From Clostridiales bacterium (GTDB lineage: Bacteria > Bacillota > Clostridia > Lachnospirales > Lachnospiraceae): a stretch of DNA of 59,897 bases. The DNA lies in the NCBI GenBank assembly GCA_012837865.1, contig DUQJ01000003.1, forward strand, positions 1 to 59,897. Direction: 5' to 3'. Position numbers and translations under genes: made by a program. The notes beneath the pieces are model-generated. The model had not been told where the DNA came from. It searched no databases and saw nothing but the letters and a program-made list of their open reading frames with translations. Shown in pieces: positions 1-59,897 of the stretch; the stretch's first letter is position 1, and the number at the start of each line of letters is the position of its first letter.

Positions 1-57
1 ATAAGATAGAAGCAGTATGTTTTTAGAATATTAAAACAATAATACTTAAGCTAATAG

Positions 58-85
58 AATCGGTTACTGAGGTAACCGATTTTTT
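58..85 (+). terminator. Rho-independent terminator of a gene upstream of the window
   Basis: A 10-bp perfect stem (58-67 with 72-81) closes a 4-nt loop and is followed by a T run. No gene in the window ends into it, so it probably ends a + strand gene to the left. The rest of 1-232 is AT-rich leader; I see nothing else in it. Confidence 0.8.
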
Positions 86-232
86 ACGTTTATCATTCTT
101 AAAGTAGACAAGAAATTATAATTTATAAATTAATATAAAAACATTGCTAGATTTATTTAGTTAAGATATCATAGAGATAATTGAAATAATAATATTAAAA
201 TAGTTCTTAAAAATATCACTGGGGGTACAACA

Positions 233-724
233 ATGAAATTATATATTAAACAAAGAATATTTTCTATAAGAGATAAGTATGATATTTATGATGAAAACCA
301 GAGAACAAGATTTTATGTAGAATCTGAACTTTTCTCTTTTATGGCTAAAATACATTTATATGACCATTTAGGAAATGAACAATTCTTTATTAAACAAAAG
401 TTTAAGTTTTTATTAAGTGAGTATGAAATATACAAAAACAATATTTTATGTGCTAAGATAAATCAAAGACTAAGTTTTATAAAAGGGAAATTAGATATCG
501 GAAGTAACTATGGACAATTTTATATAGAGGGTAATTTTTTGGGAATGGAATATACAATTTATCATAACGGTAATTACTATGGTAGTATTAGTAAGAAGTG
601 GTTATCGTGGGGTGATAGTTACGAACTGGATATAGCAAAAGATGAAGATGCGGCTTTTATATGTGCTTTGGTTGTTGCAATAGACCATTGTATGCATAAT
701 CAAAATAGTAGAAACAACAATTAA
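233..724 (+). CDS. LURP-one-related / YxjI-like protein (tubby-like fold)
   Basis: A 163-residue protein of unknown biochemical role. The pattern of short beta strands alternating with phrases such as YDIYDENQ, FYVE and YTIYHNG matches the LURP-one-related (DUF567, B. subtilis YxjI) family, which adopts a tubby-C-terminal-like beta barrel. It covers one whole domain with no signal peptide or membrane helix. A G-rich ribosome site lies just before the ATG. It ends 17 bases before dapF and may be co-transcribed with it, but I see no functional link. Family call from sequence feel; function unknown. Confidence 0.65.
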   Translation: MKLYIKQRIFSIRDKYDIYDENQRTRFYVESELFSFMAKIHLYDHLGNEQFFIKQKFKFLLSEYEIYKNNILCAKINQRLSFIKGKLDIGSNYGQFYIEGNFLGMEYTIYHNGNYYGSISKKWLSWGDSYELDIAKDEDAAFICALVVAIDHCMHNQNSRNNN

Positions 725-741
725 AAAAATGGAGGCAGATT

Positions 742-1590
742 ATGAAATTTACAAAGATGCAAGGTTGTGGAAATGACTATGTATATATTGACTCAACAAA
801 AGAAATAATAAAACCTTTAACAAGTAAATATGTTGCTGACACAGCAATAAAAGTTAGCAATAGAAATTATGGCATTGGTTCTGACGGCCTTATATTAATT
901 AAATCATCTAATATAGCAGACTTTACAATGGATATGTACAATGCAGATGGATCTAGTTCTCCTATGTGTGGAAATGGAATAAGATGTGTTGGGAAATATG
1001 TATATGATTATGGTTTAACTAGCAAAACTAATCTAAAGATTGAAACAAAGGCTGGAGTGAAAGATTTAGAATTACATTTAGATAATGGTAAGGTCAAAGA
1101 GATCACTGTGAATATGGGAATGCCAATATTAGAACCAGAACTAATACCTGTAAAATTAGAAGGGGATAGTATTATAGATAGAGAAATAATTGTAGGGAAT
1201 GATAAATACAATATAACTTGTGTATCAATGGGTAATCCTCATGCAATTGTATTTGTGAACGATACGAAATCTATAGATATAGAGAAAATAGGGCCATTAT
1301 TTGAAAATCATGAAATATTTCCTGAAAGAGTAAATACCGAGTTCATAAAAGTTGTAGATAGAAAGACTTTAGATATGCGGGTTTGGGAGAGAGGTTCCGG
1401 GGAAACATTAGCTTGCGGTACAGGCGCATGTGCAAGCGTTGTAGCATCTGTTTTAAATAATTTAACAGAGGATAAAGTTACTGTTAGACTACTTGGAGGC
1501 GATTTAGAAATATTTTATGATAGAAATGGCAAGACTGTATATATGACGGGTCCAGCAGTCACAGTATATGAAGGTGAAATTAAAATATAA
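742..1590 (+). CDS. dapF: Diaminopimelate epimerase
   Basis: Converts LL- to meso-diaminopimelate in lysine and peptidoglycan precursor synthesis (cytoplasm, cofactor-independent two-base mechanism). The 282-residue length is usual. The two catalytic cysteines are visible at about C76 in MCGNGIRC and C225 in ACGTGAC, each beginning one of the pseudo-symmetric domains; the N-terminus MQGCGNDY is also diagnostic. A GGAGG ribosome site precedes the ATG. With ddl and murF elsewhere in the window, it supports a meso-DAP/D-Ala-D-Ala type peptidoglycan peptide. Confidence 0.97.
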   Translation: MKFTKMQGCGNDYVYIDSTKEIIKPLTSKYVADTAIKVSNRNYGIGSDGLILIKSSNIADFTMDMYNADGSSSPMCGNGIRCVGKYVYDYGLTSKTNLKIETKAGVKDLELHLDNGKVKEITVNMGMPILEPELIPVKLEGDSIIDREIIVGNDKYNITCVSMGNPHAIVFVNDTKSIDIEKIGPLFENHEIFPERVNTEFIKVVDRKTLDMRVWERGSGETLACGTGACASVVASVLNNLTEDKVTVRLLGGDLEIFYDRNGKTVYMTGPAVTVYEGEIKI

Positions 1591-1610
1591 TATTGTATTA
1601 AGCATGAGCA

Positions 1611-1639
1611 TTGACAAAAAACTAATATTATATTATTAT
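1611..1639 (+). promoter_or_regulatory. copA promoter
   Basis: TTGACA at 1611-1616 and TATTAT at 1634-1639 are separated by exactly 17 bases. The predicted transcription start falls at the palindromic CsoR-type operator just downstream, so a bound repressor would block initiation. Confidence 0.85.
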
Positions 1640-1645
1640 AAAGGC

Positions 1646-1661
1646 ATACCCCCCGGGGGTG
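1646..1661 (+). promoter_or_regulatory. CsoR operator
   Basis: The GC palindrome ATACCCCCCGGGGGTG stands out sharply in AT-rich surroundings. It matches the TACCCC(n)GGGGTA class of operator bound by copper-sensing CsoR repressors. It begins seven bases after the -10 box of copA, and a csoR gene lies just beyond copA. Confidence 0.85.
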
Positions 1662-1716
1662 AGGTGATTAACCATAAAGCAAAAGAACTAACCCCTGCAT
1701 AGTGAAAGGAGAAATT

Positions 1717-3969
1717 ATGAATAAAAAATATAATATAACAGGCATGACTTGTTCATCTTGTTCTGCGGCAGTTGAAAAATCAGTACAGAGATTAGGTGGA
1801 GTTAAATCTGCTAATGTAAATCTATTGTCTAACAGCATGACTGTAGATTATGATGAGAATGTAATAGATGATAATAATATAATAAAAACTATAATTAATG
1901 CTGGATATGGTGCTGAGCTTCATAATAGTGAGCCAGAATTACAAAAGGAAGAAGATAATTTTGCGGAAATAGAGATTAAAGAAATGAAAACTAGAATTAT
2001 AATATCATTTGTTTTTATGATTCCACTAATGTATGTAGCAATGGGGCATATGATAAACCTACCTATGCCATCATGGTTAATAGGAACAGAAAATGCCGTA
2101 TCATTTGCATTTTTACAATTTCTACTTACTATACCTGTTTTAATTGTAAATAAAAAATATTATCAAGTTGGATTTAAGACTTTATTTCATGGAAGACCGA
2201 ATATGGATTCATTGATAGCATTAGGTTCTGGAGCAGCCTTTGTATATGGGATATTTGCGATTTTTAGAATCGGATATGGACTGGGTCATAATAATTTAGA
2301 AATTGTTCATAGATATAGACATGATCTTTATTTTGAATCAGCGGCTATGATACTTACATTAATTACCTTGGGTAAATTCCTTGAGACCAGATCAAAGGGT
2401 AAAACATCAGAAGCTATAAAAAAATTAATGAACCTAGCACCTAAAACAGCTACTGTAATACGTTTAGGTATTGAGATGGAAATTCCTATAGGCGATGTTG
2501 AAGTAGGTGAAATTATTATAGTTAAACCAGGTCAAAGTATCCCAGTTGATGGAACTATAATAGAAGGAAGCTCCTCAGTTGACCAAGCAGCCTTAACAGG
2601 TGAAAGTATTCCAGTTGAAAAAAATATCGGTGATAAAGTAATTTCTGCGACTATAAATAAAACGGGATTCTTTAAATTTAAAGCAGATAAAGTTGGAATG
2701 GATACAACTTTGGCTAAAATAATTCAATTAGTAGAGGATGCTAATACTTCTAAGGCACCTATTGCTAAATTAGCGGATAAAATTAGTGGTATTTTTGTTC
2801 CAATAGTTATTATTATAGCCATATTTTCAACGATATTATGGCTCTTATTAGGATACTCATTTGAGTTTGCTTTATCAATTGGAATAGCTGTGCTTGTAAT
2901 ATCATGTCCTTGTGCACTTGGCTTAGCAACACCCGTAGCAATAATGGTTGGCACTGGAAGAGGGGCACAATATGGCGTCTTATTTAAATCAGCAGAATCA
3001 TTGGAAGTTCTTCATAATGTTAAAACTGTTATTCTTGATAAAACAGGCACTATAACAGAAGGTAAACCAAAGGTTACAGATATAATTACTAATAAAGATA
3101 TAAGCAAGGAAAAACTGTTATCTATTGCAGCATCTATTGAAAAACCTTCTGAGCATCCATTAGCAGAAGCTATTATTGAAGAAGCAAACAGTATGGATAT
3201 AACTATTAATGAAGTTGAGGATTTTAACTCTATATCAGGGAAAGGCTTAATATCAACCATAGATAAAATCAAATATTATGCAGGTAATTTAAGACTTATG
3301 GAAGAAAACAATATAAATATATTTGATTATCATGCTGTGGCAGATCAGTTTGCAAATGAAGGAAAGACACCCTTGTTTTTTGCAGATGAAAAAGAGGTGT
3401 TAGGTGTTATCGCGGTAGCGGATGTAATTAAATCAAATAGTAAACAGGCTATTGATAAACTAAAGGAAATGAACATAGATGTTGTAATGCTTACCGGAGA
3501 TAATAAAAAGACCGCAGAAGCAATTAGAAAAGAACTTAATATTGATAGAGTTGTAGCTGAAGTTCTTCCACAGGATAAGGAAAATGAAATAAGGACTATT
3601 CAGGCAAGTGGTAGAAAGGTTGCAATGATTGGTGATGGAATTAATGATGCACCTGCTCTTGCTAGGGCAGATGTTGGAATTGCTATTGGTGCAGGTACAG
3701 ATATTGCTATTGAATCAGCAGATGTAGTTCTTATGAAAAGTGATTTGTTAGATGCTGTAACAGCAATTAGGTTAAGCAAAGCAACTATAAAAAATATAAA
3801 AGAAAACTTGTTTTGGGCCTTCTTCTATAATACTTTGGGCATACCAATTGCAGCTGGTTTATTATTTATACCATTTGGAATAAAGTTAAATCCAATGTTT
3901 GGGGCAGCTGCAATGAGTTTAAGCTCGTTGTTTGTAGTGGGAAATGCTTTGAGATTGTATAAAAAATAA
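1717..3969 (+). CDS. copA: Copper-exporting P1B-type ATPase CopA
   Basis: Pumps Cu(I) out of the cytoplasm using ATP. One N-terminal heavy-metal domain carries GMTCSSC (C12, C15). It is followed by membrane helices, the TGES actuator motif, the Cu(I)-type CPC triad near residues 397-399, DKTGT with the phosphorylated Asp near 441, SEHPLAEA and GDGINDAPAL. I place the start at the ATG at 1717, because AAAGGAG lies five bases upstream; an in-frame GTG at 1702 would overlap that site. At 750 residues with a single HMA domain it is on the short side for CopA. No copZ chaperone gene is adjacent. csoR follows, so the unit is probably autoregulated. Confidence 0.95.
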   Translation: MNKKYNITGMTCSSCSAAVEKSVQRLGGVKSANVNLLSNSMTVDYDENVIDDNNIIKTIINAGYGAELHNSEPELQKEEDNFAEIEIKEMKTRIIISFVFMIPLMYVAMGHMINLPMPSWLIGTENAVSFAFLQFLLTIPVLIVNKKYYQVGFKTLFHGRPNMDSLIALGSGAAFVYGIFAIFRIGYGLGHNNLEIVHRYRHDLYFESAAMILTLITLGKFLETRSKGKTSEAIKKLMNLAPKTATVIRLGIEMEIPIGDVEVGEIIIVKPGQSIPVDGTIIEGSSSVDQAALTGESIPVEKNIGDKVISATINKTGFFKFKADKVGMDTTLAKIIQLVEDANTSKAPIAKLADKISGIFVPIVIIIAIFSTILWLLLGYSFEFALSIGIAVLVISCPCALGLATPVAIMVGTGRGAQYGVLFKSAESLEVLHNVKTVILDKTGTITEGKPKVTDIITNKDISKEKLLSIAASIEKPSEHPLAEAIIEEANSMDITINEVEDFNSISGKGLISTIDKIKYYAGNLRLMEENNINIFDYHAVADQFANEGKTPLFFADEKEVLGVIAVADVIKSNSKQAIDKLKEMNIDVVMLTGDNKKTAEAIRKELNIDRVVAEVLPQDKENEIRTIQASGRKVAMIGDGINDAPALARADVGIAIGAGTDIAIESADVVLMKSDLLDAVTAIRLSKATIKNIKENLFWAFFYNTLGIPIAAGLLFIPFGIKLNPMFGAAAMSLSSLFVVGNALRLYKK

Positions 3970-4023
3970 TATAACTATTTAGATGATATATATAATTAAT
4001 AGGATGAATAGGTAGGTGGATTT

Positions 4024-4287
4024 ATGAAATCTGATAGAAATAAAATAGTTAGACTTTTAAAAACGGCAAGAGGTCAAATTGACGGAGTTTTAAAAATGAT
4101 AGAAGAAGATAGATATTGTATTGATATATCTAATCAAGTGATGGCAACTGAGGCAATTCTTAGAAAAGTTAATAGGCAAATATTACACGATCATATAGGC
4201 TCGTGCGTTAATGAAGCATTTAATAAAGATGATCAACAAAAGAAGATAGAAGAAATAATGATAATTATGGATAAGTTAACAAAATGA
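4024..4287 (+). CDS. csoR: Copper-sensing transcriptional repressor CsoR
   Basis: An 87-residue all-helical DUF156-family repressor. The Cu(I) ligand set is present as C32, H57 and C61, with spacing identical to the Cys-His-Cys triad of characterised CsoR proteins; this argues against the nickel (RcnR) or sulfur (CstR) branches. The gene lies 54 bases after copA and has a GGTAGGTGG ribosome site. The operator in front of copA is its expected target, so copper would relieve repression of both genes. Placing the sensor after the pump is a common arrangement in Firmicutes. Confidence 0.93.
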   Translation: MKSDRNKIVRLLKTARGQIDGVLKMIEEDRYCIDISNQVMATEAILRKVNRQILHDHIGSCVNEAFNKDDQQKKIEEIMIIMDKLTK

Positions 4288-4409
4288 TAGCATAATTAAA
4301 TTACACAAAAATAAAAGGTACTATTTTGATATAATAGACATTGTATTAATTATGTTATAGTATATATAGAGAATATATAAGTAATAGAGATTCAAAATAG
4401 GAGGACTAT

Positions 4410-5432
4410 ATGATTTATCCAAATTTCTTATCAAAAGGACAGAAAATTGGTGTAACAGCAATTTCGGATGGACAAAGCAAAGATGTTGATTATATTAGGT
4501 TAGATCATGCGGCAAAAAAATTAAAAGATTATGGTTACTTAGTTGTTGAAACCAAAAATGTAAGAACAAGTGTAAAGGGAAGAAGTTCCCATGCTAGAAT
4601 AAGAGCAAATCAATTACATCAACTATTTAAAGATAGAGAAGTTAGCGTAATTATGGCAGCTAGTGGAGGCGATTTTCTTGTAGAAGCTCTTCCGTATATT
4701 GACTTTGATCTCATTAAGAATAATCCAAAATGGTTGCAAGGATTTTCAGATATAACAGGATTATCATTTGTAATTACAACAAATTTAGATATAGCAACAA
4801 TTTATAGCGATAATTTTGGAACTTTTGGAATGGATGAATGGCATCCATCATTACTAGAAAATATAAAAATTCTTGAAGGAGAAGATATAATTCAAGAAAG
4901 TTTTGAAAAATATCAAGATGGGTACTTTGATAGAGTTACAGGATTAGAAGGTTTTGTTTTAAACTCTAAAACTGAATGGAGGAATATTACAAACCTAGAT
5001 GAATCAACTGAAATCGAGTTAAATGGTAGAGCATTAGTAGGCTGCCTTGATATTCTTCTTAATCTAGTAGGAACGAAATTTGACAAAACAAAAGAATTTA
5101 TTCAAAAATATCAGAATGACGGAATTATTTGGTTTCTAGAAAGTTATAACTTAAGTAGCGAAGAACTAATAAGAGGTTTATGGCAATTAAAACATGCAGG
5201 ATGGTTTGAAAATACTAATGGATTAGTATTTGGTAGACCTGCTATGTTTAGTTCGTATACGGATACAAGTTATGATGAAGCAGTTTTATCTGTATTAGGA
5301 GAGTTAAATATGCCTATAATACTAGATGCAGATATTGGACATAAGCAACCTCAATTTACTATGATTAATGGAGCGATAGCTTCAATTTACAGTAAAGATG
5401 GGATGGGTAGTATTTTATTTGAAAGAAGGTAA
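4410..5432 (+). CDS. S66-family LD-carboxypeptidase / MccF-like serine peptidase
   Basis: A 340-residue cytoplasmic peptidase of the S66 family, whose members trim murein tetrapeptides (LdcA) or cleave microcin C-like acyl sulfamoyl adenylates (MccF). The AASGGDFLVE segment is followed by the nucleophile elbow GFSDITG with Ser113. WFLESYN and DIGHKQPQ would supply the Glu and His of the Ser-Glu-His triad. GGD replaces the more usual RGGYG. Its length and long middle insert are closer to MccF-like members than to short LdcA, so the substrate is open. A GGAGG site precedes the ATG; gatC starts only five bases after the stop. Confidence 0.8.
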   Translation: MIYPNFLSKGQKIGVTAISDGQSKDVDYIRLDHAAKKLKDYGYLVVETKNVRTSVKGRSSHARIRANQLHQLFKDREVSVIMAASGGDFLVEALPYIDFDLIKNNPKWLQGFSDITGLSFVITTNLDIATIYSDNFGTFGMDEWHPSLLENIKILEGEDIIQESFEKYQDGYFDRVTGLEGFVLNSKTEWRNITNLDESTEIELNGRALVGCLDILLNLVGTKFDKTKEFIQKYQNDGIIWFLESYNLSSEELIRGLWQLKHAGWFENTNGLVFGRPAMFSSYTDTSYDEAVLSVLGELNMPIILDADIGHKQPQFTMINGAIASIYSKDGMGSILFERR

Positions 5433-5437
5433 TTCAA

Positions 5438-5722
5438 ATGACAAGTGAAGAATTTGATGAACTTGCATTAAAATCTAAAATTAAATTTAGTGATGAGGAA
5501 AAGAATAAAGCCATTTTTCTTCTAGATAATATGCTTTATGATATACAAAGTATAGAAAATTTAGATACAGAGGGCTTAGATATTATGGTAACGCCACTTC
5601 AACTAGAGAATGTTTTTAGAGATGATAATGCTAATGAATCGTATAAGCAAAAAGAGATTTTAAACAATGCAAGCAATATAAATGGGGACTATTTTTCGAT
5701 TCCAAAAGTGATTAAAGACTAG
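5438..5722 (+). CDS. gatC: Asp/Glu-tRNA amidotransferase subunit C
   Basis: A 94-residue subunit that wraps around GatA and stabilises the GatCAB complex, which converts Glu-tRNA(Gln) and Asp-tRNA(Asn) to their amide forms. The N-terminal helix pattern (ALKSKIKFSDEEK) and the PLQLENVFRDD segment are typical of GatC. It is followed by gatA and gatB in the standard C-A-B order with almost no spacing, so the three are surely co-translated. Confidence 0.9.
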   Translation: MTSEEFDELALKSKIKFSDEEKNKAIFLLDNMLYDIQSIENLDTEGLDIMVTPLQLENVFRDDNANESYKQKEILNNASNINGDYFSIPKVIKD

Positions 5723-5734
5723 GTGGTAGACAGA

Positions 5735-7150
5735 ATGAATGATATCTTAAAGATGTCAGCGACTGACATAAGTAGATTAATTAAAGATAGAAAAATTAAA
5801 GTAGAAGAACTTATCCAGATTCAATTTAAAAGAATTAAGCAAGTCGAGCCAAATATCAATAGTTTTATATCAACTAATGAAGAAAAAGCAATGATTAAAG
5901 CGAGAGAAGTTCAAGAGCTAATTGACCAAGGTCAACTAAGGAATTCCAATATTGTAGGCATACCGATTGCTATAAAAGATAATATTTGTACAAAAGGAAT
6001 TATAACATCAGCTGCATCTAAAACATTATCTAATTATAAGCCAATATATGATGCAACAGTAATTAATAAATTAAATGATGCGGGAGCAATTATTATTGGC
6101 AAAACTAATTTAGATGAATTTGCTATGGGTGGTTCTACAACAACGTCTTATTATGGGGCGTCAAGAAATCCTGTTAACAATGACTATATAACGGGTGGAT
6201 CAAGTGGTGGATCAGCGGCTGCGATAGCTGCGGATCAAACATTTTTAAGCTTAGCAACAGATACTGGTGGGTCTATTAGACAACCAGCATCTTATTGTGG
6301 AGTTGTAGGGCTTAAACCATCATATGGTAGAGTATCTAGATATGGTATGATACCATTTGCATCATCATTAGACCAGATAGGGACAATAACTAAGAATGTA
6401 TCTGATACGGTGGCCTTATTTGATGCTATATACGGAAATGATGGTAAAGACTCTAATATGATTACTAATCAAACCTTTTCAATGAATAAAGCACTAGCTA
6501 GTGATATAAAAGGACTACGTATTGGAATCCCAATTGAATTTATGGATGAGGGTCTAGACCAAGAGATTAGGGATAAGGTTAATGATTCGGTTGAAGTTTT
6601 ACAAGAAAGAGGAGCTATAGTTGAGGAATTTCACTTAGATATATTGAATTATATTAAACCAGTATATTATATAATTGCTTGTGCAGAAAGCAGTTCTAAT
6701 ATGGGGAAATTTGATGGTATTAGATATGGGAAAGACTTAGCTAATGGCGAAGATTTGGGATTGGAAGTCAAGTTAAGGACTTTGTTTGGAATCTACGTAC
6801 TGACGAAAGATAATTATTATCAAATTTATGAACAAGCTCTAAAAGTAAGACGACTAATTAAAAACAATATTGATAATGCATTCACTAAATATGATGTATT
6901 AATAGGACCAACAGTCCCTAATATTGTTCCTAACTTTAGGGAGTTTGAAAAAGATCCATATAATATTAATACATCTACTAAATACACTGCAGCAGCTAAT
7001 TTAGCGGGTATACCAGCTATTAGTATACCTTGTGGTATTGATAGGAGAGGATTGCCAATAGGACTTCAAATAATGGGCAAATCATTTTGTGAAGAAGATG
7101 TTTTAAGAGTTGCATACACATATGAACAAGCTATAAAAAAGAATAGGTGA
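5735..7150 (+). CDS. gatA: Asp/Glu-tRNA amidotransferase subunit A (amidase)
   Basis: The glutamine amidotransferase subunit, which releases ammonia from Gln for transfer to the mischarged tRNA. The amidase Ser-cisSer-Lys triad is intact: K81 in IKDN, S156 in GGSSGGS and S180 in TDTGGSIRQ. I chose the ATG at 5735 (471 residues) because AGGTGG lies 8 bases upstream. An in-frame GTG directly after the gatC stop would sit inside that ribosome site. Confidence 0.97.
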   Translation: MNDILKMSATDISRLIKDRKIKVEELIQIQFKRIKQVEPNINSFISTNEEKAMIKAREVQELIDQGQLRNSNIVGIPIAIKDNICTKGIITSAASKTLSNYKPIYDATVINKLNDAGAIIIGKTNLDEFAMGGSTTTSYYGASRNPVNNDYITGGSSGGSAAAIAADQTFLSLATDTGGSIRQPASYCGVVGLKPSYGRVSRYGMIPFASSLDQIGTITKNVSDTVALFDAIYGNDGKDSNMITNQTFSMNKALASDIKGLRIGIPIEFMDEGLDQEIRDKVNDSVEVLQERGAIVEEFHLDILNYIKPVYYIIACAESSSNMGKFDGIRYGKDLANGEDLGLEVKLRTLFGIYVLTKDNYYQIYEQALKVRRLIKNNIDNAFTKYDVLIGPTVPNIVPNFREFEKDPYNINTSTKYTAAANLAGIPAISIPCGIDRRGLPIGLQIMGKSFCEEDVLRVAYTYEQAIKKNR

Positions 7151-7156
7151 TAAAGG

Positions 7157-8608
7157 ATGATTAGTTTAGAAAGAATAAAACAAGACAAATATGAAATAGT
7201 AATAGGGATTGAAACACATGTGGAATTATTAACTAAGACAAAAATATTTTGTAATTGTTCAACACAATTTGGAGGAAAACCTAATTCGCAATGTTGCCCT
7301 ATATGTACGGGTATGCCAGGAGCACTTCCAATGTTAAATGAAAAAGTGCTTGAAAAGGCAATAAAACTGGCGATTGCCTTAAACTGTAAAGTATCCAATA
7401 TATCAAGATTTGATAGAAAAAACTATTCCTATCCTGATTTGCCAAAATCGTATCAAATATCTCAACTTTATATGCCAATTGGAAGAAATGGATACTTAGA
7501 GATCAATAATATTAACAAAAACAGAATAGGAATCCATGAAATTCATATGGAAGAGGATGCTGGGAAACTAATACACGAGGATGTAAATACATTAATAGAC
7601 TATAATCGTGCTGGTGTTCCTTTAATCGAAATAGTAAGTGAGCCGGATATTAGTTCATCGAAAGAAGCAGTAGAATATCTTGAACAACTTAGATACTTGC
7701 TTATAGATTTAGGAATTTCAGATTGTAAAATGCAAGAAGGATCATTTAGAGCAGATATTAATTTATCAGTAAGAGAAATTGAGAGTGAAAAATTAGGAAT
7801 AAGAACAGAAATGAAAAATCTAAATTCATTTAAGGCAGTAGAAGATGCTATTGAATATGAAAGTAACAGACAAATTGCTGTGATTGAAAACGGAGGAAGC
7901 ATTATTCAGGAAACAAGGCGATGGGATGATAATTTAAAGAAAAGTATATCTATGAGAGTAAAAGAGGAATCAAATGATTATAGATATTTCCCGGACCCAG
8001 ACCTACCACCAATTATTATAAGTGAAACATTTATTAATAATATAGAGAGTAATTTGCCAGAATTACGAGATGAAAAAATAAATAGGTATTGCAATACATG
8101 GGGTATACCTTTGTGTGAAGCAGAGATAATTGTTTCGGAAAAGAATTTAGCCAAATTATTTGAGGAAACTGTAAAAATAACTAATATGGCCAAAGAGGTA
8201 TCAAATTGGATCATAATGGATACAATGAGGGTATTAAAGGATAAGAAAATACATATAAATGATATAAAATTAAGGCCAGAGAATTTGGCAAAACTTATAA
8301 TTATGATTAAAGATGGAAAAATTAATAGTACAATCGCTAAAGAGGTATTTGATGCAATATTTGATACAAATCTCGACCCAGTAGTCTATGTTAAAGAAAA
8401 TGACTTAATAATTGTAGAAAACAAAGAAATACTTAGAGAGAAAATCAATGCAATTATTGAAGAAAATCCACAGTCGGTAGAGGATTATAAGAATGGAAAA
8501 AAGAAGGTTATAACCTATTTGATAGGTAAAACAATGAAAGTAATGGCTGGACAAGCAGATCCTAAAAAAACAAGTGAAATTATAAAAGAAATCTTAGAGC
8601 AACTTTAA
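7157..8608 (+). CDS. gatB: Asp/Glu-tRNA amidotransferase subunit B
   Basis: The 483-residue tRNA-binding and kinase subunit. The opening YEIVIGIETHVEL, the zinc-binding cysteine group (CNCS...CCPIC), the GMPGALP motif and the helical YqeY-like C-terminal tail for tRNA binding are all present. It is the last gene of the gatCAB unit; its final codons form one arm of the terminator at 8590-8634. With gatC and gatA it implies that glutaminyl- and/or asparaginyl-tRNA is made indirectly. Confidence 0.97.
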   Translation: MISLERIKQDKYEIVIGIETHVELLTKTKIFCNCSTQFGGKPNSQCCPICTGMPGALPMLNEKVLEKAIKLAIALNCKVSNISRFDRKNYSYPDLPKSYQISQLYMPIGRNGYLEINNINKNRIGIHEIHMEEDAGKLIHEDVNTLIDYNRAGVPLIEIVSEPDISSSKEAVEYLEQLRYLLIDLGISDCKMQEGSFRADINLSVREIESEKLGIRTEMKNLNSFKAVEDAIEYESNRQIAVIENGGSIIQETRRWDDNLKKSISMRVKEESNDYRYFPDPDLPPIIISETFINNIESNLPELRDEKINRYCNTWGIPLCEAEIIVSEKNLAKLFEETVKITNMAKEVSNWIIMDTMRVLKDKKIHINDIKLRPENLAKLIIMIKDGKINSTIAKEVFDAIFDTNLDPVVYVKENDLIIVENKEILREKINAIIEENPQSVEDYKNGKKKVITYLIGKTMKVMAGQADPKKTSEIIKEILEQL

Positions 8609-8634
8609 AAAGAATTTTTGCTCTAAGATTTTTT
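8590..8634 (+). terminator. Terminator of gatCAB, overlapping the gatB stop
   Basis: An 11-bp perfect stem (8590-8600 with 8620-8630) followed by a short T run. The left arm is the last coding part of gatB. The stop codon of the convergent minus-strand gene lies in the T run, so the structure may serve both directions. Confidence 0.8.
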
Positions 8635-10141
8635 ATGCACGTATATCGAATGAATATCGAGTAATATCATTAGTGCTATTATTATGGTTAAGAATATTGT
8701 CAAAAAAATCAATTGGTTTGTAGGATTCTTTAACTTCCCCTATAAAAGAATATCCATGATTTAACAATGCTTCTTTCAATAGACTAAGATTCTTTGTGAT
8801 TAGTTGACGGGAAAAATCATCTTCAATAAAGAATTGTGTATAAATATTTGATTTATCAATTGTCATATGGATGTTAGTGTCTCCCAGTGATGGCATTTCT
8901 AAATGAAGAAGAAGCCTGAATTTTTTGTCATCCTCTTTAGTAGTAGTTTTATTCTTATAAATATATAAATCAGCGTGAGCCATTTCTTCTTCTAGATTTA
9001 ATGGAAGTTGTACATAATCAAAAAAATTATTAATGAGCTTTATAAAATCAATATTATTATTTATGTTTTCAATTTTATTATCTATCTCTTTGCTAATGTT
9101 ATTATCAATTTTAGTAACAATTTTTTTAATTAAATCAAGGTCTTTAACAAGTTCATTGTATTTATTAGAAACAAGATTTTCTTTTGAAATATCCTCAGGT
9201 GTAATTGCCCATCTATTATTAATTATTTTATCAAGAATATGATTATAATCTTTAGATTGAATTAATTTAACAAATTCTTCATTATCCATTTGTATCATAC
9301 TCTCAATGAATGATTTATCAACTGTCAAATTATTATTATTTATATTCTCATTTAATAAAACTTTTATTATTTCAATATTAACTTCCTTTAGATTGCTAAT
9401 ATATTCATTATTATCAATTTGTAAAGATAAAGGTTGTTTGTCTTTATCTATTTCAGTGTTTAATAACTGGTTATTTTTATCTGTTTCATTATATAAAACT
9501 TTATTATTAGAAGTTACCAAATTTAAAAGTTCTTCTTTAACAGAATTAAATTCGTTAATTAGTTGATGACTATTATTTTTATAAGATATTATTTGATTTA
9601 CTGTTTTTTCATTAAAAGGCATTTTATTCTTATGGATTATTATTAACTCATTTATGGAAAGCTCCTTATAAACATGAGACTGTTTAACAAGATTTTGCAG
9701 AGTCTCTTTGTTTATAGATAAATTATTTTTTAAAAGTTCCTCTACAATTTGTATGTTTTTGGGTGTTGGTGATAGATTAGCTTCCATTAAAGCTTTATCA
9801 ACTGCGGGATTTTGTTTATCTGTATCTTCAGCTATAAAAGCAAGAGAGATTACACTATTATGTATTGATTGCACAGTAAATGATGCTATATCACCTATGT
9901 TTAAGCTGTTATTTGTATGTTGGAATTTAGCACTAATTTCTTCTCCAGATTCAGTCACAAGCTTCAATAAATTATTAATGGAATCAATAACTTCGCCTTT
10001 AATAATATCGCCAACAACTATATCAGCGACTGATGTTTTATATTCAGCATCATCTTGCGATTTGCCTAGTATCTGTGTATTGTAATAAGGTATGTTTGCA
10101 TTTTTAATTGTTTGGTCGTTAGAAGATTTGTTTAATTCCAT
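8633..10141 (-). CDS. FliK-like hook-length control family protein (orphan)
   Basis: A 502-residue protein rich in Asn, Lys and Ile with no signal peptide. An N-terminal region (about 40-105) looks like a small beta barrel (VGDIIKGEVID, GDIASFTVQ). A long polar helical middle follows. The last 130 residues resemble the FliK C-terminal domain: LLHLEMPSLGDTNIHM, a YTQFFIEDD strand, then SLLKEALLNHGYSF. FliK sets flagellar hook length and switches export specificity. The gene sits outside any flagellar operon here. AAGGTG precedes the ATG, and a sigma-28-type -10 element lies upstream. Domain call moderate; role inferred. Confidence 0.6.
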   Translation of the reverse strand: MELNKSSNDQTIKNANIPYYNTQILGKSQDDAEYKTSVADIVVGDIIKGEVIDSINNLLKLVTESGEEISAKFQHTNNSLNIGDIASFTVQSIHNSVISLAFIAEDTDKQNPAVDKALMEANLSPTPKNIQIVEELLKNNLSINKETLQNLVKQSHVYKELSINELIIIHKNKMPFNEKTVNQIISYKNNSHQLINEFNSVKEELLNLVTSNNKVLYNETDKNNQLLNTEIDKDKQPLSLQIDNNEYISNLKEVNIEIIKVLLNENINNNNLTVDKSFIESMIQMDNEEFVKLIQSKDYNHILDKIINNRWAITPEDISKENLVSNKYNELVKDLDLIKKIVTKIDNNISKEIDNKIENINNNIDFIKLINNFFDYVQLPLNLEEEMAHADLYIYKNKTTTKEDDKKFRLLLHLEMPSLGDTNIHMTIDKSNIYTQFFIEDDFSRQLITKNLSLLKEALLNHGYSFIGEVKESYKPIDFFDNILNHNNSTNDITRYSFDIRA

Positions 10142-10188
10142 AATATCACCTTACTTTTATATTTGTATAACAATGATTACTATTATTA

Positions 10189-10212
10189 ATATCGGCATAA
10201 ATTGATTTGTTA
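10189..10212 (-). promoter_or_regulatory. Sigma-28-like promoter of the FliK-like gene
   Basis: Read on the minus strand, positions 10196-10189 are GCCGATAT, a perfect copy of the flagellar sigma factor (SigD/FliA) -10 consensus. The -35 region at the proper distance is weak (TTAT or TATA rather than TAAA). An 11-base stretch just upstream recurs in the sigma-28-like promoter at 58812-58838. Confidence 0.55.
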
Positions 10213-10269
10213 TAATAGGATCAACTAGATATGAATAAATAATGAATTCTATATTTAAAGATAAAGAAA

Positions 10270-10286
10270 TTGATAATGATTATCAA
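10270..10286 (+). promoter_or_regulatory. Perfect 7-1-7 Fur-type box upstream of pflB
   Basis: TTGATAATGATTATCAA is a perfect 8-1-8 inverted repeat. Its inner 15 bases match the TGATAAT-N-ATTATCA consensus of Bacillus-type Fur boxes exactly. It ends seven bases before the -35 box of the pflB promoter. Confidence 0.65.
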
Positions 10287-10293
10287 ATAGGGA

Positions 10294-10322
10294 TTGACAT
10301 TGTATTTAAGTTGCCGTATTAT
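10294..10322 (+). promoter_or_regulatory. pflB promoter
   Basis: TTGACA at 10294-10299 and TATTAT at 10317-10322 have a 17-base spacer. A start near 10330 leaves a leader of about 47 bases before the pflB ATG. Confidence 0.85.
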
Positions 10323-10376
10323 ATGAGTGGAACATATATTTAATACCCAATTTTTATAATGATTAGGAGGATTATT

Positions 10377-12602
10377 ATGAGAGAACAATGGTATGGATTT
10401 AAAGAAGGTAGCTGGACTACTGATATTAATGTTAGAGATTTTATTCATCAAAACTATACGCCATATGAAGGAGACGACTCCTTTTTAGTAGGGCCGACAG
10501 AACGTACAAAAGATCTATGGGAAAAAGTTTTGAAACTCATGGAAACTGAACAAGAGAAGGGGATAATTGATGCAGAAACATCTAAACCTTCTACAATTAC
10601 GACTTTTGGACCTGGATATATAGATAAAGATAAAGAGGTAATAGTAGGGTTTCAAACAGATAAGCCACTTAAAAGAGGAATAATGCCTAATGGTGGTATT
10701 CGCGTTGTTAAAAATGCTTTAGAATCCTATGGTTATGTACTAGATAAGAAAACAGAAGAGATATACACAAATAATAGGAAGACACATAATGATGGTGTTT
10801 TTGACGCATATACTGTAGCAATGAGGAAGGCAAGACATTCAGGCATAATCACAGGTTTACCCGATGCTTATGGACGTGGGCGAATTATAGGTGACTATAG
10901 AAGAGTAGCTTTATACGGTGTGGATTTATTAATCCAAGATAAAGAACGAGAGAAAAGACTTTTAGAAAGACCAACACTTGATTCACCAGAAATTAGACTT
11001 AGAGAAGAGATTTCGGAACAAATTAAATCTTTAAAAGAATTAAAAGAGATGGCATTAAGCTATGGATATAATATAAGTCAACCAGCGAAAAATTCTTTTG
11101 AAGCAACACAATGGACATATTTTGCATATCTTGGTGCAATTAAAGAGCAAGATGGTGCTGCCATGAGCCTTGGGCGAGTTGCTACTTTCTTAGATATATA
11201 CTATGAGAGAGATTTAAAAGAAGGTTCATATACAGAAAATGAGATACAAGAGTTGATGGACCAGTTTGTAATGAAATTACGTATGGTTAGATTCTTAAGG
11301 ACGCCTTCATACAATGATTTGTTCTCAGGGGACCCTACTTGGGTTACAGAGGCGATCGGCGGTATGGGGTTAGATGGTAGAACATTAGTTACAAAGAGTA
11401 GCTATAGATTCCTCCATACACTTTACAATTTAGGACCAGCTCCTGAACCAAACCTGACAGTACTATGGTCGGTATCACTACCAAAACCATTTAAAGATTA
11501 TTGTTCTAAGGTATCGATAGACACGAGTTCAATTCAATATGAAAATGATGAAATTATGAGAGATGAATATGGTGATGACTATGGAATCGCATGTTGTGTT
11601 TCTGCAATGAGATTAGGCAAGCAAATGCAGTTTTTCGGTGCGCGTGCAAATTTAGCAAAGGCATTATTATATTCAATAAATGGTGGTAGGGATGAAATAT
11701 CGGGTGATCAAATAGGCCCACTATTCGCTCCAGTAACAAGTGAATATTTAGAATATGATGAAGTTATGGTTAAATTTGAACAAACATTAGATTGGTTATC
11801 TGAGCTTTATATTAATACTTTAAATGTTATTCATTATATGCATGATAAATACAATTATGAAAGTTTGCAAATGGCTCTTCATGATATAAATATACTTCGT
11901 ACAGAGGCTTGTGGTATTGCAGGATTATCAGTTGTTGCTGATGCATTTTCAGCAATAAAATATGCAAAAGTAAAAACAATAAGAGATGAATCAGGGCTAG
12001 TAGTTGATTATGAAATCGAGGGCGATTACCCTGCATTTGGAAATAATGACAATAGAGTAGATCAACTTGCTATAGAAATAGTTGAAAAGTTTATGAACAA
12101 ATTGCGTAAAGTTAAAACTTATCGTGATGCAAAACATACTTTATCAATACTTACAATTACATCTAATGTAGTCTATGGTAAAAAGACAGGAAGCACGCCA
12201 GATGGACGTAAGAAAGGTGAGCCTTTCGCACCAGGTGCAAACCCAATGCATGGAAGAGATAAATCAGGTGCAATTGCATCTATGGCTTCAGTTGCTAAAT
12301 TACCCTACAAACATGCGGAGGATGGAATCTCATATACATTTTCCATTGTTCCAAAGGCATTAGGCAAAGATTATGAAGATAGAATAAGTAATTTAACATC
12401 TTTATTAGATGGATATTTTTATGATTCAGGCCATCATATTAATGTGAATGTGTTTGACAGAGAAACATTAATGGATGCAATGGAACATCCAGAAAAATAT
12501 CCACAATTAACAATAAGGGTATCAGGATATGCAGTTAATTTTGTTAAACTTAGTCGTGAACAACAGCTAGATGTTATAAACAGAACTTTTCATGAAAGAT
12601 AA
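10377..12602 (+). CDS. pflB: Pyruvate formate-lyase (formate C-acetyltransferase)
   Basis: Oxygen-sensitive glycyl-radical enzyme that splits pyruvate with CoA into acetyl-CoA and formate in the cytoplasm during mixed-acid fermentation. The active-site Cys pair is C406-C407 in GIACCVSAM, and the radical Gly is G717 in RVSGYAVNF. The 741-residue length is typical. The ATG at 10377 has AGGAGG six bases upstream, so an in-frame ATG at 10359 is rejected. Its activase follows. The Cys-Cys pair and the RVSGYAV context argue for true PFL rather than a diol dehydratase-like relative. Confidence 0.97.
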
Positions 12603-12617
12603 AATATAGTAAAATTA

Positions 12618-12646
12618 ATGGCAACATAGCTTATATGTTGCCATTG
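12618..12646 (+). other. Intercistronic hairpin between pflB and pflA
   Basis: A stem of about 11-12 bp (ATGGCAACATA with TATGTTGCCAT) with a short loop and no T run after it. Without a T run it is unlikely to be a full terminator. It could protect the pflB 3' end or reduce read-through so that the activase is made in smaller amounts. Confidence 0.6.
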
Positions 12647-12704
12647 TAGTTTGAAAAAGTATTTGTTTAACAATTAACAAACTTTTAAAGGAACAGGTGA
12701 TATC

Positions 12705-13442
12705 ATGGAGGTTATAGGAAGAATACATTCATTGGAAAGTTTTGGAACAGTAGATGGGCCAGGAATAAGATTTGTTGTGTTTATGCAAGGTTGTGTGCTG
12801 AGATGTCAATTTTGCCATAATCCAGATACTTGGGATCCAGCAAAGGGTGAAGAATATACTGTAGAACAATTAATGGATGAAATAAGGAAGTATAAATCTT
12901 ATATGGAGTTTTCAGGTGGAGGTGTAACCTTTACGGGTGGAGAACCTCTAATGCAAGCTGAATTTATTCTAGAAGTAGTAAAACGATGCAAACAAGAAGG
13001 GATATCAGTTGCTCTTGATACATCAGGATTTATTTGGAACAATTATGTACAAGAAGTATTAAAATATACGGATATAGTTCTTTTAGATATTAAGAGTTAT
13101 GATCCTTTAGTATATAAAACAGTAACAGGAGTATCATTAGCTCCAACATTAAAATTATTAGAATATTTGAGAGAAGAGAATATAGAAACATGGGTAAGAA
13201 TTATCATAGTACCGAACCTAATGGATGATTTAGAGAGCATAAGAGAATTATCGAATTATTTAGATGATTTCACTAATGTTAGTAAAATTGAACTTCTTGG
13301 ATTTCATAAGATGGGTGAATATAAATGGAAAGAACTTGGTATGGAATATCAACTCTATGATACGCCAGAACCTACTAAAGAATTAATGAACAAAGTTAAA
13401 GAAATTCTGAAAACTAATGGTAAAAATGTTGTTGTAAGTTGA
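12705..13442 (+). CDS. pflA: Pyruvate formate-lyase activating enzyme (radical SAM)
   Basis: Radical-SAM activase that uses a 4Fe-4S cluster and S-adenosylmethionine to form the glycyl radical on PflB. The cluster motif CVLRCQFCHNPD (Cx3Cx2C) is near residue 30, followed by the GGG and TFTGGEPL SAM-binding segments. The 245-residue length matches short PflA forms with no extra ferredoxin domain. AGGTGAT precedes the ATG. It lies about 100 bases after pflB, beyond a hairpin. Confidence 0.96.
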   Translation: MEVIGRIHSLESFGTVDGPGIRFVVFMQGCVLRCQFCHNPDTWDPAKGEEYTVEQLMDEIRKYKSYMEFSGGGVTFTGGEPLMQAEFILEVVKRCKQEGISVALDTSGFIWNNYVQEVLKYTDIVLLDIKSYDPLVYKTVTGVSLAPTLKLLEYLREENIETWVRIIIVPNLMDDLESIRELSNYLDDFTNVSKIELLGFHKMGEYKWKELGMEYQLYDTPEPTKELMNKVKEILKTNGKNVVVS

Positions 13443-13448
13443 AGTTAT

Positions 13449-13492
13449 AAGGAACATCAAAGACTTATTATAAGCCTCTGATGCTCCTTTTT
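13449..13492. terminator. Bidirectional terminator between pflA and folT
   Basis: A long stem of nearly 19 positions has three A-C mismatches when read on +. These become G-U pairs on the minus strand, so the RNA hairpin is actually better paired for the folT transcript. The + strand copy has a T run (13488-13492). Confidence 0.75.
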
Positions 13493-13498
13493 ATAAAC

Positions 13499-14062
13499 TT
13501 AAGTTGAATATATTACTTTTTTTAATGCGACGGCTATACTATTCATAAAAACATATAATATAATAGCGTTGATAAACAACATTATAGAGGACTTTGGTAA
13601 TCTTATTAAAAGTTCTACTTTAAAAGATGTACCACGCAATATGCTAAGCCATAAAGTATTTAAAGTAATAGATACTATAAATTCTAGTAAACTTGCAAGT
13701 CCTATTCTAATAGTATTTAAATGGGAGTTAAAGAATATAAAGCCGGCACCTAATCCAAGTACTGCATAACTTAAAGTAAAACCAAAGAAAAAAGGAAGAC
13801 TACTTTTTCCTGCTAATATAATCATACTAATTATATCACCTAGCAGACCTACAGCTAAACCCATTAAAGGGCCACCTGTGAAACCAGCTAAACATAGTAC
13901 AAGATATCCAAACCGAAACTCAATTACGGGAGAGATTTGAATATTTAGTGAATATACTACAAGGTAAAGAGCAAGTAGCATACCAGTTATAGCTATGATT
14001 TTGGGTTTTCTAAAATCCTTAAGATTAGCAACAAAAGTATCACTTCTGTTGTTTTTTGACAT
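13499..14062 (-). CDS. folT: ECF transporter S component, folate-specific (FolT)
   Basis: A 187-residue membrane protein with about six hydrophobic helices. It is the substrate-binding component that joins the shared EcfA-EcfA'-EcfT energising module, which is not encoded here. The helices GMLLALYLVVYSL, LVLCLAGFTGGPLMGLAVGLLGDIISM and a C-terminal helix fit FolT. The specificity call is greatly strengthened by the THF riboswitch in its leader. I use the ATG at 14062 because AGGAGGTG lies upstream of it; the frame is open a further 13 codons, but that region has no ribosome site. Confidence 0.9.
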   Translation of the reverse strand: MSKNNRSDTFVANLKDFRKPKIIAITGMLLALYLVVYSLNIQISPVIEFRFGYLVLCLAGFTGGPLMGLAVGLLGDIISMIILAGKSSLPFFFGFTLSYAVLGLGAGFIFFNSHLNTIRIGLASLLEFIVSITLNTLWLSILRGTSFKVELLIRLPKSSIMLFINAIILYVFMNSIAVALKKVIYST

Positions 14063-14138
14063 AAAAACACACCTCCTAAATAGTGTAATTAAAAAATCCA
14101 TGCTACACTATGAGATGTGATTACTCATGAGTTGCAAC

Positions 14139-14240
14139 AACGGGATGCGAACAATACACCGCAAGTATTAAAACTTTTCGTTCTGGTGACAACTCCCTGT
14201 TCACCAAACACTTAACGCGTATCATCCTACTTTGCCTACG
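14139..14240 (-). ncRNA. Tetrahydrofolate (THF) riboswitch
   Basis: Read on the minus strand, the leader contains GTAGGATGATACGCGTTAAG, then a hairpin made by GGTGA and TCACC, an ACGAA segment, GCGGTG and CGCATCCCG. The order and wording match the folT-class THF riboswitch, including the conserved GCGTTAAGTG core and the terminal stem GGATG with CATCC. Downstream, ATAGTGTA pairs with TACACTAT right beside the AGGAGG of folT, which suggests control of translation. It should reduce folate import when THF is plentiful. Confidence 0.9.
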
Positions 14241-14246
14241 AAAACT

Positions 14247-14275
14247 ATTATAAAACATTATTGTTTTTAAATCAA
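14247..14275 (-). promoter_or_regulatory. folT promoter
   Basis: On the minus strand TTGATT (14275-14270) and TATAAT (14252-14247) are 17 bases apart. This places the transcript start just ahead of the THF riboswitch. Confidence 0.8.
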
Positions 14276-14346
14276 TGAATAATTAATATAGTTTTCTAAT
14301 CATTTAAATGTTAGAATAAATATATGAAAAGTTCCAGGAGGTAAAA

Positions 14347-15555
14347 ATGGAAAAGTGGAGAAATAATTTTTTTAAAATATGGTCAGGACAAGCAATATCT
14401 CAATTAACTAGTTCTGTAATTCAATTTGCTTTAGTATGGTATTTAACAGATAAAGCAGGTTCTGCAATATTACTTACAGTTGCAATGTTTATGGGATTTC
14501 TTCCCCAAGCGGTTTTAGGTCCATTTATAGGGGTGTTTATAGATAGATATAACAGAAAATTTATTATGATTATTTCGGATTTATTTATAGCTTTAGTAAG
14601 TACAATACTTATATTTGCAGGAGCATTTGGGGGATTATCAATACCATTAATTTTATTTGTAATGTTACTTCGTTCTATAGGAGCTGCATTTCATAATCCA
14701 ACTCTTTTAGCGATTACTCCACAAATTGTTCCTGATGAGGAATTGACTAAATGTTCAGGATATTCACAGGGGTTAGAATCTGTTTCAATGCTTATTAGCC
14801 CTGCTATAGCTGCAGTATTATATAGTAGTTGGAATTTAAGCACAATTATAATATTAGATGTAGTAGGTGCTGTAGTTGCAGTTATTACATTATATTTAAG
14901 TAAAATTCCAAAACAAAAGGTTAAACAAAATACAACCAAAATAAAAGTAATTGATGAAGCAAAAGAAGGTTTTGCGATTCTTAAATCTAACAAACCTGTT
15001 ATGGGATTAGTTATGATAAGCATTTTATATACTTTAGCATTGATGCCTACAAGTGCACTGTTTCCATTAATGAGTATGTCCTATTTTGGAGGAACAAGTA
15101 CAAATGCAAGTATAGCTGAAATTTCGTTTTCAATTGGTTTACTAGTTGGTTCAATTATATTAGGCATATGGGGAGGAACGAAGAAAAAAGTTCACACAAT
15201 TATAGGTTCATACTTATTGATGTCATTTAGTTTGATTTATACAAGCTTATTATCTCCAAGTGATTTTAGTGTTTTTGTAATAATGTCGTGCCTAATGGGC
15301 TTGTCAGGACCATTTTATTGGGGGATGTATAATTCTGTATTACAAAGAAGTGTTGATGAACAATATACAGGCAGAATCATGTCATTATCAAGCAGTATCA
15401 AATTTATTTCTGCTCCAATAGGTTTAAGTATATCTGGATTTGTTGCCGATTATTTTGGAGTTGAAAAATGGTTTATGATAGCAGGCATAATAACTATAAT
15501 TGCAGCGACACTATGTTTTGTGATTCCAGATATTAGAAACTATGAGAATGGTTGA
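14347..15555 (+). CDS. MFS efflux transporter, DHA3/MefA-like
   Basis: A 402-residue membrane protein with about 12 hydrophobic segments. The loop-2 motif GVFIDRYNRKF and the opening WSGQAISQLTSSVIQFALVWYLT place it in the MFS_3 / drug:H+ antiporter-3 group that includes macrolide exporters and siderophore exporters. AGGAGG precedes the ATG. It is divergent from folT and precedes the ROK genes, with no visible terminator before them. The substrate cannot be read from the sequence; it should not be called a resistance gene on this evidence. Confidence 0.82.
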   Translation: MEKWRNNFFKIWSGQAISQLTSSVIQFALVWYLTDKAGSAILLTVAMFMGFLPQAVLGPFIGVFIDRYNRKFIMIISDLFIALVSTILIFAGAFGGLSIPLILFVMLLRSIGAAFHNPTLLAITPQIVPDEELTKCSGYSQGLESVSMLISPAIAAVLYSSWNLSTIIILDVVGAVVAVITLYLSKIPKQKVKQNTTKIKVIDEAKEGFAILKSNKPVMGLVMISILYTLALMPTSALFPLMSMSYFGGTSTNASIAEISFSIGLLVGSIILGIWGGTKKKVHTIIGSYLLMSFSLIYTSLLSPSDFSVFVIMSCLMGLSGPFYWGMYNSVLQRSVDEQYTGRIMSLSSSIKFISAPIGLSISGFVADYFGVEKWFMIAGIITIIAATLCFVIPDIRNYENG

Positions 15556-15634
15556 TTTTTGTATGAAATTAGGCTTGCAATTATTAATGTTAAAATACAA
15601 ATAAATCAACTCAAGTATATAAGGTGGAGGAAAT

Positions 15635-16786
15635 ATGAGGTTAGATAAACAGAAGTTAGCAGATTATAATAGGGGTTGTGTTATTGAGTTAATATCAAAG
15701 CGAGGGCCGATTAATCGAGCTGAGATTGCAAAGCAGTTAAAACTAAGCATCCCTACAATTATGAAGATAGCTGATGATTTCATTGATGAGGGAATAATAA
15801 GAATAATAGGCAAAGGTGAATCTACAGGTGGAAAAAGACCTTTGTTATATGAAATTATTGAAGATGCATATTATTGCATTGGATTAGATATAGGAAGAAG
15901 TAAAATAAACACAGTATTAACCAATTTACAAGGGAAAATAGTTAATAAAAACTTGGTAAATGTAAAACATCTGAATACACCTGGTGAATTTTTAGAAGTA
16001 ATTATTAATGAAATTGAATTACTTATACATAAAAGTAATATTCCTAATGAAAAGATTATGGGGATAGGCGTTGGTGTACCAGGAATAATAGATAGGAAAG
16101 CAGGAATTGTATTATATTCATCGAATTTTGATTGGGAAAGTATTGACTTACTAACACCATTAAAAGAAAAATTTAATTTTAAGATTATAATTGAAAATTC
16201 AAACCGGACAATGGCCTTGGGTGAGAAATGGACTGGTGTTGCCCAAGAGTCTGACAATACATTTTGCATAAATATAGGTCATGGAATTGGAGCAGCAATT
16301 TTAGAGAAAGACACAGTTTATCATGGGAGCAGTGGAACTAGTGGAGAATTTGGTCATATTGTATTGCAAAAAGATGGTCCTCTTTGTGATTGTGGCAATT
16401 ATGGTTGTTTAGAGGCCTTATCATCTGGAAATGCAATAGCAAAAAAAATGCAAAAGAAAAATGCAAAAGAAGTATTTGATTTGGCGAGGCAAGGAGATGC
16501 AATTGCAATTGATGTTATTGATTCAGCTATAGAGTATCTTGGCATAGGAATTGCGGGTGTTATAAATTTACTTGATCCAGAGATGGTAATTCTTTCAGGT
16601 GGGATCATGAAATCATATGATATGTTTTGGGGTAAGTTAACAGAGAATATTGAAAAATACAAAATGAAGAATACTGGACTAGATGTAAAAATCACAATAG
16701 GAGCATTGGGAGAAGACGCAACGGCTATTGGCGCAGCTGTACAATTACTAAAGAATTTTAGAAACAGTGGTGGTCAAATTGTATAA
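15635..16786 (+). CDS. ROK-family transcriptional regulator (first of two)
   Basis: A 383-residue NagC/XylR-type regulator. An N-terminal winged helix (RAEIAKQLKLSIPTIMKIADDF, about 27-50) is followed by a ROK sugar-kinase-like domain with GLDIGRSK near 88 and the zinc site GH...CDCGNYGCLE. The family usually represses sugar genes and releases DNA on binding a sugar or phosphosugar. It resembles the next gene along its whole length, but lacks about 25 residues before KEVFDLA that the second copy has. GGTGGAGG precedes the ATG. It is probably transcribed alone because a terminator follows. Confidence 0.9.
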   Translation: MRLDKQKLADYNRGCVIELISKRGPINRAEIAKQLKLSIPTIMKIADDFIDEGIIRIIGKGESTGGKRPLLYEIIEDAYYCIGLDIGRSKINTVLTNLQGKIVNKNLVNVKHLNTPGEFLEVIINEIELLIHKSNIPNEKIMGIGVGVPGIIDRKAGIVLYSSNFDWESIDLLTPLKEKFNFKIIIENSNRTMALGEKWTGVAQESDNTFCINIGHGIGAAILEKDTVYHGSSGTSGEFGHIVLQKDGPLCDCGNYGCLEALSSGNAIAKKMQKKNAKEVFDLARQGDAIAIDVIDSAIEYLGIGIAGVINLLDPEMVILSGGIMKSYDMFWGKLTENIEKYKMKNTGLDVKITIGALGEDATAIGAAVQLLKNFRNSGGQIV

Positions 16787-16794
16787 AAAACTAG

Positions 16795-16824
16795 AGGAAT
16801 TTGTTGAAAAACAGATTCCTTTTT
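16795..16824 (+). terminator. Terminator between the two ROK genes
   Basis: An 11-bp stem with one wobble pair (16795-16805 with 16810-16820) and a T run after it. It separates the first regulator from the promoter of the sugar operon. Confidence 0.85.
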
Positions 16825-16863
16825 GTTTGATATACACAAAAAAATAAATTTTAATAAAAGTTA

Positions 16864-16892
16864 TTGACATTAATGTTAATTGAGATTATACT
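16864..16892 (+). promoter_or_regulatory. Sugar operon promoter with candidate ROK operator
   Basis: TTGACA (16864-16869) and TATACT (16887-16892) are 17 bases apart. TTGACATTAATGTTAA (16864-16879) is a 16-base palindrome with one mismatch lying over the -35 box. Its core TTAATGTTAA recurs at 15584-15593 in front of the first ROK gene. I infer a ROK operator, consistent with autoregulation of both regulators. Confidence 0.65.
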
Positions 16893-16949
16893 GTAAATAC
16901 ATAGTTAGTTAAGTTAAGTAAGTAGCAAGGGAAAGGTTTGAAAGGGATT

Positions 16950-18182
16950 ATGAAATATGATAAAAAATACATGGCTCAAATGAATAAAAAGGCTGTCTTA
17001 GATATTATTCGTACAAAAGGTCCTATTAATAAATCTGAAATTGCTAAATTAGTAGAGCTAAGCATACCAACAGTTATGAAGATATCAGATGATTTAACTG
17101 AATCAGGGTTAATTCATGTGGTTGGTAAAGGTGAATCTAATGGAGGAAAACGGCCAGAACTATTAGGTATGATATCAAATGCCTATTATATGGTTGGTGT
17201 TGATATCGGTCGCAGTAAAACAATTGCGATTATAATGAATTTAAACGGTGATATTATATATAAAAAGAAAATTAAAACAGGGAATACTAATCCGGCGATT
17301 GAATTACTTGAAAGAACTACTGAAATTATCAATCAAACTATTTTAGAAAGTAAAATTTCTATAAATAAAATACTTGGAATTGGAATAGTTACACCAGGAC
17401 TTATAGATTATAAAAATGGAGTTGTAATATTTTCACCAGACTTTCAATGGGAAAATGTTAATATTAAAAAACATTTAGGAAATGCATTTGAAATCCCTAT
17501 TCATGTAGAAAGTTCAAATCGTGCAATGGCACTTGGAGAAGGATGGTTTGGAGCAGCTGAAAAATCCAAGTATTTCATATGTATAAACTTGGGGCATGGT
17601 ATTGGCTCAGCAATTATGGAAAAAGGTGATTTTTATAGAGGCAACTCTGGTAGTAGTGGAGAAATAGGTCATATTACATTAGAAAAAGATGGGCCGATTT
17701 GTGATTGTGGTAATCGTGGTTGTTTAGAAGCTCTTGCTTCTGGAAATGCTATTGCAGAGAGAGCAAAAAAATATATTAATGATGGGAAATCAACCGAGAT
17801 AACAAAATTTATAGAAAATGGGATTAATAACATTGAAGCAAAAGAAGTTTTTGACGCTGCAAAAACAGGAGATTTAATAGCTAATAAAATCATAGATGAA
17901 GCAATAGAATATTTGGGAATTGGAATAGCAAACTATATTAATTTATTAGATCCTGATTTAATTGTTTTGGCAGGTGGAATGGTTAATGCTGGAGATTGTT
18001 TTATTGATAAAGTTAAGGAAAGTATTAAAAGAAGACAAATGAAGTTCGCTGGTACAAATGTAAGATTAGAAGTGACGAAATTAGGAATGGACGCAGCAGC
18101 AATTGGAGCAGCATCCATAATTCTCAGAAAAATTATAGAGAATGGTGGTAATACAAGTAAAAGGAGGAAAAAGAATGAGTAA
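16950..18182 (+). CDS. ROK-family transcriptional regulator (second of two)
   Basis: A 410-residue NagC/XylR-type regulator with winged helix (NKSEIAKLVELSIPTVMKISDDL), GVDIGRSK, and zinc motif GH...CDCGNRGCLE. Unlike the first copy it keeps the segment between AERAKKY and KEVFDAA. An in-frame TTG at 16938 exists, but the ATG at 16950 gives an N-terminus (MKYDKKYMAQMN) that aligns with the first copy (MRLDKQKLADYN). Its last codons carry the AGGAGG of the next gene and overlap it by 8 bases, so it is translationally coupled to the transporter. It is the likely local regulator of the cluster. Confidence 0.9.
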   Translation: MKYDKKYMAQMNKKAVLDIIRTKGPINKSEIAKLVELSIPTVMKISDDLTESGLIHVVGKGESNGGKRPELLGMISNAYYMVGVDIGRSKTIAIIMNLNGDIIYKKKIKTGNTNPAIELLERTTEIINQTILESKISINKILGIGIVTPGLIDYKNGVVIFSPDFQWENVNIKKHLGNAFEIPIHVESSNRAMALGEGWFGAAEKSKYFICINLGHGIGSAIMEKGDFYRGNSGSSGEIGHITLEKDGPICDCGNRGCLEALASGNAIAERAKKYINDGKSTEITKFIENGINNIEAKEVFDAAKTGDLIANKIIDEAIEYLGIGIANYINLLDPDLIVLAGGMVNAGDCFIDKVKESIKRRQMKFAGTNVRLEVTKLGMDAAAIGAASIILRKIIENGGNTSKRRKKNE

Positions 18183-19689
18183 GGAAATGTTGTTGGAAGT
18201 CAAAAATATCACAAAACAATTTCCGGGAACAAAAGCACTTGATAATGTTCAACTTAATGTAAAAAAAGGCGAAGTACATGCATTATGTGGTGAAAATGGA
18301 GCTGGTAAATCTACATTAATGAATATTATTGGTGGAATGTATGCACCTACATCTGGTGAATTAAAGTTTGAAGGGAAAAAGATTGCACCCAGGACTCCAG
18401 GAGAATCTCAGAAAATCGGAATTGGTTTTGTGCATCAAGAATTGAGCTTATGCCCACACCTTACAGCAGCAGAGAATATTTATATTGGGCGATTACCACA
18501 TAATCGAGGTAATATAAATTTTAGTCAGCTATGGAAAGATGCTGATGAAGTTTTAAAACGCTTTGGAGCTAATTTTAGTTCAAAAGAACTAGTATCTAAG
18601 CTTACAGTAAGTGAACAACAATTAGTAGAGATTGCTAAATCAGTATCTCTAGATTGTAAATTACTTATATTAGATGAACCAACATCTTCACTAACAGATA
18701 AAGAAACAAACAAGTTGTTTGAAGTTGTAAAAAGTTTAAAATCAGAAGGAATATCGGTTTTATTTATTTCCCATAGAATGCCTGAAATATTTGCAATATG
18801 TGACAGAGTAACAGTATTTAAAGATGGCGCATATGTAAACACTATGGAAATAGCTAATATTAATGCTGATGATATTATAAGAGCAATGGTAGGTCGTGAA
18901 TTAGGAAAATTATATCCCCCAAAAAGTACATGTATAGATAAGAAAGAAAGTATAGTCAAGGTTAGAAATTTAACAGGAAAAATATTTAAAGATATTAATT
19001 TTGATTTATATAAAGGTGAAATACTTGGATTTGCTGGACTTGTTGGAGCAGGAAGAACTGAAATTATGACTGCACTATGTGGTATTGATAATAAGCAAAG
19101 TGGTGATATATGGTTAAAGGGTAAAAAACAGAACTTTAAAAGATATGGAGATGCTGTAGAACAAGGAGTTTGTTATCTAACTGAAGATAGAAAAAAAGAA
19201 GGCTTATTTCTAGAAATGAGCATTAAAAGTAATATGACAAGCGCTAACCTTAAAGCTGTATCAAAAAATATTTGGCTACAGGAAAAATTAGAAAAGAAGT
19301 TGGCAGACAATTATGTAAAACAATTATCTATTAAAGTAGCTGGGATTGAATATCCTATTAAAAGTTTATCGGGTGGGAATCAACAAAAGTGTCTACTTGG
19401 TAAATGGCTATCAATAAATCCGCAATTAATTATAATGGATGAACCTACAAGAGGAATTGATGTCGGAGCAAAAGCAGAAATTCATAATTTATTGAGACGA
19501 TTAGCAAATGAGGGTGTTGGTGTAATTATAGTATCCAGTGAACTTCCAGAGATAATTGGTGTAAGCGATCGAGTTATTGTTGTACATGAAGGAAGTTTAG
19601 CAGGTGAATTAAGCAATCCTGAAACAATAACAGAAGAAAATATTATGAAATTAGCTTCTGGAGAATCGTTATCGGAGGAAAAGAAATGA
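18175..19689 (+). CDS. Sugar ABC transporter ATP-binding protein (RbsA/MglA type)
   Basis: A 504-residue double ATPase that drives monosaccharide import. The first half has Walker A GENGAGKST (K45), a modified signature (LTVSEQQLVEIAK) and LDEPTSSL. The second half has the degenerate GLVGAGRTE loop, LSGGNQQKCLLGKWL and MDEPTRGIDVG. This asymmetry is typical of the ribose/xylose/galactose family. It starts inside the end of the ROK gene and overlaps the permease by 4 bases (ATGA). Confidence 0.95.
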   Translation: MSKEMLLEVKNITKQFPGTKALDNVQLNVKKGEVHALCGENGAGKSTLMNIIGGMYAPTSGELKFEGKKIAPRTPGESQKIGIGFVHQELSLCPHLTAAENIYIGRLPHNRGNINFSQLWKDADEVLKRFGANFSSKELVSKLTVSEQQLVEIAKSVSLDCKLLILDEPTSSLTDKETNKLFEVVKSLKSEGISVLFISHRMPEIFAICDRVTVFKDGAYVNTMEIANINADDIIRAMVGRELGKLYPPKSTCIDKKESIVKVRNLTGKIFKDINFDLYKGEILGFAGLVGAGRTEIMTALCGIDNKQSGDIWLKGKKQNFKRYGDAVEQGVCYLTEDRKKEGLFLEMSIKSNMTSANLKAVSKNIWLQEKLEKKLADNYVKQLSIKVAGIEYPIKSLSGGNQQKCLLGKWLSINPQLIIMDEPTRGIDVGAKAEIHNLLRRLANEGVGVIIVSSELPEIIGVSDRVIVVHEGSLAGELSNPETITEENIMKLASGESLSEEKK

Positions 19690-20708
19690 AAAAAAATAAC
19701 AACATGAAAAAGACAAACATTTTTTCTAAATTCTTAGCACAACGTGAGACAAGTGTGTTTCTGATTATACTTGTATCGGTAATCGTTGTTCAGTTGATAC
19801 AACCTAAATTTTTAAATATTAGTAATCTGAAGAGTATAGCAATTAGTGTCTCCACAGATGGGTTATTAGCAATTGCACTTTGTTTAGCTCTTATTTTAGG
19901 TGGAATTGAATTAAGTGTTGGTGGAGTAGCAGCCATGACTTGTGTACTTACAGGATATTTATGCTTATCAGGAATTAATATATGGGTGTCATCTATTATA
20001 GCCCTAGCTTGTGGTGTTTTAGTAGGTTTATTTAATGGTTTAATGATTAGTAAAGTTGGTCTTCCTCCCTTTATTGTTACGCTTGGAATGATGAACCTAT
20101 CAAGAGGAATAGCCTATATTTTAACAAAAGGTTCTCCACTTTCACTTTCGGGTTACTTACCAGAATCTTTTAGATTTTTAGCTACTGGAAGAGTTTTTGG
20201 AGTGCCGATGATATTTATTATATTTGTTATAGTAGCCTTTATAGCTCATTTATTTTTAACGAAATCGAATGTATGTAGAAATATTTTCTATGTTGGAAGT
20301 AATGAAGAGGCAGCAAAACATTCTGCAATAAATGTAGATAGAGTTAAAATCGGAGTTTATATTACTATCGCAATTTTATCAACATTATCAGGAATTTTAA
20401 GTTTAGGAAGATTTAATGTAGCAACACCAGAACTAAGTGTTGGAGCTGAAACAACAGCAATTTCAGCAGCTGTAATAGGAGGGACATCATTTACAGGTGG
20501 TGTTGGTAGTATTTTAGGAACAGTTTTGGGTATTATATTATTAAAAGTAGTAAATTCATCATTAGTTATGTTAGATGTATCAGTATATTGGCAAAACTTT
20601 GTACAAGGAGCCATTCTGATTTTAGCTGTAACAATGGACTATGTAACTCATAGAGATACTGGAAAACAAGGATTCTTAAAAAGCTTATTAGGAAGCAAAA
20701 AACAATAA
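19686..20708 (+). CDS. Sugar ABC transporter permease (RbsC type)
   Basis: A 340-residue inner-membrane permease with about 8-10 hydrophobic segments. LALCLALILGGIELSVGGVAAMT, LPPFIVTLGMMNLSRGIAY and ISAAVIGGTSFTGGVGS are the standard RbsC/XylH family signatures. It probably works as a homodimer with the fused ATPase upstream and the lipoprotein downstream. The ATG overlaps the stop of the ATPase gene (ATGA). Confidence 0.95.
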   Translation: MKKNNNMKKTNIFSKFLAQRETSVFLIILVSVIVVQLIQPKFLNISNLKSIAISVSTDGLLAIALCLALILGGIELSVGGVAAMTCVLTGYLCLSGINIWVSSIIALACGVLVGLFNGLMISKVGLPPFIVTLGMMNLSRGIAYILTKGSPLSLSGYLPESFRFLATGRVFGVPMIFIIFVIVAFIAHLFLTKSNVCRNIFYVGSNEEAAKHSAINVDRVKIGVYITIAILSTLSGILSLGRFNVATPELSVGAETTAISAAVIGGTSFTGGVGSILGTVLGIILLKVVNSSLVMLDVSVYWQNFVQGAILILAVTMDYVTHRDTGKQGFLKSLLGSKKQ

Positions 20709-20800
20709 TGTGATTCTAAAGTGTTACGTACGAGCACTATAAGGATAAAGTAACTGTAGTTTAAATTAAAAACAAGATAATCAAACATAGGAGGAATACA

Positions 20801-21787
20801 ATGAAAAAGAAATTATTAGCAGTTTTATTATTTGCAATTATGGTGTTTTCGCTAGTTGCATGTAAAAAAGAGGTGGTTGACACTCCATCCGATACACCAG
20901 GAGATACAGTAAGTACACCTTTAGTTGGTAATAAGTCAGATGAGTACTATATGGTTAGTTTTCTATCAGGAATAGATTACTGGAAAACATGTTTTGAAGG
21001 TATGGAGGATGCATCAAAACTTTATGGAGTATCTGCTAAATATACTGGTCAAACAGATGCAGATGTAGCTGGTCAAGTAGCGGTATTAGAACAAGTTATA
21101 GCAAAGCAACCAAAAGGAATCGCTATAACATGCGTTAACTCAACTGCTTTAGAAGATACAATTAATTCAGCTATAGAACAAGGAATAGAAGTAGTAACAT
21201 TTGACTCAGATTCTCCTACATCTAATCGTGCTGCTTACTTATCAACAGGTAATGAACAAGCAGGAAGAAATGCAGCAGAATTCTTAGCACCTTTAGTAAA
21301 TAATCAAGGTAAAGTAGCTGTATTATATACAGTTGGAGCTGAAAACTCAGAATCGCGTGTAATTGGATTTAAAGACTGGTGTGCAACAAATGCACCTGGA
21401 ATTGAATTTGTTGATGTTAATGATGCAGGTGATACTACTAAAGCAACAGATAATATGGCAGCAGCATTACAATCAAATGATGATATAGTAGGTGTTTTCT
21501 GTGTAGATGGTGTTGCAGGAACTGCAGGACCAACAGCTGTAAAAGAAGCTGGAAGAGATGATATCAAAATCCTAGCATTTGACGTAGATAAAACAGTTCT
21601 TGACATGATAAAGAGTGGTGATGTTGATGCAACTGTAGCACAAGGACAATACAATATGGGTTATTGGTCTATGGTAATGTTATATACAAAAGCTAATGGA
21701 TTATCTAATGCTAATTTACCGGGATTTGTTGATACAGGTGTTACAATTGTAACAAAAGATACTGTAGATAATTATTATGTAAAATAA
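20801..21787 (+). CDS. Sugar ABC transporter substrate-binding lipoprotein (RbsB type)
   Basis: A 328-residue lipoprotein. A hydrophobic signal ends in the lipobox LVAC, with the lipidated cysteine at C21. It is followed by a short Pro/Thr/Asp linker and a type-I periplasmic-binding fold (PF13407-like): SFLSGIDYWKTCFEGMEDA and GIAITCVNSTALEDTINSAIEQGIEVVTFDSD. The cargo is likely a monosaccharide or polyol; specificity cannot be read. AGGAGG precedes the ATG. A terminator-like hairpin follows, so it may be made in excess over downstream enzymes. Confidence 0.93.
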   Translation: MKKKLLAVLLFAIMVFSLVACKKEVVDTPSDTPGDTVSTPLVGNKSDEYYMVSFLSGIDYWKTCFEGMEDASKLYGVSAKYTGQTDADVAGQVAVLEQVIAKQPKGIAITCVNSTALEDTINSAIEQGIEVVTFDSDSPTSNRAAYLSTGNEQAGRNAAEFLAPLVNNQGKVAVLYTVGAENSESRVIGFKDWCATNAPGIEFVDVNDAGDTTKATDNMAAALQSNDDIVGVFCVDGVAGTAGPTAVKEAGRDDIKILAFDVDKTVLDMIKSGDVDATVAQGQYNMGYWSMVMLYTKANGLSNANLPGFVDTGVTIVTKDTVDNYYVK

Positions 21788-21831
21788 ACAGAGTCTAGCT
21801 AAAGAGTTATAAAGAGTTAGGACGCTATGTT

Positions 21832-21865
21832 GCAGCGGGAGGGTTCAAACTCTGCCGCTGCTTTT
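21832..21865 (+). terminator. Hairpin and T run between importer and catabolic genes
   Basis: A GC-rich 7-bp stem (GCAGCGG with CCGCTGC) with further possible pairing inside is followed by TTTT. It is probably a partial terminator that sets transporter mRNA above enzyme mRNA. Confidence 0.65.
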
Positions 21866-21890
21866 AATTAATGAAAGGAGATTTTATATT

Positions 21891-23057
21891 ATGAGAGATT
21901 TTAATTATTATGCCCCAACAGAAATCATATTTGGATGTGGAAGAACAGAAGAAGTGGGGAAGATAACAAAGGAACATGGGGACAAGGTACTTTTAGTAAC
22001 AGAAAGCCTGGATTCGCCTGTATCTCCAGTTTTTGAGAGGGTTAAAAATATATTAATAAAAGAGGGTTTACAAGTAAAACATTTCGATGGGGTTGTACCT
22101 AACCCAACAACTGATTTAGTTACGGAAGGTGCAAAACTTGCAAGAGAATTTGGAGCGAATGTTGTTTTAGGTGTTGGTGGAGGTTCATCTATGGACGTAG
22201 CTAAAGCGATTGCTGTGGAAGCAACTCATCCAGGAACAGCATGGGATTATAATTGCCATACAGATGGACCAACTGATGCTACATTACCTATAATTACAAT
22301 TAGTACTACAGCAGGAACAGGTTCTCAATTAACACAATGTGCTGTAATTACCAAGACGTCAGATCAAGACAAATCAGCTATATGGCATAATAATATTTTT
22401 CCTAAAGTTGCAATTGTAGATCCAGAGGTTACAGCGACAATGCCTAAATCCGTTACGTCACAAACAGGCTTTGATGCATTCTGTCATAATTTTGAAGCAT
22501 ATTTATCTAAGAATACAAGTCCAATAGTTGAAGCACTTGCATTAGAGGCGATTAAAACAGTTGTAGAGTTTTTGCCAAAAGCACTAGAAGACGGTAAAGA
22601 TATGGAAGCAAGGTCCAAAATGGCATATGCGGATTCTTTAGGTGGATATACTAACTCAAATGCGGGAGTGACACTACCACATGGTTTGGGAATGCAAATT
22701 GGTGGACTTTGCCCTCACGTTACACATGGACAGGCTTTAGCTATTATATATCCTGAGTTTACAAGATTCACATGGAAGAGTGCGGTAGAAAAGTTTGCGA
22801 CAGTTGGTAGAATCATTAACCCAGAATTAATAAATGAATCAGATGAAGTTGCTGCAGAAAAATCATGTGAAGCAATTGATGGATTTTTAAAAGAAATAAA
22901 TCTATGGATTGGTTTTAAAGATTTAAATGTAACTATGGAAGAAATAAGAGAAATATCAAATCGTGGCCAAGTGTTAGGAGATTACTTAAATAATCCTAAG
23001 GTTGCTACTATAGATGAAATGTACGAATTACTAACAAAATGCTATGAGAGAAGTTAA
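21891..23057 (+). CDS. Iron-containing alcohol dehydrogenase
   Basis: A 388-residue NAD(P)-dependent enzyme of the Fe-ADH family (PF00465). The nucleotide loop GVGGGSSMDVAKA is near 94-106. The metal ligands D195 and H199 (DAFCH) and two downstream His residues (LPHGLGMQ and THGQALA) are intact. Members act on simple alcohols, aldehydes and sugar or polyol carbonyls. Here it lies between a sugar importer and an RbsD-like gene, which suggests a sugar or polyol substrate rather than ethanol. AAAGGAG precedes the ATG. Confidence 0.92.
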   Translation: MRDFNYYAPTEIIFGCGRTEEVGKITKEHGDKVLLVTESLDSPVSPVFERVKNILIKEGLQVKHFDGVVPNPTTDLVTEGAKLAREFGANVVLGVGGGSSMDVAKAIAVEATHPGTAWDYNCHTDGPTDATLPIITISTTAGTGSQLTQCAVITKTSDQDKSAIWHNNIFPKVAIVDPEVTATMPKSVTSQTGFDAFCHNFEAYLSKNTSPIVEALALEAIKTVVEFLPKALEDGKDMEARSKMAYADSLGGYTNSNAGVTLPHGLGMQIGGLCPHVTHGQALAIIYPEFTRFTWKSAVEKFATVGRIINPELINESDEVAAEKSCEAIDGFLKEINLWIGFKDLNVTMEEIREISNRGQVLGDYLNNPKVATIDEMYELLTKCYERS

Positions 23058-23067
23058 GAGGTGAATT

Positions 23068-23493
23068 ATGACTGAAACAGGAATACTAAATAGGGAAATA
23101 GCAGCAGAAATATCTAAAATGGGACATACAGATAGAATGATGATCGTAGATGCAGGATTAGCAGTTCCAAACTCAACAAAGGTCATTGACATTTCGCTAT
23201 CTAAGAATGTACCAACAGTAATTGAAGTTTTAGAAGAAGTATTAAAACATTTTTCAGTTGAAAAAATTATTTATTCTAAAGCGACAAAAGATGTTAGCCC
23301 ATCAAGAGAAAAAGAATTTTTAAATCATTTTGATAAAAATGTAGAAGTAGAGGTTGTTGAACATCCAATTTTACGAGATGAAATTACTAGGGATGTGAAA
23401 TTCGTAATAAGATCAGGTGATTTTACAGCAAATTCTAATATAGTTTTAGTTTCAGCAGGTGGTCCTAGATGGTATTGTGAAAGAGAGGATTAA
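23068..23493 (+). CDS. RbsD/FucU-family sugar mutarotase (ribose pyranase-like)
   Basis: A 141-residue member of the RbsD/FucU family, which interconverts ring forms of monosaccharides so that the kinase or dehydrogenase gets the right anomer or ring. H20 in GHTD, D28 in VDAG and a late His (about 99) match catalytic residues. The C-terminal motif that in RbsD reads TPYAN is TANSN here, so the conserved Tyr is an Asn. This suggests a sugar other than ribose. It lies 10 bases after the Fe-ADH and two before the Zn-ADH. Confidence 0.88.
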   Translation: MTETGILNREIAAEISKMGHTDRMMIVDAGLAVPNSTKVIDISLSKNVPTVIEVLEEVLKHFSVEKIIYSKATKDVSPSREKEFLNHFDKNVEVEVVEHPILRDEITRDVKFVIRSGDFTANSNIVLVSAGGPRWYCERED

Positions 23494-23495
23494 TT

Positions 23496-24533
23496 ATGAA
23501 AGATAAAATGTTGCAACAAGTAATGACAAGTCCTGGTATAATTGAATTTAATGAAGTTGAAATCCCCAAATTAAATAAAAATCAGGTATTAGTTAAAATT
23601 ATGAAAATTGGTGTTTGTGGTTCTGACATACATGTTTATCATGGTGAACATCCATTTACATCATATCCTGTAACACAGGGTCATGAAGTATCAGGAATAA
23701 TTGAAAAATTAGGCGAAGAAGTAAAGGGATATAAAGTAGGTCAAAAAGTAACAATTCAACCTCAAGTTGTTTGTGGAGAGTGCTATCCTTGCCGAAATGG
23801 TAAATACAATCTTTGTGAAGAATTAAAAGTAATGGGCTTTCAAACAACTGGTACTGCTTCACAATACTTTGCAGTAGATGCAGAAAAACTTACATTACTG
23901 CCTGATGATATGTCATTAGATGAAGGAGCGATGATTGAACCATTAGCAGTTGCTGTTCATGCTATAAAACAGGTAGGAAATATAGAAGGTTTAAAAATTG
24001 CTGTTCTTGGAGCTGGACCAATAGGAATTCTAGTTGCGCAAGCAGCAAAAGGAATGGGTGCTCAAAGTGTTCTGATAACTGATATAAGTGACTTACGACT
24101 TCAAAAAGCCAAAGAATGTGGAGTAGATTATTGCATTAATACTAAAAATGAAAACTTTGGTGATGCAATGATAGAACATTTTGGTCCAGATAAGGCAGAT
24201 ATTATTTATGACTGCGCAGGAAATAATATAACAATCAATCAAGCTATCAAATATGCAAGAAAAGGAAGTACAATTATTTTAGTTGCTGTATTTGCTGGTA
24301 TGGCTGAAGTTGATTTAGCAGTTCTAAATGATAAAGAACTGGATCTTAATACATCAATGATGTATAGGAATGAAGATTATATAGAAGCAATTAAACTTAT
24401 AAACGATAAAAAGGTACAATTAACACCACTTATTACAAAACATTTTGATTTTAAAGATTATAACAATGCATATGAATATATTGAATCCGAACAAGAAAAA
24501 ACAATGAAGGTGATTATTAATGTGCAAGAATAA
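23496..24533 (+). CDS. Zinc-dependent polyol/sorbitol-type dehydrogenase
   Basis: A 345-residue medium-chain dehydrogenase. Catalytic zinc ligands are in GVCGSDIHVYHGEH and GHE, and the structural zinc Cys4 is in CGECYPCRNGKYNLC. The Rossmann loop GAGPIG is followed by an acidic residue (TDIS), which favours NAD. Closest in character are L-iditol/sorbitol, threonine and galactitol-1-phosphate dehydrogenases. Next to a PfkB kinase, oxidation of a polyol to a ketose is the simplest reading. GAGAGG precedes the ATG; its last 14 bases overlap the kinase gene. Confidence 0.9.
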   Translation: MKDKMLQQVMTSPGIIEFNEVEIPKLNKNQVLVKIMKIGVCGSDIHVYHGEHPFTSYPVTQGHEVSGIIEKLGEEVKGYKVGQKVTIQPQVVCGECYPCRNGKYNLCEELKVMGFQTTGTASQYFAVDAEKLTLLPDDMSLDEGAMIEPLAVAVHAIKQVGNIEGLKIAVLGAGPIGILVAQAAKGMGAQSVLITDISDLRLQKAKECGVDYCINTKNENFGDAMIEHFGPDKADIIYDCAGNNITINQAIKYARKGSTIILVAVFAGMAEVDLAVLNDKELDLNTSMMYRNEDYIEAIKLINDKKVQLTPLITKHFDFKDYNNAYEYIESEQEKTMKVIINVQE

Positions 24534-25494
24534 AATTAAAACTTATGATGTTGTAGCATTAGGAGAGTTATTAATAGATTTTATTAATAGTGGAGTTTCA
24601 GAGCAGGGAAATCCTATATTTGAAGCAAATCCAGGTGGTGCACCTTGTAATGTTTTATCAATGTTGCAAAATCTTGACAAAACAACAGGTTTTATAGGCA
24701 AAGTAGGAAAAGATCAATTTGGTATAATGCTTAAACATGTTATTGAAGAAATAGGTATTGATACAAAAGGTCTTATTATGGATTCAGATGTAAACACTAC
24801 ATTAGCTTTTGTCCATACGGATGAAGAAGGTGACAGGGATTTTTCTTTTTATAGAAAACCTGGCGCTGATATGATGCTTAAAGCAGAAGAAGTTCATGAA
24901 GAAATGATAGCTAATGCTAAAATATTCCATTTTGGAAGCCTTTCTATGACAGATACAAGTGTAGAAGAAGCAACTAAAAAAGCAATAGAAATAGCAAAGG
25001 ATAATCAAATATTAATTTCTTTTGATCCAAATCTAAGAGAACCACTTTGGGATTCGCTAGATAAAGCAAAAGAAAAGATTATCTATGGTATTTCACAATG
25101 TGATATATTGAAAATATCAGAAGAAGAACTAGTATTTGTTACCAATGAAGAAAACATTGAAAAGGCTGTTTTGAAATTAAAGGAAATAAACCCAATGAAA
25201 TTGATATGTGTAACTTCAGGTAAAAAAGGAAGTATAGCTTTTTATAAAGACTTGGTAGTTTACGCAGCTGGATTTATTCAAAAGAAAACAATTGAAACAA
25301 CGGGTGCAGGAGATACATTTTGTGCTTGCATGATAAATTATATATTAGAAAATGATATCTCAGATTTAAAAGAATACCAATTAAGAGAAATGCTTAGGTT
25401 TGCAAATGCTGCGGCATCTATAATAACAACTAGAAAAGGCGCACTAAAAGCTATGCCTTTAAAAGAAGAAGTAAATAATTTGTGTAAAAATTAG
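24520..25494 (+). CDS. PfkB-family carbohydrate kinase (fructokinase-like)
   Basis: A 324-residue ribokinase-fold sugar kinase. The N-terminal GELLIDF and PGGAPCNV motifs and the C-terminal TTGAGDTFCACM, with its catalytic Asp, are those of fructokinases in the PfkB family. It would trap the ketose made by the upstream dehydrogenase as a phosphate ester. The ATG at 24520 has AAGGTG seven bases upstream, inside the end of the dehydrogenase gene, so the two are translationally coupled. It is the last gene of the cluster. Confidence 0.93.
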   Translation: MCKNKIKTYDVVALGELLIDFINSGVSEQGNPIFEANPGGAPCNVLSMLQNLDKTTGFIGKVGKDQFGIMLKHVIEEIGIDTKGLIMDSDVNTTLAFVHTDEEGDRDFSFYRKPGADMMLKAEEVHEEMIANAKIFHFGSLSMTDTSVEEATKKAIEIAKDNQILISFDPNLREPLWDSLDKAKEKIIYGISQCDILKISEEELVFVTNEENIEKAVLKLKEINPMKLICVTSGKKGSIAFYKDLVVYAAGFIQKKTIETTGAGDTFCACMINYILENDISDLKEYQLREMLRFANAAASIITTRKGALKAMPLKEEVNNLCKN

Positions 25495-25552
25495 AGATAA
25501 TAAGATATAGATATTATTTCATAGCATTTACAATAGGAGGAAGCTAATAATT

Positions 25553-27022
25553 ATGATTTATAATAAAGAAAAGAATCCCGGTTGGAATTTTGATAATAGT
25601 TATATTAATCTTCCTAACAAATTATTTACTAAAACAAGTCCTACCCCTGTTTCAAACCCAAAAACAATAATACTAAATAAACAATTAGCAAAAGACATTG
25701 GATTAAATATTGATTTTTTGTTAAGTGAAAATGGATTAGCAGTATTAGCAGGAAACAATACCCCCGAAGAAACTATAACTTTAGCACAAGCTTATGCAGG
25801 ACATCAATTTGGACATTTTACCATGCTAGGAGATGGCAGAGCAATTTTAATTGGAGAGCAGATTACTCCTAAAGGAGAAAGGTTGGATATTCAGCTAAAA
25901 GGCTCTGGCAAAACACCTTATTCGCGAAATGGAGATGGTAGAGCAGCTCTTGGGCCAATGCTTAGAGAATACATTATAAGTGAAGCCTTACATGGTCTTA
26001 AAATACCTACAACACGTAGTTTGGCAGTTGTTAAAACAGACGAGAAAATAATTAGAGAAAGATATTTGCCTGGAGCAATATTAACGAGAGTTGCATCAAG
26101 TCATATTAGAGTCGGAACATTTCAATATATTGCAAATTTTGGAACTCTAGATGAATTAAAAGAATTAGCAGATTATACAATCAAAAGACATTACCCAAAC
26201 ATAGAGTATATTGATAATAAATATTTGTTATTAATAAGGGAAATGGCTAAAAGACAATCGTCTTTGATTGCAAAATGGCAATTGATAGGTTTCATACATG
26301 GTGTTATGAATACAGATAATATGACTATTAGTGGTGAAGCTATTGATTTTGGTCCTTGCGCATTTATGGACATTTACGATCCAGATACAAAGTTTAGTTC
26401 AATTGATCGTAATGGACGATATGCTTATGGTAAGCAACCTAGTATAGGAGCCTGGAATATTGCAAGATTTGCTGAAACTTTATTACCATTAATACATGAT
26501 AATAAAGAAGAGGCTATTAAACTAGCTAATGATGAAATTGCAAGATTTTATATAAACGTTAATAGTTTTTGGATAAATGGAATGCGGGCTAAATTAGGTA
26601 TTTTTAATGAAGAAATAGAAGATGAAAATCTTGTTAATGAATTATTGGATTTAATTAAGAATACAAAAACTGATTTTACAAATACATTTAAGAGTTTAAC
26701 GATTAATAAATTAAATGTAATGCAGATATTTAAAACAATTGAATTTGTTAAATGGCAAGAAAAATGGATGGCAAGACTTGATAGACAAAAAGAATCAAAA
26801 CTAGAATCAGAAGAATTAATGAAATCAAATAATCCATCTGTCATTCCAAGAAATCATAGAGTAGAAGAAGCGTTAGAAGCTGCAGATAATAATGATTTTA
26901 GCTTAATGCATAAGCTTAATAATATACTTTCTAATCCTTATGAATATTCTAGTGAGCAAGATGAATACAGCTTATTACCTAAGGATGTTCAAGCAAATTA
27001 TATGACTTTTTGTGGAACATAA
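25553..27022 (+). CDS. selO: SelO/YdiU-family protein adenylyltransferase
   Basis: A 489-residue pseudokinase-fold enzyme of the SelO family, known to transfer AMP from ATP to Ser/Thr/Tyr of proteins in redox stress. Family phrases are complete: [45 protein letters not shown] and [12 protein letters not shown]...DFGPCAFMD. The C-terminus FCGT keeps a single Cys where eukaryotic forms have selenocysteine. AGGAGG is 12 bases before the ATG, a longer spacing than usual. It lies after the sugar cluster and before a strong terminator. Confidence 0.93.
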
Positions 27023-27036
27023 AAAGGGTGAAAATT

Positions 27037-27117
27037 AAAAACCTCTTAAATAACAGCGGTCTGCTATTGTATATATAGCATATAATTAAAAGGTCATGTG
27101 TTATTTAAGGGGTTTTT
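27037..27117 (+). terminator. Very long nested terminator after selO
   Basis: A 19-bp stem with one G-U pair (27037-27055 with 27099-27117) ends in a T run. Its 43-base loop contains a second small hairpin (TGCTAT with ATAGCA). The G-U pair fits the + strand RNA. It is larger than needed for a terminator; see findings. Confidence 0.85.
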
Positions 27118-27125
27118 ATTTTTCA

Positions 27126-27154
27126 TTGACAGCTATATATTGTTTTGTTATACT
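27126..27154 (+). promoter_or_regulatory. Promoter of the zinc-ribbon protein gene
   Basis: TTGACA (27126-27131) and TATACT (27149-27154) have a 17-base spacer, directly after the selO terminator. Confidence 0.8.
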
Positions 27155-27215
27155 TTGAATCAGATAATTAAAATAAAAATTAATAAGTGGTTTATATATG
27201 AGAGCGAGGGAGTTT

Positions 27216-29024
27216 ATGATTTGTGAAAAATGTGGGAATGAAAACAATCAAGAAAGTATGTTTTGTAATAATTGCGGCGCGGATTTAAGCAGTCAAGTTA
27301 ATACAGCAGACATGCAAATTAACGAAATGGATAACCAACAACAAATGCCTAATCTTAGTGAAGAGGATAATCATTCTAGTGAAGGTTACAATGATGATGA
27401 ATATGATCTATCTAAACAAAAGAAAAGTAAAATGCCAATATTCGCAGGTTTGGCAGTTTTAGTTGCAGTCATCACACTAATAGCTGTTTTATTTTATCCA
27501 AAACTAACAGTTACAGTAATGGGACATGAGGCATATTATTTAAAAGCAGAAAAAAAGTTTGTTGAAGAAGAGTTTGCTTTTTTAATGAACATCTTTAAAT
27601 CAATTAATAAAACAGAACTACACAGTGAAACAGATATAAGCTTTGATACAAAGGGATTAGAGAATGAGATTCCTGGAATTTCAGAATTGATAGATAAATA
27701 TAGTATTAATTTGGTTACTGATATTGATTCTAAAACAAAAAGAATGAGGTCTGATTTTACTATTTTACGTGAAAACAAATCAATTATTAAAATGCGTATG
27801 CAAGAAGATGATAAAGCAACTAGTTTTTCACTTCCTGAATATTCAGAAAACCAAATTGTTCAACCATATTCACAATGGAACAATCTGTCAATGGAAAAGA
27901 ATGACGATGACCTAGTTGAAATGACGGGCTTAACAGCAAAAGAAACGCAGGAACTTTCAAAAAGAATTATGAAAAACATAATTACAGATTCTTTTGATAA
28001 AAAGGATATAAAACTTGGTAAAGATAAATACAAAGAAAAAAGATATTCAACAACAACATTTGTTGTTGATAAAAAAGTCCTTAATAAGATGTTAAAAGGA
28101 TTCCTTTCTATGTTAGAAGATGATGAACTACTCCGTACATATATAAAAAGCAGTTATAATTATGTTATGGAAAACAATTCTGAGTTAATAGGAGAAATGT
28201 TTGATGATTTTGAGTCTGATGATGCCTTTTTAGAAGATTTTATAGAAAATTATAAAGAAGAAATGATGGATGTAAAACTTGACGATCCTATATTATACAC
28301 AGTCTTTTATAGCGGGAAAAAAGAAATTGTAGCAAGACGAATAACTGTAGAGGATAATGAAGGAGAAATCTTAATAGGTAAATATAAGGATGGATCTGAA
28401 AATGTTTTTGAGATTACTGTAAAGGATGAATATAAAACAATTCTAGAGTTTATAAATAAAGAAAATAAATCCGGCTCATTAGTTGAAGGAAATATGAAAT
28501 TATCAATAGAAGATAAAAGTTTATTTAAAATAAATTATAGTTTTAAACCTAATGAAACTATTGAAAAGATCCCTGTATTTGTTGGTGAAATAAAAATCAC
28601 AACAGAACAGTTGCCAGGGGCAAAAATCTTGTATACAAGTAAAAAAGAAGATAAAAGATTAAAAACAGTAATTGAACTTTCTGCTGAAGGAAGCTACTGT
28701 TCAATACTAATGGATACTACTTTTTCAGCAAAAGCTGATTTGAAGGATTTCTCTATAGATAAAGAAACGACATTAAAAGATGAAGAGTTGCAAGACATTG
28801 CTTTACAATTATTAGAGAAGCTGGGAGGAATTCCAGAACTAAATGGCTTATCTTATTTGTTAGGAAATCCATTTAATAATAGTTATTATGATGACTACGA
28901 TTATGATGATTACGAAGATAATCAAGAATTCTCTTATGAAGACTATGAAACATATTATGAAAACTATCAAGAAGGCGATCCTGATTTATATTTTGATGGT
29001 TTTGGTTGGAGAAAAGACCAATAA
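27216..29024 (+). CDS. Zinc-ribbon, single-pass membrane protein with acidic tail
   Basis: A 602-residue protein of unknown function. The N-terminus is a zinc ribbon (C3, C6, C17, C20). An acidic/Gln-rich linker, a basic KQKKSK stretch and one membrane helix (about 75-94) follow. The remaining 500 residues are probably outside the cell. They contain repeated beta-rich stretches and end in a Tyr/Asp/Glu-rich tail (about 555-592). Zinc-ribbon plus one helix plus a large outer domain is common in Firmicute membrane proteins annotated only by domain. I use the ATG at 27216, since the zinc ribbon begins there; an ATG six codons earlier is possible. Confidence 0.8.
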   Translation: MICEKCGNENNQESMFCNNCGADLSSQVNTADMQINEMDNQQQMPNLSEEDNHSSEGYNDDEYDLSKQKKSKMPIFAGLAVLVAVITLIAVLFYPKLTVTVMGHEAYYLKAEKKFVEEEFAFLMNIFKSINKTELHSETDISFDTKGLENEIPGISELIDKYSINLVTDIDSKTKRMRSDFTILRENKSIIKMRMQEDDKATSFSLPEYSENQIVQPYSQWNNLSMEKNDDDLVEMTGLTAKETQELSKRIMKNIITDSFDKKDIKLGKDKYKEKRYSTTTFVVDKKVLNKMLKGFLSMLEDDELLRTYIKSSYNYVMENNSELIGEMFDDFESDDAFLEDFIENYKEEMMDVKLDDPILYTVFYSGKKEIVARRITVEDNEGEILIGKYKDGSENVFEITVKDEYKTILEFINKENKSGSLVEGNMKLSIEDKSLFKINYSFKPNETIEKIPVFVGEIKITTEQLPGAKILYTSKKEDKRLKTVIELSAEGSYCSILMDTTFSAKADLKDFSIDKETTLKDEELQDIALQLLEKLGGIPELNGLSYLLGNPFNNSYYDDYDYDDYEDNQEFSYEDYETYYENYQEGDPDLYFDGFGWRKDQ

Positions 29025-29057
29025 TATATAAAAATAAAAACATATAAAAATATAAAG

Positions 29058-29095
29058 GAAAAGAGTGGTTGAATAAGCCACTCCTTTTCTATTTA
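29058..29095. terminator. Terminator between the zinc-ribbon gene and murF
   Basis: A stem of about 11 bp with one bulge (GAAAAG-AGTGG with CCACT-C-CTTTTC) lies between convergent genes, with T-rich sequence on the + side and A-rich sequence before it, so it may act both ways. Confidence 0.7.
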
Positions 29096-29100
29096 AACAC

Positions 29101-30459
29101 CTAGTGCAGAAACTTTATAATTTCATTAAATTTCATTCCATTAGATGCTTTTACTAAAATAGTATCTCCTGATCTTATAATGGAAGAAAGTTGGTTGATT
29201 AATTCATCTCGAGTTTTAAAATATAATATATTTGTATTTGAGTTTTCTAAAGCACCTTCATACATATGATAGGAAAGTTCACCAACACATATTAAAAGAT
29301 CAAGTCTTGTTGAAGCATATCTGCCGATTTCATTATGAAGAATATTTTCATCCTTGCCCAATTCAAACATATCACCAAGTATAGCTACTTTTCTACCATT
29401 TGCCATGGCTAAAAGATCTATGGCAGCGCGCATTGAGATGGGATTAGCATTATAGCAATCATCAATAATTACTTGATTTCCACTTTGAATGACATTACTT
29501 CTTCCATTTAAAGTTTTAACTTCATTAAATCCTAATAATATTTCATTGTAGTTCATTCCAATAAACAGGCCTACAGAAGCCGCAGCTAATGCATTATATA
29601 CCATATGTTGACCTGGAAGAGGAATATTTGTTTTATAGGATTTGTTATTTATATGTATATCAAAGCTACTTCCTAGTAAGCCTTTTGAGACTAAATTATT
29701 TGCGAATATATCATTTTTAGAATCTAGTCCAAATCGTATTGGTTTGATACTGCCTACCATATCGATAGTAGAGAGCATATCATCATCACCATTAATAATT
29801 ACCTTTCCATTTTCACTTATAAAATCAAAGATTTCTGTCTTTGCTTTTAATACACCCACTCTTGAACCAAGCTTTTCTAAATGGCATTCCCCTATATTAG
29901 TGATTACTACGATATCTGGTTTAGCTATTTCACTAAGTCTATGCATTTCATTAAAATCATTTATCCCCATCTCAAGGATAGCAATTTGATGGTGGTTCCG
30001 AATCTTTAGTAGGGTAAGAGGCATTCCTATTTCATTGTTATAATTACCTTCTGTTTTTAACACATCATATTTTCTAGAAAGAACAGAACTAATAAATTCT
30101 TTTGTACTTGTTTTCCCTACGCTACCAGTAATTCCTATAATCTTAACATCAAGCTGCATACGATAATATTTAGCTATATCCTTTAAAGCAATAAGACTAT
30201 TTTCTACCAAAATATATGTACCTTTAGGATTTGTAGGGGCCTTTTCACAGATTACTGCAGCCGCACCTTTATCAAAAGCATCATCAATAAAATGATGACC
30301 ATCAACATGTTCACCTTTAGTTGCAATAAAAAGAAAATTATTCTCTATTAGTCTAGAGTCTATAGCAACGCCAGATACATTAGTGTTTTTGGAACTTTTG
30401 TATTCGTATAAATTACCATTACAAGCAAGAGCTATTGCATCCAATGTCATTTTTATCAT
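29101..30459 (-). CDS. murF: UDP-MurNAc-tripeptide--D-Ala-D-Ala ligase
   Basis: Adds D-Ala-D-Ala to UDP-MurNAc-tripeptide, the last cytoplasmic step of the peptidoglycan precursor. The ATP loop GITGSVGKTSTK is near residue 110, followed by the Mur ligase central domain (ILEMGIN, VITNIGECHLEKLGS, INGDDD) and C-terminal domain (DDCYNANPISM, LGDMFELG). I use the ATG at 30459 (452 residues). A GTG three codons upstream is also open, but it sits only two bases from the AAAGGA site. It directly follows ddl, which makes its substrate. Confidence 0.95.
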   Translation of the reverse strand: MIKMTLDAIALACNGNLYEYKSSKNTNVSGVAIDSRLIENNFLFIATKGEHVDGHHFIDDAFDKGAAAVICEKAPTNPKGTYILVENSLIALKDIAKYYRMQLDVKIIGITGSVGKTSTKEFISSVLSRKYDVLKTEGNYNNEIGMPLTLLKIRNHHQIAILEMGINDFNEMHRLSEIAKPDIVVITNIGECHLEKLGSRVGVLKAKTEIFDFISENGKVIINGDDDMLSTIDMVGSIKPIRFGLDSKNDIFANNLVSKGLLGSSFDIHINNKSYKTNIPLPGQHMVYNALAAASVGLFIGMNYNEILLGFNEVKTLNGRSNVIQSGNQVIIDDCYNANPISMRAAIDLLAMANGRKVAILGDMFELGKDENILHNEIGRYASTRLDLLICVGELSYHMYEGALENSNTNILYFKTRDELINQLSSIIRSGDTILVKASNGMKFNEIIKFLH

Positions 30460-30474
30460 TTTATTCACATTCCT

Positions 30475-31503
30475 TTATTTATATTTTTTTAATGAAATTT
30501 CAATGATGTTCTCACACAATTCATCAAAACTCATTCCAATGGCCTGGGCTTCTTGGGGAAGAAGAGATGTAGGTGTCATTCCAGGAAGAGTATTTGCTTC
30601 TAAACAAAATATATTATTTGTATCATTTAATAAAAAATCCATTCTACTATATGTTTTTATGCGTAATGCCTTGTAAACATCTTCAGCGATTTTTTGCATT
30701 TCAGCACTAATGGTTTCATCTAAATCGGCAGGGCAAGTTTCAACAGCACTTCCTGCTTGGTATTTATTCTTATAATCATAGAAGCTTACTAGGGGAGCAA
30801 TTTCAATAACTGGTAGCGCTTTACCATCGATTACACCTACAGAGAACTCTCTTCCCTTTATATACTGTTCGATAATAACTTCGTCACCATAGTTAAAGGC
30901 TTCTGCAAGAGCAGTTTCCATTTCATCACTAGAATTTGCAATTGAAACACCGACACTAGAACCACCACGACTTGCTTTAACTATACAAGGATACTTATCC
31001 CAATGGAAGTCATTGCCCTTTATTAAATGAATGCCTGCTGGAGTTGGAATTTTATAAAATGAGAAAATTTCTTTTGAAATAGCTTTGTCCATAGCCAAGG
31101 CACTACTGGTATAATCAGTTCCTGTATATTTAATTCCTAATAAATCAAATGCTGCCTGAATTTTACCGTCTTCCCCATTTTCCCCATGTAAGGCTAGGAA
31201 TACAATATCAGCCTTATTACAGATATCAATTACATTAGGTCCAAAGAATGAGTTAGACTTATCCTTCCTTAGGGATTTAATATATTCTAAATTGGGATTA
31301 CTTTCTTTTATATCAGATATGTCTTCAGACCAATCTATATTTAAATTAAAGATGTCATATATATTACCTTCATATCCTAAATAAACATCAAGTAAAATAG
31401 CTTGATGATTGTTGTTTTTCAATGCTTTATAAATCATAGCACCTGTTATTAATGATACATCTCTTTCTGTACTAGTTCCACCTGCTAATACCACTACTTT
31501 CAT
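30475..31503 (-). CDS. ddl: D-alanine--D-alanine ligase
   Basis: ATP-grasp enzyme that joins two D-Ala molecules for the peptidoglycan stem peptide. The 342-residue chain shows VLAGGTSTERDVSL, ALHGENGEDG, the KASRGGSSVGV ATP-grasp loop, EQYIKGREFSVGVI and the LEANTLPGMTPTSLLPQ end motif. A Tyr in the YTGTDYTSSALAMDK region fits the D-Ala-specific rather than the D-lactate form, though I cannot be certain by eye. GAGGAA precedes the ATG. It is operonic with murF. Confidence 0.95.
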   Translation of the reverse strand: MKVVVLAGGTSTERDVSLITGAMIYKALKNNNHQAILLDVYLGYEGNIYDIFNLNIDWSEDISDIKESNPNLEYIKSLRKDKSNSFFGPNVIDICNKADIVFLALHGENGEDGKIQAAFDLLGIKYTGTDYTSSALAMDKAISKEIFSFYKIPTPAGIHLIKGNDFHWDKYPCIVKASRGGSSVGVSIANSSDEMETALAEAFNYGDEVIIEQYIKGREFSVGVIDGKALPVIEIAPLVSFYDYKNKYQAGSAVETCPADLDETISAEMQKIAEDVYKALRIKTYSRMDFLLNDTNNIFCLEANTLPGMTPTSLLPQEAQAIGMSFDELCENIIEISLKKYK

Positions 31504-31549
31504 GAATGTTCCTCACTTTCAATAACCACAATATATTTCTCTACTTCAT

Positions 31550-31578
31550 ATTATAACTATTTCGTAAATAGGTGTCTA
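31550..31578 (-). promoter_or_regulatory. ddl-murF promoter
   Basis: On the minus strand TAGACA (31578-31573) and TATAAT (31555-31550) are 17 bases apart, about 45 bases before the ddl ATG. Confidence 0.7.
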
Positions 31579-31668
31579 GTAAATGTTTGTATCTTTTGTT
31601 TTTAACCTATTCAAAACAATTAAATTATGGTAAAATTATGATATAAAAACAGGTAAGGGAGACCCAAT

Positions 31669-32568
31669 ATGGCATATGACTTACATAATAAATTAGTAAT
31701 AGGAATTTCATCTAGAGCTTTATTTGATTTAGAATTAGAAAACAATATATTTAATGAAAAAGGATTAAATAAATATGAAAGTTTTCAAGTAAAACATGAA
31801 AATATATCCTTGGAAGAGGGGACGGCATATGCCTTGGTGAAGGCCCTATTAAATTTGAATAAAAAATTTGATGAACCCATAGTCGAAGTGATTGTTATAT
31901 CAAGAAACAGTCCGGAAACAGGATTGAGAGTCTTTAACTCAATTGAGTCTAAAAATCTGGGGATAAATAGAGCGGCATTTACAGGTGGAGAAGAGATTGC
32001 TAAATATTTGTCCGCTTTTGATGTTGATTTATTTTTATCTAAAAATGAATTAGATGTCCAAGAAGCAATAGATGCTGGCTTTGCAGCTGCACTTATTTAT
32101 GATGTACCAAATGAGTTTACACCTGATGATAAGGAAATAAGGATAGCTTTTGATGGAGATGCAGTTATCTTCTCAGAAGAATCAGAAATTATATATAAAA
32201 CAAAAGGTCTAGAAGAATTTTTGGACCATGAAAAAGCGAATGCTGAAAAGGCTTTGCCAGATGGTCCCTTTGCTAAATTATTGAAAACATTATCAACTAT
32301 TAAACAAAAATATCCCCAAATGTTAAGGATTGCAATAGTTACAGCAAGAAATTATCCCGCACATAAAAGAGTAATTCTTACTTTGCGTCAATGGAATGTT
32401 GATGTTGATGCAGCTTTTTTTCTTGGAGGAGTAGAGAAGAAAGCAGTATTAAAAGCATTTAATGCTCATATATTCTTTGATGATCAAGATGTACATGTAA
32501 AACCTGCTTCAGAGAATATTCCATCAGGTAGGGTGCCATATAAATCAGATTCCAATCTTATCAGCTAG
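31669..32568 (+). CDS. Cytosolic 5'-nucleotidase (PF06189 family)
   Basis: A 299-residue protein of the 5'-nucleotidase type I family, which dephosphorylates nucleoside monophosphates. Recognisable segments are LVIGISSRALFDLE, the VEVIVISRNSPETGLRVFNSI motif, RIAFDGDAVIFSEE with its paired acidic residues, IVTARNYPAHKRVI and FFLGGVEKKAVL. AAGGGAG precedes the ATG. Its last 24 bases overlap the 3' end of the ABC-F gene on the other strand. Confidence 0.88.
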   Translation: MAYDLHNKLVIGISSRALFDLELENNIFNEKGLNKYESFQVKHENISLEEGTAYALVKALLNLNKKFDEPIVEVIVISRNSPETGLRVFNSIESKNLGINRAAFTGGEEIAKYLSAFDVDLFLSKNELDVQEAIDAGFAAALIYDVPNEFTPDDKEIRIAFDGDAVIFSEESEIIYKTKGLEEFLDHEKANAEKALPDGPFAKLLKTLSTIKQKYPQMLRIAIVTARNYPAHKRVILTLRQWNVDVDAAFFLGGVEKKAVLKAFNAHIFFDDQDVHVKPASENIPSGRVPYKSDSNLIS

Positions 32569-34332
32569 ATCATGTAGATATATCCATCTCTCCATTTTTT
32601 CTTCTAAAGAAAGTTCTATATCTTCTTTTTGGGTAATTAATTCATTTAATCTAGAAAAATCTGTTGCATGTTCTATAATTAGTTTTTCAATATTTTCAAG
32701 CTCTGCTTCAAGATTTGCAACATCATTATCAATAGTTTCAAATTCCCTTTGTTCATTATAGGTGAACTTAGGCCTGTCATCTTTGCTCTTCCAAGTTTTC
32801 ATACTAGAGCTTGTTTTTTTGTTGATCTCTAAAACTTCTTTAGCTTCTGACTTTTTCATAAAAACATAATCAGAGAAATTACCTTCGTATTGCTTGATTT
32901 CGCCGTTTCCTTCAAAAGCAAATATTCGTGTTGCAATTTTATCCAAGAAATAACGATCATGTGACACAGTAATAACAATTCCGCCAAAGCTATCAAGATA
33001 ATCCTCTAGGATAGCTAAAGTTTGTATATCCAAATCATTGGTTGGCTCATCAAGTATTAAAATATTAGGTGCTTCCATTAAGACTTTTAATAGATAAAGT
33101 CTGCGTTTTTCTCCACCAGATAATCTTTCGATTAGTGTATATTGCATTGAAGAGTCAAAAAGGAATTTTTCACACATTTGCGATGCGGTAACAGTTCCAT
33201 CTATTGTTTGAATATACTCAGCCGTATCTTTTATATAATCAATAACTCTTAGACTTTCATCTAAAAGTTCGTTTTGCTGTGAGAAATATCCAAGTTGTAC
33301 CGTAGTCCCTATCTCTATTTGGCCGGAATCAGCTTTAGCTAATCCTGCTATTATATTTAATAAAGTAGATTTACCACAGCCATTTGGCCCTATAATTCCA
33401 ATTCTATCATCTTTTAAGAAGATATAAGAAAAGTTATTTATTAAAATCTTTTTATCATATGCTTTTTGAATATCTATTAATTCAATGGTTTTTTTACCAA
33501 GGCGTGTTGATAATGAATTGATTTCAACCCTACCATCAACTTCAATTGTTTTGCGATCACGCAATTCTTCAAAGCGCTGTATATGAGCCTTTTGCTTGGT
33601 GGATCTAGCTCTTGCGCCCCGTCTAATCCATTCTAATTCTTTTTTATAAAGGGTTTTATCTTTACGTTCTGTTGCAAGGACCCTATCCTCTCTAGCTGCT
33701 TTTAATTCAATAAATTGACTAAAGTTAGCCTTATAACTGTAAACCTGTCCCTTATCTATCTCAACTATTTTATTAACTACATTATCAAGAAAGTAACGAT
33801 CATGAGTAACCATAACAAAAGCACCTTGGAATTTTTTGAGGTAAAGTTCTAGCCATTCTGCCATTTCACTATCCAAATGGTTAGTCGGTTCATCTAGCAC
33901 CAAAATCTCCGCAGGAGTTAGAAGTGTCCGAACTAAGGCAATTCGTTTCTTTTCACCTCCAGATAATTTTTCTGTAGAAAGGTTTAAATGCATAATTCCA
34001 AGTTTTTGTAACATGGATATGGCTTCACCTTCAAGGTTATGATATTCTTTTTCAGCTTTTTGGTTAAGGAGTACATTTTCTAGTATGGATAAATTATCAT
34101 CAAAATCAGGTAATTGTGGAAGATATCCTATTCTAACATGGTTACCACTAACTACAGTACCTGAATCGGGAAACTCTAGGCCTGTAATTATCTTTAATAA
34201 GGTGGATTTACCTGTTCCATTAATTCCAATTACACCTATTTTATCACCTTCATGGATGCTAAAATCAACTTCATCAAAGAGCATGCGTTGGGTATAACTT
34301 TTACTCATTTTATCTATTGTTAATAAATTCAT
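32545..34332 (-). CDS. ABC-F family ATPase (Uup-like)
   Basis: A 595-residue soluble protein with two ABC domains and no membrane part. Walker A loops are GINGTGKST and GPNGCGKST; signatures are LSGGEKKR and LSGGEKRR; Walker B ends in LDEPTNHLD and LDEPTNDLD. A charged linker (about 225-300) separates the halves, and a C-terminal coiled coil (from about 530) is of the Uup type. ABC-F proteins bind the ribosomal E site or act in DNA and ribosome maintenance; some protect from antibiotics. The Uup-like tail favours a housekeeping role. AGAGGAT precedes the ATG. Confidence 0.92.
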   Translation of the reverse strand: MNLLTIDKMSKSYTQRMLFDEVDFSIHEGDKIGVIGINGTGKSTLLKIITGLEFPDSGTVVSGNHVRIGYLPQLPDFDDNLSILENVLLNQKAEKEYHNLEGEAISMLQKLGIMHLNLSTEKLSGGEKKRIALVRTLLTPAEILVLDEPTNHLDSEMAEWLELYLKKFQGAFVMVTHDRYFLDNVVNKIVEIDKGQVYSYKANFSQFIELKAAREDRVLATERKDKTLYKKELEWIRRGARARSTKQKAHIQRFEELRDRKTIEVDGRVEINSLSTRLGKKTIELIDIQKAYDKKILINNFSYIFLKDDRIGIIGPNGCGKSTLLNIIAGLAKADSGQIEIGTTVQLGYFSQQNELLDESLRVIDYIKDTAEYIQTIDGTVTASQMCEKFLFDSSMQYTLIERLSGGEKRRLYLLKVLMEAPNILILDEPTNDLDIQTLAILEDYLDSFGGIVITVSHDRYFLDKIATRIFAFEGNGEIKQYEGNFSDYVFMKKSEAKEVLEINKKTSSSMKTWKSKDDRPKFTYNEQREFETIDNDVANLEAELENIEKLIIEHATDFSRLNELITQKEDIELSLEEKMERWIYLHDLADKIGI

Positions 34333-34532
34333 TTATTTAATCCTCTCTAAGGGCAAACATCATATTTACAAGGAAAATCGTAACATAATAAAAGTAAAAT
34401 GTCTAGTTATCAGTTTAAAATTAAAGATAAATCCCCTAATAAAGAATAATAGAAATTAATAAAAATGATTGTTAAAACATGTGAAATATTATATACTTAT
34501 TTATGTATAAACATTCAAAGGGAGGAAATAAA

Positions 34533-35477
34533 ATGAAATATAATAGGATTTCAGTAAAAGATGCATTTAGGGTAACGGCTCCATTTATTGCAGTAAGAAC
34601 TTTAGTATACTTAGTGACAACGATAATCATGGTACTGGCAGGTGCAATTGGATTATTATTAATGATGAAGGGGGGCGGCATTGGTATATATTTAGGGCTT
34701 TTTATAATTATTGCAAGCATTGCATTTTCTAAATGGGTAGAGAGATACATACTGTATTTAATTAAGGCAGGTCATATATTCACCATAACAGAGTATATAA
34801 GGACAGGTAATGCACCTCAAACAGAAAAAGGTTATAAAAATGTATTGGCATTTGGTACAGAAACAGTAAAAAAATATTTTGGATCAACAAATGTTGCTTT
34901 TATAGCTGATACATTGATTTCAAAATCAGTTAATCAAATTATGAGGTTTTTAAATAGAATAGGGAACTTTCTATCATTTATTCCAGGAGCAGCAAAATTA
35001 ATAGAAATTATTTCTATGGTATTAGGTATAGCATTAAATTATATTGATGAGGCAATTTTAAGCTACATATTTATGCATGGAGAAGAAACAAACTCATGGA
35101 AAAAAGCTTGTGACGCAATTGTATATTATGGTCAAAGCTGGAAGAAGATGATCAAAGGGGCAGCGAAAGTTGCAATCTCAATTATAGTGTTCCGTTTTGC
35201 TGTTTTAGCACTTGGACTTTTTGTTGGTCTTATTGTTGCTGGAGGATCGGGTGCTGTAATAGGATTTTTTGCTGGATATATTATTATGTACGCTTTAAAT
35301 AAAATAGTAATTGATTTATATGCAACTGTAATAATGATAAATGATTATTACGCAGCGATTGAAGGGCAGGCTTTACAAACAGATTTATATGCAAAGTTTA
35401 GTAAGGCTTCATCTAAATTTAAAGAATTGATTGGAAAAACAAATCAGGGTGTAGAAAACATAGAGATAGCTAATTAA
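34533..35477 (+). CDS. Multi-pass membrane protein of unknown function
   Basis: A 314-residue membrane protein. Strong hydrophobic segments lie at about 13-45, 50-70, 145-185 and 220-270. A polar middle (TITEYIRTGNAPQTEK...) and a hydrophilic Lys-rich tail separate or end them. GGGAGG lies before the ATG at 34533; an earlier in-frame ATG has no ribosome site. I do not firmly recognise the family. The C-terminal third loosely recalls choline-transporter-like (CTL/SLC44) proteins. It stands alone between an ABC-F gene on the other strand and a tRNA. Confidence 0.7.
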   Translation: MKYNRISVKDAFRVTAPFIAVRTLVYLVTTIIMVLAGAIGLLLMMKGGGIGIYLGLFIIIASIAFSKWVERYILYLIKAGHIFTITEYIRTGNAPQTEKGYKNVLAFGTETVKKYFGSTNVAFIADTLISKSVNQIMRFLNRIGNFLSFIPGAAKLIEIISMVLGIALNYIDEAILSYIFMHGEETNSWKKACDAIVYYGQSWKKMIKGAAKVAISIIVFRFAVLALGLFVGLIVAGGSGAVIGFFAGYIIMYALNKIVIDLYATVIMINDYYAAIEGQALQTDLYAKFSKASSKFKELIGKTNQGVENIEIAN

Positions 35478-35595
35478 TATAAGAAGATATAAAATTTTAT
35501 AGGAAGATTTTTAAAGGAATTAAAAAAAGAAAGAGCTTTACGAGAATAAATATTATTAATGAATCATAAATAAGAGAAAATAGTGAAATTTCCTC

Positions 35596-35624
35596 TTGAC
35601 AAAGCAACTGCTTCTTCATATAAT
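35596..35624 (+). promoter_or_regulatory. tRNA-Met promoter
   Basis: A full consensus promoter: TTGACA (35596-35601), 17-base spacer, TATAAT (35619-35624). It starts transcription about 30 bases before the tRNA. Confidence 0.9.
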
Positions 35625-35659
35625 AATTGTTGTGTTTGAAAATCGAACACAATTAATAT

Positions 35660-35733
35660 GGCGAAGTAGCTCAGCTGGCTAGAGCATGCGGTTCATACCC
35701 GCAGTGTCGGCGGTTCAAGTCCGTCCTTCGCTA
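35660..35733 (+). tRNA. tRNA-Met (CAU), elongator type
   Basis: A complete 74-base cloverleaf: acceptor GGCGAAG with CTTCGCT, D arm GCTCAGCTGGCTAGAGC, anticodon stem-loop TGCGG-TTCATAC-CCGCA with anticodon CAT, and T loop TTCAAGT. It closely follows Firmicute elongator tRNA-Met and has a paired first base (G-U), unlike initiator tRNA with its 1-72 mismatch. A tRNA-Ile2 with modified C34 is the alternative. CCA is not encoded. Confidence 0.93.
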
Positions 35734-35743
35734 TTATAATAAT

Positions 35744-35780
35744 CACACTTACTTACATTATCTGTAGGTAGGTGTGTTTT
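35744..35780 (+). terminator. Terminator of the tRNA-Met transcript
   Basis: A 14-bp stem with two G-U pairs (35744-35757 with 35763-35776), a 5-base loop and TTTT, eleven bases after the tRNA. Confidence 0.9.
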
Positions 35781-35810
35781 ACTATATAAATATATTGAGA
35801 GGTGATTAAA

Positions 35811-36896
35811 ATTAAGAAGTTTATAATTGCTATTGATATTGGAACAACAACCCTAGTAATGAGTTTAATAGATAGAGAGACTAAAAAATTGGTTAAGCAA
35901 TATACAGAACTTAATAATCAACGAATCTTTGGTCGAAATGTAATTGATAGAATCAAAGCTGCAAATGATGGCAAGCAAGACAAGTTAAGAAGTATAATTA
36001 TTGAAGAAATTAAGCAAGGAATAATTGGACTAATAGGGGATATAAACAAAGAAAATATTGAACAAATAGTTATAGCATGTAATACAACAATGTCACATAT
36101 ATTATTAAACTATCCATGCGATAACTTGGGGAGATATCCATATACACCTTATAATATAGATTTGATAGAGTTACCATTTAATGAGATGTTTAAAAGTGAT
36201 TTACTAAATATTAAAACAATTATTTTACCAGGGATATCAACCTTTGTTGGTGGAGATATAGTATCAGGGCTATATCACTGTGGCTTTAATAAAATGACTG
36301 AACCAAGTATTTTAATTGATTTAGGTACTAATGGAGAAATGGCAATAGGTAATAAAGATAAAATAATTGTAATATCCGCAGCTGTAGGGCCAGCCTTCGA
36401 AGGTGGAAATATTGCATATGGTGTAGATGCAGTAGCTATAACCTCTGATTTACTAAAAAATAATATAATAGATGAGACAGGACTTTTAAATGATAAGTAT
36501 TTCGAAGATGGATACTTGTTTGAAGATACTAATATAAAATTCACTCAAAAAAATATAAGAGAGATTCAACTAGCAAAGGCAGCCGTTAGAGCCGGGATAG
36601 AAGTACTAATTAAAAATTACAATATAAAATATCAGCAAGTGGATAAGGTGTATTTGGCTGGTGGATTTGGATATCATTTAAATACAATAAAAGGAATAGC
36701 TATAGGATTGCTACCAAAGGAGTTTTCTGATAAAATAATATCTATAGGTAATTCTTCTTTAAAGGGTGCTATAGATTATTCATTTGATGTAAAATCAAAA
36801 AATAAAATTAATAAGATTATAAAAGTATCAGAAGAAGTAAATTTATCTAATGACAATATGTTTAATGAATTATATATTAAGAATATGAATTTTTAG
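35811..36896 (+). CDS. ASKHA-fold protein, RACo-C-terminal-like (DUF4445)
   Basis: A 361-residue protein with the actin/sugar-kinase/Hsp70 fold. Phosphate-1 motif AIDIGTTT is at the extreme N-terminus, phosphate-2 [10 protein letters not shown] follows near 160, and [11 protein letters not shown] is the adenosine motif. It corresponds to the C-terminal part of corrinoid-protein reductive activators (RACo), but has no N-terminal 2Fe-2S domain, so electrons would have to come from elsewhere. No methyltransferase or corrinoid protein is adjacent. The likely start is ATT at 35811: GAGAGGTG ends six bases before it, while the in-frame GTG at 35802 lies within that ribosome site. Confidence 0.75.
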
Positions 36897-36909
36897 GAAG
36901 GACATAAAA

Positions 36910-37455
36910 ATGAGAATAGGTATAGGATATGATGTCCATAGATTAGTAGAAGATAGAGAATTGATTTTAGCAGGAGTTAATTTGCCATATAAGAAAGGCC
37001 TATTGGGGCACTCTGATGCTGATGTAGTTACTCATGTGCTTATGGATGCATTACTTGGTGCAGCGGCTCTTGGTGATATAGGAAGACATTTTCCGGATAA
37101 TAATCCCGCATATAAAGGCGTTTCAAGTATAGAACTTTTAGGAAAAGTGAAAAACTTAATAGATGAAAAACTTTATATAATAGAAAACATTGATGTAACT
37201 ATTATGTGCCAAGAACCTAAGCTTTCACCTTTTATTCCACAGATGGAGAAAAACATTGCTGAGGCTCTTAATATAGAAGAAGACCAAATCAATATAAAAG
37301 CAACGACAGAAGAGGGCCTAGGGTTTACAGGTGAAGGTCTTGGAATATCAGCACAAGCTATATGTTTATTAGAATCAGCTATGAATTATCAGGTTGATGT
37401 TACGCCAGTTGAGAAGGATTGTGGTGGATGCGGTGGATGTCCTAAAAATCAATAA
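36910..37455 (+). CDS. ispF: 2-C-methyl-D-erythritol 2,4-cyclodiphosphate synthase
   Basis: Makes the cyclodiphosphate in the MEP isoprenoid pathway (homotrimer, zinc-dependent). [38 protein letters not shown] and [15 protein letters not shown] cover the zinc ligands and the substrate site. The family normally ends near residue 157. This protein has about 24 extra residues ending in [12 protein letters not shown], a three-Cys cluster that could bind metal. AGGAAGGA precedes the ATG. It lies 13 bases after the ASKHA gene and so is probably co-transcribed with it. Confidence 0.95.
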
Positions 37456-37477
37456 AATTAAATTTAACCAATCTATG

Positions 37478-37506
37478 TTGACATTTATTTCATTATTGCA
37501 TAAAAT
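37478..37506 (+). promoter_or_regulatory. Promoter of the cysE-cysS-mrnC operon
   Basis: TTGACA (37478-37483) and TAAAAT (37501-37506) with 17 bases between them, placed just before the T-box leader. Confidence 0.8.
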
Positions 37507-37529
37507 ATAAAGTAAGAACAAAAAGCTTT

Positions 37530-37757
37530 GATCGGAAAAGTAGTTTATAAAACTATATCAGAGATAGAATGCCAGTGGCTGAAAGCATTCTTTATAGGAA
37601 ATTAAATGAAGTGCATCCGTGAGCTAATCTTGTGAAGGCACATGCCCTAGCTAGATTCGGTAGCAGCCGTTATATGTATGAGAAGTATGGATTAAACTCC
37701 ATACAAGTAGAGTGGAACCGCGGATAACACTGCCTCTATATGAGGTGGTGTTTTTTG
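37530..37757 (+). ncRNA. T-box leader, cysteine-specific
   Basis: Fills most of the 325-base gap between ispF and cysE. Stem I has the AGTA side of the specifier loop and a GAAGTGCA strand opposite it, giving specifier TGC (Cys) at 37612-37614. The T-box GAGTGGAACCGCGG ends at 37723; the variable base after TGG is A, which fits the U discriminator of tRNA-Cys. An 11-bp terminator (37726-37736 with 37742-37752) and T run follow. Uncharged tRNA-Cys should switch on cysteine synthesis and charging. Confidence 0.93.
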
Positions 37758-37780
37758 TTTATAAAAAAAGAGGTGACAGT

Positions 37781-38461
37781 ATGAATTTTATTAAATATAT
37801 TAAAGAAGAAGTTAAAGTCATTCAGGAAAGAGATCCAGCAATTAAAAGGCCAATAGAAGTATTTCTATATCCAAGTTTTAAAGCGATTATAAGGCATAGA
37901 ATTGCTAATCATTTATTTAGGAAGAAAAGATACTTTTTAGCTAGATGGTATTCGCAAAGAACAGTTAAAAAAACGGGCATAGAAATTCATCCAGGAGCAA
38001 CTATAGGGAAAGGTCTGTTTATTGACCATGGAATAGGTGTTGTAATTGGAGAAACAACAGTTATAGGAGATAATGTAACGCTTTATCAGGGAGTTACATT
38101 AGGTGGAACGGGTAAGGAACAAGGGAAACGCCACCCTACGATAGGCAATAATGTAATGATAAGTGCTGGTGCTAAAGTAATTGGTTCATTTACTGTTGGA
38201 GAAAATTCCAAAATAGGTGCAGGTTCAGTAGTTTTAAATGAAGTACCACCTAACTCAACTGTAGTAGGTGTACCTGGAAGGATTGTTAAAAGAGATAATA
38301 TAAAAGTACCTAGAGAAGAATTAGATCAAACTCATTTTCCAGATCCAGTTAAAAATGAATTAAATGCTTTAAAAGATGATTGTGAATGTTTGAAGGATGA
38401 GCATACTTTAATATATGAAAAAATAGCAGAATTAGAAAAACAAATAAGAATGCAAAAATAA
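37781..38461 (+). CDS. cysE: Serine O-acetyltransferase
   Basis: Acetylates L-serine to O-acetylserine, the first step of cysteine synthesis. The 226-residue chain has an N-terminal helical region and a left-handed beta helix: EIHPGATIGKGLFIDHGIGV, IGDNVTLYQGVTLGGTGK, RHPTIGNNVMISAGAKVIG. The catalytic His-Asp region (IDHG) is intact. The Cys-containing coiled tail after residue 195 differs from the Ile-ended tail used by E. coli CysE to bind CysK. AGAGGTG precedes the ATG at 37781; an earlier in-frame ATG lies inside the T-box itself and is rejected. Confidence 0.95.
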   Translation: MNFIKYIKEEVKVIQERDPAIKRPIEVFLYPSFKAIIRHRIANHLFRKKRYFLARWYSQRTVKKTGIEIHPGATIGKGLFIDHGIGVVIGETTVIGDNVTLYQGVTLGGTGKEQGKRHPTIGNNVMISAGAKVIGSFTVGENSKIGAGSVVLNEVPPNSTVVGVPGRIVKRDNIKVPREELDQTHFPDPVKNELNALKDDCECLKDEHTLIYEKIAELEKQIRMQK

Positions 38462-38487
38462 AATCTAAAAATAATCAGGAGGATAAA

Positions 38488-39888
38488 ATGAAGATATATA
38501 ATACTTTAACTAAGAAAAAAGAAGAATTTGTTCCTATAGAAGAAGGAAAAGTTAGAATATATGTATGTGGTCCAACTGTATATAATTATATTCATATTGG
38601 AAATGCTAGACCGATTTTAGTATTTGATACAGTTAGAAGATATTTTGAATATAAAGGATATGAAGTGAATTATGTGTCCAACTATACAGATGTTGATGAC
38701 AAGATTATAAAAAAAGCTAATGAAGAGGGTGTAGAAGCACATATTATATCCGAACGTTTTATTAAGGAATTTATAAAAGATACTATGGCTCTAAATGTAA
38801 ATGAAGCAACTACACATCCTAAAGCAACTGAAGAAATCGATGGTATGATAGAAATGATAACCACATTAATTGATAAAGGTTATGCATATGAAAAAGATGG
38901 CACTGTGTATTTTAGAACTAGAAGATTTGAAGGCTATGGCAAATTATCAAAAAAGAATATTGATGATTTAGAATCAGGAATAAGAATAGCTGTAAATGAT
39001 CAAAAAGATGATCCACTAGATTTTGTTTTGTGGAAACCCAAAAAAGAAGGAGAACCATCATGGCAATCACCATGGAGTGATGGAAGACCAGGCTGGCATA
39101 TTGAATGCTCCGTTATGAGTAGAAAATACTTAGGTGATGAGATAGATATTCATGCAGGGGGTGAGGATTTAATATTTCCGCACCATGAAAATGAAATTGC
39201 TCAGAGTGAAGCTGCTAACGGAAAGAACTTTGCCAGGTATTGGATGCACAACGCATTTTTAAACATTGATAATAAGAAAATGTCAAAATCCCAGGGGAAT
39301 TTCTTTACTGTTAGAGAGATTGCTGATAAATATGACTTAAAAGTTCTTAGATTCTTTATGCTTAATGCCCATTACAGAAGTCCGATTAATTTTAGTAGAG
39401 ACTTAATGGAATCAGCTAAGGTTTCTCTTGAAAGAATTACGAATGCATATAGTCAATTGGAATATTTCTTAGAAATGAATAGCGAATCTAATGAGTGTAC
39501 TGAAACAGAGTTGGAAATATTAACAGAACTAAAAGCCTTTCATAATAAGTTTGAGCTAGCAATGGATGATGATTTTAATACAGCAGATGCAATTTCTACT
39601 ATATTTGAAATTGTAAAACTAGCCAATACACATTGTAATACTGAGAGTAGTAGAAAGTTTGTACAGTCTTTTATTGATGAAATCACCTTATTAGCTGATA
39701 TTTTGGGAATTATTATAAGCAAAGAAAAAGACTTGTTAGACGAAGATGTTGATGCTCTAATTCAGGCAAGGCAAGATGCGAGAAAGAATAAAGAATTTAA
39801 ACTTGCAGATGAAATCCGTGATGAGTTATTATCAAAGGGCATCATTCTAGAGGATACAAGAGAGGGAGTAAGATGGAAGAGAGCTTAA
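38488..39888 (+). CDS. cysS: Cysteinyl-tRNA synthetase
   Basis: A 466-residue class I synthetase. CGPTVYNYIHIGNARP holds the HIGH signature and the first zinc Cys; GWHIECSVMS and the HHENEIAQSE region hold the other zinc ligands; KMSKS is the second class signature. AGGAGG precedes the ATG. Its placement with cysE behind one cysteine T-box links synthesis and charging of the same amino acid. Its 3' end overlaps mrnC by 16 bases. Confidence 0.97.
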   Translation: MKIYNTLTKKKEEFVPIEEGKVRIYVCGPTVYNYIHIGNARPILVFDTVRRYFEYKGYEVNYVSNYTDVDDKIIKKANEEGVEAHIISERFIKEFIKDTMALNVNEATTHPKATEEIDGMIEMITTLIDKGYAYEKDGTVYFRTRRFEGYGKLSKKNIDDLESGIRIAVNDQKDDPLDFVLWKPKKEGEPSWQSPWSDGRPGWHIECSVMSRKYLGDEIDIHAGGEDLIFPHHENEIAQSEAANGKNFARYWMHNAFLNIDNKKMSKSQGNFFTVREIADKYDLKVLRFFMLNAHYRSPINFSRDLMESAKVSLERITNAYSQLEYFLEMNSESNECTETELEILTELKAFHNKFELAMDDDFNTADAISTIFEIVKLANTHCNTESSRKFVQSFIDEITLLADILGIIISKEKDLLDEDVDALIQARQDARKNKEFKLADEIRDELLSKGIILEDTREGVRWKRA

Positions 39889-40319
39889 AAAAATACACTA
39901 CATCCGAATTTTCTAGTTTTTTAAACTCAGCTTTCGATTTGCCTGATCAAGATATAAAATCGTACTCACCTTTAACATTGGCTTATATTGGAGATGCAGT
40001 CTTTGAATTATTAATAAGGAACATGATAGTTGCTAGAGCGAATACATCTGTAAATACAATGCACAATCATGCAACAAAAATAGCACAAGCAAAAGCACAA
40101 GCTGATATTTATTTTGCAATTAAAGATAAGTTAACTGAAGAAGAAAATAGTATTTTTAAAAGAGGTCGTAATGCAAAATCTGCAACTACTCCCAAAAATG
40201 CTACACTAGGGGATTATAGAATTGCTACAGGAGTTGAGGCGTTAGTAGGATATTTGTATTTAGAAAATAAATTCTATAGAATAATAGAATTGTTTAAACC
40301 AGAACTTATAATTAGATGA
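39873..40319 (+). CDS. mrnC: Mini-ribonuclease III
   Basis: A 148-residue RNase III catalytic domain without a double-stranded RNA-binding domain. Mini-III in Bacillus matures 23S rRNA ends. LAYIGDAVFELLIR carries the acidic signature; GRNAK and DYRIATGVEALVGYLYLE are the other conserved blocks. GAGAGGGAG lies inside the end of cysS. The cysS-mrnC order is widespread in Firmicutes. Confidence 0.95.
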   Translation: MEESLKKYTTSEFSSFLNSAFDLPDQDIKSYSPLTLAYIGDAVFELLIRNMIVARANTSVNTMHNHATKIAQAKAQADIYFAIKDKLTEEENSIFKRGRNAKSATTPKNATLGDYRIATGVEALVGYLYLENKFYRIIELFKPELIIR

Positions 40320-40380
40320 TGTTGGGAATTGAGGCAGAAGTTATATTATTTAACGATTCTGCCACTAAACTGCCCAACAT
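40319..40380 (+). other. Structured 3' hairpin after mrnC
   Basis: Two stacked stems, ATGTTGGG with CCCAACAT (40319-40326, 40373-40380) and inner GGCAGAA with TTCTGCC (40333-40339, 40357-40363). No T run follows, so it may be an RNA stability element or a weak terminator. The stop codon of mrnC touches its base. Confidence 0.6.
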
Positions 40381-40468
40381 TATTGCTAAAATAGAATGTA
40401 ATAGTTAGTCTATAGATACAATGTATAAATCTATAATGAACGAATTTTACAGAGAAAGTAGGAGAAGA

Positions 40469-43400
40469 ATGAAGTTTAACAAAAGAATTAATACGGCTAT
40501 AGCATTAGCAATGATTACTATATTATTAAGCTTAGGTTTTGTTAGTGATAATAAGATGATACAAGCTTCAAAAAACAATAAAGAGACTGTAGACATTAGA
40601 ATTATTAATACAACAGACTTACATGGGCAATTGAATAGCAAAGATTATGATACAGGATTAGATTATAATAACGGCGGACTTGCAAGAGTCTTTAATTTAA
40701 TTGAAAACAACAGGAAAGATATGCCGAAAGATAATGTCTTTACTTTTGATGCAGGAGATAGTTTGTTTGATTTTACTACAGAATATATATTTTCAGAAGA
40801 TCAACAGGCAATACAACCGATATATCAAGGTATGGCCATGGTTGGATATGATGCAATAGTGTTAGGCAATCATGATTTTGATTACGGATATGAATATATA
40901 TTAAGACAGTTAAATGAAACAGGATTAAGAGACATCACAGTTGTATCTAATGTTGTTGATTCTAAAACAGACGAATACCCATTTAATGAGTATATGCTGT
41001 TTACAAGACAAATGACTAGCAGCGCAGGTAAGAAAGTTCAAATAAAAGTTGGGCTTATAGGTGAAACAATCCCGACATTTTCTACAAAGACTCATAGTTA
41101 TACAGGAATATTAAAAGCTGAAGATATAGTGGAGAATGTAAAAACTAAATCGGCAAAATTAAAAGATCTAGGAGCGGATATAATTGTTGTTGTTGCACAC
41201 ACTGGAATGGGACCTGAAAAGCCAGAACCATTTTTTAAAAATGTTGCATATGCTTTAACTAAGATCGATGATGTTGACGTTGTTATTGGGGGACATGAGC
41301 ATAATTTGTTTCCAACCACTGATATGACATCACCTTATTATAGGTTAGCTGGAGTTGATAAACGAACAGGTTTAGTTAATGATAAAAATCTTGTTCTAGC
41401 TGGAGATAGAGGTAGAGCAATTGGTGTTGTAGATTTAAAGTTAGAAATTAATAATGAAAGAAAACAAATAGTAGATAGAAAAACGGATATTAAATTTGTA
41501 GATAGTATGGAAGCAGAAGATAAAAAGATTGCTTCTAAATATGGTGATTGGGAAGAAGCATTACTTAGTCATACGAATGAAGTTATTGCTGACTTGGGCA
41601 ATGGTGTTAATATTCAAAATTTTTATTCATTACTTGATGATAATAGTGCAATACAACTTTTGAATGATTCTAAAAGGCATTATGGAATAAGGTTTGCTAA
41701 TTCAGAGGCAGGAAAGGCTTATAAAGACTATCCTATTATTGCTGCATCAACATATTATAGTTATGGAGAGGAATCTATAGAAGATTTTGTTAATATTAGT
41801 GATAATATAACAGAATCAAATTTAGGACCATTACAACCATATAATAATTATTTGTATGTATATAGTATTACAGGTAAACAATTAAAAGAGTGGTTAGAAT
41901 GGTCAGCTAGTGCATACGAAACTACTGCCTTTTCTAAAAATTGGTCTGGCTCAACTATGGCTAGCCTTATGAAAAAACATGACGTGAAATCTTTAATTAA
42001 AGAAGAGTGGCTAGATAACTGGGGAACATTTTTTATATTTGATGGTGTAGACTATGAAATCAATCCATTTCCACAACCACGTTATGATTTGTCTGGAAAT
42101 AAATTAAATAATAATAGTCGAATTAAGAATATTACATATAATGGTGAGCTAGTTACTGATAAAACAAAAATGCTTATAGTAACTAACAAATTGACCAAAC
42201 CAGCAGATGCTAACGAAGAAGTTGAAAAACAATCTGTTCTAAGAGGATTTAATCGTAGTCAAACAGTATTAGCAAAATATATTAAACAAGAAGCAAAATC
42301 AGGACAAATAATACCTGATGTTGATTATAATTGGAGACTAGATTTACCAGCTAAATATAATTTTATAGTTAAAGTGCCTTATTATGCAGAAAAGATGTTT
42401 GAATCTAGCAGTTACTTTGTTAATAAACTAACTAGGGTTATTGACTATACATATTATATTGCTAAATATGATAAAAAAACAGTAGATAAAATAGCACCCA
42501 AAATAATACTAGCACCAGCTAAAGTAGGACCAACAGCATCACGATACTCTGTTGCCGTTAATGTAACGGATGCTTCCAAAATTGCTAAAATACAGTATCT
42601 AAAAGGTGAGTATTCAGTTAATGATTCAAGATGGGGAACATACACACAATTAAAAGATAATAGTTTTATTGTATCTGAGAATGGAGTTTATACAGTTAGG
42701 GCTCAAGATGTACATGGGAATGCATGTGTAAAAACTATTAAGATAGATAACTTTAGCAAGGATTTGTTGGAAGCGCCAACAGTTATAACATATACCAACC
42801 GAAAAAAAACAATTAAAGGAACAGCTGAACCCAATTCAACAATTGTTTTTGATGCTTATACAGGAACGTATAAGGGGAAAGTAGATTCTAAGGGTAAGTA
42901 CTCATATGCTCTGCCTGCTCAACCATCAGGAACAGAATTGCTTGTATACTCATTTGATGAAGAAACAGGAAGACAAAGTGAACATATAACAGTTGTAATT
43001 AAGAGAACTGGACCTAACCAACCTAGTGTTAATCCAATTTATAATAATGCAGGTTTTATATCAGGCAATATTAACGATAGTGATTCAACTGTTATAGCGA
43101 TAATTGATGATAAAGTATATGTTCCAAAGAAAGATGGCAAAAAACTATATGAAAATGCAGTAGAGATATATAATCCGGGATTAGAAATAATAGAAACCAC
43201 AGTAGATATAATATTGCCAGATTTTTATTCCATATCTTTACCATCACAAATGGGTGGAGAGACTGTAACAATATACGGGCTTGATCACTTATCAAGAGTT
43301 AGTAGAGTTAATAGCTATAAAGTTAAAGAAGTTGCACCTAATGCACCTGTTGTTTATGAGATAAGTAATATCGAGAGAACAATTACAGGATATGTACCAG

Positions 43401-44407
43401 GTAAACAAAAAGTATATGAAATTACTATAATAATTGATAAAGAAGTTTATAATTTAAATACAAATAATGCAGGTGAATTTGAATTAAAATTTGACGAGCA
43501 ATTAATAGCTGGGCAAGAAATTCATGTATATGCAAAAGACATCGATAGTAATACTAGTCAGAGAAGCTTTACAACAAAAGTAAAAGTTAATGATATTGAA
43601 AACTATGTAAGAGAATCAAGTTATTTATCATTCGATGAAGTCTATGATAATGATTATTATATAGAAGGCGTATTTGAAAGTAATGACAGACTACAGATAG
43701 CAGTAGCAAATGGTAAAGGCAAGAACTTTACAAATACATTATATACGGTTTATCCAGATGAATTTGAAGAATTCTATTTAGAGTTTGATGAAACTTTACC
43801 AGCAGGAACACATTTATATGCTATCTACAGATATACAGATGGTAATATTATAAATGTTGTGAAAACGGAAGTATTAGCTACTATACCTAGCAAACCAGCT
43901 TTAGTAAATCCGATTACAAATACTGATAAGATAGCAGAAGTTATAACTTCAAAATTTGCAGAAGTGGAACTAAAGATAGGAAGCAAAACATACACTAGTA
44001 ATAAATATACTTATGATGAAGAAAATGATCAATATGTGTATAGATTTAATATTGATCGTTCTAAATCCGGAACAAAAATTACTGTAAATGCATCTAATAA
44101 AAAAGGTAAAAGTAAAAACCTATCGGCTAAAACGCTTAAGCTTGCACCAAATGCACCAAAGGTTGATAGAATAAGAGCAAAAGATAATAAGATAACTGGA
44201 ATTGTTGAGATGATTGCTGGAAGTGATGGTGATACAACTACAACAGTTTATGCGTCAATAGGCAAAAAAACATACAAAGCACTAGCAAAGAATGATGGAC
44301 AATATACAATTAAAATACCTGGTCAAAAAGAAGGAAGCTTAATTAAGATATGGGCTGTAAATTCAGCGGGCAGGGGACCGCTTAGAGCTGTAAAAGTTGT
44401 AAAATAA
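40469..44407 (+). CDS. Secreted metallophosphoesterase/nucleotidase with Ig-like repeats
   Basis: A 1312-residue exported protein. A signal peptide (KRINTAIALAMITILLSLGFV) precedes a calcineurin-like phosphoesterase domain with all metal motifs: TTDLHG, FDAGDS, LGNHDFDYG, VVAHTGMG and GGHEHN. It matches the UshA/CpdB family of 5'-nucleotidases and 2',3'-cyclic phosphodiesterases. A 5'-nucleotidase C-terminal domain (about 370-640, with STYYSYGEE and YNNYLYVYSITGKQLKEWLEWSA) follows. From about 680 to the end run several Ig-like beta modules, each opening with a P(S/N)xPxV-like phrase. No LPXTG, SLH or other wall anchor is visible. I use the ATG at 40469 after TAGGAGA. Confidence 0.88.
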   Translation: MKFNKRINTAIALAMITILLSLGFVSDNKMIQASKNNKETVDIRIINTTDLHGQLNSKDYDTGLDYNNGGLARVFNLIENNRKDMPKDNVFTFDAGDSLFDFTTEYIFSEDQQAIQPIYQGMAMVGYDAIVLGNHDFDYGYEYILRQLNETGLRDITVVSNVVDSKTDEYPFNEYMLFTRQMTSSAGKKVQIKVGLIGETIPTFSTKTHSYTGILKAEDIVENVKTKSAKLKDLGADIIVVVAHTGMGPEKPEPFFKNVAYALTKIDDVDVVIGGHEHNLFPTTDMTSPYYRLAGVDKRTGLVNDKNLVLAGDRGRAIGVVDLKLEINNERKQIVDRKTDIKFVDSMEAEDKKIASKYGDWEEALLSHTNEVIADLGNGVNIQNFYSLLDDNSAIQLLNDSKRHYGIRFANSEAGKAYKDYPIIAASTYYSYGEESIEDFVNISDNITESNLGPLQPYNNYLYVYSITGKQLKEWLEWSASAYETTAFSKNWSGSTMASLMKKHDVKSLIKEEWLDNWGTFFIFDGVDYEINPFPQPRYDLSGNKLNNNSRIKNITYNGELVTDKTKMLIVTNKLTKPADANEEVEKQSVLRGFNRSQTVLAKYIKQEAKSGQIIPDVDYNWRLDLPAKYNFIVKVPYYAEKMFESSSYFVNKLTRVIDYTYYIAKYDKKTVDKIAPKIILAPAKVGPTASRYSVAVNVTDASKIAKIQYLKGEYSVNDSRWGTYTQLKDNSFIVSENGVYTVRAQDVHGNACVKTIKIDNFSKDLLEAPTVITYTNRKKTIKGTAEPNSTIVFDAYTGTYKGKVDSKGKYSYALPAQPSGTELLVYSFDEETGRQSEHITVVIKRTGPNQPSVNPIYNNAGFISGNINDSDSTVIAIIDDKVYVPKKDGKKLYENAVEIYNPGLEIIETTVDIILPDFYSISLPSQMGGETVTIYGLDHLSRVSRVNSYKVKEVAPNAPVVYEISNIERTITGYVPGKQKVYEITIIIDKEVYNLNTNNAGEFELKFDEQLIAGQEIHVYAKDIDSNTSQRSFTTKVKVNDIENYVRESSYLSFDEVYDNDYYIEGVFESNDRLQIAVANGKGKNFTNTLYTVYPDEFEEFYLEFDETLPAGTHLYAIYRYTDGNIINVVKTEVLATIPSKPALVNPITNTDKIAEVITSKFAEVELKIGSKTYTSNKYTYDEENDQYVYRFNIDRSKSGTKITVNASNKKGKSKNLSAKTLKLAPNAPKVDRIRAKDNKITGIVEMIAGSDGDTTTTVYASIGKKTYKALAKNDGQYTIKIPGQKEGSLIKIWAVNSAGRGPLRAVKVVK

Positions 44408-44495
44408 TTTTTCTTTATAAAAAATGGAACCTTATATTAACAACTTACGTCTAATATATGTAACACAAAAGCATGTATTAAAAGGGAGGATTTGT

Positions 44496-45560
44496 ATGGA
44501 TAGGAAAAGGAAAAATATATTTAGAATTATATTAATTTTATCAATTTTAATATTCATGATTACTGGTTGTGCTAAAAAAGAGAATTTAAAAAGTGACTCA
44601 AGAGCAGATTATTCTTATGATAATGAAATTAGTAATGATAATTATTCAAAAGAAGAAAGTGATTATAAAGAATATGAGCAAGAGACTGAGGATGTTTATC
44701 CTGAAGAATCGACTGGGGATGATTATCTTGAAGATTCAGAAAACATAAGCAATACATTAATTTTAGGATCACAAACATCTAATTTTAATGGAGATGACAA
44801 GATTATTAAAATATATGATCTTTATCTAGAAACAATGGCTTTTGATATACTAATAAATAATATTGATGCACAAATATCAGTGCTTGGTGGATATGTAGAA
44901 TCTTCAAATATAAATGGTAATAAATACTTTCAAAACAATAATTATAAGAGAGCAAATATAGTGGCTAGAATACCAAAAGGACGAGTAGATGTATTTCTAA
45001 ATTCACTAAATGATAATGCAAATGTTGTTAGCAAATCGGAATCAAGTGAAAATGTTGCCCTTGAATATTCTGATTCAGAAGGCAGAAAAAAATCATTAGA
45101 AATCCAATATGAACGGGTGCTTGGGATTCTTGGTGAGGCAAATGAGTTAAGTGACATATTAATTTTAGAAGAAAGATTAAACTCACTTAGATATGAAATT
45201 GAAAGAGAAGGCCGTAAATTAAAAATATATGATAATTTAGTAGACTTTAGTAGTATAACTTTAACAATAGAAGAAGTTAAGGAAATTACAACTATCGAAG
45301 ATGAACCAGAATCAACATTGGATAGAATTAAACAAGGATTTACTAATAGTCTAAACAAAATAAAAGAAGGTTTAATAGAGTTTGTAATTGCTTTAATTGC
45401 TATTTCACCTTATCTTCTAATATGGGCAGTAATTTTATTTCCACTAGCATTAATTATTAGAAACATTTTTAAAAAGAAAAAGAAATATGATAGCATTAAT
45501 AAAAATACAATAGAATATAAAAATATGGAGAATGGTGACAATAATGATTTAAGCCAATAA
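44496..45560 (+). CDS. DUF4349 lipoprotein
   Basis: A 354-residue membrane-anchored protein. The signal peptide ends in the lipobox MITGC (C25). An acidic Tyr-rich linker leads to a DUF4349 domain (LYLETMAFDILINNIDAQI...GGYVESSNI, ARIPKGRVDVFLNSL), a helical coiled region (LEIQYERVLGILGEANELSDIL) and a C-terminal membrane helix (about 295-322) with a KKKKK end. So it is held at both ends, with the middle outside. The function of the family is unknown. GGGAGG precedes the ATG at 44496. Confidence 0.85.
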   Translation: MDRKRKNIFRIILILSILIFMITGCAKKENLKSDSRADYSYDNEISNDNYSKEESDYKEYEQETEDVYPEESTGDDYLEDSENISNTLILGSQTSNFNGDDKIIKIYDLYLETMAFDILINNIDAQISVLGGYVESSNINGNKYFQNNNYKRANIVARIPKGRVDVFLNSLNDNANVVSKSESSENVALEYSDSEGRKKSLEIQYERVLGILGEANELSDILILEERLNSLRYEIEREGRKLKIYDNLVDFSSITLTIEEVKEITTIEDEPESTLDRIKQGFTNSLNKIKEGLIEFVIALIAISPYLLIWAVILFPLALIIRNIFKKKKKYDSINKNTIEYKNMENGDNNDLSQ

Positions 45561-45585
45561 GCTTATCTCATTGCCATAATTTATT

Positions 45586-45668
45586 AATCATGATAAAATA
45601 TTATATACAATAGCTTAGATAAGTTACAAGTTATTGTATATAATAAACTTATCGTGATTTTTTATTTT
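45586..45668 (+). terminator. Long two-part terminator before deoD
   Basis: Outer stem AATCATGATAA with TTATCGTGATT and inner stem TATTATATACAATA with TATTGTATATAATA make about 25 paired positions with short internal loops, followed by a long T run. The G-U pairs fit the + strand. The deoD ATG is only about 17 bases past its end, so deoD transcription must read through it or start close by. Confidence 0.75.
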
Positions 45669-45684
45669 AAAGGAGGAATTTAAT

Positions 45685-46395
45685 ATGGCAAAATTACCAA
45701 CACCTCATATAAATGCAAAAGAAGGAGATATAGCAGAAACAGTTTTAATGCCAGGAGATCCACTAAGGGCTAAATTTATTGCAGATAATTACCTTGAGAA
45801 TGTAATATGTTTTAATGAAGTTAGGAATATGTTTGGTTATACTGGAACTTATAAAGGCAAGAAAGTTTCAGTAATGGGTAGTGGAATGGGAATTCCATCA
45901 ATAGGTATATATTCATATGAGTTGTTTAATTTTTATGGAGTTGAGAATATAATTCGTATAGGATCAGCAGGCGGGTTCACGGATGATATCAAAGTTAGGG
46001 ATATAGTAATTGGAATGGGTGCATCAACAAATTCAGATTTTGCAAAGCAATATAAATTACCGGGGACCTATGCACCATTAGCTGATTTTGGTTTATTAAG
46101 AAAAGCAGTTGAGGCAGCAGAGTCTATGAATATTAAAACAGTAGTTGGCAATATTCTATCATCAGACACTTTCTATGATGATAACCCAGATGCAAATACA
46201 CTTTGGAAAAAGATGAATGTATTAGCAGTTGAAATGGAAGCGGCTGGTTTATATTTGAATGCAGCAAGAGCGGGTAAAAAAGCCTTATGCATTTTAACTA
46301 TATCTGACCATGTATTTACAGGAGAATCATTATCAGCAGAGGATAGACAAAATACTTTCCATGAAATGATGGAAATTGCATTAGAAATAGCATAA
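45685..46395 (+). CDS. deoD: Purine-nucleoside phosphorylase, DeoD type
   Basis: A 236-residue hexameric phosphorylase that splits purine (deoxy)nucleosides into base and (deoxy)ribose-1-phosphate. The phosphate-binding [19 protein letters not shown], the [16 protein letters not shown] motif, RIGSAGG and the nucleoside-binding VEMEAAGLY with TISDH are all of the DeoD class. AAAGGAGG precedes the ATG. It opens a salvage group with deoC and cdd. Confidence 0.96.
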
Positions 46396-46429
46396 CAACA
46401 AAAAGACAGGACAAATAAGAGGTGAGAAA

Positions 46430-47095
46430 TTGGATAATAAGTTTGTATTTAATAAAGTGGACCATACATTACTAGGACAAACATCAACATGGGATGAAAT
46501 TAAACAAATATGTGATGATGCAATTATTTATCAAGTAGCTTCAGTATGTATACCGCCTTCTTTTGTAAAAGAGGCTAAAGAATATGTTTTAAATAAGATG
46601 AGAATTTGCACTGTAATTGGTTTTCCTAATGGTTATAATACTAGTAAAGTTAAAATATTTGAAACAAAAGATGCAATTGAAAATGGTGCAGATGAAATTG
46701 ATATGGTTATAAACATTGGACATTTAAAAGACAAGAAATATGATTTAATATTAAATGAAATTAGAGAAATAAAAGAAGTGTGTGGAGAAAGAATTTTAAA
46801 GGTTATTATTGAAACATGTTTGTTAACGGATGATGAAAAGATTAAGATGTGTAAGATAATAAGTGAATCTGGAGCTGATTATATTAAGACATCGACAGGA
46901 TTCTCTACTAATGGGGCAACTACAAGTGATATTAAAATATTTGCTAAAAATATTAGTGAAAATATAAAAATAAAAGCAGCAGGTGGGATTTCATCATTTG
47001 ATGATGCTAAAACATTTATTGAATTAGGAGCATCACGATTAGGAACTAGTAGAATTGTTAAACTAGCTAAAAACCAAGATATATCAGGTTACTAA
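46430..47095 (+). CDS. deoC: Deoxyribose-phosphate aldolase
   Basis: Cleaves 2-deoxyribose-5-phosphate to acetaldehyde and glyceraldehyde-3-phosphate. The 221-residue TIM barrel includes [14 protein letters not shown], the Schiff-base region [10 protein letters not shown] and the YIKTSTGF motif. The start is TTG at 46430, with AGAGGTGA four to five bases upstream and no ATG nearby. deoB, which would link it to deoD, is not in this window. Confidence 0.95.
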
Positions 47096-47135
47096 TTTTA
47101 ATTAGATGAATTGATTTATAAAGGAGTGTGTTTAA

Positions 47136-47630
47136 TTGCAAAAGAAATCAGAACAAGTTAATCCAATTATTAAAAGAACTAAAGCTGAGTTGTTAAACAA
47201 ACAAAGTGTTGTTAGTCATTCAATAGTTAAAAACCTTGTATTAGACGCAATGGAGGCTATGCAAAATGCCTATGCACCATATTCAAATTTTAAAGTCGGT
47301 TCAGCTTTATTGACAAGGCAACATAAAGTATATAAAGGATGTAATATAGAAAATGCATCTTATTCACCATCTAATTGTGGAGAGAGAACTGCTTTCTTTA
47401 AAGCAATTAGTGAAGGAGAAAGAGAATTTGTAGCTATTGCAATTGTTGGTGGTAATTTAGGTATGATAACAGACTTTTGCCCACCTTGTGGAGTTTGTAG
47501 ACAAGTAATGCGAGAGTTTGTAGATCCAGAAAAGTTTATAGTGATTTTGGCAAAGAATGAAAATGATTATATGATATATTTTTTAGAAGAATTATTACCA
47601 ATGGGATTTGGACCAGAGAATTTAAGATAA
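47136..47630 (+). CDS. cdd: Cytidine deaminase
   Basis: Deaminates cytidine and deoxycytidine to uridines. The 164-residue chain has the usual CDA core after a 30-residue N-terminal extension: NAYAPYSNFKVGSALL, the zinc/catalytic motif NCGERTAFFKAI (CGE where CAE is usual) and PCGVCRQVM. The start is TTG at 47136 with AAGGAGTG upstream. With deoD and deoC it completes a compact nucleoside salvage unit. Confidence 0.93.
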   Translation: MQKKSEQVNPIIKRTKAELLNKQSVVSHSIVKNLVLDAMEAMQNAYAPYSNFKVGSALLTRQHKVYKGCNIENASYSPSNCGERTAFFKAISEGEREFVAIAIVGGNLGMITDFCPPCGVCRQVMREFVDPEKFIVILAKNENDYMIYFLEELLPMGFGPENLR

Positions 47631-47740
47631 TTTAGATGTGCTTATACTATACATGAGTTTTCTTAATTAATAGAGTTATATTAATTTAGAAGGTTTGTGG
47701 TATAATTACTTAATAACGTTATGAAAGAAGGGACTAGAAT

Positions 47741-48973
47741 ATGTACTCATTTGATGAAGTGAAAGAATTTGATAGTGAAATTGCAGAAGCAATTACATTA
47801 GAAATTGAAAGACAAAATAACCATATTGAATTAATTGCCTCTGAGAACTTTGTATCTAAAGCAGTTATGGCATCTATGGGGAGCCATTTAACTAATAAAT
47901 ATGCAGAAGGATATCCAGGCAAGAGATATTATGGAGGATGTGAATTTGTAGACATAGCAGAAAATCTAGCAATAGACAGAGCTAAAGAATTATTTGCATG
48001 TACATATGCAAATGTTCAACCACATTCTGGAGCACAGGCAAATATGGCGGTGTTTTTTGCTTTAATTAAGCCAGGAGACAAAGTATTAGGAATGAATCTA
48101 GCACACGGAGGCCATCTAACACATGGAAGCCCTGTTAATATATCTGGAAGTTATTATGATATAATTCCTTATGGTGTAGATGAGAAGGGTTATATAGATT
48201 ATGATGAATTAAGAAGATTAGCTCATGAAAATAAACCAAAATTAATAATTGCTGGTGCAAGTGCTTATTCTAGAAAAATAGATTTTAAATTATTCAGGGA
48301 AATAGCCGATGAAGTAAATGCAATTTTAATGGTAGACATGGCTCACATTGCAGGTTTAGTAGCAGCAGGTTTACATGAAAGTCCAATACCATATGCTCAT
48401 GTAACAACTACAACAACTCATAAGACATTAAGAGGACCAAGAGGTGGTATGATCCTTTCTAGTGAAGAATTTGCTAATGAATATAAATTAAACAAAGCAG
48501 TTTTCCCAGGAATTCAAGGAGGACCTTTAATGCATGTAATTGCATCTAAGGCGGTAAGTTTTAAAGAAGCATTAGATCCAAGCTTTAAAGTGTATGCACA
48601 AAACATTATTGATAATGCTCAAGCATTAGCTAAAGGATTAATTAAAAGAGGATTTAATTTGGTATCTGATGGAACTGACAACCATTTAATGTTAGTTGAT
48701 CTACAAAACATGGGGATAACAGGTAAGGAAGCAGAAGCCATATTAGAAGAAGCTAATATTACTTGCAATAAAAACACTATTCCTAATGATCCAACTTCAC
48801 CATTTGTAACTAGTGGAATTAGATTAGGAACACCTGCTGTTACAACACGTGGATTGAATACAGAAGATATGGATGTTATTGCATATGCAATATATCTATT
48901 AATAAAGGAAAAAAACAAGGATAAAGCAATGGAATTAGTTCAGGGCTTAACATCAAAATATCCACTGTATTAA
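47741..48973 (+). CDS. glyA: Serine hydroxymethyltransferase
   Basis: A 410-residue PLP enzyme converting serine and THF to glycine and methylene-THF. [27 protein letters not shown] and [14 protein letters not shown], with the PLP lysine near K228, are intact. An extended -10 (TGTGGTATAAT, ending 47706) probably starts its own transcript. It is the main one-carbon donor for the pool that the folT riboswitch senses. Confidence 0.97.
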
Positions 48974-48990
48974 TTATTAAAAAAATTATG

Positions 48991-49019
48991 TTGACAAATG
49001 CATATAATCATACTATGAT
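48991..49019 (+). promoter_or_regulatory. Promoter of the T-box(Trp) transporter operon
   Basis: TTGACA (48991-48996) and TATGAT (49014-49019) are 17 bases apart, about 36 bases before the T-box stem I. Confidence 0.8.
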
Positions 49020-49054
49020 AAATTTAATTAATTTTTAAATTCAATATATTAAAC

Positions 49055-49318
49055 CGTTGAGAAAGAAGAGTAAGCTTTAGTATGTTTTCACAGAGAGTCG
49101 CAGTTGCTGAGATGCGATAAAATGTTTTTAGCTAAATGGGCTTTCGAGGGCAACCCGAAATAGCAGTAGGAGTTGACGGACACCATAGCCGTTACGATTA
49201 TGGCATATATGATTGTATATGATAGAGTGGATAGATTTAAGTATTTATTAAATCATCAATTTGAGTGGTACCACGGATAATATTCGTCTCAAGTATTAAT
49301 TTACTTGGGACTTTTTTT
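49055..49318 (+). ncRNA. T-box leader, tryptophan-specific
   Basis: Occupies most of the 388-base gap after glyA. Stem I is GAAAG-AAGAGTA-AGCT against AGCT-AAATGGG-CTTTC. The specifier is therefore TGG (Trp) at 49137-49139. T-box GAGTGGTACCACGG ends at 49276. A 10-bp terminator (49286-49295 with 49302-49311) plus seven T residues follows. The variable base after TGG is T, so with the usual G discriminator of tRNA-Trp it would form a G-U pair. Confidence 0.9.
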
Positions 49319-49361
49319 ATGCAAATTTAAAAATTAAAAAACATGAAAAGGGGAAATGAAA

Positions 49362-50351
49362 ATGAAGAAAACTATTTATTTAGTATTAACCAGTGTATTA
49401 CTTATGTCAGTTCTAATAGGATGTAATAAAAAGGAGAAAATAACGACTATAGGTATAGCACAATTTGCAGATCATGGTTCACTTGATAATTGTAGGGAAG
49501 GCTTTATACAAGGGCTTAAAGATAATGGTTATGTGGAAAATGATAATCTAAAAATTATTTATGATAATGCTCAAGAAGATGGAGTAATAGGAAACCAGAT
49601 TATTACTAATTTTATATCAAAGAAAGTTGATTTAATTGCGGCTATTGCAACTCCAATGGCTCAAAGCGCATATGGTGGAACTAAGAACAAAAATATACCA
49701 GTAGTATATACAGCAGTAACAGATCCAGTTTTAGCAGAGCTTGCTAATCCTGATAAGACATCAGTAGGTAATGTTACAGGAACAAGTGATATATTACCTG
49801 TTACGGAACAATTAGCAATGATTCGAGCAATTTTACCTAATGCTAAAAAGATAGGAATTATGTATACTACAAGTGAGTCTAATTCACTTTCAGCGATTAA
49901 GGAATATAGAGCTGCGGCTGCTGATTATGGATTTGAAATAATTGAAAGTGGAATAGCGACAGCTGCAGATATACCTTTAGCTACAGATCAAATTTTAGAG
50001 AAAGTTGATTGTTTGAATAATTTAACAGATAATACAGTAGTAAGTTCATTGTCAGCAATATTAAATAAGGCAAATAAGAAGTCTATTCCAGTGTTTGGTA
50101 GTGAGGTAGAGCAAGTTAAAATAGGATGCTTAGCTTCAATAGGGCTTGATTATTTTGACCTAGGTAAGAAAACAGGAGCTATGGCGGCTCTTATTCTTAA
50201 AGGCGAAAAACAAGCAAGTGAAATGGAGTTTGAAGTTATTGATGAATATAGTTTTTATGGTAATTCAAAAGTGGCTGAGGATTTAGGAATAATTTTACCA
50301 GAAGATTATGTGAAGTCAGCAAAAGAAATGTTTAATGAAGTAGTACAATAA
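49362..50351 (+). CDS. trpX: ABC transporter substrate-binding lipoprotein (TrpX-like)
   Basis: A 329-residue lipoprotein (LIGC, lipidated C21) of the ABC_sub_bind family (PF04392), the class seen in trpXYZ systems. Phrases IGIAQFADHGSLDNCREGFIQGL, IPVVYTAVTDPV and SIGLDYFDLGKKTGAMA are typical. The tryptophan T-box ahead of it supports uptake of tryptophan or a precursor. ATG at 49362 is chosen over 49356, since AAAAGGGG gives it 8-base spacing. Confidence 0.85.
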   Translation: MKKTIYLVLTSVLLMSVLIGCNKKEKITTIGIAQFADHGSLDNCREGFIQGLKDNGYVENDNLKIIYDNAQEDGVIGNQIITNFISKKVDLIAAIATPMAQSAYGGTKNKNIPVVYTAVTDPVLAELANPDKTSVGNVTGTSDILPVTEQLAMIRAILPNAKKIGIMYTTSESNSLSAIKEYRAAAADYGFEIIESGIATAADIPLATDQILEKVDCLNNLTDNTVVSSLSAILNKANKKSIPVFGSEVEQVKIGCLASIGLDYFDLGKKTGAMAALILKGEKQASEMEFEVIDEYSFYGNSKVAEDLGIILPEDYVKSAKEMFNEVVQ

Positions 50352-50374
50352 AATTATAGGGATGGATGATAATA

Positions 50375-51259
50375 ATGTTAACGATTATTTTAGGAATATT
50401 AGAAGAAGGTTTGCTATATAGTATTATGACATTAGGGGTGTATATAACATATAAAATTTTAGACTTTCCTGATTTATCAGTGGATGGAACATTTCCACTT
50501 GGCGGAGCGGTGACCGTGGTTTTAATCAGCCGTGGCATGAATCCCTTGTTGACATTGTTGTTTGCTTTTTTTGTTGGAGCTATGGCGGGAATTATTACTG
50601 GCATAATTCATGTTAAATTTAAAGTAAGAGATTTATTATCAGGTATCATAGTTATGACGGGCTTATATTCTGTAAACTTAAGAATAGCTGGAAGATCGAA
50701 TATACCTATATTTTCATATGAAACAATTTTTGAAAATAAATTTATTGACAAATATATTCCAGAGAAATTAGTTCCATATATAGGATTGATTATTATAATT
50801 ATAATAGTATTAATAGTTAAGGCATTATTAGATAGATATTTAGAAACAAAATCAGGCTATTTATTGAGAGCAGCTGGAGATAATGAAGTTCTGGTAACGT
50901 CTTTAGCCAAAGATAAGGGACTTGTAAAAATTATTGGCTTAGCAATAGCAAATGCCCTAGTAGCTCTTGCTGGAGCGATATATAGTCAAAAACAAGGCTT
51001 CTTTGAAATATCTAATGGAACAGGAACAGTAGTAATAGGACTTGCTAGTGTTATTATTGGAACAAAAGCATTTCAGAATATAGGTTTTATAAAAACCACT
51101 TCAGCAGTAATTTTAGGATCGATTATTTACAAAGCATGTGTAGCAATAGCAATATCTTTAGGATTGCCTGCATCTGACCTTAGATTGATTACATCTACAT
51201 TGTTTTTAATAATATTAATCGTTAGCCAAGATCGTATGAGGAGGGTGAAGGATGCTTAA
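50375..51259 (+). CDS. trpY: ABC transporter permease (TrpY-like)
   Basis: A 294-residue membrane protein of the branched-chain/sugar permease superfamily (BPD_transp_2) with about eight helices. YSIMTLGVYITYKILDFPDLSVDGTFPLGGAV and LAIANALVALAGAIYSQKQGFFEISNGTGTVVIGLASVIIG are characteristic of permeases paired with PF04392 binding proteins. The ATG at 50375 has better ribosome spacing than the one at 50366. It overlaps the next gene by 8 bases. Confidence 0.87.
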   Translation: MLTIILGILEEGLLYSIMTLGVYITYKILDFPDLSVDGTFPLGGAVTVVLISRGMNPLLTLLFAFFVGAMAGIITGIIHVKFKVRDLLSGIIVMTGLYSVNLRIAGRSNIPIFSYETIFENKFIDKYIPEKLVPYIGLIIIIIIVLIVKALLDRYLETKSGYLLRAAGDNEVLVTSLAKDKGLVKIIGLAIANALVALAGAIYSQKQGFFEISNGTGTVVIGLASVIIGTKAFQNIGFIKTTSAVILGSIIYKACVAIAISLGLPASDLRLITSTLFLIILIVSQDRMRRVKDA

Positions 51260-52025
51260 TTTAGTTGATATACATAAATACTATAACCCAGGAACAGTTA
51301 ACGAAAGCTGTTTGTTTAAAGACTTTAATTTATCAATAGATGAGGGTGAATTTGTATCTGTAGTGGGAAGCAATGGTTCTGGAAAAACCTCTATGTTAAA
51401 CTTAATATGTGGAAGTATACCTCTTGATAGTGGAAAAATATTAATAAATGATATTGAGATAACAGATATGCCAGAACATATAAGGGCAAAAAGAATTGGC
51501 CGTGTCTATCAAAACCCAGCGATGGGAACATGTCCGAACATGACTATACTTGAGAATATGGCAATGGCAGATAATAAAAATAAACCATTTCATTTAGGAA
51601 GAGGAACTAATAAGAAAAGAATAAACTTTTATAAAGAAACACTTAGCTCGCTTGATCTTGGTTTAGAGAATAAGTTAAATGTAACAGTAGGATCACTATC
51701 TGGTGGACAACGACAGGCAATGGCATTGTTAATGTCAACTATGACACCTATAGAATTTTTAATATTAGATGAGCACACTGCAGCTCTTGATCCTAAAACG
51801 GCAGATTTGATTATGAAATTAACAGATAAGATTGTTAAAGAGAAAAAGGTTACCACAATTATGGTGACTCATAATCTTAGATATGCAGTTAAATATGGTG
51901 ATAGGCTTATAATGATGCATAATGGGGAGAGTATCTTTGATAAGTCAGGTGAAGATAAAAAAGCATCAAGTATAGATGATATATTAAAATTATTTAATGA
52001 GATAAGTATAGAGTGTGGAAATTAA
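51252..52025 (+). CDS. trpZ: ABC transporter ATP-binding protein (TrpZ-like)
   Basis: A 257-residue single ATPase: Walker A GSNGSGKTS, signature LSGGQRQAMALLM and Walker B LILDEHTAALDP. DEHT rather than DEPT is a habit of this importer subfamily. AGGAGGGTG inside the end of the permease gene provides its ribosome site. It completes the binding protein, permease and ATPase set. Confidence 0.9.
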   Translation: MLNLVDIHKYYNPGTVNESCLFKDFNLSIDEGEFVSVVGSNGSGKTSMLNLICGSIPLDSGKILINDIEITDMPEHIRAKRIGRVYQNPAMGTCPNMTILENMAMADNKNKPFHLGRGTNKKRINFYKETLSSLDLGLENKLNVTVGSLSGGQRQAMALLMSTMTPIEFLILDEHTAALDPKTADLIMKLTDKIVKEKKVTTIMVTHNLRYAVKYGDRLIMMHNGESIFDKSGEDKKASSIDDILKLFNEISIECGN

Positions 52026-52050
52026 TTTATTATAAATGTTAAATAAAGAT

Positions 52051-52094
52051 AAACCCCCTTATCCATATCAATCTGGATTTAAGGGGGTTTGTAT
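52051..52094. terminator. Bidirectional terminator between trpZ and the aldo/keto reductase gene
   Basis: AAACCCCCTTA with TAAGGGGGTTT, extended by TCCA with TGGA over a 2-base bulge. It lies between convergent genes and has T-rich flanks on both strands. Confidence 0.85.
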
Positions 52095-52106
52095 ATTTTA
52101 AATCAA

Positions 52107-52958
52107 TTAAAATGTTGCAGTATCAGGATGAGCACCTCTTCTACCAAGGGCTTCTAGAACTGTCATTTTTTCAATGTCATCTTTATCTATTGTAAAATCA
52201 AATATATCTGCATTCTCTATCATCCTAGATTTGTTTGATGCCTTAGGAAGAGGGATAAAGTTATGATCTAAACTCCAGCGAAGTAGCAATTGTGCCACAG
52301 ATTTATTGTATTTTTTTGCGATTTCAATTAGCAATGGGTTATCAAATACGTCACCTGCAACCATAGGACTCCAGGCTTCAACAAGGATGTTATTATCCCT
52401 ACAATATTTCACTATATCTTTCTGAGGATATAAGGGATGAAGCTCCAATTGATTTACCATGGGAGTGATAGTAGCTGTTTCCATAAGTGCGTCAATATGA
52501 TGTTCTAAGAAATTACTAAGGCCAATGGCTTTAATTAAACCTTTATTATATAATTCTTCAAAAGCTTTCCAGGAACCTGCATTGGCTTCCTTCCAGTTAT
52601 CCCTAAACATGATGGGGTTTGGCCAGTGTATTAGATGTAGATCTATATAATCAATATCTAATTCAGTCATATTCTTATCAAATTCTTTCATGGTTTTATC
52701 ATAACCATGGTTTGGGTTATTAAGCTTACTGGTTACAAAAAGCTCATCACGTTTTAAACCAGATTCTCTAACGCCTTTACCTACAGCCACGTGATTATCA
52801 TATCCAGCTGCTGTATCAATATGCCTATAACCACAATCTATAGCCGTTTTAATAAGATTAACGGTTGTATCATTATTAGCAAGTTTCCAGGTACCATATC
52901 CCACGCAGGGTATTCCTACACCATTGCTTAAAATTTTTTTATATTGTATGTTTTTCAT
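52107..52958 (-). CDS. Aldo/keto reductase
   Basis: A 283-residue NADPH-type TIM-barrel reductase of the 2,5-diketo-gluconate reductase-like branch. The tetrad is visible: Asp and Tyr in GYRHIDTAAGYDN, Lys in LFVTSKLNN and His in DLHLIHWPN. A late PLPKASNKSRMIEN segment binds the cofactor. AAGGGTGG lies seven bases before the ATG at 52958; an earlier in-frame ATG at 52976 overlaps that site. It is operonic after the DegV gene (32 bases). Confidence 0.93.
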   Translation of the reverse strand: MKNIQYKKILSNGVGIPCVGYGTWKLANNDTTVNLIKTAIDCGYRHIDTAAGYDNHVAVGKGVRESGLKRDELFVTSKLNNPNHGYDKTMKEFDKNMTELDIDYIDLHLIHWPNPIMFRDNWKEANAGSWKAFEELYNKGLIKAIGLSNFLEHHIDALMETATITPMVNQLELHPLYPQKDIVKYCRDNNILVEAWSPMVAGDVFDNPLLIEIAKKYNKSVAQLLLRWSLDHNFIPLPKASNKSRMIENADIFDFTIDKDDIEKMTVLEALGRRGAHPDTATF

Positions 52959-52990
52959 AGAATTACCACCCTTCATTTTAATAGTATAAT

Positions 52991-53878
52991 TTACATACGA
53001 TCAAATTTCTTTATAAAACAAATTCCAAGTGCACCTGGTCCAGTGTTAGTTCCAATAGTTACTCCAATTTGAAATATTGGATATGTAATAGGTCGCCCTA
53101 TTAATGATTCCAATTTTTCTTTTACTTTAAGTATTTCTTCTATAGCAGTTGTATTGGCTAAACAAAAATCATAATCTTCATATTTCTCATTGTTTTCTTG
53201 AAAATATTCTTTTGTCATTTCAACGATTTTATCTAGAGATTTTTTTCGGCCTCGGATGTTTGAATAAGGAATTAATTCTCCGTCTTTATGTTGAATTAAA
53301 GGTTTTAATTGAAGCATATTTCCAGCAAGTGAAGCTGCTTTACCTATTCTTCCACCTCTAGCTAAATACTCAAGATCATCAACTGTAAACATGATTCTTG
53401 AAGTGTTTTTCAAAATATTTATCTTATCAACCACTTCATCAATTTCAAGTCCAGCTTCCCTCATATAGGCAGCTTGTAGTAAAACCATTCCTTGTCCACC
53501 GGTAGATTGGATGCTATCAACAATATGAATATTAGCATCAGGATATTGCTCTTCTAACATGTTTTTGGCATTAACAGCAGATTGATATGAACCACTAAAG
53601 TTATGAGTTAAACATATGCATAGAATGCCTTTTCCTTCTTTTAAATGAGGTTCAAATTTTTTAATATAATCTGTTATGGAAGGCAATGAAGTTTTAGGGA
53701 ATATTTTAGTGGAAATTAATTTTTCGTAGAATTCTTCATTTGAAATTTCAATGTTTTCTTTGAAATAATTATTTTGATCAAAGGTAACATAAAAAGGAAC
53801 TAAATCTATATTATGCTTTATTAATAATTCATTAGGCATATCGCAGGATGAATCGCTAAATATCATAAAATCACTCAA
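52991..53878 (-). CDS. DegV-family fatty-acid-binding protein
   Basis: A 295-residue protein of the DegV family, which binds fatty acids; FakB members deliver them to the FakA kinase. FSDSSCDMPNELL, PKTSLPSITDYIKKF, ICLTHNFSGSYQSAVNA and DSIQSTGGQGM are diagnostic, with the fatty-acid carboxylate-binding Ser/Thr residues in place. No fakA is adjacent. The start is TTG at 53878: AGGAGG lies seven bases before it, and the next in-frame ATG is four codons in. Confidence 0.92.
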   Translation of the reverse strand: MSDFMIFSDSSCDMPNELLIKHNIDLVPFYVTFDQNNYFKENIEISNEEFYEKLISTKIFPKTSLPSITDYIKKFEPHLKEGKGILCICLTHNFSGSYQSAVNAKNMLEEQYPDANIHIVDSIQSTGGQGMVLLQAAYMREAGLEIDEVVDKINILKNTSRIMFTVDDLEYLARGGRIGKAASLAGNMLQLKPLIQHKDGELIPYSNIRGRKKSLDKIVEMTKEYFQENNEKYEDYDFCLANTTAIEEILKVKEKLESLIGRPITYPIFQIGVTIGTNTGPGALGICFIKKFDRM

Positions 53879-54047
53879 GTTGTAACCTCCTCAGTTTTTT
53901 GAATATTACTTTATATTGTAAGCTATTATAAGCTATTATTCAATATATAATTTATAATGTAGAATTTACTACAGGTTTATTGTATACTTATAAGTGATGA
54001 ATATTTAACAATGAGCTTAAATACATATATGAGAAAGTTGGTATTCT

Positions 54048-56132
54048 ATGTCTAAAAAGTTATATATTGCAGAAAAACCTAGCGTTGCTATTGAATTTGC
54101 CAAAGCATTAAAAACGAATACTTCTCGAAGAGATGGATATCTTGAATCAGAAGATTCTATATTTACATGGTGTGTTGGACATTTGGTAACAATGAGTTAT
54201 CCAGACGCATATGATCCTAAATTAAAATCATGGCGACTTGAAAGCTTACCCTTTCTCCCAAAAGAGTTTAGGTATGAAATTATTCCAGCAGTAAATAAAC
54301 AATTTAAAACTGTTAAGTCACTTCTAAATAGAGAAGATATTAATACGATTTATGTTTGTACTGACTCTGGAAGAGAAGGAGAATACATATATAGATTAGT
54401 TGATCAAATGGCTAAGGTTTCAAGTACTAAGACCAAAAAAAGAGTATGGATTGATTCTCAGACAGAAGATGAAATAAATAGGGGAATAAGGGAGGCAAAA
54501 CTTTTATCTGATTATGATAACCTTGCAGCCTCAGCTTATTTACGTGCAAAAGAAGACTATTTAATGGGAATAAACTTCACTAGAATTATTTCTATAAAAT
54601 ACGGAGCTACAGTAAATGATTTTTTTAAATCAAAAAAATGGAGTGCTATAGCTGTAGGTAGAGTTATGACTTGTGTACAGGGCATGGTGGTTCGTAGAGA
54701 AAGGGATATAAGAGACTTTGTGAAAACACCGTTTTATAGACTTTTTGCAACTATTCAAAATAATAACAAGGTAATAAAGGCTGAGTTTAAAGCTATAGAA
54801 GGTTCTAAATATTTTAATTCCAATTTATTATATAAAGATAATGGTTTTTTAGAACTAGCTGTTGCCCAAAAAGAGATTGAATATTTAGTTGATTCAAATC
54901 CATTAATTAATGAAGATGGAAATTGGGAAAGCCAAGCTAAATCAATAGAAGATGTTAAAGTATTAGCAGAAGTTGCAAATATAGAAAGAAAAAAGGAAAA
55001 TAGGAATCCTCCATTATTATACAACCTTGCAGAGCTTCAAAATGATTGTTCAAGGGTATTTAAGATAAGCCCAGATAAAACATTGGAAATAGCACAAGAC
55101 TTATATGAGAAAAAGCTAATTACATATCCAAGAACAGATGCTAGAGTGCTTTCAACAGCAGTTGCAAAAGAGATAAATAAGAATATAAGTGGTTTTACCA
55201 ATCTGTATGAACTAGAAGAGATTGCAAATGAGATTCTTAAACAAGGGCAATTTTCAAAAATCAGTAAATCGAGATATGTGAACGATAAACAGATAAGTGA
55301 CCATTATGCTATAATCCCAACAGGACAAGGTATGAGTTCACTGAAAACTCTATCTCCACTTTCCTATAAAGTATACATGGCTATATCTAAAAGGTTTTTA
55401 GCAATATTCTACCCACCGGCTGTATATAGAAAAGTATCTATTAATTTTAAAATAAAAGATGAATATTTTGTTTCAAATTTTAAATTCTTAGAATCAGAAG
55501 GATATCTAAAAGTAGTTAATTATAAACGTTCTAATTCGAATAATATTACAGATGAAAATAAAGATAATGACCAAGATGAAGCGAAAAATAATGAAGAAAA
55601 TGTTGATGAGGAATTTATTGAATTAATTTCATCATTAAAAAGAGGAAGCAAGGTTCCAGTCCAAGATATAAGCGTTAAGGAAGGTGAAACAACACCGCCT
55701 AAACGTTATAACTCGGGAACGTTAATATTAGCTATGGAAAATGCAGGCCAGTTAATTGAGGATGAAGAATTACGGAGCCATATAAAAGGCAGTGGAATAG
55801 GAACATCTGCAACAAGAGCAGAGATTCTAAAGAAACTTGTAAAAATCAATTATTTATATTTAAATGGAAAAACACAAGTGGTAACACCCACTCTTCATGG
55901 AGAGATAATATTTGATGTAGTAAATATGTCTATCCGGTCTTTATTAAATCCAGAACTTACCGCAAGCTGGGAAAAAGGATTAACACTAGTAGCTGATGGT
56001 AAAATTACTTCGGAAGAATATATGAAGAAATTAGAGGATTTTGTAAGTCTTAGAGTTAATAATGTAAAAGCATCAAATTATGAAAATCATATTAAAAAAC
56101 AATTTAATTATTTGAAAAAGTATTATAAATAA
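54048..56132 (+). CDS. topB: DNA topoisomerase III
   Basis: A 694-residue type IA topoisomerase. The TOPRIM opening KKLYIAEKPSVA with its catalytic Glu, TDSGREGEYI (DxD-type acidic motif) and the active tyrosine near Y360 in LITYPRTD are present. No zinc-finger tail follows. An acidic insert (about 503-522) interrupts the C-terminal region. The ribosome site is weak. Topoisomerase III decatenates DNA; chromosomal copies are common, although mobile elements carry relatives. Confidence 0.95.
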   Translation: MSKKLYIAEKPSVAIEFAKALKTNTSRRDGYLESEDSIFTWCVGHLVTMSYPDAYDPKLKSWRLESLPFLPKEFRYEIIPAVNKQFKTVKSLLNREDINTIYVCTDSGREGEYIYRLVDQMAKVSSTKTKKRVWIDSQTEDEINRGIREAKLLSDYDNLAASAYLRAKEDYLMGINFTRIISIKYGATVNDFFKSKKWSAIAVGRVMTCVQGMVVRRERDIRDFVKTPFYRLFATIQNNNKVIKAEFKAIEGSKYFNSNLLYKDNGFLELAVAQKEIEYLVDSNPLINEDGNWESQAKSIEDVKVLAEVANIERKKENRNPPLLYNLAELQNDCSRVFKISPDKTLEIAQDLYEKKLITYPRTDARVLSTAVAKEINKNISGFTNLYELEEIANEILKQGQFSKISKSRYVNDKQISDHYAIIPTGQGMSSLKTLSPLSYKVYMAISKRFLAIFYPPAVYRKVSINFKIKDEYFVSNFKFLESEGYLKVVNYKRSNSNNITDENKDNDQDEAKNNEENVDEEFIELISSLKRGSKVPVQDISVKEGETTPPKRYNSGTLILAMENAGQLIEDEELRSHIKGSGIGTSATRAEILKKLVKINYLYLNGKTQVVTPTLHGEIIFDVVNMSIRSLLNPELTASWEKGLTLVADGKITSEEYMKKLEDFVSLRVNNVKASNYENHIKKQFNYLKKYYK

Positions 56133-56155
56133 AATGTGATAAGGGAGATAATATA

Positions 56156-56830
56156 ATGATGAATATAACAATTGATAATTTATTTACTTTGGACAAAACA
56201 ATTGCTAAATATATATTTGAAGATATAAAATATCCATGGGAAGTATTAAGCAAGATAAAAGAAGAAATTATAGCAATAGGCAACAGACTTGATAAAGATG
56301 AGTATTATTGTGAAAATGAGAATGTTTGGATTGCAAAATCTGCAAAGATAGCACCTAGCGCATGTATAAATGGGCCAGCTATTATAGGGGAGAACACTGA
56401 AATACGACATTGTGCATATATAAGGGGTAATGCTATTATTGGTAATAATGTGGTAGTTGGTAATTCGACAGAATTAAAAAATGTAATTTTATTTGATGAG
56501 GTACAAGTGCCGCATTATAATTATGTGGGTGATTCTATATTAGGATATAAAGCACATATGGGAGCTGGTTCAATTACATCTAATGTAAAATCAGATAAAA
56601 GCTTAATCGTTGTTAAATCTGTTGGGCAAGAATATAAAACAGAACTTAAAAAGTTTGGCGCAATTATTGGAGACTGTGTTGAAATTGGTTGTAACTCAGT
56701 TCTTAATCCTGGAACAATTGTTGGTTCAGGTACTATTGTTTATCCCTTAGCAATGGTAAGAGGATGCGTGCCGAAGAATTCAATATATAAAAACAGAGAA
56801 GAAATTATAGAAAAATATAAGTGGATTTAG
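56156..56830 (+). CDS. Left-handed beta-helix protein, GlmU acyltransferase-like
   Basis: A 224-residue hexapeptide-repeat protein. About 60 N-terminal helical residues precede a beta helix: AKIAPSACINGPAIIGENTEI, IIGNNVVVGNSTELKN, HYNYVGDSILGYKAHMGAGSITSN. The last phrase is that of the GlmU C-terminal acetyltransferase domain, but the uridyltransferase domain is absent. It is usually labelled UDP-GlcNAc pyrophosphorylase-related in Firmicutes; the reaction is not established. GGGAGA precedes twin ATGs (56156 or 56159). It follows topB by 23 bases. Confidence 0.8.
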   Translation: MMNITIDNLFTLDKTIAKYIFEDIKYPWEVLSKIKEEIIAIGNRLDKDEYYCENENVWIAKSAKIAPSACINGPAIIGENTEIRHCAYIRGNAIIGNNVVVGNSTELKNVILFDEVQVPHYNYVGDSILGYKAHMGAGSITSNVKSDKSLIVVKSVGQEYKTELKKFGAIIGDCVEIGCNSVLNPGTIVGSGTIVYPLAMVRGCVPKNSIYKNREEIIEKYKWI

Positions 56831-57008
56831 TTTACATATAAATAAATCTTATTGAAAATAAAAGAAAGTTTTAAAAAACTATGGACTTATCAGTCGTTTT
56901 ATGAGAGAATATGTGAGGAATTTAACAATTTATTGTATGATTTTGCAAGCATTATAAATTAATATAAATATACGAATGCTAACTATGTATTTTGAAAGGA
57001 GTTTCAAC

Positions 57009-57701
57009 ATGATTTATTCACAAGAAATAAAAGCAATGTGCCCAGTCGCAATAGGCGTAAACCATGGCGCAGCACCTATTCCAGAAGAAGGAAAATGGGT
57101 AAAGGCGAAAGAAGTAACTGATATTTCAGGCTTAACTCACGGTATAGGATGGTGTGCACCACAACAAGGTACTTGTAAATTAACTTTAAACGTTAAAGAA
57201 GGTATAATTCAAGAGGCGTTAATTGAAACGATTGGTTGCTCAGGTATGACTCATTCAGCTGCTATGGCATCTGAAATCTTACCAGGTAAAACAATTTTAG
57301 AGGCATTAAACACAGATTTAGTTTGCGATGCTATTAACACTGCAATGAGAGAGTTGTTTTTACAAATCGTTTACGGAAGAACACAAAGTGCTTTTTCTGA
57401 AAATGGACTTCCTATAGGCGCAGGGTTAGAAGATTTAGGTAAAGGTCTTCGTAGTCAAATTGGTACAATGTACGGTACTCTTGCAAAAGGTCCACGTTAC
57501 CTTGAAATGGCAGAAGGATATGTAACAGGCATTGCACTTAATGAAGCTGATGAAATTATAGGATATACTTTTGTAAGTTTAGGAATAATGATGGATTTTA
57601 TAAAAAAAGGTGACGATGCAAATACAGCACTTGAAAAAGCAAAAGGACAATATGGTCGTGTTGAAGATGCTGTTAAGATAATAGATCCAAGACACGAATA
57701 A
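57009..57701 (+). CDS. IscU/NifU-like iron-sulfur scaffold protein
   Basis: A 230-residue protein carrying an IscU-like fold: GTCKLTLNVKEGIIQEALIETIGCSGMTHSAAMASEIL. Cysteines at 11, 49, 56, 77 and 106 could bind a cluster, but do not follow the exact IscU three-Cys spacing. Length is nearly twice that of IscU. No IscS/NifS desulfurase or other suf/isc gene is near. AAAGGAG precedes the ATG at 57009. It is followed after 17 bases by the GGGtGRT gene; I recall the two as a fixed pair in anaerobic Firmicutes. Confidence 0.8.
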   Translation: MIYSQEIKAMCPVAIGVNHGAAPIPEEGKWVKAKEVTDISGLTHGIGWCAPQQGTCKLTLNVKEGIIQEALIETIGCSGMTHSAAMASEILPGKTILEALNTDLVCDAINTAMRELFLQIVYGRTQSAFSENGLPIGAGLEDLGKGLRSQIGTMYGTLAKGPRYLEMAEGYVTGIALNEADEIIGYTFVSLGIMMDFIKKGDDANTALEKAKGQYGRVEDAVKIIDPRHE

Positions 57702-57718
57702 TAAGGAGGATACATATA

Positions 57719-58729
57719 ATGGCTTTATTTGAATCATATGAAAGAAGAATTAATCAAATCAATGCTGTATTAAAAGAATATGGTATTGAATCAATAGAAG
57801 AAGCAGAAAAGATTACAAAGGATGCTGGTCTTGATGTATACAATCAAGTTAAAGGCATTCAAACTATAAGCTTTGAAAATGCTTGTTGGGCTTATATAGT
57901 AGGAGCAGCAATAGCTATTAAAAAAGATGCTAGAAGAGCGGCAGATGCAGCGGCAGCTCTTGGTGAAGGTTTACAAGCATTCTGTATTCCTGGTTCAGTA
58001 GCAGACCAAAGAAAAGTTGGTATAGGACATGGTAACCTAGGTAAAATGTTACTTGAAGAATCAACTGAATGTTTTGCATTTTTAGCTGGCCATGAATCAT
58101 TTGCAGCAGCAGAAGGAGCGATTGGTATTGCTAGTTCCGCTAACCAAGTTAGAACTAAACCACTTAGAGTTATCTTAAATGGTTTAGGTAAAGATGCAGC
58201 TCAAATAATTTCTCGTATTAATGGATTTACTTATGTAGAGACAGACATGGATTATGCAACAGGTAAAGTTTCTGAAGTTAAGCGAGTTTCTTATTCTGAA
58301 GGCGTAAGAGGCAAGGTTAATTGCTACGGCGCTAATGATGTAACAGAAGGTGTTGCAATAATGCATGCTGAGCATGTTGATGTTTCTATTACTGGTAACT
58401 CAACTAATCCGACAAGATTCCAGCATCCAGTTGCAGGAACTTATAAAAAGGAATGTATTGAACAAGGGAAAAAATATTTCTCAGTAGCATCTGGTGGTGG
58501 TACAGGAAGAACACTTCATCCTGATAATATGGCAGCAGGTCCAGCTTCTTATGGCATGACTGATACTATGGGAAGAATGCACTCTGACGCGCAATTTGCA
58601 GGGTCTTCATCTGTTCCAGCTCATGTTGAGATGATGGGATTAATCGGAATGGGTAACAATCCTATGGTTGGAGCTACAGTTGCAGTTGCAGTTGCAATTC
58701 AACAAGCAGCAGAAGCAGGTAAGTTCTAG
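57719..58729 (+). CDS. GGGtGRT protein (uncharacterised family)
   Basis: A 336-residue soluble protein named for the motif GGGTGRT at residues 259-265 (followed by LHPDN). Other distinct features are Ala-rich helices (KKDARRAADAAAALGEG), VRTKPLRVILNGLGKDAAQIISR and an Ala/Val-rich C-terminus. It has few cysteines, unlike its partner. No catalytic function is known to me. AAGGAGG precedes the ATG. It is tightly coupled to the scaffold gene and ends at a strong terminator, so the two form a closed unit. Confidence 0.85.
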   Translation: MALFESYERRINQINAVLKEYGIESIEEAEKITKDAGLDVYNQVKGIQTISFENACWAYIVGAAIAIKKDARRAADAAAALGEGLQAFCIPGSVADQRKVGIGHGNLGKMLLEESTECFAFLAGHESFAAAEGAIGIASSANQVRTKPLRVILNGLGKDAAQIISRINGFTYVETDMDYATGKVSEVKRVSYSEGVRGKVNCYGANDVTEGVAIMHAEHVDVSITGNSTNPTRFQHPVAGTYKKECIEQGKKYFSVASGGGTGRTLHPDNMAAGPASYGMTDTMGRMHSDAQFAGSSSVPAHVEMMGLIGMGNNPMVGATVAVAVAIQQAAEAGKF

Positions 58730-58757
58730 GTAATTTAATATAACATTAAAATAATTA

Positions 58758-58788
58758 GCAGGTACATAAAATTATGTGCCTGCTTTTT
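58758..58788 (+). terminator. Terminator of the scaffold-GGGtGRT unit
   Basis: A 12-bp stem with one G-U pair (58758-58769 with 58772-58783) and five T residues. Confidence 0.9.
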
Positions 58789-58811
58789 CTTGTGCTTTTA
58801 TATATTTTAAA

Positions 58812-58838
58812 TAAGATTTCTAACAAATCAACCGATAT
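58812..58838 (+). promoter_or_regulatory. Sigma-28-like promoter
   Basis: TAAG (58812-58815), a 15-base spacer and ACCGATAT (58831-58838) differ from the SigD/FliA consensus TAAA-N15-GCCGATAT by one base in each element. The start would be near 58845, 35 bases before the next ATG. Confidence 0.65.
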
Positions 58839-58879
58839 TAATTATAAGAGAGTCTTATTTGACTTAAGGAGGAATAAAA

Positions 58880-59338
58880 ATGTGGATAAATACTAATATA
58901 GAAAGTAAAACTAAACATAATATCATTAAAGATATGAAACCTAACAAATCAGTAGTGAGTGATGAGATTATTAGAAATCCAATTAACAAACCTAATGAAT
59001 CAGCTGCTGAAATTATCATCTCTGACAAAGCATTAGAATTACTGAAGAATGAAGAATCTAGAGAAGGAGCAGGTGATCAATTTAATGATCTATCTAAATG
59101 CATAAAAATAGCTATGCGAATTGTTAGTGGAGGCAAGGTGCCATTAAAGGACGAGCAGTTTTTACAAGAAAAAAACCCTGAATTATATTCCATGGCTAAA
59201 AACATGCGAATATTAAATAAAGATAAAAAAGAATACGATAGTGTTTTAGAAGATGAAGATGAAAATCCAATGACAAATATATCAATCGAATCTTATGATT
59301 CTATTGAACTTGGTGAAGCTTTCGAAATGGAGGAGTAG
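58880..59338 (+). CDS. Hypothetical protein, possibly motility-associated
   Basis: A 152-residue polar, acidic-tailed protein with no membrane helix or signal peptide. A helical core (SDKALELLKNEES, SKCIKIAMRIVSGGKVPLKDEQFLQEKNPELYSMAKNMRIL) is flanked by disordered-looking ends, and the C-terminus is rich in Asp and Glu. I do not recognise a named family with certainty. The core phrase recalls short proteins near flagellar genes in Lachnospiraceae. AAGGAGG precedes the ATG. The sigma-28-like promoter is the main support for a motility role. Confidence 0.65.
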   Translation: MWINTNIESKTKHNIIKDMKPNKSVVSDEIIRNPINKPNESAAEIIISDKALELLKNEESREGAGDQFNDLSKCIKIAMRIVSGGKVPLKDEQFLQEKNPELYSMAKNMRILNKDKKEYDSVLEDEDENPMTNISIESYDSIELGEAFEMEE

Positions 59339-59347
59339 ATGTACGGT

Positions 59348-59506
59348 TTAATTATCAACTTCTTCATCTTCCTCAACAATAAGCTCTAAAACATTAATAA
59401 GATCGAAAACTGTATTAAGTTGAACATCTTTTTCTAAAATCATGGCTTTTAAACCCTCAGAGAGGGAATCAAATTTATCTTTTATTTCTGGAGCTACATA
59501 TGACAC
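59348..59506 (-). CDS. Small 52-residue acidic protein
   Basis: An open frame of 52 codons that ends in EEDEEVDN. AAAGGTGG lies seven bases before a GTG at 59506; an ATG two codons earlier (59512) sits too close to that site. Composition is that of a folded helical miniprotein: APEIKDKFDSLSEGLK, then ILEKDVQLNTVFDLINVLELIVEE. I recall similar short proteins, sometimes mis-annotated, in clostridial genomes. Its 3' end faces the 152-residue gene with only nine bases between stop codons. Confidence 0.65.
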   Translation of the reverse strand: MSYVAPEIKDKFDSLSEGLKAMILEKDVQLNTVFDLINVLELIVEEDEEVDN

Positions 59507-59549
59507 AAACATTCCACCTTTCTATAATTGTAATTTAATAATAGTATGA

Positions 59550-59596
59550 CCCATATAAGAAAAAATATTATATATTGTCTTATTTTTTTATATGGG
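59550..59596. repeat. Inverted repeat in a divergent promoter region
   Basis: CCCATATAAGAAAA (59550-59563) pairs with TTTTTTTATATGGG (59583-59596), about 14 positions with one G-U. It covers the promoter of the metH-like gene and lies upstream of the small minus-strand gene, so it may be an operator or a hairpin. Confidence 0.6.
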
Positions 59597-59603
59597 CTAT
59601 ACT
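59575..59603 (+). promoter_or_regulatory. Promoter of the homocysteine methyltransferase gene
   Basis: TTGTCT (59575-59580) and TATACT (59598-59603) are 17 bases apart. No SAM, B12 or T-box leader fits in the remaining short leader. Confidence 0.65.
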
Positions 59604-59635
59604 TATTACAAGATATTTACAGATTAGGAGAAGCT

Positions 59636-59897
59636 ATGACTAGGAGAGAGTGGAAGGATTTAATTGAATCAAAAATAGTGATACTTGATGGCGCAATGGG
59701 TAGTAACCTTCAAGAAGCTGGTATGGAACCAGGAGTTTCAACTGAAAAGTGGATAATAGATAACTCTGACATAGTAATCAACTTACAGAAATCATATTTA
59801 GAAGCAGGTGCAGATATTATATATGCACCTACATTTGGAGCAAATGGAATTAAATTAAAAGAATATGGTCTTGATAATAAAGTTGATTTTATAAATA
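59636..59897 (+). CDS. Homocysteine S-methyltransferase, N-terminal part (metH-like)
   Basis: The first 87 residues of a protein that runs off the window. VILDGAMGSNLQEAGM, the TEKWIIDNSDIVINLQKSYLEAGADIIYAPTFGAN segment and GANGIKLKEYGL match the homocysteine-binding barrel that opens cobalamin-dependent methionine synthase MetH and its shorter relatives. The zinc Cys residues would lie beyond the end. TAGGAG precedes the ATG. Whether it is full MetH or a short BhmT-like form cannot be seen here. Confidence 0.85.
   Translation, partial: MTRREWKDLIESKIVILDGAMGSNLQEAGMEPGVSTEKWIIDNSDIVINLQKSYLEAGADIIYAPTFGANGIKLKEYGLDNKVDFIN

What the first reader, a model, noticed from the sequence alone, without database searches (positions are those of the whole stretch)
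57009..58729. IscU-like scaffold plus GGGtGRT protein: a closed two-gene unit of unknown function
The two genes are 17 bases apart, bounded by a terminator, and away from any desulfurase, suf or isc gene. The scaffold is about twice IscU length with five cysteines not in IscU spacing. The partner has a unique Gly-rich GGGTGRT-LHPDN motif resembling a nucleotide or phosphate loop. I infer a dedicated cluster carrier and its client or maturase, not general Fe-S assembly. This is the best candidate in the window for an undescribed system.
Basis: partly seen in the sequence, partly recalled or inferred. Interest (0 to 1): 0.7.

Follow-up and report, generated by a model that had tools for sequence, protein, structure and literature searches.

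The report
Conserved iron-linked two-protein unit, function unknown
Two neighbouring genes, one a remodelled relative of the cell's iron-sulfur scaffold and one of a family with no known function, travel together through many gut and other bacteria and, in two published studies, are made mainly when iron is plentiful, so they probably form a still undescribed iron-sulfur machine.

Summary
The pair is real. Gene 1 (57009-57698) is a divergent IscU/NifU_N relative; gene 2 (57719-58726) is Pfam GGGtGRT (626 bits), 17 nt apart, terminator after the second. In 150 genomes of the window's family each gene was found in 122, both in 120, adjacent in 119. The pair also occurs in Bacteroidota, Collinsella and Vibrio. 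No third gene family exceeds 29 of 111 loci. A canonical Rrf2-NifS-IscU-MnmA locus lies elsewhere, so general Fe-S assembly is unlikely. The scaffold keeps three invariant cysteines (49, 77, 106), lacks the IscU C-G-D and LPPVK signatures, and its second half resembles a degenerate IscU repeat. Published data: 11-12.8-fold lower in iron-depleted B. thetaiotaomicron, 7.1-fold more protein with iron in C. pasteurianum; canonical IscS/NifU proteins of C. difficile rise at low iron. I favour an iron-sulfur enzyme or cofactor complex over a maturase. Cluster, activity and contact are untested; the motif region could not be modelled. None of nine held papers naming GGGtGRT shows a function.

The parts
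57009..57701 (+). IscU-related scaffold-like protein (230 aa; invariant C49, C77, C106)
   Evidence: PF01592 21.5 bits, cut-off 22, as protein, 22.2 in the genome scan; hhalign to canonical IscU 96%, E 4e-9 over residues 33-103
57105..57317 (+). first IscU-like repeat, residues 33-103, with C49 and C77
   Evidence: C77 aligns with IscU Cys59 of the same genome, C49 lies three residues before the place of IscU Cys33
57534..57692 (+). possible second, degenerate IscU-like repeat, residues 176-228, no cysteine
   Evidence: second-best hhalign alignment; residues 148-230 score 22.3 against shuffled columns mean 11.6, max 18.8, 0 of 300; three strands then two helices in the weak model; direct N-half against C-half not significant
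57324..57326 (+). codon of invariant Cys106; aligned with an Arg, not a Cys, of A. fulgidus NifU-1
57702..57718 (+). 17-nt gap with ribosome-binding-site-like AAGGAGG
57719..58729 (+). GGGtGRT protein, Pfam PF14057 (336 aa)
   Evidence: 626.5 bits, cut-off 27
58478..58672 (+). core of GGGtGRT, residues 254-318: 53 of 65 positions invariant in 22 rows; GGGTGRTLHPDN lies here
58757..58784 (+). terminator-like hairpin followed by a T-rich tail

Best explanation
The two genes encode one obligate two-protein iron-sulfur complex that cells make when iron is plentiful. The first protein is an IscU-fold protein (one live repeat and probably one degenerate repeat) that holds an iron-sulfur cluster with three cysteines (C49, C77, C106), leaving an open iron site. 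The second, GGGtGRT, docks on it and supplies an almost invariant pocket rich in Gly, Ser, His, Asp and Arg (residues 254-318). I think it most likely that the pair works as an iron-dependent enzyme or cofactor-bearing complex in its own right, with the former scaffold kept as a cluster-holding subunit, and that clusters reach it from the canonical NifS-IscU system encoded elsewhere. Shown here: the pairing, the homology, the invariant residues, the separate canonical locus. Shown by others: the iron response and detection in proteomes. Inferred: the cluster, the complex, the pocket, the catalysis. The substrate is unknown.
For: Both genes in 120 of the 124 genomes that have either, adjacent in 119 of 120; every full-length GGGtGRT locus printed has the scaffold, including Bacteroidota, Collinsella, Subdoligranulum and Vibrio. 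Distances correlated, r=0.844. C49, C77 and C106 in 22 of 22 rows; 53 of 65 positions invariant in GGGtGRT 254-318; invariant H104, H125, H236, H267, H288, H302. Iron: BT0173-74 down 11-12.8-fold in iron depletion, against ferritin 2.7, rubrerythrin 3, hydGEF 2.9-3.6 and hcp 3.6 in the same study; C. pasteurianum GGGtGRT 7.1-fold (early) and 2.2-fold (late) higher with iron, NifU-related spots 2.4 and 3.7 early, 1.6 and 2.9 late. Opposite sign for canonical proteins of C. difficile at low iron: log2 2.69 for IscS2 and 3.83 for NifU protein, 4.43 for iscR RNA. Detected in metaproteomes in lists with glycolytic and ribosomal proteins and called highly expressed in one paper, which would be high for an assembly factor. 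No client gene travels with the pair: the next commonest neighbour family is in 29 of 111 loci, many with short flanks.
Against: No experiment shows a cluster, a complex or an activity. GGGtGRT matches no family but its own convincingly, and the fold search found nothing with E <= 0.001, so 'enzyme' rests on conservation. Lower expression in iron depletion also fits an iron-fed maturase or a store. Abundance is taken from passages in papers, not measured here. For C. difficile the iscS2 and NifU transcripts barely change at low iron (log2 0.55, 0.83) and fall in the fur mutant (-3.25, -2.97). Outside the window's family the pair is patchy: 10 of 199 genomes of the phylum sample.
Confidence: 0.42

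Rival explanations
1. Dedicated carrier or maturase: the scaffold builds or carries a cluster and GGGtGRT helps hand it to one particular client enzyme of anaerobic metabolism.
For: Homology to IscU; fixed pairing; falls in iron depletion together with Fe-S enzymes.
Against: No gene is consistently linked that could be the client (commonest third family 29 of 111 loci); reported high expression; 0 of 99 rows (96 distinct sequences) have LPPVK or an N-terminal C[GA]D.
Confidence: 0.3
2. Iron or iron-sulfur store: the pair keeps surplus iron and sulfide as clusters and releases them on starvation.
For: Strong iron-sufficient expression, larger than that of ferritin in the same study; reported abundance.
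Against: A store would not obviously need a 65-residue stretch with 53 invariant positions; GGGtGRT has no invariant cysteine.
Confidence: 0.13
3. A further general Fe-S assembly system that takes over part of the work of SUF.
For: In 125 good genomes of the family full SufB plus SufD is commoner where the pair is missing (11 of 22) than where it is present (25 of 103), Fisher p=0.02, not corrected for relatedness; 12 of 28 against 29 of 122, p=0.06, in all 150. The window's own genome shows no SUFBD core, but is 80% complete.
Against: Any SUFBD protein (full or short) is equally common with and without the pair (87 of 122, 20 of 28); the control genome Bacteroides ihuae has both families and Collinsella has both close together; a canonical locus exists; the iron response has the opposite sign.
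Confidence: 0.07
4. GGGtGRT is a nucleotide-dependent partner, by analogy with the SufC or Mrp ATPases.
For: Weak Foldseek match to trypanosome phosphofructokinase (E 0.014, TM 0.26) and a glycine-rich loop.
Against: No lysine in GGGTGRT (a Walker A loop, recalled, needs GK[ST]); no NTPase family among the matches of 22 members; the loop itself was not modelled (pLDDT below 50).
Confidence: 0.08

Closest known systems
IscU / NifU N-terminal domain (PF01592; canonical IscU of the same genome at G000:C119)
   Same: Homologous core over residues 33-103, hhalign 96%, E 4e-9; C77 at the place of the second IscU cysteine; the top eleven fold matches are IscU or SufU structures, though weak (best E 0.16).
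   Different: 230 against 145 aa; no C-G-D, no LPPVK (0 of 99 rows); C49 lies three residues off the first IscU cysteine and C106 matches no IscU cysteine; possible second, cysteine-free repeat; no desulfurase beside it in the window; iron response of opposite sign.
GGGtGRT protein (Pfam PF14057)
   Same: Full-length match, 626.5 bits.
   Different: Nothing: it is a member. No function was shown in the nine held papers that name it (passages read in all nine); one lists it among hits of a virulence-factor prediction (PMC9942572).
SmsCB minimal SUF system (PMC12192291; passages seen)
   Same: A two-component unit for Fe-S handling.
   Different: Other proteins: SmsB has a beta-helix core and SmsC is an ABC-type ATPase (recalled); no SUFBD-core protein was found in the window's genome.

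Membership tests
PF14057 GGGtGRT | profile score over the curated cut-off (27 bits), full length | tested here: met
   626.5 bits, residues 4-330 against profile 1-327 of 327
PF01592 NifU_N | profile score over the curated cut-off (22 bits) | tested here: inconclusive
   21.5 bits as protein, 22.2 in the six-frame scan; relatives lie at 20.5-23.4; only about profile positions 38-95 of 127 match
IscU/SufU/NifU models of NCBIfam | curated cut-offs of TIGR03419, TIGR01999, TIGR01994, TIGR02000 | tested here: not met
   25.6, 20.9, 17.9 and 13.6 bits against 187.9, 192.4, 92.5 and 273.3
IscU scaffold | ligand cysteines in C-G-D ... GC ... HC arrangement, LPPVK segment (recalled; seen in the canonical alignment) | tested here: not met
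   0 of 99 rows have LPPVK or an N-terminal C[GA]D; only C77 aligns with an IscU cysteine
IscU scaffold | common descent / IscU fold | tested here: met
   hhalign 96%, E 4e-9; the fold search agrees but is weak
IscU scaffold | binds a labile cluster and passes it on | not testable with these tools
   needs protein
Isc/Nif/Suf assembly operon | cysteine desulfurase or Suf scaffold genes beside it | tested here: not met
   no IscS, SufS, SufU or SufD hit in the window; Collinsella has sufBDSU about 1.9 kb upstream, with a transposase between
P-loop NTPase | Walker A motif GxxxxGK[ST] (recalled) and an NTPase profile match | tested here: not met
   GGGTGRT has no lysine; no NTPase family among the Pfam matches of 22 members

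The most novel reading that the evidence does not exclude
A new class of iron-sulfur enzyme: an IscU-type scaffold, duplicated and with one half emptied of its cysteine, has become the permanent cluster-holding subunit of a catalytic protein with no detectable relatives (GGGtGRT), giving an abundant, iron-fed enzyme of anaerobic bacteria from several phyla, including the gut microbiota.
Probability: 0.35. Interest if true: 0.82.

Novelty: new variant of a known kind. Interest (0 to 1): 0.6.

Why it matters
The pair stands as adjacent genes in 119 of 150 sampled genomes of the family and in other phyla, is reported as highly expressed in gut anaerobes, and in B. thetaiotaomicron falls more in iron depletion than ferritin, rubrerythrin BT3182, hydGEF or hcp do. 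An iron-dependent function of this spread with no assigned role is a real gap. If the IscU-like protein turned out to be a fixed cofactor subunit, that would show how an assembly scaffold can become part of an enzyme. The residues and the locus (BT0173-BT0174) make it directly testable.

Tried and rejected
Remote relatives of GGGtGRT: phmmer and profile searches of PDB sequences, Pfam and NCBIfam scans of 22 members and NCBIfam of 10 of them, Foldseek against PDB and viral models. Outside PF14057 itself only weak hits in one or two members appeared; the best was a transketolase profile in two members, E 2.3e-4, 19.6 bits against a cut-off of 575, over 75 residues in the one member shown.

Regulatory DNA: k-mer enrichment in 115 upstream regions gave the ribosome-binding site and promoter-like TGAGAAAAT (39 of 115) or TGCGAAAAT (23 of 115); no regulator site was recognised. 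Rfam over 56700-59897: one sub-threshold L20 leader match that spans the terminator, taken as chance.

Co-occurrence with SUF: weak negative association only, not corrected for relatedness. Internal duplication: the N half against the C half did not exceed shuffled columns (score 14.4, shuffle max 18.9), and the N half scored higher (16.5) against the reversed C half; only the IscU profile against the C half exceeded its shuffles, with low hhalign probability (3-11%), so the duplication is suggestive only, and it was looked for after I saw the sequence resemblance.

My first reading of the B. thetaiotaomicron table as 2.7-fold (note) was wrong; the row reads 11-12.8-fold (corrected). In near relatives the PF01592 profile seemed to show the pair in few genomes; PF14057 showed it in 12 of 13, so PF01592 is too weak to count this scaffold.

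Not done: co-occurrence with hydrogenase, Hcp or other client families; a complex model (no tool offered); a wide survey of Bacteroidota and other phyla.

Full report
What is there. The window is contig C208 of a genome listed as 80.5% complete; that it is a member of the Lachnospiraceae is inferred from its named nearest relatives. The scaffold gene starts at 57009; an in-frame ATG at 56976 gives a 241-aa ORF, but GAAAGGAG before 57009 and the start shared with relatives favour 57009. Gene two runs 57719-58729 including its stop. A terminator-like hairpin follows at 58757-58784. Upstream, 178 nt separate the scaffold from a same-strand ORF, and no + strand terminator was found there. Two upstream neighbour families recur, mostly at positions -2 and -3, in 29 and 21 of 111 loci, which I read as local synteny.

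Pairing. In the first 90 loci (80 from the scan of named genomes, 10 from genome searches) 89 hold both genes side by side; the other, L056, begins only 46 bases before the GGGtGRT gene. Among 150 genomes of the family, PF14057 was found in 122 and the scaffold profile A2 in 122; both in 120, adjacent within 184 nt in 119. The exceptions are G199 (fragments on different contigs), G234 and G296 (partial GGGtGRT only), G216 and G246 (partial scaffold only). Partial matches in fragmented assemblies suggest contig ends; I did not inspect them one by one. In a phylum sample 10 of 199 genomes have PF14057, and all ten show the scaffold beside it. In 13 genomes, the window's own and 12 near relatives, 12 have PF14057; the one without is 78% complete. 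Plasmid-collection records add Parabacteroides, Bacteroides, Phocaeicola, Persicobacter, Subdoligranulum, Collinsella and Vibrio (10 records); eight were opened and all eight are paired. Parabacteroides has a 63-aa ORF between the two.

The scaffold. By Pfam it sits on the edge of NifU_N (21.5 bits, cut-off 22; 22.2). Against an alignment of nine canonical IscU proteins of related genomes and one SufU, hhalign gives 96%, E 4e-9 over residues 33-103. C77 aligns with IscU Cys59; the place of IscU Cys33 is taken by Q52, three residues after C49. Cysteines in 22 diverse rows: 49, 77 and 106 in 22, 56 in 19, 11 in 13. C[GA]D near the N terminus and LPPVK occur in 0 of 99 rows (96 distinct sequences). 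The C-terminal half resembles IscU a second time: the second-best alignment pairs residues 176-228 with IscU 42-99, and residues 148-230 score 22.3 while 300 column shuffles reach at most 18.8. Direct N-half against C-half comparison is not significant, and a reversed control scores higher. The weak model of the C half has three strands followed by two helices. I read this as a tandem IscU-like protein with a degenerate, cysteine-free second half; it is suggestive only.

GGGtGRT. The other 21 sequences of a diverse alignment are 62-90% identical to the window protein. Residues 254-318 have 53 of 65 positions invariant; six histidines (104, 125, 236, 267, 288, 302) are invariant and no cysteine is, the nearest being C118 in 19 of 22. 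The AlphaFold model (pTM 0.81) has a helical N-terminal part and an alpha/beta part, but residues 258-301, nearly the whole motif region, are below pLDDT 50. Fold search: no match with E <= 0.001; best is trypanosome phosphofructokinase at 0.014 with TM 0.26. The proposed phosphate loop is neither shown nor excluded; it is not a Walker A loop.

Iron. From PMC5395762 (section 11 and passages read): in C. pasteurianum the GGGtGRT protein F502_05012 is 7.1-fold (early) and 2.2-fold (late) more abundant with iron, and the NifU-related F502_05017 2.4 and 3.7-fold (two spots, early), 1.6 and 2.9-fold (late). From PMC10434189 (first of six parts of section 7, and passages): BT0173-74 fall 11-12.8-fold in iron depletion, P given as 0; in the same study ferritin falls 2.7, rubrerythrin BT3182 3, hydGEF 2.9-3.6 and hcp 3.6. 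In PMC6311696 (passages) canonical proteins of C. difficile go the other way at low iron: IscS2 log2 2.69 and NifU 3.83, with iscR RNA 4.43; the RNA of iscS2 and NifU changes little (0.55, 0.83) and falls in a fur mutant at high iron (-3.25, -2.97). Different species and media are compared, so the contrast is an argument, not a measurement.

Literature. Nine held papers name GGGtGRT. Passages were read in all nine; none shows a function. PMC11204068 calls it poorly characterised and highly expressed in vivo. PMC9942572 lists it among hits of a virulence-factor prediction in C. innocuum, without a test. PMC12014591 lists it and a NifU-domain protein with consecutive locus tags, both as down. 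Searches for PF14057 (only unrelated identifiers), BT_0174, NifU-related domain or protein and nitrogen-fixing protein NifU added no function; some searches were wider. The held library lacks most subscription journals and all bioRxiv, so this absence is limited to it.

Interpretation. A general assembly role is unlikely: the genome has Rrf2-NifS-IscU-MnmA elsewhere (names read from the sequences, with IscU confirmed by PF01592 at 166 bits). The choice is between a cofactor-bearing enzyme, a dedicated maturase and a store. I rank the enzyme first because no client gene is linked in the loci seen, reported abundance is high, and GGGtGRT has a long invariant core of the kind expected of an active site; these are inferences.

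Mobile elements. Of 104 loci with an ORF after the pair, 12 carry an integrase-like ORF downstream (ten at +1, one each at +2 and +3; two are short); none of 100 with an ORF at -2 carries one upstream. Five representatives were scanned: four match Phage_integrase and the short fifth an integrase arm domain. Phocaeicola L128 has an intact gene followed by that fragment and a second copy of codons 277-330, and six viral-contig loci (L134-L139) hold only the last 51-64 codons inside the contig. The 3' end of the GGGtGRT gene is therefore probably an attachment site for integrating elements in Clostridia and Bacteroidota; junctions were not mapped.

Noticed in passing
L128 5983-9286; L134-L139; downstream of the pair in L006, L048, L111, L112: The 3' end of the GGGtGRT gene looks like an attachment site for integrating elements: integrase-like ORFs downstream in 12 of 104 loci, none upstream in 100, and separate 3' gene ends in L128 and six viral-contig loci.
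   Followed up: partly
G000:C119 14558-17868 (L145 2559-5869): Canonical Rrf2-NifS-IscU-MnmA locus; no SUFBD-core match in this 80.5% complete genome.
   Followed up: partly
Family sample: Genomes of the family carry two kinds of SUFBD protein: full SufB (about 470 aa or more, E below 1e-77) with SufD in 41 of 150, and only weaker, mostly single matches of about 310 aa in 66 of 150, which look like minimal SmsB.
   Followed up: no
G283:C1 1346985-1348673 and 1560587-1562305: One genome carries two complete copies of the pair, one clearly more divergent (534 against 634 bits for GGGtGRT).
   Followed up: no
L121 5800-5988: Parabacteroides has a 63-aa ORF between scaffold and GGGtGRT; only a sub-threshold DUF6320 match.
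   Followed up: partly
window 58880-59338: 152-aa ORF after the terminator that I did not identify.
   Followed up: no
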